Shown: one piece after another, positions 1 through 29,339 of the stretch
How the letters are laid out: the number at the start of each line of letters is the position of its first letter
How positions within the stretch are numbered: position 1 is the first letter of the stretch
Origin: a virus
Virus record (IMG/VR): IMGVR_UViG_3300031669_000176
Coordinates: 1 to 29,339 of that record
Direction: 5' to 3' (one strand)
DNA length: 29,339 nucleotides
Notes under the pieces: generated by a model
Told to the model about the DNA's origin: nothing
The model's input: the letters and a program-made list of their open reading frames with translations, nothing else
Database searches by the model: none
Program-made: the position numbers and the translations under genes

Positions 1-1439
1 GTCGGCACGTCAGCGGAGGCGATAGCCCGATATGTTGGCGCACCAGCGGCACCGTTGGGCGATGCCAGGAAGAGGTTAGCCGTCTGTGAGGCGCGTACCG
101 CAGTCAATGTGCCTGAGGTTGTGACGGGCGAGCTGGAAATGGTGAAATCGGCAGGGAGCGATAGGCCGACACTGGTAACGGTGCCCGATCCCGTACCCGC
201 CTGCGCAACCAGATTCCAATAGGTCGCATTCGGCGGGGCATTGTTCGTGTTGCCGAGGATGCAGATATAGGACGATCCGGCATCGCTCACGGTATCATTG
301 ATGATGTAGGCGGTCGCGCTACTCCATGCGCCCTTCCATTGATCCCAGCCGGGGCCGGTTGGTCCTGTTGCGCCCGTGGGTCCAGTTGCCCCTGTTGGCC
401 CGGTTGATCCAGTCGCGCCAGTCGGCCCGGTCGCTCCCGTAGCCCCTGTCTGCAAAACGAGATTGAGCGTCTGAGCCGGGGCCGTGCCGGTAATCGTCGC
501 GGCCGCTGGGCCAGCCGTTACCGTGCCGATAGATAGCGAGTTAGCCGGCCCCGTCGCGCCCGTTGGGCCTGTTGCTCCGGTAGGCCCGGTAGCACCCGTT
601 GCGCCGGTCAAGCCGGTCAATCCCGTCAGGCCGATATTCCAGCTTGCGAACGTGCCCGATCCCGTTACCGAGGTCACATTGACCGTCAGCGATGTCCCGG
701 AATAAGCGGTAATCTGCCCGACCATCATGTTAGACGGACTGGCCGAACTGGCGATGTCAAGCTCTTGGCCGACTACCCATGCGATGTTGGCTTGCGTGAC
801 GAACGTCTGACTGCCCGTCCCGATAGCGATGCTCGTCAGGCTCGTGCCGGTGATCGTCGGAGGCGGTCCCTGAAGGCGGGAATTGAAGTTACGCAAGTCC
901 GTGATGTTGGCATTTGTGATGCTGGTCACACTCGCCTGGACATGGACCTGGGCGAGTATCAGCGTGCCCTGAGGAATGGTCGGAAGGGTCGGCGTGCTGG
1001 CGTTGAGTACCGCGGTCCCTGCGGCGATACCGAGTGCTGGCCCAGCGACCCCGACATAGGCATAGACGGCATCGTAGCGATGGTATCCGGTGCCCGGAGC
1101 AGTCGTGACCGTTAGATTCGCGTCAGTGATGATCGAGACGTTTTCGTCGGCCATCAGGAACAGGCCGGCATACACAGCAGCAGCGTTTCCATACTGCTCG
1201 ATGCGGGCCGGATTCGGATCGACGCGGGACGGGTTCAGGTGCCCCGAGTCCCCCGAGGCAGCCCCCTGGATCGAGAGCGTCATGCCAGTCCCAGCGCCCT
1301 GCTGGATCATGCACCCATAGATGCAATTCTGGCCGGCCAAGAGGTATATCTTTCCGTTGTCGCTTGCCCCTTGGATGGCAGCGGCCAGATTCGCTATCTG
1401 GTTTCCCTGCGCGACAATCTGATCTACGATAGTTGCCAT
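1..1439 (-). CDS. Collagen-like tail fibre protein, C-terminus cut by window edge
   Basis: An open reading frame starts at the ATG at 1439 (AAGGA just upstream) and stays open to base 1, giving about 479 residues without a stop. Two collagen-like Gly-X-Thr/Pro blocks are visible, roughly residues 267-298 (repeats such as [12 protein letters not shown]) and 326-363 ([15 protein letters not shown]). The N-terminal part ([18 protein letters not shown]) is not collagenous and resembles an attachment domain. The segment after the second block has phrases common in phage fibre and carbohydrate-binding regions. Such repeats form trimeric shafts in phage fibres. It lies at the distal end of the tail operon behind an SGNH hydrolase, which fits a receptor-binding role. 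The receptor-binding tip is outside the window. Confidence 0.85.
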
Positions 1440-1448
1440 TGCGTTTCC

Positions 1449-1613
1449 TTAGGCGGTCGGGGCGTCCGGTGCGGGGGTTTCAGCGGGCTTCGGCTCCATC
1501 TCCTTCAGCGCCTTATCGACTTCGAGCAAGATGCCGTTGGCTAGGGCTGTGGTGATCCGGTTGCCCATGTTTTCATTCAACTGCTGGATCAAGGATTGAA
1601 GGGCCGGATTCAT
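1449..1613 (-). CDS. Small hypothetical protein, 54 aa
   Basis: A 54-residue frame begins at ATG 1613 with AGGAG eight bases upstream and ends nine bases before the collagen-like fibre. The first 42 residues look like an amphipathic helix (MNPALQSLIQQLNENMGNRI) and the tail is Pro/Ala-rich (KPAETPAPDAPTA). I do not recognise a family. A small helical protein next to a trimeric fibre could help fibre assembly, but that is only inferred from position. The terminator just upstream separates it from the SGNH gene. Confidence 0.6.
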   Translation of the reverse strand: MNPALQSLIQQLNENMGNRITTALANGILLEVDKALKEMEPKPAETPAPDAPTA

Positions 1614-1629
1614 TGCGACTCCTGGAATG

Positions 1630-1650
1630 AAAAAACCGCCTCGCGGGCGG
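1630..1650 (-). terminator. Intrinsic terminator between SGNH hydrolase and the 54-aa gene
   Basis: On the minus strand CCGCC-CGCGA-GGCGG forms a 5-bp GC stem directly followed by six T. It lies downstream of the SGNH hydrolase gene and upstream of the final fibre genes, on the strand of late transcription. Confidence 0.75.
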
Positions 1651-1677
1651 CTTAGGATGGAATTTAGAAATTAAAAC

Positions 1678-2262
1678 TTAAGTCGGTGCGCCGTTTGCTG
1701 TGATATATGATTGAACGAGATCAGATGCAAACGCATCGGCGCCCGCTTGGTTGTAATGCGGAATATATTGAGAATAGGCGGCGTTCTTATATGCGCCCAG
1801 ATTCTTGAGAATCTTGCAAACCGCCCCATGCAAGATTTGCAGATTCGAGCACTTTGCAGCGGCCTGATCATAAAAAGTGGCATCCGACTCTAAAGTCGGG
1901 AAGGTGACATAGTTACCGTTCATCACGATTTGTGGAAAAGCGATAATTTCAGCTCTTAATCCAATAGCCGCGCAATCATTCCCAATCTGCACTAGATTAT
2001 TGATCGTGGTGGCAGGGGGAACTCCATTGATCATGTCATGTCCTCCGGTCGAGGTGAGGACCATTGAAAATTGAGACCCGTCGCCCCCGGAAATAACGAA
2101 CCTGTGAATCACGTTCATCACATCAGCACTTGTGAAAGTGGCGATCTGAGTTGCGAAATTATGGACAGGGAAACCTAATGCAATGAGTGAATTTCCAACG
2201 TTAGGTTGGCCTGGTGCTGGGCCAGCAGCCCAAGAATCTCCGAGTAAGGCGATTGGTTGCAT
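1678..2262 (-). CDS. SGNH/GDSL-type hydrolase (putative tail-associated esterase)
   Basis: The 194-residue protein opens with the block I motif GDSW (ALLGDSWAAG, Ser at about residue 10). It has TSTGGHD at about 69-75 in the place of block III (usually GxND), and a C-terminal IPHYNQAGADAFA segment that supplies the block V histidine. This is the SGNH hydrolase arrangement. No signal peptide is present, so it is not an exported enzyme. Its place among fibre genes suggests that it is a virion esterase or deacetylase acting on host surface polysaccharide, as known for other phage tails. The substrate is unknown. Confidence 0.7.
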   Translation of the reverse strand: MQPIALLGDSWAAGPAPGQPNVGNSLIALGFPVHNFATQIATFTSADVMNVIHRFVISGGDGSQFSMVLTSTGGHDMINGVPPATTINNLVQIGNDCAAIGLRAEIIAFPQIVMNGNYVTFPTLESDATFYDQAAAKCSNLQILHGAVCKILKNLGAYKNAAYSQYIPHYNQAGADAFASDLVQSYITANGAPT

Positions 2263-2277
2263 TGTTCTTCCCTATGC

Positions 2278-3567
2278 TTATGCGTTATAGATTGCGATCT
2301 TGTACTGTGATGCCCCGCTAGCCAAGATCAAATAAGCTGCAGGCGTTGCCGGTAGCGCTGAAGCCGATCCAGCAGTGGCAGAAGTTGCCGTCGACGTTCC
2401 GAGCATAACGGTGCCTGTCGGCGACGTTGAAGGGGTAGCCGTCGTGAGGGAGAGCGTCCTTACGCTCACCACTCCGTAGAAGTTGGAGTATCCATTCACC
2501 AACATCGCCGGATTTGTGGCGCTGCCTGATGACGACGTGGCCTCAAATGCGAAGAGGCTAGCATTCCGCGACTCTGCGTAGACGCCCACACCGGAAGATC
2601 CCGTGCATATCCCAGCAACACCACTCGCTACGGGGTTGATGCCATAGATCGCCGCACCGCCCACATAGTTACCTGTGGCATACACATAGCCACCAGTGTT
2701 GACATTTCCGGCGAAGTTTCCAGACGCCCCGGATATGTCCCCAGCGAACGTCGCCGCCCCGGTAGTCCCGTTCAGCACAAACTCAATCGCCCCAGCATTG
2801 ACCGCAACGATCCCGTACTCGTTGAAGATAACGCCCGTGCCAGTCGCGCTCGATCCGTTCCAGGTAGCCGTTCCAATTTGAAACGCGCCAGACGTGGTGA
2901 AGGTGATGTTACCGCCAAGGACATCGGCAGCGTTCTTGTTCAGCTTGTTGGACAGCCCGGAGTAGGCAGCCGATCCGTAGCTCGCATTAGAGACTACCGT
3001 ACTGGTCGAAGTCCCAGCCAGCAGAGAATTACCGCCCAGCGAGAGATTCGTGCCGTCCCATGTCAGTTGCGCGCCAGCGGTAGCCCCGAATGTAAAGTTG
3101 CCGTTTGCCTCGATGGAAACCGCAGACTGGCACTGAATGAACGGCGTCGCTCCGGTAGCGTCGAGATTCAACCAGGATAGGCCGTCGAAGCTCTGCACCT
3201 TGCCGGTCTTGATTACGCCACCGATTATCTGAGTGATCGACGGGTCAATTCCTCCGGCAATCTGCCCGCTGATCGTTCGATGCCAGTCTGCAAAGGTCAC
3301 TTCGCCGACGATGGCTATTTTGTCCGAGCTGATCAGGGCCGCGTCTTGCGTCAGGAGGATCTGCGAGATTACGGTGTCGGCAGAGACCTGTAGGCGGACA
3401 GCGCCTTCGAGGTTAGAGAGGCGAGAGGCAAACCCGGCAATCACTGCCTGAGCGTTCGATATATCGTAAGGGGATGGCGTATAAGGGCTCGGTGCTTGAA
3501 ACCCGTTCTGCGTAGCCCCTGGCGAAAACTGCTGATTCATCATCAGGGCGCCGATAGCAACGCTCAT
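2278..3567 (-). CDS. Tail fibre / tail tip protein
   Basis: A 429-residue protein whose start overlaps the stop of the upstream gene (ATGA), so translation is probably coupled. The N-terminal 90 residues hold a helical segment (AQAVIAGFASRLSNLEGAVRL). The middle and C-terminal parts are Gly/Ser/Thr/Ala-rich beta-type sequence, with short repeats like ATFAGDISGASGNFAGNV that occur in phage fibres and in the C-terminal part of tail-tip J-like proteins. There is no enzymatic motif. It is likely a fibre or fibre-anchoring protein; the exact family is not certain. Confidence 0.65.
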   Translation of the reverse strand: MSVAIGALMMNQQFSPGATQNGFQAPSPYTPSPYDISNAQAVIAGFASRLSNLEGAVRLQVSADTVISQILLTQDAALISSDKIAIVGEVTFADWHRTISGQIAGGIDPSITQIIGGVIKTGKVQSFDGLSWLNLDATGATPFIQCQSAVSIEANGNFTFGATAGAQLTWDGTNLSLGGNSLLAGTSTSTVVSNASYGSAAYSGLSNKLNKNAADVLGGNITFTTSGAFQIGTATWNGSSATGTGVIFNEYGIVAVNAGAIEFVLNGTTGAATFAGDISGASGNFAGNVNTGGYVYATGNYVGGAAIYGINPVASGVAGICTGSSGVGVYAESRNASLFAFEATSSSGSATNPAMLVNGYSNFYGVVSVRTLSLTTATPSTSPTGTVMLGTSTATSATAGSASALPATPAAYLILASGASQYKIAIYNA

Positions 3568-4982
3568 GAGTACGCCCCCCCGAATGCCAGCGGCACAATG
3601 TCAGACCGAATGATCTTGCCGAGAACGATTTTATAGGTCGCGCAATTCAGTGAGACCGACCATCCTGCAGGGATGTTGATATTGACCTCAGCCTGTCCCG
3701 TCCATGTTCCGTCCGCGGCTTTTGAAAATGCCAGGGAAGGAATGGGTACGATCACGGTGCCTGCGCCTGGTGCAGGGTAGTAATGCATAGGAAGCCCTGC
3801 GGCGCTCATTGGTACGGTCCCCTCAAGGCCTCGGACGCATCCTGTGATATGGAAGTGCCCGTAAATATCTTGAGTGACGCCGGCCCAGCTCAAGACCTCG
3901 TAATTTGAACCAGAAACCAGACAGCCGAGACGATAGCTTTCGCCCGGGACTCCGTAGGTATCCGAGCCGTCAATTCCTCTATCGTCATACCACGGGATTT
4001 CTACCCAATTGAGCGTTTCCCCAGCCGTAGGCGTTAGATCAAAGGGGGGATTGAACAGGAATGAAGTCGCTGTAACTCCTGTCGCTTTCCGCCATTGCGA
4101 AGTCCCGAACTGCGCCCAATACATACTTACTGTGGGAAGGCTCGTATCATTCGGCTGATACTGCGACGTGTTGATGATCTCACCCGCAGTAGAACCTGCC
4201 AGGATAGGAATGGTTCCTGAAGCCTCAATCGTCACCGAATCAATCGTTAGATCAGCTCCGCTATCGGTCAGGATCGACACCTGATTAGGCATGTTCGTCA
4301 GCGAGTACATCACCGCGAGACCATCCGGTAATGATTCCATCGGTTGGGCGAATCCAGTCGTTACTCTAATCTTGGTAACGATCCCCGTACTATCTATGGC
4401 CGCGAACAACACAGGATTCATTGGGTCGATCAAATATTGCCCAATGGGAGGCCATGTCAGTCCGTCGCTTATCGCGCTATGAGTCGATGTCTCTGATGCA
4501 TTACTGACCGTGAAAACTGCGAAATACTGTTCGCCGGCCGGAGAGGGCGGCGGATTTAGAACCTCAATATCGATAAATGAATTGGGCGTGTAAGGTGTCC
4601 CGCTGAGACTTCCGACACTCCCGTAATGAATCCATCCGTTTGGATCAATCTCCGTTAATTGCTGGGCGACTTGGTAATACAAGTCAATCTTAGTGATCGG
4701 AATCGAGCTATTCGGGATCGGGCACCGAACGCGAAACTTCGGAATTACCGCACCAGGAGACAAGGCCACAAACGATGCTTTATCCAATCCAGGAAACGTA
4801 ACAACAGCCGATCCTGTCGCAGAGGGAATTGCTGAAGGCGTGCCCGTACTGGTGCTAGTCGTCGCCGTGGCGACAGTTGAGGCGACCCCCAAAGACAATA
4901 GGAATTGATGCCATGCCTCTGTCGGCATCCCTGTTTTTTGATCAAGAAACGGAGTTACCGGATATTTAGCTGGGAAGGCCAT
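3564..4982 (-). CDS. Phage tail/structural protein, function unassigned
   Basis: I take the ATG at 4982 (MAFPAKYPVTPFLD), which overlaps the stop of the gp10-like gene as TGATG, giving 472 residues. A longer in-frame start at 5030 would lie inside the upstream gene. Residues 11-30 (FLDQKTGMPTEAWHQFLLSL) resemble the N-terminal segment often seen in phage tail proteins that pair with J-like or fibre proteins. The rest is beta-rich with immunoglobulin-like spacing and no catalytic motif. The gene is translationally coupled on both sides, between gp10-like and fibre genes. A role in joining fibres to the tail hub is an inference. Confidence 0.6.
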   Translation of the reverse strand: MAFPAKYPVTPFLDQKTGMPTEAWHQFLLSLGVASTVATATTSTSTGTPSAIPSATGSAVVTFPGLDKASFVALSPGAVIPKFRVRCPIPNSSIPITKIDLYYQVAQQLTEIDPNGWIHYGSVGSLSGTPYTPNSFIDIEVLNPPPSPAGEQYFAVFTVSNASETSTHSAISDGLTWPPIGQYLIDPMNPVLFAAIDSTGIVTKIRVTTGFAQPMESLPDGLAVMYSLTNMPNQVSILTDSGADLTIDSVTIEASGTIPILAGSTAGEIINTSQYQPNDTSLPTVSMYWAQFGTSQWRKATGVTATSFLFNPPFDLTPTAGETLNWVEIPWYDDRGIDGSDTYGVPGESYRLGCLVSGSNYEVLSWAGVTQDIYGHFHITGCVRGLEGTVPMSAAGLPMHYYPAPGAGTVIVPIPSLAFSKAADGTWTGQAEVNINIPAGWSVSLNCATYKIVLGKIIRSDIVPLAFGGAYS

Positions 4983-6445
4983 CAGTTTGCCGCCGCGGTC
5001 GCTTTGAGGTTTGCGGAAATAATCGAGCAATTCACAGGATCGGAAACGGTGACTTCAAAGATGCGATCCCGAGCCGATCCAAGCCGGCGCCAGATAGCGC
5101 GATTCTTAAACTGCCCCTGAGCGCCTAGCGTTACCCAATGCTCGCTAGACCACGTAGAGCCGCCATCATCTGACCAGCGCAGCATCGCTTGAGGGTTAGA
5201 GCCTTGGCCCGTGCTTAACCCTACTCCCGGTTCAAATTGAATCTGTAGCTCACTAAAGTATTGACGCTGAAAGTCTGTCGTTAAGTGGGGGGCTCTGCGG
5301 ACTCGACGTACGGGAGTGCCAGCATCCGTCTCCGCCGTCTGGGATAGAGAGTAAATCTTGCCGTTCTCATAATCCCCGATGATGATCTGGCTATTCATCA
5401 CCGCACAGCAATTTCCACGATGGCGCGTGAATCCCTTCGCGGCGTCCCAATAAAGCCACTTGTGCCATAAGCCAGTGGCGGCATCGAAGACCCATGTCAG
5501 ATTGATTGAGGGGACGGTCAGAACGTAGAATTCATGACCCTCTAATTGGTAGGTGAATGCGGACGCATCGCTAATAGAAACGCCGACCATGCTATTTTCA
5601 ATGGCATGCGTTGAAATACGCTCCATGCTATAGCCGTTCATCACACAGACGATCGCTTGTCCTCTCGTATCTTTCGATAGGAGCGCGAACGAATTGCCTA
5701 ACCTGGAAATAGAGCGAACGGCCGCGCAACCGTGCTGCATGCTCGATCCTGGGATAATCTCAAATGGAAAGGGGAAGGCTCCTACATCTACCCACACTTC
5801 GGAGGTGAATTCACCCAATAGATAAACCTGCCGATGATTGACAATCAATCCGACAAGGTTATCTGACGACCCAAACTTCGACGCGAAACTGAGTGCCTGG
5901 GTGGTTGTTGATAACGCATCAGTCGCGGCCCACTGTTGACTATTGGGTCGCGCATAGGCGAGGAAATTATCCACCACGTCGACACATGATCCCCCGACGA
6001 ATGCACCATCGGAATAAGGGATCATCGTTAGAGTATTCGTTGCCAGATCCACCGAATAACGGGAATTGACATCAACGATCATCGCAGATAGTACGTTGTC
6101 TGAAATCCCGCAATAGCCGGAGTTTGAAAGCAGTTCTCCGATATAGGTCGCGTTGAACCCTGAATTGATCAGATAGACGCTTGAACCGCAGACCGTAAGA
6201 ATCGCTGTCGATCCCGGAAGCGTATGCATGGCACGGATGGGGCCGACATTCGGCAGTTGAATCTCTGTCACTAATCCCGGAGTGGGATACAGTGCAATCA
6301 TTCCCCGTTGCTGTGGCATGCCCATCTGTGGCATGCCGGGGTTTTTCATGGGGTCAACTTCTGGATAGTAGTTGATGCACTCTTGGTCGGACTGATAAAT
6401 ACTGGGTGCGGTATAAGCGGCCCCGACGAATTTGAAGTCAGCCAT
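4982..6445 (-). CDS. P22 gp10-like tail hub / packaged-DNA stabilisation protein
   Basis: The 487-residue protein begins ADFKFVGAAYTAPSIYQSDQ and continues ECINYYPEVDP. This matches the N-terminal signature (Yt.pS..Q.ciN.YpE) of the P22 gp10 packaged-DNA stabilisation family, whose P22 member is about 472 residues. The later beta-propeller-like repeats (for example WVFDAATGLWHKW) fit the family. In P22 this protein plugs the portal vertex after packaging and joins gp4 to the distal tail. Here it directly follows the gp4-like gene, the same order of function as in P22. Confidence 0.8.
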   Translation of the reverse strand: MADFKFVGAAYTAPSIYQSDQECINYYPEVDPMKNPGMPQMGMPQQRGMIALYPTPGLVTEIQLPNVGPIRAMHTLPGSTAILTVCGSSVYLINSGFNATYIGELLSNSGYCGISDNVLSAMIVDVNSRYSVDLATNTLTMIPYSDGAFVGGSCVDVVDNFLAYARPNSQQWAATDALSTTTQALSFASKFGSSDNLVGLIVNHRQVYLLGEFTSEVWVDVGAFPFPFEIIPGSSMQHGCAAVRSISRLGNSFALLSKDTRGQAIVCVMNGYSMERISTHAIENSMVGVSISDASAFTYQLEGHEFYVLTVPSINLTWVFDAATGLWHKWLYWDAAKGFTRHRGNCCAVMNSQIIIGDYENGKIYSLSQTAETDAGTPVRRVRRAPHLTTDFQRQYFSELQIQFEPGVGLSTGQGSNPQAMLRWSDDGGSTWSSEHWVTLGAQGQFKNRAIWRRLGSARDRIFEVTVSDPVNCSIISANLKATAAAN

Positions 6446-6446
6446 T

Positions 6447-7406
6447 TCAGTAGAAACCGCCGCTCAAGATAAAGCCCGCATCAAGCGCTTTTCCGGAGAA
6501 CAGAACACCATCGAACCGGGAACTTTGCTGCGGCCTCTTGTTGGCAGATTTGATCACTCCCTTGAAACGCGTGGCATTCTGATGAATCATCTGCGCCATC
6601 ATCTGGTCATTCTTTCCCCATGCGGGCATCAGTAATTCAGCCAGTCCCCAGCGGATCGCCATGTTGTAGCCTTGGGGCAACGTGATCGTATCGTTGAGTG
6701 TGTTGAACTGATTCAGGATCGTGTCACATTGAAGGTGCATTTCTCCCATAGAAGGGTTCGGCCAATAGTTCAGAATTCCAACCGGCTCACTCGGCTGGTA
6801 ATAGACGGCTCTTGGCCACGGGCCAGGAAGCGTCTTGATCCCGATCAGCTCATAGTTTTCCAGATTGATAACAGCGACCGGATAATCTAGCGTTCCCGTG
6901 ATTGAATTCACCACACGAACGAAGGCGGAATTGATGCGCAGCGGACGTTGTGCTGAAGACGTGACGGACCCAGACGCGAGCGATAGAGACGTATTGAGAT
7001 TGTAGGTTCCAAGTGCCGCGGCTCCATTCCCCCCGCGGCCGGTCCCATAACTAGTAATCGAGACAAGCCCGGAGATTCCAGCAGCGGAGAACGTTTGCCC
7101 AACCGCTAAAGCACCTGAAGCAATTGCCGTCACCGTCAATACTGAACCGGAAATAGACCCGGTGAAAGAGCAGCCAAGATCACCGCCTGGGCCAATCGAA
7201 TAGATATACTTCCCCGCGATTAATTCGTGGATGACATCTTGAACGGCATACACCATTAGCGATTCATTGCTCCACGAATCGAGCATATCGTTCAGAGTGT
7301 TTAGACAGTCATTGGCATCAGAAGCCGCGATCGTTTCGCCAGCGGCCGCGCCTCCGACGTCTTGGAGCGCTTTCGTAATCAGTTTCAGTGGAGTAGTGAT
7401 CGCCAT
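6447..7406 (-). CDS. P22 gp4-like tail accessory (head completion) protein with inserted domain
   Basis: Residues 1-75 (ITKALQDVGGAAAGE, LNDMLDSWSNESLMVY, YIYSIGPGG) and residues 153-319 (RPLRINSAFVRV, helical C-terminal part) match the P22 gp4-like family that binds below the portal. Between them, at about residues 79-152, is a separate Gly/Ser/Thr-rich beta module (SGSVLTVTAIASGALAVGQ, then GTGRGG) that is not part of the usual family core. P22 gp4 also has peptidoglycan hydrolase activity; I cannot identify its catalytic residues here. The gene lies two bases from the gp10-like gene. Confidence 0.75.
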   Translation of the reverse strand: MAITTPLKLITKALQDVGGAAAGETIAASDANDCLNTLNDMLDSWSNESLMVYAVQDVIHELIAGKYIYSIGPGGDLGCSFTGSISGSVLTVTAIASGALAVGQTFSAAGISGLVSITSYGTGRGGNGAAALGTYNLNTSLSLASGSVTSSAQRPLRINSAFVRVVNSITGTLDYPVAVINLENYELIGIKTLPGPWPRAVYYQPSEPVGILNYWPNPSMGEMHLQCDTILNQFNTLNDTITLPQGYNMAIRWGLAELLMPAWGKNDQMMAQMIHQNATRFKGVIKSANKRPQQSSRFDGVLFSGKALDAGFILSGGFY

Positions 7407-7407
7407 C

Positions 7408-8787
7408 TCAATACTCCAGAATCACGATGCCGGGGCCACCATTTCCACCCGCACCTCCGACCACAACCGTAGCCGTTAGCGCAATAGATGACGGAGGGAA
7501 CCATTTGATAACGGTTGCGCCGCTACTCCCTTGTGTCTGGTAATTTGCCCCTGAAGTCATGGGACCGCCGTAGCCGTATCCAGTGGGAGTAATACACGGC
7601 CCTATCAATCCTCCACTCGATCCGGTAGAGCTTCCGAGCGAGCCATTGATGTTGAGATCGCCACCAGAGGCAGCTGCATTCCCTGCGCCATTCACACCGC
7701 CTGCGGCAGATAGCGTGACGCCGTTATAGACGAGGGACGATAAGCCACCAGATCCCGGAACTTGGCTACTCCCGGAACCGCCCCCTTGTACCGTGGCCTT
7801 GAAGGCGAAACCTGCGGGCACCGTCTGCGTGCCACCGGTGGTGAAGATGATGACTCGATTGGTTGCCGAGAACGGATAGACGGGGCCAAATGACGGATTT
7901 GTGAGTATCCACGATGAGAAAGTGCTTGACCATCTGAGCTGTAAAAGCGCCCCAGCTCCTGCAATATCTTCAGATACAAGAGGCAAGTTGTTGTACTTGA
8001 CGATGGGGAATGCGCCGGTATTCGTAGAACCCAACGTTAAGGCGAAGGTAGGATTGACGAGCGTATTAGCTGCGGTGGCTTTTACTTCTACCTGAAAATC
8101 ATCGGCGAGAGTGGTAACAGTCGCCGCCAGAGTCGCAGTTATGGCATCCCCGGTTCCTGCTCCTATGACATACGGAGCAGACCCGATCACCGCCGGATAA
8201 GATGGATGGGTGGAATTCAACAAGCCAGGACTTACAACAGTCAAACCGCTATCCAGGCTCGCCGCGTCCATCGTCAATACGACAGTCGTAATACTGCCGT
8301 TATAGGTGGAACTGGCGACGGTTCCATAAACCAGTGTTCCCGTAGAGATAGATGCCTCAACTCGTCTCAATGGCTGGAAAGTGGCAACAGCATTCCCGGC
8401 AACGGAAAAACTCGTCCCGTTGATGAATGTCGGCGTTCCAGAATAAGCATTCCATTCAGAAATCGTCGGAAAAGCAGGGTTCAGGACGGGATCATTTACC
8501 CCATAGACGTTATCGAACGTCGGACCCACGGGATTTCCAAGAGAGTCCTGCAAAATGAACTTGTACGCCTGACCCGCCGTGAGCCATATTTCGCTCGGAG
8601 GACGTCCATCAGATCCCAAGACAATGGGATTTGTATTGGCTATACTTCCCGCTGAAGTGGTATAGGTCGCCTCCGGTGTTGAAGTCCCGGCCTGGTAGGC
8701 GTACAGTAACCCTCCGGCCAGCACTTGACCGGACGCATTGAAGCCCTGCCATGCGTTGAAGACCGGCGACAAATAGACTGTGGTCAT
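7408..8787 (-). CDS. Tail fibre/adhesin with glycine-rich C-terminal tip
   Basis: The N-terminal 100 residues (MTTVYLSPVFNAWQGFNASG, LLYAYQAGTSTPEATYT) are the head/tail-binding-type domain found at the start of many podovirus fibres and spikes. The centre is beta-rich. From about residue 325 the protein becomes very glycine-rich and ends GGAGGNGGPGIVILEY, a glycine-rich terminal domain common in phage adhesins. It is 459 residues long and is preceded by an intrinsic terminator and by AAGGAAAG at 8-10 bases. Its place between the ejection proteins and the gp4-like gene, away from the other fibres, is unusual. Confidence 0.7.
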   Translation of the reverse strand: MTTVYLSPVFNAWQGFNASGQVLAGGLLYAYQAGTSTPEATYTTSAGSIANTNPIVLGSDGRPPSEIWLTAGQAYKFILQDSLGNPVGPTFDNVYGVNDPVLNPAFPTISEWNAYSGTPTFINGTSFSVAGNAVATFQPLRRVEASISTGTLVYGTVASSTYNGSITTVVLTMDAASLDSGLTVVSPGLLNSTHPSYPAVIGSAPYVIGAGTGDAITATLAATVTTLADDFQVEVKATAANTLVNPTFALTLGSTNTGAFPIVKYNNLPLVSEDIAGAGALLQLRWSSTFSSWILTNPSFGPVYPFSATNRVIIFTTGGTQTVPAGFAFKATVQGGGSGSSQVPGSGGLSSLVYNGVTLSAAGGVNGAGNAAASGGDLNINGSLGSSTGSSGGLIGPCITPTGYGYGGPMTSGANYQTQGSSGATVIKWFPPSSIALTATVVVGGAGGNGGPGIVILEY

Positions 8788-8804
8788 GTACTTTCCTTTA
8801 GGCG

Positions 8805-8829
8805 AAAAAATAGCCGCTCTGGGCGGCTA
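8805..8829 (-). terminator. Intrinsic terminator after the ejection-protein genes
   Basis: On the minus strand TAGCCGC-CCAGA-GCGGCTA forms a 7-bp stem followed by six T. It sits between the 851-residue ejection protein gene and the glycine-rich fibre gene, on the strand of late transcription. Confidence 0.8.
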
Positions 8830-8838
8830 GGAGACGAG

Positions 8839-8982
8839 ATGGAAACGTTTAGCACGTGGCTGATAATCAGTTGGCTTTTGAAGAAGTGGGACGACAAGAG
8901 GATTCGTTGGTATAAACCAAAGAACCCGACTCGATTACCTGGGGAAGTCAGAAATCTTGATACCCGCCCCTGGCTTAAGTGA
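8839..8982 (+). CDS. Possible small plus-strand protein, 47 aa
   Basis: This frame fills the only gap of about 100 bases in the ejection region. It starts at ATG 8839 with GGAG seven bases upstream and ends inside the antisense 3' end of the 851-residue gene. The product begins with a short Trp/Ile-rich hydrophobic stretch (TWLIISWLL) followed by basic residues (KKWDDKRIRWYKPK). I see no clear plus-strand promoter, and the upstream GGAG belongs to the terminator stem, so this may be chance. Function unknown. Confidence 0.2.
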   Translation: METFSTWLIISWLLKKWDDKRIRWYKPKNPTRLPGEVRNLDTRPWLK

Positions 8983-11490
8983 CCGATTCAACATCTTTGA
9001 GGTTGAGCGATTTTCCAGCCCTCTACGAATCAAAGAGCCGACGGGCACTCCTCCTGCCTTCACATTTAAAGCCCCCTCTGCTGCCGACTTTGCGAAATCC
9101 ATCGCATGAGCCGCAACCGTCGTATTCGAGTTATTCACGAATGACCCTCTGGGCTGCTCTTGGGTATAGCGCGCAACATTCCCGAGCGTTTGCACAGTTT
9201 TGGCTGTAGTGGGATCGAATACAAGGGGGGTCTTCTGGTCCAAACCTGTGATCGCTTTGTTGAGCGCAGCTTGACTGACGTTTCCTGCACCAGTTCTCGT
9301 ATCAAGCCCTGATGCAGAACGGAGATGATCCACTACACCTGCTCCGATAATTTGGCGAGCCATCGGGTCCGGGGATAAATTGCTCACCATGTTCCCGACG
9401 TTCGCAGTTTTCCCGTTGATGACATACTTTCTGATAAATTGATCCGCTACCGGAGAAGGTTCGCCAATCGGCACGCCATCATTCACGGCCGCCTTATAGG
9501 CTGGATCAGTTGCCAATTTATCAAAACGGGCTTTAGCGGCAATCCGAGCTGCATCCGCCAGCGGTTTAAGTGCAGCAGTCCCTTCCGACATCGGGAGGGA
9601 TTCGAGGGTATTCCGCACAACACCAATTGCATGCGATGCGTTCCCGTCCGTCGCAGCTCTTTGTGCCTGACCAAGTACAGTACGCAGCGTCTCGAATTTA
9701 TTAAACGTCAGCGCGTTTTCTCCGTCACGGTATGAAGCCAGTAAGTTCTTTACTTCCGCTGGTAGGAAGTATCCGCTGTCATCGGCCGCCAACGCGGTAT
9801 CTGCCGCCGAAACAAAGTCCTTCCCGCTTAGCGGCATATCGCCACCGTTCGCATCAGCTAGCGCTTGGTATTTGTTGGTGATGTCTTGGCGGATGGGGGA
9901 GTCAACCTTTTTGTATGAATCCACCAGCGCCTGGTCGTTGGCTACGCCGGTCGTAGCGACATCAGGCGCGACCTTATCTCGAATCGCGCTAAGGTTTTGA
10001 GCAATAGCATTTCCTTGCTGGTTAAATCGCGTGGCGAGTGCAGGAAATTTTCCCCTGTTGTTTTGCTCCAGAGAAATCAGGCGGGGGTCTCCGGTAGCCT
10101 GGCCTGCCGTAAGCTCAACTGGGACGGGCAAAGACGCAGCCTCGGCATGCCGACCAACAGCCGTTGTATTTGCCCCGCGGCCCGCTTGTTTTGCCATTTG
10201 TTGAATGACATTTTCAGATTCCGTAGGACTGGCAGCGGCGGTTGATGATGGCGGTGTGGAATTGGATCCGCTAGGGGTTGCCGCTTGCGCTGCACTTGCT
10301 TGCTGCTGCACTTCTGGTACCGGTTGGCCCTTGCGCATATACGCCGGCAAATCAGGTGTAGTCGGAACAAAATTCTGTGCCTGTTGTTCAACCTGAACCG
10401 GGCGCAGCGCATCGAGCGATGAAGTCACAGGGGATGCAGACTTCAGCGCAGCCCTCGCTTCCGCTGCTTTTCCCCCCTTACCGCCGAGCAACATGCTACC
10501 GAGGTTCAAAACAGCGCCAGTCCCGGCCCCAATTGCTGCAGCCGTACCGGGAGATGCCCCCTCTTTAAGTGCGAGTTGATTGGCAACATCGCCGCCTTTA
10601 TTGGCAATCTCGCCAGGGTAGTTCATGGGATTGTAGGGGCTATCCAATAGGGCTACGGCAGTCCCTGAGCCTTTCCCTGGCTCACCTTGGTAGGTGTGGG
10701 CTTGCTCGTATTGCGTGACTGCCTGGGCGGCATCCGCACTTGATCCCCCTGTGGCGAGTTTTGCCAGGCCTTGATAGCCGCCGATGATGCTTGAGCCGAT
10801 CCCGGTTAGGAGATGTGCAGCACCTCCTGCTATCCCACTCCGAACATCATCAAGATTTGCGGGAACATTTCCGATGCCAGCGGCTGCCGTCTCTGGGGAT
10901 ACAGGGGGCGGTGATAGTGCCTTGTTCCCTCCGGCATTGAATTGATTCACCGCAGACAATAAAGACCCTGCGTTGAACGCATTAGGATCATTAGCGGGCG
11001 TCGTGTCTTGCGAGGGCGCATTCACACCGTTCATCACCTTGCCGACATATGCGGCCGGGTCTTGATTCTTGAACCCGCCGTATTCCGCAACGGCCTTTAT
11101 CAAATCCCCACCATTGGCCTGGGCGAGATGTTGCAGATAAAAATCTGCCGCTGCCCGCGCTTGACCTGGGTTGAATGGATCGAACTTCACTCCCTGCTTA
11201 TTCAACATCGCAACCGTCGAGGGCAGGAACTGATAAGCCCCCATCGCGCCAGTCTTCGGATTCACGGCGTGCGGATCTCCACTGCTCTCGGTCTGTTGGA
11301 GATTATCGAGCAGTTTGGGAGGGGTTCCGTATGCGGCATTAGGATCGAATACGGGGGCTACGGTCGGCGCAGACGAAGCATTCCCTTTGATGAGCACATT
11401 CATCACGCCATTATCAGTAGGCGTAGTAGGCGCGGACGGCGCAGGGCTACTCCCAACCGCCGAATTGATCGTGCTCAGGAAGTCACTCAT
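8935..11490 (-). CDS. Ejection protein with lytic transglycosylase (SLT) domain
   Basis: The 851-residue protein has a lytic transglycosylase fold at about residues 58-140. The catalytic Glu is in LQQTESSGD (about residue 68), followed by GAMGAYQF (81-88) and AVAEYGGF in place of the usual AYNxG. The long remainder is Ala/Gly-rich and helical, with a hydrophobic glycine-rich stretch near 215-245 and again near 315-345. Such proteins are stored in the capsid, ejected with the DNA, and locally open peptidoglycan. Its start overlaps the stop of the previous ejection gene (TAATG). This position matches P22 gp16, although P22 gp16 lacks an obvious SLT domain. Confidence 0.8.
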   Translation of the reverse strand: MSDFLSTINSAVGSSPAPSAPTTPTDNGVMNVLIKGNASSAPTVAPVFDPNAAYGTPPKLLDNLQQTESSGDPHAVNPKTGAMGAYQFLPSTVAMLNKQGVKFDPFNPGQARAAADFYLQHLAQANGGDLIKAVAEYGGFKNQDPAAYVGKVMNGVNAPSQDTTPANDPNAFNAGSLLSAVNQFNAGGNKALSPPPVSPETAAAGIGNVPANLDDVRSGIAGGAAHLLTGIGSSIIGGYQGLAKLATGGSSADAAQAVTQYEQAHTYQGEPGKGSGTAVALLDSPYNPMNYPGEIANKGGDVANQLALKEGASPGTAAAIGAGTGAVLNLGSMLLGGKGGKAAEARAALKSASPVTSSLDALRPVQVEQQAQNFVPTTPDLPAYMRKGQPVPEVQQQASAAQAATPSGSNSTPPSSTAAASPTESENVIQQMAKQAGRGANTTAVGRHAEAASLPVPVELTAGQATGDPRLISLEQNNRGKFPALATRFNQQGNAIAQNLSAIRDKVAPDVATTGVANDQALVDSYKKVDSPIRQDITNKYQALADANGGDMPLSGKDFVSAADTALAADDSGYFLPAEVKNLLASYRDGENALTFNKFETLRTVLGQAQRAATDGNASHAIGVVRNTLESLPMSEGTAALKPLADAARIAAKARFDKLATDPAYKAAVNDGVPIGEPSPVADQFIRKYVINGKTANVGNMVSNLSPDPMARQIIGAGVVDHLRSASGLDTRTGAGNVSQAALNKAITGLDQKTPLVFDPTTAKTVQTLGNVARYTQEQPRGSFVNNSNTTVAAHAMDFAKSAAEGALNVKAGGVPVGSLIRRGLENRSTSKMLNRSLKPGAGIKISDFPR

Positions 11491-12944
11491 TACAGGTGGC
11501 CTTGTTGCGCGAGCTTTTCAATGTTTGCCGCCTTCTGAAGCATCGCTTTGAATTGTGGTGCAGACGTATTGACAGAATTTGTCTTCGGATTCCATGCCTT
11601 CAGCGATTGAGCGACTTCCTTAATCTCTTCGGGATCGTTGTTCTTCCCGGCGTTATAGAGGCGCATCGCGTTGGGATCGTAGTTCTGGGACCATTGATTT
11701 TTGAAGGCCCGAATTGCCGGAATGCCGCCTGCCTTCACTGCTGCTTCTTGTCCTTGGTTGTAGAACTGAAGGCCGCTCACGCCGGCATCATTCACAGCAA
11801 CCGCAGTCCGCAAGGATGCGGGCGTTTGTTTGATCGATCCCATTGCCGTCGCAGACGTGATCCGGCCGGCATCTGTGCTGACTCCCATCGCTTTTTCATT
11901 CGACTGCGTTTGCAGAGCGAGGAAATGCGAAATTTTGTTCGCGTCTGTAGCAAAATCGCCCCTAAGAGGAACGCCGATAGCTCCAGATAAGTTAGCCAAT
12001 GTTTGAGCATTTGGGCCGGTAGGACTCAGCCAATTGCCTTTAGTTGAGTCCAAAATGTCGATAACTTGACGATTGTTGTAATGCTCGTCGGGAACCTGGG
12101 CGGCCGCCTGATTGACGGCGTTTCGATTTTGCTGGAGCGCAGCGTAGGATTGCTGCGTTTCCGTAGGAGGAATAACCTGCGGAGGAACTGGGGCGGAAGC
12201 ACCTTGTACTGGCGCACCAGCAACGCTAACTACGGCACCATTGGCGTCCTTGGTGGTCACAATAGGATTACCACGTGCATCAGTTCCGGCAGTCTGCACC
12301 TGATCCGGGCCAAGCGTCAGCGGCGTAGCCGGACCCTGAACAGTTCCAGGCGCAGCGGCAGCCAGTGCTGGATTCCCTTGCGCGAGCGGAGCGACTGCAC
12401 CGCCCGTGCTCACCATTGCAGCATTCGGGTACATGGCATCAAGTTGTTTCGATGCCGCCTGGGTCCGCAATAACCCCTGAGTGATAAACGCGTGGAGCAC
12501 CTTCGGATCATCAGAGGGCGGCATCCCTGCCAAGGCTTGAGCGATCGCGCTAGGTGGTGCACCGGCATTCGTCAATGTACCGGCCAGGGAGCTAGCGATC
12601 TTTGCGCGGGTAATGTTTGGGTCTTGGAGCAGGTCGGTTGCCATTTGGGCAGCATTGGAGAGATGCGCCCGCATGTTTGCCAGTTGTTCGGTATTTGCTT
12701 GGGCTGCTGCCCCTGTCGCAGCAGATCCGGCTTGGCTGATTCTTGGCTGCTGCGTCTGAGTAGCGACATTGGCATTCGCTGTCGCACCTTGAGCATTCGC
12801 CTGTGCGGCCTGGACATCATAGGGAAGCGTCTGCTGCGCCCGCTGAAGCGCAACTTGCTGATTTCCGATGTTCAGCATGTTCCCGATGGTGGTCATCGCA
12901 TTGGGAACCTGCGCGCTCAGGCTGATAGAGGGATCGATGGGCAT
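11490..12944 (-). CDS. Putative DNA ejection (injection) protein, 484 aa
   Basis: The protein is Ala/Gln/Asn-rich and mainly helical (QVALQRAQQTLPYDVQAAQA, then repeated ANAQ/ATQTQQ segments), with no catalytic motif. It sits between the gp7-like protein and the transglycosylase ejection protein and is coupled to the latter by a TAATG overlap. Composition and order match the second ejection protein of P22-like phages (gp20 position), which helps form the trans-envelope channel. The assignment rests on context more than on a specific motif. Confidence 0.6.
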   Translation of the reverse strand: MPIDPSISLSAQVPNAMTTIGNMLNIGNQQVALQRAQQTLPYDVQAAQANAQGATANANVATQTQQPRISQAGSAATGAAAQANTEQLANMRAHLSNAAQMATDLLQDPNITRAKIASSLAGTLTNAGAPPSAIAQALAGMPPSDDPKVLHAFITQGLLRTQAASKQLDAMYPNAAMVSTGGAVAPLAQGNPALAAAAPGTVQGPATPLTLGPDQVQTAGTDARGNPIVTTKDANGAVVSVAGAPVQGASAPVPPQVIPPTETQQSYAALQQNRNAVNQAAAQVPDEHYNNRQVIDILDSTKGNWLSPTGPNAQTLANLSGAIGVPLRGDFATDANKISHFLALQTQSNEKAMGVSTDAGRITSATAMGSIKQTPASLRTAVAVNDAGVSGLQFYNQGQEAAVKAGGIPAIRAFKNQWSQNYDPNAMRLYNAGKNNDPEEIKEVAQSLKAWNPKTNSVNTSAPQFKAMLQKAANIEKLAQQGHL

Positions 12945-12950
12945 AATCAG

Positions 12951-13703
12951 TTACCCTTGATATGCGGTGTCAAGACTGGTGACGGGTGCGGCCTGTTGTT
13001 GAGCCGGCACCCCCATACTGGAATTTGGATTCAACGAACTCAGATAATTCCAGCCAAGCGCATTCTGTCCGCCAGCGTTCAGTGCATTGGCAGATCCAAC
13101 CGTCCCAGCAGCCTGAGCCGCCGCGCCGGAAGTGAGATAGTTGCTCGAAGCGTTTACCGCGTTCTGCCCGGCATTAGCAGTCGATTGATTTGCCGTCTGA
13201 CCGAGACCGGCAAGATTCGACAGCCGATTGTAGATGTTCGTCTGGTTTGAGTTGTAGTTGTTGTACGCCTGCTGATAGGCGTTCTGGGCGTAGTTCTGTG
13301 CGAAGGTATTGACGCCTTGAAGGGCATTCCCGCTTACCAGACCGCCAGTAGAGTTGATCTGGTTTTTCGTCGCCCCAATGCCCTGGTTGAGCATGAAGTC
13401 GTAGTTCGGCGCGAGATTCGCGTTTAGGTCAGACGTGGTGAATTGGTGCGTCATCGAGGCCGGATCGCTCGATGGTAGAGAGGTGAGATTCGCCATCTGT
13501 CCCACGGCAGTTCCGCCGGCTTGTCGCCAGGGCGCTTGCTGTTGGTTGATGGTGTTGAATTCGCCGAGCTGCGCTTGTGAAGCGTTGTTCGCGGCGTTGG
13601 CCTGGGTGTTGGCGGCGCTTTTAGCTGCGCTTGATGCTAATGCGGCTCCACCGAGAGTGGCCGCCCCCATAAGCCATGTTCCTGCGGTTATACCAGCACT
13701 CAT
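12951..13703 (-). CDS. Putative DNA transfer/ejection protein, gp7-like
   Basis: A 250-residue protein with an N-terminal small-residue hydrophobic segment (WLMGAATLGGAALASSAAKS, residues 10-29). An Asn/Gln/Ala-rich body contains the phrase NYDFMLNQGIGATKNQI, typical of proteins annotated as phage DNA transfer proteins. It is the first of three ejection-type genes in a row. The start ATG 13703 overlaps the stop of the cupin-SET gene (ATGA), so translation is coupled. In P22 the comparable gp7 is processed and leaves the capsid with the DNA. Confidence 0.65.
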   Translation of the reverse strand: MSAGITAGTWLMGAATLGGAALASSAAKSAANTQANAANNASQAQLGEFNTINQQQAPWRQAGGTAVGQMANLTSLPSSDPASMTHQFTTSDLNANLAPNYDFMLNQGIGATKNQINSTGGLVSGNALQGVNTFAQNYAQNAYQQAYNNYNSNQTNIYNRLSNLAGLGQTANQSTANAGQNAVNASSNYLTSGAAAQAAGTVGSANALNAGGQNALGWNYLSSLNPNSSMGVPAQQQAAPVTSLDTAYQG

Positions 13704-14551
13704 TCTGTGATCCTTTCCGTTGGGGCGAAGCCTGCCCCATTAACGCTCATTGCCTGCCGGTAATCTACGCAGATTTCATCGCCAACCTTGATTTCCTTGA
13801 GGGCTACAGCCATCAACGATTTATCATCTAGACAAACATATGCAACATTCGGGCGGCAGGAATGATTGATTAACCATCCTGCGGGAGTCCTTTTATCTTT
13901 AATTCTGATCGGCACTACACAGCTACCCATTTCAATATTTAAGGTAGAGAATGCGCCGGTTCCATGGATTTTTGAGGGGCCGAAAGTAACGCTAGTGACC
14001 TCTTCCGGCATTTCAATCCTATCGCCCTTGTTTTCCACAAGGTGATTAACGACCTCTTGGGTTAGATCGTATTCATCGAGGAATTTTTGATAGTCAGCGC
14101 GGTCTGCTATTGCCAATCCGTTCTGCGTCTGGACGTTTTCGCATCCGCCCATTAACTGCGCATTGGTAGATTCCGTTATCTCGAACATCAACTTATCAAG
14201 ATCGCGCTCATCCCCGACGAGGTGATAGGTGGTCCATACGGTCGTCTCTAACGCGTACCCCACCCGCTTGGTCCCAGGCTTGGAAATGATGGTATGAGGG
14301 GCAGAAAGAGTCTTCATTCCGTCATCCGTCGAGACCATGATCGTGCCTTGTGAGATGGTGCATAGATGCTCATGCCTATGTACGGCACCGGTTAGCACAA
14401 CCCCTCCAGGGATTGTCATTTCTCGCGCATAAATTCCGCCAGCGAAATAATGCCTCACAGGGCAATGCGCTTGCGGCATCGTGTTCAGCTCATTCTCAAT
14501 AGCGTATATCTTGCCGAGTGAAACATCATTCGCGCAGATCGGTACTTCCAT
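13700..14551 (-). CDS. Cupin-SET domain fusion protein
   Basis: With the ATG at 14551 the protein has 283 residues. A TTG at 14560 is possible but is badly spaced from the AGGA. Residues 45-115 form a cupin-like beta barrel (HRHEHLCTISQGTIMVSTDD at 58-77, then PHTIISKPGTKRV). Residues 187-266 are a SET domain: GPSKIHGTGAFST, the catalytic-core signature NHSCRPNV (229-236), and GDEICVDY (257-264) with the usual Tyr. SET domains transfer methyl from S-adenosylmethionine to protein lysines. No post-SET cysteines are seen. It lies among head and ejection genes, so a virion protein could be the substrate; that is inference. Confidence 0.8.
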   Translation of the reverse strand: MEVPICANDVSLGKIYAIENELNTMPQAHCPVRHYFAGGIYAREMTIPGGVVLTGAVHRHEHLCTISQGTIMVSTDDGMKTLSAPHTIISKPGTKRVGYALETTVWTTYHLVGDERDLDKLMFEITESTNAQLMGGCENVQTQNGLAIADRADYQKFLDEYDLTQEVVNHLVENKGDRIEMPEEVTSVTFGPSKIHGTGAFSTLNIEMGSCVVPIRIKDKRTPAGWLINHSCRPNVAYVCLDDKSLMAVALKEIKVGDEICVDYRQAMSVNGAGFAPTERITE

Positions 14552-14556
14552 GTGCG

Positions 14557-14913
14557 TCAATTTCCTACCGGCGTCACATACATAATCGACGGCCCAGCGG
14601 CCGATCCGATCGCGCTAACGCAGAAGCCATTCGCCGGCACTTGAACCGTTCTCGGGACGGTCATTCCATGAGGGAGCATGAATGAATTGGGAACGGTCGG
14701 CGTACCATCTACCGGGAACGCCAGCGCAGGAGTGGCAGCCGTCGAGTTATACGGAGCAACAACAACGCAAATATCCGTCGCTCCCACATTCAGGAACTCG
14801 GCATAGTTATTTTGATCGTTCGATGAAGCCGGAACCCCGACTGCGGCGTGCTGGGCGGCTCCAACCGATAAGGCATATGTCGGCCCTGCCGGGCGAGTGA
14901 CAATCGTAGTCAT
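14557..14913 (-). CDS. Hypothetical structural protein, 118 aa
   Basis: A beta-rich Ala/Pro/Val/Thr-rich protein (NYAEFLNVGATDICVVVAPY, ending SAAGPSIMYVTPVGN) with no enzymatic motif. Its start overlaps the stop of the glycosyltransferase-like gene (ATGA) and it ends six bases before the cupin-SET start. Short beta-barrel proteins at this position in late operons are often virion components, for example decoration or head-tail joining proteins. I do not recognise a named family. Confidence 0.6.
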   Translation of the reverse strand: MTTIVTRPAGPTYALSVGAAQHAAVGVPASSNDQNNYAEFLNVGATDICVVVAPYNSTAATPALAFPVDGTPTVPNSFMLPHGMTVPRTVQVPANGFCVSAIGSAAGPSIMYVTPVGN

Positions 14914-15608
14914 AGGGTGCTCACTTTGTTAGGGTCGTTACTTCCGCCAGGCTGGCGTAGCAAGAATTCGTGAAAGTTACCGGGGAAGGCGGCGTCTTTC
15001 GAGTGGTGCGTTATGCTCAGATTTGGGATGATCCACAAATCCGCGCCGGTATCGACCCAGTTACGCGAAAACGCGTAGTCCTCGCCCCACCATGTACCCT
15101 TGTGAGCGCCGTGATTAAACAGATCGATACTCGGGGAATATCTGGGCCCGTACATCAAATCAGGATAGGCCCGCATGAATCGGTCGATGCCTTCCTTGGT
15201 GACTTTCAGGAAGCCAGCGGGCACCTTGTCCGCCTTGACACATCCATCGTCTCGAAGGAATGGGGTGCCGTTACAGTTTGAAATAACGGCCCCCATGTAC
15301 TCTTCTTCTTCCTTCTTGAATCGGTAGGTTCCTGCAACAACGTCGCCTTCGGTTTCGATCAGTGTCAATAAATCTTGTGGATTCCACGACAGATCGTAAT
15401 CAAGATAAACGATAACATCGGCTTTAGCGTCGAGCGCTTTCCTGGTCATCGTTGCCCGAGCGGCAGATATATAAGGGCATCCCACTTCCTGGACGTACCC
15501 TTCTTCCCATCCCGCCGCGGTGATCAGCGGAATGCTGGCCTCTAACGCTTCAATGTACGGAGCGGTAGGACCAGAAAGCGACGGCGTGCAGAAAACTACC
15601 TTCTTCAA
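14910..15608 (-). CDS. Glycosyltransferase-like (GT-A fold) protein
   Basis: The 232-residue protein starts KKVVFCTPSLSGPTAPYIEA. It has a DxD-type motif in VIVYLDYDLSW (about 86-96) and a later acidic motif GEDYAFSRNW (about 173-182). It then has a conserved-looking His pair (SITHHSKD), all in the order found in GT-A family-2-like transferases. The sequence EVGCPYISAARATMTRKALDA is typical of a phage-borne branch of this group. It lies inside the structural operon, coupled to the next gene. Likely acceptors are a virion protein, the host envelope or modified DNA; none can be chosen from sequence. Confidence 0.65.
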   Translation of the reverse strand: MKKVVFCTPSLSGPTAPYIEALEASIPLITAAGWEEGYVQEVGCPYISAARATMTRKALDAKADVIVYLDYDLSWNPQDLLTLIETEGDVVAGTYRFKKEEEEYMGAVISNCNGTPFLRDDGCVKADKVPAGFLKVTKEGIDRFMRAYPDLMYGPRYSPSIDLFNHGAHKGTWWGEDYAFSRNWVDTGADLWIIPNLSITHHSKDAAFPGNFHEFLLRQPGGSNDPNKVSTL

Positions 15609-15866
15609 TTAGGCACTCCCCTTCCAGGCACCGATGGCGGTGAGCGTGTTCATGATCTCCTGCATCGCCGCCAGTTGGGTCGCCCCAAACGAAGACGAGG
15701 TAGCGAGATTGGAAGACGCTTGAGCAGAGGATGCGCGTTGAGTCGCGGGAGTGGCACCGTAGAAGCCGACAGTGCTGCCGGAAGCTGTAGTCAGAGATGA
15801 GAGGTCCTTGACGATGCCTCCATCAATGTCAGCGGTGCTATCGGCAACACCAAGCATGCGGCCCAT
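15609..15866 (-). CDS. Putative head decoration/fibre-type protein, copy B
   Basis: An 85-residue protein whose C-terminal 60 residues (VGFYGATPATQRASSAQASS, then FGATQLAAMQEIMNTLTAIG) match the neighbouring 83-residue protein closely. The FYGATPxxQ motif followed by a terminal helix occurs in phage head-fibre and capsid decoration proteins. The N-terminal 30 residues (MGRMLGVADSTADIDGGIVK) differ from copy A. Start ATG 15866 overlaps the stop of copy A. Its position two genes after the coat gene supports a capsid surface role. Confidence 0.6.
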   Translation of the reverse strand: MGRMLGVADSTADIDGGIVKDLSSLTTASGSTVGFYGATPATQRASSAQASSNLATSSSFGATQLAAMQEIMNTLTAIGAWKGSA

Positions 15867-16117
15867 TACGCGGCACCTTTCCAGAGGCCAAGGCTAGTCA
15901 GGGTATTCATGATCTCCTGAATGATCGCAACCTGAGAGGCACCGAAGCTGGCCGAGGTGACCATGTTGGACGCCACTTGATTGGACGAGGCACGTTGAAC
16001 TACAGGAGTCGCCCCATAGGCACCAACGAGGGACGATGCGGAAGTGCCCAGCGAATACGGGCTACCCGTACCGAGAGCGGGAGAACTGACCGATGAAGCA
16101 GGACCGGGATTTGCCAT
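15866..16117 (-). CDS. Putative head decoration/fibre-type protein, copy A
   Basis: An 83-residue paralogue of the next gene. They share AYGATPVVQRASSNQVASNM-like and SFGASQVAIIQEIMNTLTSL-like cores and the end GLWKGAA/GAWKGSA. The N-terminus is Ser/Pro/Gly-rich. An AGGAG lies upstream of ATG 16117 and a terminator lies just before that. The predicted role, a small protein on the head surface, comes from the GATPxxQ motif and the location after the coat gene. Confidence 0.6.
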   Translation of the reverse strand: MANPGPASSVSSPALGTGSPYSLGTSASSLVGAYGATPVVQRASSNQVASNMVTSASFGASQVAIIQEIMNTLTSLGLWKGAA

Positions 16118-16133
16118 GTGAATCTCCTAAAAG

Positions 16134-16157
16134 AAAAAGCCCCGGTTAGGGGGCTTG
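16134..16157 (-). terminator. Intrinsic terminator of the HNH endonuclease unit
   Basis: On the minus strand AAGCCCC-CTAACCG-GGGGCTT is a 7-bp stem followed by TTTC. It lies immediately after the HNH gene stop and before the decoration-type genes. Confidence 0.8.
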
Positions 16158-16162
16158 GATTG

Positions 16163-16936
16163 TCATGCTACGTGCGCCCAAGATCGGCGCTTTCGGATGT
16201 TAGTTATCATGCCTTTGGACACCCCGAATCGTTCGGCTAGTTCGATGCCGGGTTCTGCGCTTGCTCGGATGTAACGCACTTTCTCTTCGTCCAGCTTGGA
16301 GCCTTTACCGCGCCGTGATAAGCCGCGATTGTGCCCATTGACGGACTCAACTTCCAAATGCGCCCAGGATACCTTTGCCTTCACGCTCCCAATGGTGGTA
16401 GCTGCAACACCATAATCAGCAGCAATCTGTGCATACGGCCTTGGATCGGCCAATATCTTAAGTGCATCCGCTTCGGTCAAAATGGCCTGTGGCGATAATT
16501 CACCTTTGGGAATGTTGTGACGATGCTTTGCGATTTTGTCTCGCATGTTATCGCCAGGAGTCCCTAAGAAGAGATGGTCAGGATTCACGCACCTCGGGTT
16601 ATCACACTTATGGCAGACAAGCGCTTCTTTTGGTACGTTCCGCCGATTGTGGAGGGCCCAAGAATATCTGTGGGCCCGTTGGTACGGAACCCCGTCATAT
16701 ACACCTTTGAAGATTCCATATCCATCTGAGTCTGTCGCCGCAGCCCATATCCAACAATCTTCCGTCGGTTTGAATTGCAGGTTGAATCGTTCAGGAGCCG
16801 ATAATCCAACCATGTTCCCGCTATGACTCATAGTGGAAAATGGTGAGCCGTACTTCCTATTGCGCTGGTAATGCTTATTGCACATCCCCAACGAGATTAC
16901 CGGCAAGTTACACCCTTTACATCCGCATACGTCCAT
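16163..16936 (-). CDS. Freestanding HNH homing-type endonuclease with DNA-binding C-terminus
   Basis: ATG 16936 is chosen, with GGAGG eight bases upstream; a GTG two codons earlier is less likely. The 257-residue protein has an N-terminal Cys/His cluster (CGCKGCNLPVISLGMCNKHY, residues 4-23). The HNH core spans about 60-135, with RAHRYSW, CHKCDNPRCVNPDH and LGTPGDNMRDK. Two helix-turn-helix-like repeats follow, at about 155-190 (YAQIAADYGVAATTIGSVK) and 220-250 (GIELAERFGVSKGMITNIRK). This is the make-up of phage homing endonucleases that cut a site in the intron-less or HNH-less allele. It interrupts the normal coat-to-decoration gene order and has its own promoter and terminator. Confidence 0.85.
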   Translation of the reverse strand: MDVCGCKGCNLPVISLGMCNKHYQRNRKYGSPFSTMSHSGNMVGLSAPERFNLQFKPTEDCWIWAAATDSDGYGIFKGVYDGVPYQRAHRYSWALHNRRNVPKEALVCHKCDNPRCVNPDHLFLGTPGDNMRDKIAKHRHNIPKGELSPQAILTEADALKILADPRPYAQIAADYGVAATTIGSVKAKVSWAHLEVESVNGHNRGLSRRGKGSKLDEEKVRYIRASAEPGIELAERFGVSKGMITNIRKRRSWAHVA

Positions 16937-16963
16937 TTGCACATCCTCCAGAAGTGAGACTAT

Positions 16964-16992
16964 ATTCTAGCCTCATTCTGAAGAATATACAA
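16964..16992 (-). promoter_or_regulatory. Sigma-70-type promoter for the HNH gene
   Basis: Reading the minus strand, TTGTAT (16992-16987) and TAGAAT (16969-16964) are 17 bases apart in the 68-base gap between the coat gene stop and the HNH start. The gap is AT-rich compared with its surroundings. The GGAGG of the HNH gene follows about 17 bases after the -10 box. The spacer contains the near-palindrome ATTCTTCAGAAT. Confidence 0.6.
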
Positions 16993-17004
16993 GATCGCTT
17001 AAAA

Positions 17005-18273
17005 CTAGCCAGCGATCCTACATGCAAGCTCGGGGTAGAGGGGAGCCCAGCCGTATAAAACGTCACACCTCGTCGGGATACTATCGTTGTTAATAGTATA
17101 TTGTCGGACCAAACGAATACTCAGCCCCACATCCTTGTCGCTCGCCCGCCCAGCGAAATGCACGCCGTCAGGAAGTTCCAGGTCCGCCACGGCACAAGTG
17201 AATGCGTTGCGGTGCATGAGGATGTTCTGCGGGCTCACCGTACCGATACCCGAGACGCCGGCAGAGAACAGCGTCACAGCAGCAGTAGTGCTGACCGACT
17301 GGAAGCTCACGTTCTGGAACTGGCCACCGTAGATGATCGCCGGGGAAACGGTGACAACCATGGTGCCGTTGCCAGTACCCGTGACAGTCGAAGTAACCAC
17401 GAAATTGCGGAGCTTGTTCGAGCCATACGCTTGGCGGTTCTGCGGATTGACAGCGAGGACGCCTGCGAGCTGGAACGTGTCGCCCTGGTTCAAGGTCAGC
17501 GTGGCACCCTGGGTCAGAGTTATGGTCGAGGTCGAAGCCCAGCCGGTTGCCAGCATGCCAGCCGCACCACTGGTATCAGCGGTAAGGGTCGAAGCCGCGC
17601 CGCCGGCCCACGAACCGAACTGCTGCGAGACCACGTTCTGGTCCATTTTCCAGTTCATGCCCGCGGAGTCGCGGCCCATCATCCCCTTGCGATACTGTTC
17701 GCTGATCTTCGTATCGGGCACAAACAGGCCCTTGAGCGAATCCACGATAGTCGCGGAGGTGAAGGGTTCGACAATCACCGAACGCCGGCCGTCACGCGGA
17801 GCGCCTTCAGCATCAAGATACGCCGCAGCAGTGAGGTACGTGATCAGCCCAGCAGGCGGAGTGCCAGGGGTGCCGACGATGTTCGCCACGCTGTTCTTCG
17901 CCATGTTCATGCCGTCGCGGTCCATCTTGTTGGCGATAGCGGCAATGCAGGGCTTCAGCACGCGATCGCTGAACGAGTCCAGAGACAGCGCCAGATCCTG
18001 AGTGTTGAACTGGGTATCGACGTGGAATTGCGTGGTCAGGACGACCGGGACAGAGGTTTCATTGAAATCCTCGACATTCAGGGCGGGTCCGGTAGAGCCG
18101 ACGAAGCGGCCCGGGCGGCGGACGTTGACCGTATTACCGATCTTCGCGCCAGTGACGGCGAATTGATCATCGTAGTTGCGGTCGACTTCCGAGGTGAATG
18201 TGAGTTCGTTTTCCAAAACCATCAAAGCTTCGTTTGTGATCTTGGAGATGGTAAGCAGCGTATTAGTAGCCAT
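17005..18273 (-). CDS. Major capsid (coat) protein, P22 gp5-like
   Basis: ATG 18273 follows GGAGG and gives 422 residues, close to the 430 of P22 gp5. A longer frame to 18330 lacks a ribosome site. The N-terminus (TISKITNEALMVLENELTF, NYDDQFA, GAKIGNTVNVRRP) is the typical P22-coat opening. Residues about 215-330 correspond in position to the inserted I-domain of the P22 coat, and the C-terminal part (RLVRQYTINNDSIPTRCDVL) also fits the family. It follows the scaffold gene, as expected. It forms the icosahedral shell in an HK97-type fold. Confidence 0.88.
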   Translation of the reverse strand: MATNTLLTISKITNEALMVLENELTFTSEVDRNYDDQFAVTGAKIGNTVNVRRPGRFVGSTGPALNVEDFNETSVPVVLTTQFHVDTQFNTQDLALSLDSFSDRVLKPCIAAIANKMDRDGMNMAKNSVANIVGTPGTPPAGLITYLTAAAYLDAEGAPRDGRRSVIVEPFTSATIVDSLKGLFVPDTKISEQYRKGMMGRDSAGMNWKMDQNVVSQQFGSWAGGAASTLTADTSGAAGMLATGWASTSTITLTQGATLTLNQGDTFQLAGVLAVNPQNRQAYGSNKLRNFVVTSTVTGTGNGTMVVTVSPAIIYGGQFQNVSFQSVSTTAAVTLFSAGVSGIGTVSPQNILMHRNAFTCAVADLELPDGVHFAGRASDKDVGLSIRLVRQYTINNDSIPTRCDVLYGWAPLYPELACRIAG

Positions 18274-18367
18274 GTGTGGCCTCCATATGAGTAAGCAAAC
18301 AGTTCTTTGCCCACTGACGCGGAGCCTCACGAGGTGCTAGATCACGCTCTAGCCATCGAGTATTGCT

Positions 18368-18388
18368 GCGCCAGGATTGCCCTGGCGC
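18368..18388 (-). other. RNA hairpin between scaffold and coat genes
   Basis: GCGCCAGG and CCTGGCGC form a perfect 8-bp stem around a 5-base loop (ATTGC on the plus strand) in the 132-base scaffold-coat gap. No T-run follows on either strand, so it is not a normal intrinsic terminator. It may be an RNase processing or stabilising structure that sets the coat-to-scaffold ratio. Confidence 0.5.
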
Positions 18389-18405
18389 GTCTTGCTACGT
18401 GTTCT

Positions 18406-19341
18406 TTACCGAATCTTCCCGGCCTGTCTCTTCGCTTTGTAATCGGCGTAACTCAGATTCTCGCCGTCCGAATTATCTGGGACCGAACCGCCCTTCAACG
18501 GGGTGATCGGAGCCGGCGCGGCTGAAGGTTTCGCAACGACCGGCGCAGGTTTCTCGACTACCGGATCAGGCTTCTTTTCCAACTGTGCTTCGATACGGCC
18601 CAGATAGCGCAATGCGCCCATCACCGTCATGTCGCGCATCTTGTCCGCCTCGTCCGGGTTCTTGGCGAGGTGATACAGGATTTGCGGGCCGAGATCGCTT
18701 TCGATGATGGCGTCCCGAATCTGGTCGGAAACGATCGCGGTGCTTTGGCTCACCACGTCATCAAAATCCGCAACCGATTCTTTGGTCTTGGTGATGCGGC
18801 TTGCCCAATCACTGGCGACCTTTGCCGCGCGCTCCGTTTCGGTTCTGGTGCGGTTTTCCTGCTCAATCTGCTGGCGCGTCTGTTCCCGCGTCCAGTCTTC
18901 CAGCGCAGTCGAATACTCGGTCATGTCCGTAAATTGCGCCGGATCGGGCTTCGTATTGGACTTGGGCGGCTCCAGTTTCTCCTTGAGCGCCTTAACTTCT
19001 GCTTCTAGCGTCCTGGCGTGATCCTGCGCTTCCCGCCGCTCATTGGCGAGGCGCTGCCAGCGCTCTTGATTCTCTTTCTTGCGCTTCTCTTCCTTCGTCA
19101 GTTCGGCCTGGGCGCCGGCTTCGGCTTCGATCTCCTCGGATGTCTTGACTTCCTCGACCTCAGGCTCTTTGACTTCCGCTGGATCTTTCGCTGTTTCGTC
19201 GGCCTTGTCGGCAACAACCGGATCAACGACCGGATCAACTGCGGCCGGCGCTTCCTTCGTTTCAATCCCCATCGCCTTCGCATTGAACGCGGCGAGGGTT
19301 TCACCAGTTACTAATGTCGATGCTTGACGGTCATCAGCCAT
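18406..19341 (-). CDS. Capsid scaffolding protein, P22 gp8-like
   Basis: The 311-residue product (start taken at ATG 19341, MADDRQASTLVTGETL; a start at 19383 is possible) is acidic at the N-terminus. It has a long charged coiled coil at about 95-190 (KEEKRKKENQERWQRLANER, then QTRQQIEQENRTRTETERA) and a Pro-rich stretch. It ends with the basic tail SYADYKAKRQAGKIR. This matches scaffolding proteins of P22-like phages, whose basic C-terminal helix-turn-helix binds coat. Its place between portal and coat genes supports the call. Confidence 0.8.
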   Translation of the reverse strand: MADDRQASTLVTGETLAAFNAKAMGIETKEAPAAVDPVVDPVVADKADETAKDPAEVKEPEVEEVKTSEEIEAEAGAQAELTKEEKRKKENQERWQRLANERREAQDHARTLEAEVKALKEKLEPPKSNTKPDPAQFTDMTEYSTALEDWTREQTRQQIEQENRTRTETERAAKVASDWASRITKTKESVADFDDVVSQSTAIVSDQIRDAIIESDLGPQILYHLAKNPDEADKMRDMTVMGALRYLGRIEAQLEKKPDPVVEKPAPVVAKPSAAPAPITPLKGGSVPDNSDGENLSYADYKAKRQAGKIR

Positions 19342-19407
19342 GAGGTGCAAATCTCCATTGATTCCCATTGACGTGCGGGCCACGGTGTAGAAGCGCTCTA
19401 CGGGCGT

Positions 19408-19428
19408 AAAAAACCGGCTAGCGGCCGG
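19408..19428 (-). terminator. Intrinsic terminator upstream of the scaffold gene
   Basis: On the minus strand CCGGC-CGCTA-GCCGG is followed by six T. It lies between the 59-residue gene and the scaffold gene. Confidence 0.7.
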
Positions 19429-19449
19429 CTGTCTTGAAGCGGGGTGAAA

Positions 19450-19629
19450 TCACGAAGCCAGTTTTACCGGACTCCGAAAGTGCCTTACAGCCCACGCAGC
19501 TCCAACTAGCGCCTGGGCGGCTTGCTGCTTTTGCTGCATGTTCGTTTCGTTGGTCGGGATCTGGTGCAATGCTTCCCATTTGTCGTAAAAGTCGCGCAGC
19601 ATGCGCAGTTCTATATCTTCGTCGTTCAT
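19450..19629 (-). CDS. Small hypothetical protein, 59 aa
   Basis: ATG 19629 has GGAGG six bases upstream. A longer frame to 19656 lacks a ribosome site. The product is a mostly helical protein (MNDEDIELRMLRDFYDKWEA, then QQKQQAAQALVGAAWAVRHF). No family is recognised. It is between portal and scaffold and is followed by a terminator. Confidence 0.6.
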   Translation of the reverse strand: MNDEDIELRMLRDFYDKWEALHQIPTNETNMQQKQQAAQALVGAAWAVRHFRSPVKLAS

Positions 19630-19672
19630 GGAACCTCCATGATGGTGGGCCGGCATACGCTTCCGGTGGGCG

Positions 19673-21745
19673 TTAAACTGCGTTTTCTATGGCCTCTTCT
19701 TGAACATCACCCTTTGACGCTTGGTCGATATGAGACAGCAATAGCGCTAGATGCGCCCTAATCTCTTCAACATCCATCGCCTTCTTGTAGCCCAGCGCTG
19801 CATCATGCGCCCTAGTCGTTACCTGGCTCTCGACATCATGCCGGCGCGTGCGCTCTTCGCTATCGATGTCATGCGCCTTGACCGTGAGCCGCATATGCTC
19901 TCGATTCGTCTCTGCAGCCTCTTCCATCTGCTTCAGGTCCGAACGCGCCTTCAGCGTCTGCTCTGCGGCTTGAAGCTGCTGTTGAAGCTGTTGAACCATT
20001 TGCTGCATTTGCTTCATCTGCATTTGAATAGCAGGCGGAATATCGGACTTCTCGTCAATCTGCGCGAGAGGATTCTGCGCGGCGAGACGGTCGGCGATCA
20101 CCTCGGAGCCGGGGAAGTCGCTGTTCCTGAAATAAAGATCTCCGATAACCTTCATCAGTTCTTCGTTCTGCATCAGTGGGGCCATTGCATCGACAGCCTC
20201 TTGGCGCTTCGAGTTGTAACCCGGGCCAGTGTCCATAATCACGTCGTACTGGCCGACCGTGACGTTGTTCTCGATCACCTCACCTTCAGCCGTCGTCTTC
20301 CGGCCATTGATGATAATCATATCGGGCTGCCCATCATCCCCGATGATTCGGCTCTCGCGTTCCTGGTCGTATATCTTCGGCACGAGATCAAGAATAATTC
20401 GCCCGGTGTGCTTGATCGAGCGCGTCAGGTTGTCGTAGAAGTGGAAAGTTGAGTTATCCGACTGCTGCTTCTCGGCGTTCAGCGCCTTCCCGGACACATT
20501 CCCGTTAATTCGCATCGCGGGATCATTGACGCCGATCACCTCTCGGAGGTTTCCGGTAGCCTGCTGAAGCGCTTGAAGCATCCCGACAGGAGGCGGCTCT
20601 GGCTGCAGCCGCTGCGGAGGTGGGGCGGGTTGCTCCATCAAGTCGGTCTGCTTGTAATGCAAAGTGGCGCGAGAAGATTGATTCGCTTGAGCCCATTCGT
20701 TCTCAAATCCTTCATCCTGCCCTTCGGCCATCAGCCATTTAGCCTTCGGAGCAAGCGCAATAGATTCAGTCGCCGCGGTGTTCCAGTAATTCACCATCCG
20801 TGCCGGGTCTTTGCCGAACTTGACAATCCCGAATCTGTGACGCTTCGATCCGATGGTGACGACGTTTCCATAGGTCGGGATCACGGGAATCCATCGCCCC
20901 GGCCAGATACGCTCTTCCAGCGTCTCCATTGCTGTGACCTTGGCCCACTTGACCTGTCTCTTGAATGAATCCCGATCTCCGACCACTGTCAGGCCGGCGC
21001 GCTGCAATATCTCAGGCGGAGGCAGATCGCTCGCCCATAGCGTTTCCTTGTTCGATAGCATCACCAGCTTTGAGCGAACCTGATCGATCTTGAAATATTC
21101 AGCGACCCGGACATCCTCTTTGGTCAGCCATTCAGACGCATCATCGCCTGCCCCGGAAAATTGGAAATTGCTGCCATCGTCCGCGCCGGGATACTTCCGC
21201 TTAAACTCGTCCTTGGTGATGAAGTCGCTGATCAGGCACTTTTGCTGATCTGAGCCATCAGGGAGGACTGAATTGGGGTCGAAATACACTGTAAAGGGGT
21301 TATCAATCGACTGGATGTAGATGTCCTGGTCGAACGAATCCTCCCGGACATAATCTGTGACAACCCGCCAATAGCCCCAGCCAATCTTTACCGCAAAGTC
21401 AAAAGCAGTGTCATAGGCAGTATCAGCATCAGAATTGACCTCGATATGCCTGACGAGCCCCTCGATCACGTCGGCAATCTTCTTCTGTGCGAGACTCGAA
21501 ACGGCATGAACCTTGATTCTCGGGCGCTGCTGCCGCTGCTGGTTGGAAATTTGCCGACAATAACCGTCCATCAGATTGACTGTCAGACACGGGCGAGCTT
21601 CCAAGGCGCGGGAATTCTGCATTTCGGCGGGCCATTGCTCACCCGAGACAAAACGCAGGTCGGCCAGCCCTTCCTGCCTATTAGTGCTCTCCGCATCATT
21701 GGAGAGCCGGAGGAAGTCCCGCGCTTCGTCGATCAGGTCAGACAT
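19673..21745 (-). CDS. Portal protein, P22 gp1-like
   Basis: The 690-residue length is close to P22 gp1 (725). The N-terminus (RQEGLADLRFVSGEQWP, CLTVNLMDGYCRQISNQQRQ, RPRIKVHAVSS) is characteristic of P22-type portals. The core has YFDPNSVLPDGSDQQKCLIS, and the C-terminal region has a long Gln/Met-rich helix (IQMQMKQMQQMVQQLQQQL, about 578-596). In P22 portals a long C-terminal helix forms the barrel inside the head. The start overlaps the preceding gene by eight bases. It forms the dodecameric DNA channel at the vertex. Confidence 0.88.
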   Translation of the reverse strand: MSDLIDEARDFLRLSNDAESTNRQEGLADLRFVSGEQWPAEMQNSRALEARPCLTVNLMDGYCRQISNQQRQQRPRIKVHAVSSLAQKKIADVIEGLVRHIEVNSDADTAYDTAFDFAVKIGWGYWRVVTDYVREDSFDQDIYIQSIDNPFTVYFDPNSVLPDGSDQQKCLISDFITKDEFKRKYPGADDGSNFQFSGAGDDASEWLTKEDVRVAEYFKIDQVRSKLVMLSNKETLWASDLPPPEILQRAGLTVVGDRDSFKRQVKWAKVTAMETLEERIWPGRWIPVIPTYGNVVTIGSKRHRFGIVKFGKDPARMVNYWNTAATESIALAPKAKWLMAEGQDEGFENEWAQANQSSRATLHYKQTDLMEQPAPPPQRLQPEPPPVGMLQALQQATGNLREVIGVNDPAMRINGNVSGKALNAEKQQSDNSTFHFYDNLTRSIKHTGRIILDLVPKIYDQERESRIIGDDGQPDMIIINGRKTTAEGEVIENNVTVGQYDVIMDTGPGYNSKRQEAVDAMAPLMQNEELMKVIGDLYFRNSDFPGSEVIADRLAAQNPLAQIDEKSDIPPAIQMQMKQMQQMVQQLQQQLQAAEQTLKARSDLKQMEEAAETNREHMRLTVKAHDIDSEERTRRHDVESQVTTRAHDAALGYKKAMDVEEIRAHLALLLSHIDQASKGDVQEEAIENAV

Positions 21746-21992
21746 TCTTGCGCTCGTACTTCCGCTTTACATGGAGCACCGGACGCGCTGCCGGCTCTAT
21801 CACCTGCTCAGGCTGCACGTCAGGTATAAACACCTTCCCGGAGACGATAGAATCGGCCCCCGTGAAGTCGCATGGCGTTCCCTTCTCATGCGTATGACCG
21901 CAGAGCATGCACGGCTTCACGGGCGCAATTTGACCCTTCCCGGAGACATCAGCGCGAGCGGCGATCATCTCGAAATACGAGAATGCGTCCAT
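21738..21992 (-). CDS. Small CxxC-containing hypothetical protein, 84 aa
   Basis: ATG 21992 (MDAFSYFEM) follows AAGGA. A longer frame to 22133 would run through the terminator and into the terminase gene and is rejected. Residues 28-41 hold CMLCGHTHEKGTPC, an H/C-rich cluster that could bind zinc. The C-terminus is basic (HVKRKYERKNV). It lies between terminase and portal and overlaps the portal start. Function is not known. Confidence 0.65.
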   Translation of the reverse strand: MDAFSYFEMIAARADVSGKGQIAPVKPCMLCGHTHEKGTPCDFTGADSIVSGKVFIPDVQPEQVIEPAARPVLHVKRKYERKNV

Positions 21993-22008
21993 TGGGTTCC
22001 TTGAAATG

Positions 22009-22030
22009 AAAAAACCCGCCGGAGCGGGTT
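22009..22030 (-). terminator. Intrinsic terminator after the large terminase gene
   Basis: On the minus strand AACCCGC-TCCG-GCGGGTT is a 7-bp stem that continues into a run of six T. It lies between the large terminase gene and the 84-residue gene. Confidence 0.85.
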
Positions 22031-22050
22031 CTGTGAGGGTGGGCGACGGA

Positions 22051-23397
22051 TTAGTTAGCCATCCATCCCTGCATATTGTTGCCGTATGTGTTTTCCCGTG
22101 GAGCGCGTTTCTTCTCTCTACGCGGATTAACAATCCCTGGAAAGAGTTCAGTCAGCCCCCAGACCAGCGCATCGGCCCGGTTGGGAGATCCTGCCCCGAT
22201 ATAGCCAATGGTCGAGAAGGCGGACAGCTCGTCTTCAAGTTCCGAGAAATACCCAACATGCCGAATCTTCCCTTGCTCGTAAAGGGGTTCAAACGGCTCA
22301 GCACGAACCACCTTCCCTCTCGACGCTGTGACCATCTTGACGGTCGTTCTCGGGCGAGTGGCCTGAATCACCGACTGCACCATCGCCCCACCAAAGTTGC
22401 TCTCGGCCACGATTAGATCAGCTTGGTGGCGCTCAAATGCGGTCGTGGCAACATTCCCCCATACTGAAGGGGCCGCCTTCACGGTGCAGTCTTCCAGGAC
22501 GTAAGCGTTGCCGTCCGTCCCTAGTCCAACCACTACAATCCCAATAGCGTCATTGTCGGCGTTGTCCGTATCGCCAGACCCTGACGGATCGACTGCGACC
22601 ACGATCCTTTGCATGTCCGGTAGCTCCCCGGACACATGCCTCCACTTGTCTATAGTCTCTTCTGAAAAGAGCGCATTCGGGTTCTCGTCAGCAAATTCGC
22701 CCTTAAGAAACCGTTTCTGTAACCGGACAGACAGCCCCTGCAGCGTCGAAATATAGGTGGACGGAAGATTTTCTGCATTGTCCTCAGGGTTCATTTGCAT
22801 GTGCGCGTAATCACCCGGCTTCTGAAGAGAAACCTTCGTTTCCGGGTCAATCTTCTGAACGAACATCTTGTAAGTCCAGTGCCCTTTCCCCGGAGGATTG
22901 CAGTCGTAGTACATCTTCAGGGACAGCGTAGCATCAGCCTTATCCTTGACCTTGACCGAACAATTCTGGGCTAATCGAGTCACCGCAGTGTCTCGGCTCC
23001 CCTTCGGGATCTGGCTGCATTCGTTGAGGTAGATCGTCGCAAACTCTGTACCGAGAATCTTCTCGGTGCGTTCTTTGTCATCCAGGCCGCCGAACCATAT
23101 CTGCGAGCCGTTCGGGAGATGAGCAATCCAGTCCTGCTTATCTAGCTTGTACTCAACGTCCGGGAAACAAAGGCTCATCACCTTCGGGAAGGTATCGAGC
23201 ACAATCGACGCTTTGCAAGCGTTAAACCTAAACCTAAGAATCACATGTCGGCTCTTCGGTGCCTTGACTGCCCGAACACAAACGGCCCGAACCAAGAGAA
23301 ACGTCTTGCCGCTTCTACTCCCACCGAACAGCATGATGTGCTGCGCGGGCGACGCCAAGAGCCGATTGGCTTCGTTTTGCTTGGTGGTGAGCTTCAT
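22051..23397 (-). CDS. Terminase large subunit
   Basis: The 448-residue protein has a Walker A at residues 25-32 (GGSRSGKT) and a Walker B at about 121-126 (TIYLNE). A coupling-type motif follows around 163-169 (YYDCNPP). The C-terminal RNase H-like nuclease has acidic residues at D270 (VAVDPSGSGD), E332 (AESNFGG) and D409 (NRADALVW). It is the ATP-driven motor and headful/cos nuclease. Start ATG overlaps the stop of the small subunit gene (ATGA). All key motor and nuclease residues are present. Confidence 0.92.
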   Translation of the reverse strand: MKLTTKQNEANRLLASPAQHIMLFGGSRSGKTFLLVRAVCVRAVKAPKSRHVILRFRFNACKASIVLDTFPKVMSLCFPDVEYKLDKQDWIAHLPNGSQIWFGGLDDKERTEKILGTEFATIYLNECSQIPKGSRDTAVTRLAQNCSVKVKDKADATLSLKMYYDCNPPGKGHWTYKMFVQKIDPETKVSLQKPGDYAHMQMNPEDNAENLPSTYISTLQGLSVRLQKRFLKGEFADENPNALFSEETIDKWRHVSGELPDMQRIVVAVDPSGSGDTDNADNDAIGIVVVGLGTDGNAYVLEDCTVKAAPSVWGNVATTAFERHQADLIVAESNFGGAMVQSVIQATRPRTTVKMVTASRGKVVRAEPFEPLYEQGKIRHVGYFSELEDELSAFSTIGYIGAGSPNRADALVWGLTELFPGIVNPRREKKRAPRENTYGNNMQGWMAN

Positions 23398-23681
23398 AGC
23401 CCCAGGTCGGCGTCCGTCATGGCTATCAGGAAAGGTGCGCCGTTCTTGTTCCCGTGTTCCACCTGGGCCAACTTGGGATGAACGTATGGCGCGGCAGCTT
23501 TGGCGGCATCCATCCGCGCCTCCCGGTCTAACCCTTCATCCCGCAGGACTTCGAGCATGTAAGCAAGCGGTGTTAAGCCAGACTGCTCAATCTCTGCCAC
23601 CTTCTTGGCTGTCGCCTTATTGGGCGTCCCTTTTTGACGGCCTCCCTGCCTCACTCCTTTAGGCGATCCCTTACCAGCCAT
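23394..23681 (-). CDS. Putative terminase small subunit
   Basis: A 95-residue basic protein starting MAGKGSPKGVRQGGRQKGTP, followed by NKATAKKVAEIEQ. A helical core (LEVLRDEGLDREARMDAAKA, AAPYVHPKLA) follows. The GGRQKGTPNK start and the AAPYVHPKLAxVE motif are typical of small proteins encoded just before large terminases. It would bind packaging-site DNA. The direct ATGA coupling to the large subunit supports the assignment; the sequence alone is less decisive. Confidence 0.7.
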   Translation of the reverse strand: MAGKGSPKGVRQGGRQKGTPNKATAKKVAEIEQSGLTPLAYMLEVLRDEGLDREARMDAAKAAAPYVHPKLAQVEHGNKNGAPFLIAMTDADLGL

Positions 23682-23706
23682 TGCTATTTGATCGCTATTT
23701 CAGCAA

Positions 23707-23898
23707 TCACGCTGTCACCGCCAACCCGCGATTCACCGCATTAGCCGCATCTACCATCGCCTGTTCGCATTCCTCGAAGCGCTTGTTCGCGGCTTGCTGC
23801 TCTTCCCATGTCCTCGCGTTTTGAACAACCGATCGAGCAAAGGCCAGATCCCGAGCCGCAGACTGAATGCGCTGGGAGATTTCGGGAGGGATGTTCAT
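23707..23898 (-). CDS. Small helical hypothetical protein, 63 aa
   Basis: The start at ATG 23898 overlaps the co-chaperonin stop (TAATG). A longer frame to 23991 would overlap that gene in another phase. The product is one helical unit (EISQRIQSAARDLAFARSVV, WEEQQAANKRFEECEQAMVD) with heptad-like spacing. No family is recognised. It lies between the GroES-like gene and the terminase. Confidence 0.55.
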   Translation of the reverse strand: MNIPPEISQRIQSAARDLAFARSVVQNARTWEEQQAANKRFEECEQAMVDAANAVNRGLAVTA

Positions 23899-24197
23899 TA
23901 CGCCGCCTCTAGTTCCGGCTGGACAATCCCGACCACATCCGGCTCGCGGATCATCTGGTAGTCTTCGCCGCCGTCCCGAATAACGGGCCAATCGAGATAA
24001 TCACCGTTACCGTACCGCACGGTATCGCCAGCCTTGACGGCCATCGGCTGAGGGTTTCCCCGCTTGTCCGGGAGTCCAGGACCAACCGCGACAACTATCC
24101 CGAGATTGTACTTTTCGCCAGAAATGACGATGAGTACCTTAGATTGCTCACGGGGAATAGGCTTGACGACGATGTAATCACGCATGGGGCGGATCAT
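23898..24197 (-). CDS. GroES-like (Cpn10) co-chaperonin
   Basis: The 99-residue protein has the GroES layout and length (about 97): IRPMRDYIVVKP at the start, a mobile-loop-like segment with a hydrophobic patch (QSKVLIVISGE, about 18-28), then GIVVAVGPG (33-41). These are followed by VKAGDTVRYGN (54-64) and a terminal beta strand REPDVVGIV. GroES caps the GroEL chamber, and the mobile loop contacts GroEL. Phage versions (T4 gp31, RB49 CocO) let GroEL fold the phage coat. Its presence in the packaging operon fits that role for the coat at 17005-18273. Confidence 0.8.
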   Translation of the reverse strand: MIRPMRDYIVVKPIPREQSKVLIVISGEKYNLGIVVAVGPGLPDKRGNPQPMAVKAGDTVRYGNGDYLDWPVIRDGGEDYQMIREPDVVGIVQPELEAA

Positions 24198-24428
24198 TTA
24201 CTTGGCACCTCCGGTAACGGATTGGATTGCTTTAACCTGGGCGGCAGCTTCGCGCTCGGCGGCTTTGATGCGGGCTTTGTCGTTCTGGATCTCTCGGGCA
24301 CGTTGAAGGGTGTTCAGGTCGTCCCTGGCGCGCCAGCTTTCATCGACGCAAGGGGTAGCGATAGACTGGCGCCGGGGAGCGGCCTTCTTTGACATGGAAC
24401 CTTTGGAAACGACAATTTTAACGGCCAT
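24198..24428 (-). CDS. Small hypothetical protein, 76 aa
   Basis: ATG 24428 is preceded by AGGAGG. The product is basic, with an N-terminal KIVVSKGSMSKKAAPRR segment and a helical Ala/Lys/Arg/Glu-rich C-terminal half (LQRAREIQNDKARIKAAERE). Its stop abuts the GroES-like start (TAAATG). It resembles small phage proteins of unknown role near terminases. Confidence 0.6.
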   Translation of the reverse strand: MAVKIVVSKGSMSKKAAPRRQSIATPCVDESWRARDDLNTLQRAREIQNDKARIKAAEREAAAQVKAIQSVTGGAK

Positions 24429-24436
24429 GATGCCTC

Positions 24437-24640
24437 CTAGCGCTTCTTGCCGAGCTTCTTTTCTGCCTTGGCAACAATCTTCTTTTCCTCGGCCTTTGAG
24501 ATATTCCCGGCTTTCTCGGAATGCGCAGCGCCGCTTATAGCGTTTCGTGCGTGAGACTTGTTCTCAATCGGGAAAGACTTGCCGGGACCGGCGAATTCCT
24601 TTCCTGGGATCTTGCTGCGCTGTTTCGTTGTGAGTTTCAT
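24437..24640 (-). CDS. Small basic phage protein (DUF6582-like), 67 aa
   Basis: ATG 24640 follows GGAGGAAAA. The upstream extension to 24679 would enter the divergent promoter and is rejected. The sequence MKLTTKQRSKIPGKEFAGPG, then KSFPIENKSHARNAISGAA, has the pattern of a common small phage/bacterial family with x-AGPGKxFPIxxxxHARNAxS. The C-terminus is Lys-rich (KAEKKLGKKR). It is the first gene of the late block in this window. The function of the family is not established. Confidence 0.65.
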   Translation of the reverse strand: MKLTTKQRSKIPGKEFAGPGKSFPIENKSHARNAISGAAHSEKAGNISKAEEKKIVAKAEKKLGKKR

Positions 24641-24664
24641 TTTTCCTCCATCAACAAATATCTC

Positions 24665-24692
24665 TTGCAATACGCACAACGTGCGCTATACT
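24665..24692 (+). promoter_or_regulatory. Sigma-70 promoter with operator-like palindrome for the XRE gene pair
   Basis: TTGCAA (24665-24670) and TATACT (24687-24692) are separated by 16 bases on the plus strand. The spacer contains the perfect inverted repeat CGCAC-AAC-GTGCG (24673-24685), placed where a repressor would block RNA polymerase. A ribosome site (AAGGAG) follows before ATG 24726. The XRE protein of this operon is the obvious candidate binder. Confidence 0.7.
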
Positions 24693-24725
24693 GAAACTGT
24701 CATCAACGAACAAGGAGCAGCGAAC

Positions 24726-24983
24726 ATGCAAGTCATCATCGCATACGGAGTCCTAACTACCGACCATGCCGCCTCATCTTACGGCCAGCCCGTTTTTATT
24801 GCCGGCGGAATCGCGCACGGCCAAGCCGATATTGTCGATCTGGGTGAGGATGCCATTGACTTTCTGCGTTACCAGCCCGCGGCGAAGCTTGTCGAATCTG
24901 CTTACTTCCTACGCCCCGAAGATTTCTCCGGCGCTGAATATGCCTTGATCGCCAAGTTTTGCGGTCTCAATGCCGCCGTATAG
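24726..24983 (+). CDS. Hypothetical 85-aa protein paired with an XRE regulator
   Basis: ATG 24726 has AAGGAG eight bases upstream and a good promoter before it. The acidic product begins MQVIIAYGVLTTDHAASSYG and continues PVFIAGGIAHGQADIVDLGE, alternating strands and helices. Its stop lies 14 bases inside the next gene, so the two are coupled. It is divergent from the late operon. No family is recognised. A small gene in front of an XRE protein could be a toxin-antitoxin-like partner or a regulatory cofactor; nothing in the sequence decides. Confidence 0.65.
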   Translation: MQVIIAYGVLTTDHAASSYGQPVFIAGGIAHGQADIVDLGEDAIDFLRYQPAAKLVESAYFLRPEDFSGAEYALIAKFCGLNAAV

Positions 24984-25206
24984 GGCATCCGACATAATCG
25001 CCAACCCAACCCCCGCCGACATCCGCGCCGCCCGCGAGGCTTCCGGCCTCACTCAAGCCGCCGCGGCGAAGCTCATCGGCGCCACTACTCGGGCCTGGTC
25101 GGCATGGGAGAGTGAATCCCCATCCTGCCGGCCGATGCCTTGGGCGAAATATGAGCTTTTCCTGATTCTGTCGGCCCACGGGTCGGTCATCGCGCCAAGG
25201 CGGTGA
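24970..25206 (+). CDS. XRE-type helix-turn-helix DNA-binding protein
   Basis: A 78-residue protein (start may be ATG 24970) with a Cro/CI-type HTH at about residues 15-50: PADIRAAREASGLTQAAAAK, then LIGATTRAWSAWE. This is the usual helix 2-turn-helix 3 pattern, with W in the recognition part as in a phage/prophage subgroup. It overlaps the upstream gene by 14 bases and shares its promoter. The palindrome in that promoter suggests autoregulation, and the same site lies next to the start of the late operon. Confidence 0.75.
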   Translation: MPPYRASDIIANPTPADIRAAREASGLTQAAAAKLIGATTRAWSAWESESPSCRPMPWAKYELFLILSAHGSVIAPRR

Positions 25207-25660
25207 CTGCGAAATCTTGCCGAGTGACCGCGTCTCGGCGACCCTTGGGCGCAGGCTTGTGGCCGGCTGGGCGGATTGTGGGGTTTATAAATCCCCGAAA
25301 TTGTCTTGGCTGCGCAGAATTCCCGCTGCGTCGGTCATCGCCTGCCTTTCGGCCCCATCCGGCGCGGATGTCGGGTCGCCTAAAGTCGCCGCGGGGCGCG
25401 ATTGCTGGCCTTCCCTGTGTGTGCCGCTCCACCGGCATAGCTTACCGCCGGCTCTTCGTCGCCTGCCCTGACTGCGGCCAATCCGGCGCGGATGAATTCC
25501 GGCTCCCGGCGTCCTGGCTGCCCGTAGGCAATCGTCAGGATACCGGGGCCAGAAATGAAAATCCCCGCGACCGTTAGGTGGCGAGGATTGGTGTTCTTCA
25601 GGGCGAGTTCTTCCATTAATTGGGAGTGGGAGCATCTCGTTTCCGGCTCACAGTCCGGCT
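25207..25660. other. Unassigned stretch with overlapping reading frames and a direct repeat
   Basis: No gene can be supported. A 124-residue frame (25203-25577, plus) opens with GTG overlapping the XRE stop as GTGA. A 78-residue frame (25380-25616, minus) starts MEELALKNTNPRHLTVAG. Both are Pro/Arg/Gly/Ala-rich and lack a clear ribosome site. An imperfect direct repeat of about 36-39 bases ending ATCCGGCGCGGATG is present at about 25334-25370 and 25456-25494. A near-palindrome GGGGTTTATAAATCCCC lies near 25278-25294. It may be a regulatory or recombination region, or eroded coding sequence. Confidence 0.4.
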
Positions 25661-25721
25661 TTATCCCTCTACAGGCTTTATACGCTCAGATTTTGAAGGT
25701 GTCAATCGGTTGTAACTCCTG
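25661..25721 (-). pseudogene. 3' remnant of the gene split by the insertion sequence
   Basis: If the element and one copy of the 8-base target duplication are removed, the frame from ATG 28007 continues here without a break. It adds 17 residues (YNRLTPSKSERIKPVEG) and ends at TAA (25661-25663). The original protein would have been 88 residues. Confidence 0.75.
25714..25721. repeat. Target site duplication, left copy
   Basis: AACTCCTG directly borders the left inverted repeat and matches the eight bases after the right inverted repeat. Eight-base duplications are typical of IS1-family transposition. Confidence 0.85.
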
Positions 25722-25741
25722 GGTAGTGTCTCAGTTTGAAA
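25722..25741 (+). repeat. Left terminal inverted repeat of the element
   Basis: GGTAGTGTCTCAGTTTGAAA, identical over 20 bases to the reverse complement of the right end. Confidence 0.9.
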
Positions 25742-25775
25742 TACCTGTTCGGATGATCATTAAATAATGCGAACA

Positions 25776-25859
25776 ATCGGGTAGGGGACAGGGTTGCCCC
25801 TGTCGCCCTCCCACACCACCGGACGTGCGGTTCCGCATCCGGCGGTTCATTGAACACAC
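25776..25859 (-). ncRNA. Group II intron remnant: domains V and VI with 3' splice end
   Basis: On the minus strand, bases 25846-25815 fold as a domain V: an 8-9 bp lower stem (CCGCCGGA with TCCGGTGG), a two-base CG bulge, and TGCG-GAAC-CGCA on top. Next is the hairpin GACAGGG-GCAA-CCCTGTC of domain VI, then CCCCTACCCGAT, with an A seven bases from the end as branch point and the expected AT terminus. The CGC triad suggests a bacterial class C intron. The 84-base segment begins GTGTG, like the 5' intron consensus, but domains I-IV and the reverse transcriptase are missing. Confidence 0.75.
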
Positions 25860-25982
25860 AAGATCACTGCCAGCGCTCAAATGACTAGCCAGTTTCCCAT
25901 AATCGACTTTTACACCACCAAGATGATGCTGAAAAAGCTTATCTAAATAAGCACCATCGATGAAGATTGCGCAGCGATCCAT
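25860..25982 (-). pseudogene. N-terminal fragment of a NYN-domain protein
   Basis: The 41 residues MDRCAIFIDGAYLDKLFQHH then LGGVKVDYGKLASHLSAGSDL have the start of a NYN (PIN-like RNase, LabA/DUF88 type) domain. They include the first catalytic Asp in IFIDGAYL. Homology stops exactly where the intron remnant begins. The frame stays open through the intron piece for 28 codons and ends SHYLMIIRTGISN near the element's end. The remaining catalytic acids are absent, so it should be inactive. Confidence 0.6.
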
Positions 25983-26009
25983 TTACTATTCCCCCAAGTC
26001 ATAAACAAC

Positions 26010-26039
26010 GGGCCGATGAAGCACTCGCTTCATCGGCCC
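26010..26039. terminator. Strong hairpin downstream of the transposase fragment
   Basis: GGGCCGATGAAG and CTTCATCGGCCC form a perfect 12-bp stem with a 6-base loop. On the minus strand it is followed by GTTGTTTATG, a weak T-rich tract. It may end transcription of the transposase fragment or shield the element from outside transcription. Confidence 0.5.
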
Positions 26040-26188
26040 TATATGCTGACCCGACATCCGTTTGAACGCCGGGGAGGATAACAACCCTTAATCCGTTAGA
26101 ACTAAGGGGAAGATACTTTGCAGACTTTAACACCGCCAACATATTTTTGCAAGACTTCATTTGGTGCGATGCGCACGCTCTTTGATGC

Positions 26189-26536
26189 TCAATCTGCAAG
26201 CTTTGCGATTTCCTCAAGAGTCCACACATGTTCTGAAATTCCCGCTTCCATCGCAGGTGTCACGCGCAGGGTCTTGTGAATGCGCCCAAAATTATAGTGC
26301 ATGAAGTGCAGCGCCACGGCATGTTCTAGGTTCTCTATCTTCTTGCTGAATCCATTGGTCAGCCGCGTTAAGCGGCGCATGCTCATCCGCATGGTCAAGT
26401 TCTGGCGCTCGACGTAACTGGTTGAGACCTCCTTCATATCGGGATCTCCCTTGATGGTGCGTTTCTCAGCCCTCACAAAACCAGCCGGGCTGTAGCGGCG
26501 ACCGTTCGATGGGCCAAAGTTAGCGCTGGTGACCAA
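26189..26536 (-). pseudogene. C-terminal fragment of an IS1-like transposase
   Basis: The 115-residue frame ends with a segment typical of a proteobacterial IS1-family subgroup: VSTSYVERQNLTMRMSMRRL, TRLTNGFSKKIENLEHAVAL, then HYNFGRIHKTLRVTPAM. The Glu in YVERQN (residue 43) is the last acidic residue of the DDE triad. The two catalytic Asp residues and the N-terminal DNA-binding part are missing, because the divergent P63C gene begins where they should be. Confidence 0.75.
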
Positions 26537-26548
26537 ATCGAACCAGAT

Positions 26549-27460
26549 GTGGTCACGGAAGATGAGGTCATAGAGCCAAGTACTGAGATGCCTATTGCCA
26601 GGTGGCGAGGCGCGCTAAACATTGTTGGCATGGAAGTCCCGTGCTACGTCCTTGACAACGGCACGAAGATAATTGGGCGTACTTCGGCAACAGAACTTTT
26701 AACCGGGATAAAAGGCGGTGGGGCGCTCGAGAAATACATAGGCGTAAAGGCACTAGAACCATACATAAACAAAGAGTTAGTTCTCGAGCGACTTATTCCA
26801 TTTCGCCTCCTCGAAGTTGAGGGTCTAGAGAAGGCAGTGAAGGGATTACCTGCCGATTTGATGATTGAGATTTGCCAGGGATTTGTTGCCGCCTTGCAAG
26901 CATCGTTTGACCCGGCGTCAGAAACCAAGATGACTGATCGCCAACAACAGATGGCAATCAAAGCAAGCATGTTTTTGTCTGCTTGCGCCAAGATTGGGTT
27001 AGAAGCACTGATAGACGAAGCAACCGGCTACCAGTACGAGCGAGCAGAAGATGCGCTCCAGGTAAAACTTCGGGCATTTATTGCAGATGAGTTGCGCGCA
27101 TGGGAAAAAACATTTCCTGACGAGCTTTGGGTTGAGTTTGGGCGGCTCACAGGATGGAAAGGAACGCTGCATAGTCGGCCAAAGTGGTGGGGTAAGCTGG
27201 TGATTGAGATGATTTACGATACTCTAGATCCTGACGTGGCTATATACATCAAGACGCATAAGCCGCCCATGGGAGTTCGTTGGCATCGGCAACTTACAGA
27301 AAATGTCGGGGCCAGACAGCTTGTATCGCGATGCTATGAAGTTATTGGCATGGCAAAAACCTGCCAAGACATGAGGGAGCTACGTGACAAGGTTGCAGAA
27401 CACTACGGGAGGCATCCCGTGCAATTCAGAATGTATCTCCCAAGACGAGAGGACTCCTAG
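26549..27460 (+). CDS. P63C-domain protein carried by the insertion element
   Basis: A 303-residue protein. It starts at GTG 26549, or at an ATG about 13 codons later (MPIARWRGALNIVGMEVPCY). The segment EVPCYVLDNGTKIIGRTSAT is the usual lead-in to this family. The core KIGLEALIDEATGYQYERAE, then LRAFIADELRAWEKTFPDEL, is the P63C domain, and it continues with WGKLVIEMIYDTLDPDVAIY. The P63C domain has no established activity. It is complete at both ends, unlike the transposase beside it. It runs convergently towards the 84-residue gene and divergently from the transposase fragment. Confidence 0.75.
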   Translation: MVTEDEVIEPSTEMPIARWRGALNIVGMEVPCYVLDNGTKIIGRTSATELLTGIKGGGALEKYIGVKALEPYINKELVLERLIPFRLLEVEGLEKAVKGLPADLMIEICQGFVAALQASFDPASETKMTDRQQQMAIKASMFLSACAKIGLEALIDEATGYQYERAEDALQVKLRAFIADELRAWEKTFPDELWVEFGRLTGWKGTLHSRPKWWGKLVIEMIYDTLDPDVAIYIKTHKPPMGVRWHRQLTENVGARQLVSRCYEVIGMAKTCQDMRELRDKVAEHYGRHPVQFRMYLPRREDS

Positions 27461-27470
27461 CTAAAGGCAG

Positions 27471-27725
27471 CTATTCGCTTTCCTCTCGAGAAGCTGCCCA
27501 CCGCGCAGTCGCTGCCTTCTTCGCAATCTCTGACCGCTTTTCAGCGGTCAGTTTTTTTGCTCGGGCCGCGCCGCCCTTCAATCCGCCAAGCCGACCGAGC
27601 GCAACCGCAGCCGGGTTCTTCTCCGGCTGTTCCAGCTGCGCGGGTTCCTCTCCCGTGGCCTGATCTACGATGGATTTTGCTAGTTGGCTGAGGTCTAGCC
27701 GACCTTTGCTTGAGCGTTTAGGCAT
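27471..27725 (-). CDS. Small basic GG-KGG/ARW protein (histone H1-like segment), IS cargo
   Basis: Starting at ATG 27725 (MPKRSSKGRLDLSQLAKSIV) the product has 84 residues. A frame to a TTG at 27779 begins in the inverted repeat and is less likely. Residues 41-80 carry LGRLGGLKGGAARAKKLTAE, then KRSEIAKKAATARWA. This is a pattern widespread as a short nucleic-acid-binding-like segment, often found at the N-terminus of P63C proteins. Here it is a separate convergent gene ten bases from the P63C gene. The function is unknown. Confidence 0.65.
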   Translation of the reverse strand: MPKRSSKGRLDLSQLAKSIVDQATGEEPAQLEQPEKNPAAVALGRLGGLKGGAARAKKLTAEKRSEIAKKAATARWAASREESE

Positions 27726-27773
27726 GGTGCTTTGAGTATGCACATGCGCCATCCACTCGTCAATCTCAGTTAT

Positions 27774-27793
27774 TTTCAAACTGAGACACTACC
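27774..27793 (-). repeat. Right terminal inverted repeat of the element
   Basis: Reverse complement reads GGTAGTGTCTCAGTTTGAAA, identical over 20 bases to the left end. It supplies the TAG stop that now ends the split host gene. Confidence 0.9.
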
Positions 27794-28007
27794 AACTCCT
27801 GCCAATCGGCCACCAGCCTTTCGCTCTCGACTCATCAATGGCCACACCGCGATGGTAAATAATGATGCCAGACCTGTCCTGAGCAACAATCATCGTTGTA
27901 TGGCAGTCATCCAGTTGAGCCCCATCACGCATCAGAACAACGATTCTACGTCCTGGACCTGGACGCTGATGCATCGGATTCAGTCGAATCGGCTCAGGCT
28001 TACTCAT
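27789..28007 (-). pseudogene. Phage gene truncated by the insertion element, 5' part
   Basis: ATG 28007, with GGGAG upstream and three bases after the zinc-finger gene, starts a protein reading MSKPEPIRLNPMHQRPGPGR, then RIVVLMRDGAQLDDCHTTMI. It now ends RSW-stop because of the inverted repeat. Restoring the target site yields 88 residues ending SKSERIKPVEG (see 25661-25721). The family is not recognised. Only 17 C-terminal residues are lost, so partial function is possible. Confidence 0.75.
27794..27801. repeat. Target site duplication, right copy
   Basis: AACTCCTG immediately follows the right inverted repeat and matches 25714-25721. Confidence 0.85.
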
Positions 28008-28010
28008 CCG

Positions 28011-28514
28011 TCAATCTCCCAATTTCCGCCCAGCATCCCCAACCGTCTCGCTATCCCGCGCGCGCGCCCACTTTAACACCTGCTCATATTTCCGCGCCCA
28101 GGCGTGCCAATTATCCCTCGGCACCCCAGCAGCTCGCGCCCGCTCCGAATCCGTCCAGCGATGCACGCCGACCCCTCCGCAGGCCGGGCAAACCTGCCTA
28201 ACACCATCCAAACGCTGCTCAGACGCTCCTTTGCATGACCGGCATTGCCAGTGCATCACCTCCAGGATTGCGGCCGTGGCGAGCCATTTTGACGGCTCCA
28301 TCGATAGGCGCATGGACTGCCGAGCATGGCGAGCCAGGATGAGGATCGCCCGACGCAGCGCATTGACGTCATAGTCCTTGGCGCGCATCAAGTCCGAACC
28401 GATACTACTTGCTCCGGACAGTGCCGCGACATACTCGACGGAGCGGATCTGCTCGTCCTTGGCGCCCAGGTCAGAGGTGACACAGCTCTGTGCTAATATT
28501 TCAGGGAAACCCAT
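28011..28514 (-). CDS. Zinc-finger protein resembling Q-type late antiterminators
   Basis: ATG 28514 (after AGAGGA) gives 167 residues; a GTG one codon earlier is possible. A four-Cys cluster lies at C91, C94, C109 and C112 (CRSCKGASEQ, VCPACGGVG). A helix-turn-helix-like segment follows it (WTDSERARAAGVPRDNWHAW). The order, a helical N-terminus, then DnaJ-like CxxCxG pairs, then HTH, is that of phage 82/21-type Q antiterminators. The gene lies upstream of a late operon dotted with terminators, which fits. The sequence match is by pattern only; a general regulator is the alternative. Confidence 0.5.
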   Translation of the reverse strand: MGFPEILAQSCVTSDLGAKDEQIRSVEYVAALSGASSIGSDLMRAKDYDVNALRRAILILARHARQSMRLSMEPSKWLATAAILEVMHWQCRSCKGASEQRLDGVRQVCPACGGVGVHRWTDSERARAAGVPRDNWHAWARKYEQVLKWARARDSETVGDAGRKLGD

Positions 28515-28720
28515 CACGTCCTCTCTTTCGGGTAAATTTTATCGGCCACGGTGATCAATTCCAGGGCAAGCGGTTCTGGTAAATCGGGATCGTTCAGATC
28601 CACAAAAAAACACCGGCTATGCCGGTAGAGTCGCCATCTCACGTTGTAGGCGAAATAGGGTTGGTTGATGAATGGCGCCAGGGCGCAGCGCGGAGGCTTG
28701 GGCGAATTGCCTGACTTCAT
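28514..28720 (-). CDS. Hypothetical 68-aa protein containing a terminator-like hairpin
   Basis: ATG 28720 follows GGAGG and overlaps the stop of the DUF1937 gene (ATGA). The product reads MKSGNSPKPPRCALAPFINQ and ends LALELITVADKIYPKERT. No family is recognised. An upstream extension to 28831 would overlap the DUF1937 gene and is rejected. A terminator-like structure lies within its coding sequence. Confidence 0.55.
   Translation of the reverse strand: MKSGNSPKPPRCALAPFINQPYFAYNVRWRLYRHSRCFFVDLNDPDLPEPLALELITVADKIYPKERT
28604..28626 (-). terminator. Terminator-like hairpin inside a coding sequence
   Basis: On the minus strand ACCGGC-ATA-GCCGGT, a 6-bp stem with a 3-base loop, is followed by G and seven T. 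It has all features of an intrinsic terminator but lies in the middle of the 68-residue gene, upstream of the Q-like gene. Confidence 0.6.
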
Positions 28721-29064
28721 GCAACCTCCGCAGGATCGAGATACCAGATCGGCATCCCGCGCTCGCCGGCAAAGGCAATCTCTTGCTTGATGCCTGCGCT
28801 TTCCAGGAAGCCAGGAAGCAGTAGGACGCAAAGCTCGTCCGCTTTCGCCAGCCAGGGAAGGTCTTGCGCCATCCAGAATTTCCCCGACTGTTGCGCGTCG
28901 AACCCATGGATTTCGACAGGGTGAGAATGGGCAATTGGCGAGAAGACGAATAGCCCTTGGCGCATGAGGTGAGCGGCTGCGCGGCAGGCGTCTATCCAGC
29001 GCTGGTGACGGATGGATTCGCTGGGGTGACTGTAGGGGCTGCCGAGATAGACCAGCTTGCTCAC
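28717..29064 (-). CDS. DUF1937-family protein (nucleoside deoxyribosyltransferase-like fold)
   Basis: The 115-residue protein has VYLGSPYSHPSESIRHQRW at the start, then FVFSPIAHSHPVEIHGF and LCVLLLPGFLESAGIKQEI, and ends IWYLDPAEVA. These motifs define the DUF1937 family, related in fold to nucleoside 2-deoxyribosyltransferases, with the SPYSHP and SPIAHSHP loops near the active site. Phages often carry such genes among early or accessory genes, possibly for nucleotide metabolism. Start and stop both overlap neighbours by four bases. Confidence 0.8.
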   Translation of the reverse strand: MSKLVYLGSPYSHPSESIRHQRWIDACRAAAHLMRQGLFVFSPIAHSHPVEIHGFDAQQSGKFWMAQDLPWLAKADELCVLLLPGFLESAGIKQEIAFAGERGMPIWYLDPAEVA

Positions 29065-29339
29065 GAGATCACCTTGTAGGCGATGATGTTCTTCCAGTCA
29101 GCTCCATCATGATGCCTCCAATCCCATATGGACGCCCGCCTTGTTTTAGTGCTCACTTCTCCGCTAGCAAATTTCACGGAAACATTCGGGTCACCGGAAA
29201 CAGGGCATTCCCCGCCATTCCACTCTATCCAGCCATCGGCCGCCGGCTCATCATGCACTGGGATCGGGCCGAACGAATCCGCAAAAGTATCGACCTTCCG
29301 CCCCAGCACCTCGCCGAGCTTTTCGAGGTAGTGCTGGGC
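29061..29339 (-). CDS. Phage hypothetical protein, N-terminus outside the window
   Basis: The frame is open to the right edge (QHYLEKLGEVLGRKVDTFAD), so the GTG at 29309 is probably internal. The C-terminal domain (DGWIEWNGGECPVSGDPNVS, ASIWDWRHHDGADWKNIIAY, KVIS) is a short beta module with W-GGECPV and a final IIAYKV that recurs in phage accessory proteins. The function is unknown. It overlaps the DUF1937 gene by four bases. Confidence 0.65.
   Translation of the reverse strand, partial: AQHYLEKLGEVLGRKVDTFADSFGPIPVHDEPAADGWIEWNGGECPVSGDPNVSVKFASGEVSTKTRRASIWDWRHHDGADWKNIIAYKVIS

Follow-up and report, generated by a model that had tools for sequence, protein, structure and literature searches.

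The window, a linear IMG/VR virus record of 29,339 bp, carries a gene in which a predicted cupin domain is followed by a minimal SET domain (mini-SET) whose key motif residues are invariant among non-redundant homologues, and which lies directly before the gene for an ejection protein resembling P22 gp7 and T7 gp14 (Table 1). The two domains occur together in many environmental phages, and their pairing is well conserved there. The interpretation favored here, with confidence that falls somewhat short of even, is that the cupin keeps the mini-SET at the assembly of ejection proteins, where the enzyme may methylate a protein of the virion or of the ejection complex while particles are being built.

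The structural genes of the window follow the order of a P22-like podophage, with the small and large terminase, portal, scaffold, coat, cupin-SET and gp7-like genes followed by those in the gp20 and gp16 positions. The cupin-SET open reading frame extends from an ATG at 14551 to a stop at 13700-13702; an alternative in-frame TTG at 14560 is the less likely start, since it touches the stop of the upstream gene and an AGGA lies about 11 nt 5' of the ATG. The initial annotation described the gene as coupled to the ejection proteins, and its frame indeed shares 4 bp (13700-13703) with that of the downstream gene matching phrog_598 ('DNA ejection'). Pfam and PHROG searches returned no match for the 118-aa protein encoded directly upstream, and a PHROG search returned none for the 484-aa protein in the gp20 position. 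A P22-gp10-like head-closure gene (4982-6445) is found after the ejection genes here and before them in P26218 and P22. An HNH endonuclease gene (16163-16942) separates the coat gene from the other structural genes of the operon, and positions 14910-15608 of the operon encode a 232-aa protein with weak similarity to glycosyltransferase-2 (Pfam E = 0.017; phrog_1574, 6.7e-18).

Table 1. Coordinates of the cupin-SET gene, its domains and motifs, and the neighboring genes in the window.
Feature	Position	Strand	Basis or remarks
Cupin-SET gene	13700..14551	-	283 aa; phrog_34170 E=7e-57 over residues 12-269
Cupin (RmlC-like jelly-roll), residues ~12-133	14153..14518	-	AlphaFold2 pLDDT mostly ~90-98; Foldseek; phrog_12032/24280
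Helical linker, residues ~140-183	14003..14134	-	AlphaFold2 helices 140-160, 165-172
Minimal SET domain, residues ~184-271	13739..14002	-	Pfam PF00856 E=3.9e-9; Foldseek MLL1, vSET 3kma
GxG SAM-binding motif (G197, G199)	13955..13963	-	Kept in 54/54 fusions
NHSCRPN, residues 229-235	13847..13867	-	N229 and H230 54/54, N235 53/54, Cys 4/54
GDEICVDY, residues 257-264	13760..13783	-	E259 and Y264 54/54
118-aa small protein directly upstream of cupin-SET	14557..14913	-	No Pfam or PHROG match
P22 gp7-like / T7 gp14-like ejection protein	12951..13703	-	phrog_598 'DNA ejection' E=9.8e-27
484-aa protein, P22 gp20 position	11490..12944	-	Gene order alone, as in P26218 and P22
851-aa protein, P22/T7 gp16 position, lytic/endolysin-like N-terminus	8935..11490	-	phrog_2013 E=9.5e-20, phrog_342 E=2.2e-11

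The two signature motifs from which the initial annotation recognized a SET domain, NHSCRPN and GDEICVDY, were both located on the minus strand, and the encoded protein matches the Pfam SET profile well above its cut-off (37.3 bits against 22.4, E=3.9e-9), with residues 226-264 corresponding to the C-terminal part of the profile; 49 of 49 family members match Pfam SET at E<=0.01. An alignment of 54 non-redundant fusions has no exception at S193, G197, G199, F201, R221, T222, N229, H230, E259, or Y264, and a single one at each of R216, G225, N235, and D263. The GxG, NHxxxxN, and E...DY motifs, including the catalytic tyrosine (Y264), are present in the window protein and retained in 53 or 54 of the 54 fusions. 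The ratio dN/dS, calculated jointly from 64 moderately divergent pairs that are not independent of one another, is 0.054 for the cupin, 0.076 for the linker, and 0.085 for the SET domain. The SET signal is far beyond chance in view of the invariant residues and the low SET ratio, and the same two results rule out a recent decay of the domain. AlphaFold2, supplied with 49 sequences comprising the window protein and its IMG/VR homologues, produced a full-length model with a mean pLDDT of 88.6 and of about 95 in the SET core. The SET domain modeled alone has a pLDDT of 86.6 and a pTM of 0.76. When this second model was compared with the PDB by Foldseek, 50/50 among the matches listed were SET methyltransferases, with MLL1 first and vSET second, and profile and Foldseek searches together match the fold to MLL1, vSET, and SETD8. 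Judged by its motifs and general fold, the prediction retains a probable SET cofactor pocket.

When IMG/VR was scanned with the first family alignment, at least 537 relatives were found, and the 80 of these that were kept all span both cupin and SET. Fusions are also encoded by the cultured Rhodoferax phage P26218 (AKA60333.1) and Pseudoalteromonas phage PH1 and by Paraburkholderia prophages. Cupin-SET matches were further obtained from genome records under names such as Paraburkholderia and Methylophaga, many being metagenome bins with an unsure host name; in MW202744, the fusion is annotated after the PBCV-1 histone methyltransferase. The initial annotation, which regarded SET domains as mainly eukaryotic or belonging to bacterial effectors, understated their frequency, as phage contigs in the hundreds carry one, and so do many chromosomes of bacteria. 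The loci fetched contained 108 open reading frames with both domains and 84 with the cupin only, a few contigs having been fetched twice by different scans. The order is reversed to linker-SET-cupin in four loci, three of them intact (L194, L220, and L229) and one with a frame break (L212), while in Paraburkholderia ferrariae (L111) cupin and SET are separate reading frames with a 4-base overlap, and two further proteins (L114 and L115) consist of linker and SET without a cupin. The linker stretch DYxxFL.E.G precedes the SET also in SET-first (L194/L220) and SET-only (L114/L115) proteins. In the cupin tree, the clade of the window protein, which has 6 rows and a support of 98, falls among cupin-only proteins, as do the SET-cupin rows, and both are apart from the large fusion clade; this tree, poorly resolved, needs 5-6 gains or losses of SET, at least two of which are forced by well-supported branches, and in the SET tree P. 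ferrariae stands beside the SET-cupin clade. The SET domain is best read as an add-on, joined to the cupin in both orders and probably on more than one occasion, a strong sign of joint function. The cupin, a small protein of the podophage structural operon, would be the older, conserved part, which stays constant in the position ahead of the ejection genes.

The gp7-like gene directly follows in 73/86 cupin-SET loci, in all four SET-cupin loci, and in 64/78 cupin-only loci, and it shares a 4-bp overlap with the preceding gene in 47/85 cupin-SET loci, which suggests translational coupling, not physical interaction. A phrog_598 ejection gene lies downstream of one SET-cupin gene (L194), and a gp7-like gene is found one short reading frame downstream of a SET gene without cupin (L115). 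Acetyltransferase (GNAT) or T7-gp13-like genes have also been observed beside the cupin gene: the GNAT gene bbp24 adjoins the cupin gene bbp23 in BPP-1 (L092, 5489-6408), a GNAT gene is located downstream of the cupin-SET fusion in zth2-2 (L008, 9060-9548), and a T7-gp13-like gene stands directly 5' of the cupin in 10 loci (L096, L165, L166, L184, L195, L213, L218, and L019-L021). The SET domain as a one-for-one substitute for the GNAT or T7-gp13-like gene was rejected, since the fusions of L019-L021 carry both and there is no mutual exclusion.

The gp7-like protein itself was considered as the obvious lysine substrate and was likewise rejected, as no lysine column is conserved in more than 40% of the SET-carrying phages and the cupin-only relatives keep three such columns. 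These three columns hold lysine in 52-78% of cupin-only and 14-26% of SET-carrying phages, a loss that may reflect phylogeny only, and the window copy of the protein has only two lysines. The lack of a conserved lysine weighs against the gp7-like protein as the SET target, so that a different protein of the virion, or one of the host, has to be considered. An active mini-SET with a ribosomal, nucleoid, or membrane protein of the host as its substrate would act late in infection, or after injection with the ejectosome if it is packaged. The conserved active-site residues and the missing conserved lysine of the neighboring protein both speak for such a role, and since the ejection proteins of P22 and T7 pass into the host envelope (PMC8954989), delivery of an internal protein would be possible. 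However, the cupin and the structural slot with which the enzyme is associated are also found where SET is missing, and a host-directed effector would need no fixed place 5' of an ejection gene, which leaves a host substrate an unlikely explanation, albeit one deserving attention.

The mini-SET differs from canonical SET domains in two respects. It has no SET-I segment, which in other SET domains usually gives the substrate groove its shape, and only 7-9 residues stand where MLL1 has 42-44, and the spacing from GxG to NHS is 32 residues in the phage SET compared with 59-79 in the four bacterial SETs in which the pattern used found both motifs; the missing SET-I is not disqualifying by itself, because this segment varies greatly across the SET family. 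In addition, alignment with MLL1 indicates that the phage family has Ala or Ile in place of the canonical 'eYxG' tyrosine, usually an active-site residue of SET enzymes, the window protein having I215 next to the conserved R216. Both features speak for a SET fold kept without catalysis in an assembly chaperone, where it would bind SAM or serve as a structural/protein-binding module, as do the retention of the Cys of NHSC in only 4/54 fusions and the common cupin-only versions, which make SET dispensable for the core role. A purely structural role does not, however, predict that Y264 and the SAM motifs should be invariant in 54/54 fusions, and a non-catalytic module is accordingly judged improbable.

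The cupin-like domain that the initial annotation placed before the SET is recovered in the structural model, whose best PDB matches for this part are the RmlC-like cupins 3fjs (E=2.7e-6), 5fq0, and 3d82, though by sequence it remains under the Pfam threshold and 2/49 members reach Cupin_2. A motif reading of the alignments indicates that the metal-ligand set HxH...E...H is not retained, with H62 (48/54) in place of the Glu, R96 in place of the last His, and, in the window protein, Ala in place of the first His; H58 lies outside the conserved columns of the fusions. That the whole protein is a tail-fiber adhesin, as the PHROG labels on its cupin half propose (phrog_12032 'short tail fiber protein', E=1.2e-52; phrog_24280 'tail fiber adhesin'), is highly improbable, as the compact cupin of about 150 aa is devoid of fiber-like repeats and adjoins ejection genes, separate tail-fiber matches occur elsewhere in the window (3-1439), and a search for an experimental source of the PHROG label found none. 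These labels, which look like misannotation, have been carried into RefSeq phage records.

Methylation of a virion or ejection-complex protein is accordingly retained as the preferred reading. The gene would give rise to a two-domain protein, presumably late in infection, whose C-terminal mini-SET is, judging by its conserved motifs, a putative SAM-dependent protein methyltransferase, most likely with lysine as the acceptor, as is usual for the SET family. The cupin, co-translated with the ejection-protein assembly and presumably binding it, would position the enzyme there, and the mini-SET would then modify its target during assembly. The 54/54 motif residues, low dN/dS, SET fold, gp7-like linkage, and repeated domain pairing count for this reading, and the absence of SET-I, the change of the 'eYxG' tyrosine to Ala or Ile, the gp7-like protein without a conserved lysine, and the cupin without the usual metal ligands count against it. 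A bolder proposal, in which a SET-I-less enzyme mounted on a cupin adaptor modifies the ejection machinery of the phage by methylation, or reaches envelope proteins of the host by way of that machinery, is tentative and rather doubtful. If true, it would add a dedicated post-translational modification step to virion assembly or genome delivery. To our knowledge, protein lysine methylation in phage assembly and infection has been little explored, and a conserved, widespread candidate enzyme tied to an ejection operon makes the question testable in the cultured phages P26218 and PH1 and in prophages.

The domain itself is already recorded in Pfam, PHROGs, and UniProt entries named 'SET domain containing protein'. 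Searches of the openly accessible literature turned up neither a paper on a phage protein of the cupin-SET type nor virion proteomics of the cupin, and the genome paper of P26218 makes no mention of SET; the pairing in phages provisionally seems undescribed. The closest recorded relatives are phrog_34170 (function not assigned), a profile of 296 positions that matches residues 12-269 of the window protein, and A0A6J5PTS6, a 263-aa 'SET domain containing protein' of an uncultured Caudovirales phage with 50% identity over 127 columns; the reversed and split forms are not noted in these entries. BPP-1 Bbp23 and the cupin-only podophage proteins (phrog_12032) have a homologous cupin, usually encoded just 5' of the gp7-like gene, but no SET, and BPP-1 differs further in its adjacent GNAT gene bbp24 and in the position of the cupin gene between terminase and portal-region genes. 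The best PDB sequence match of the SET domain is MLL1 (KMT2A, E=1.7e-11), of the MLL/KMT2 group, in two blocks containing GxG, NHS, and E..DY, which in MLL1 are separated by 42 residues, containing SET-I, against 7 in the phage protein, or by 44 against 9 with the longer profile. Similarly, vSET of PBCV-1, an H3K27 methyltransferase (PDB 3kma/1n3j), shares the compact viral SET fold (TM 0.65/0.62; profile E=6e-7), but it is a free-standing protein of 119 aa named as a histone methyltransferase, whereas the phage SET is linked to a cupin and illustrates the extent to which a SET domain can shrink with its motifs kept.
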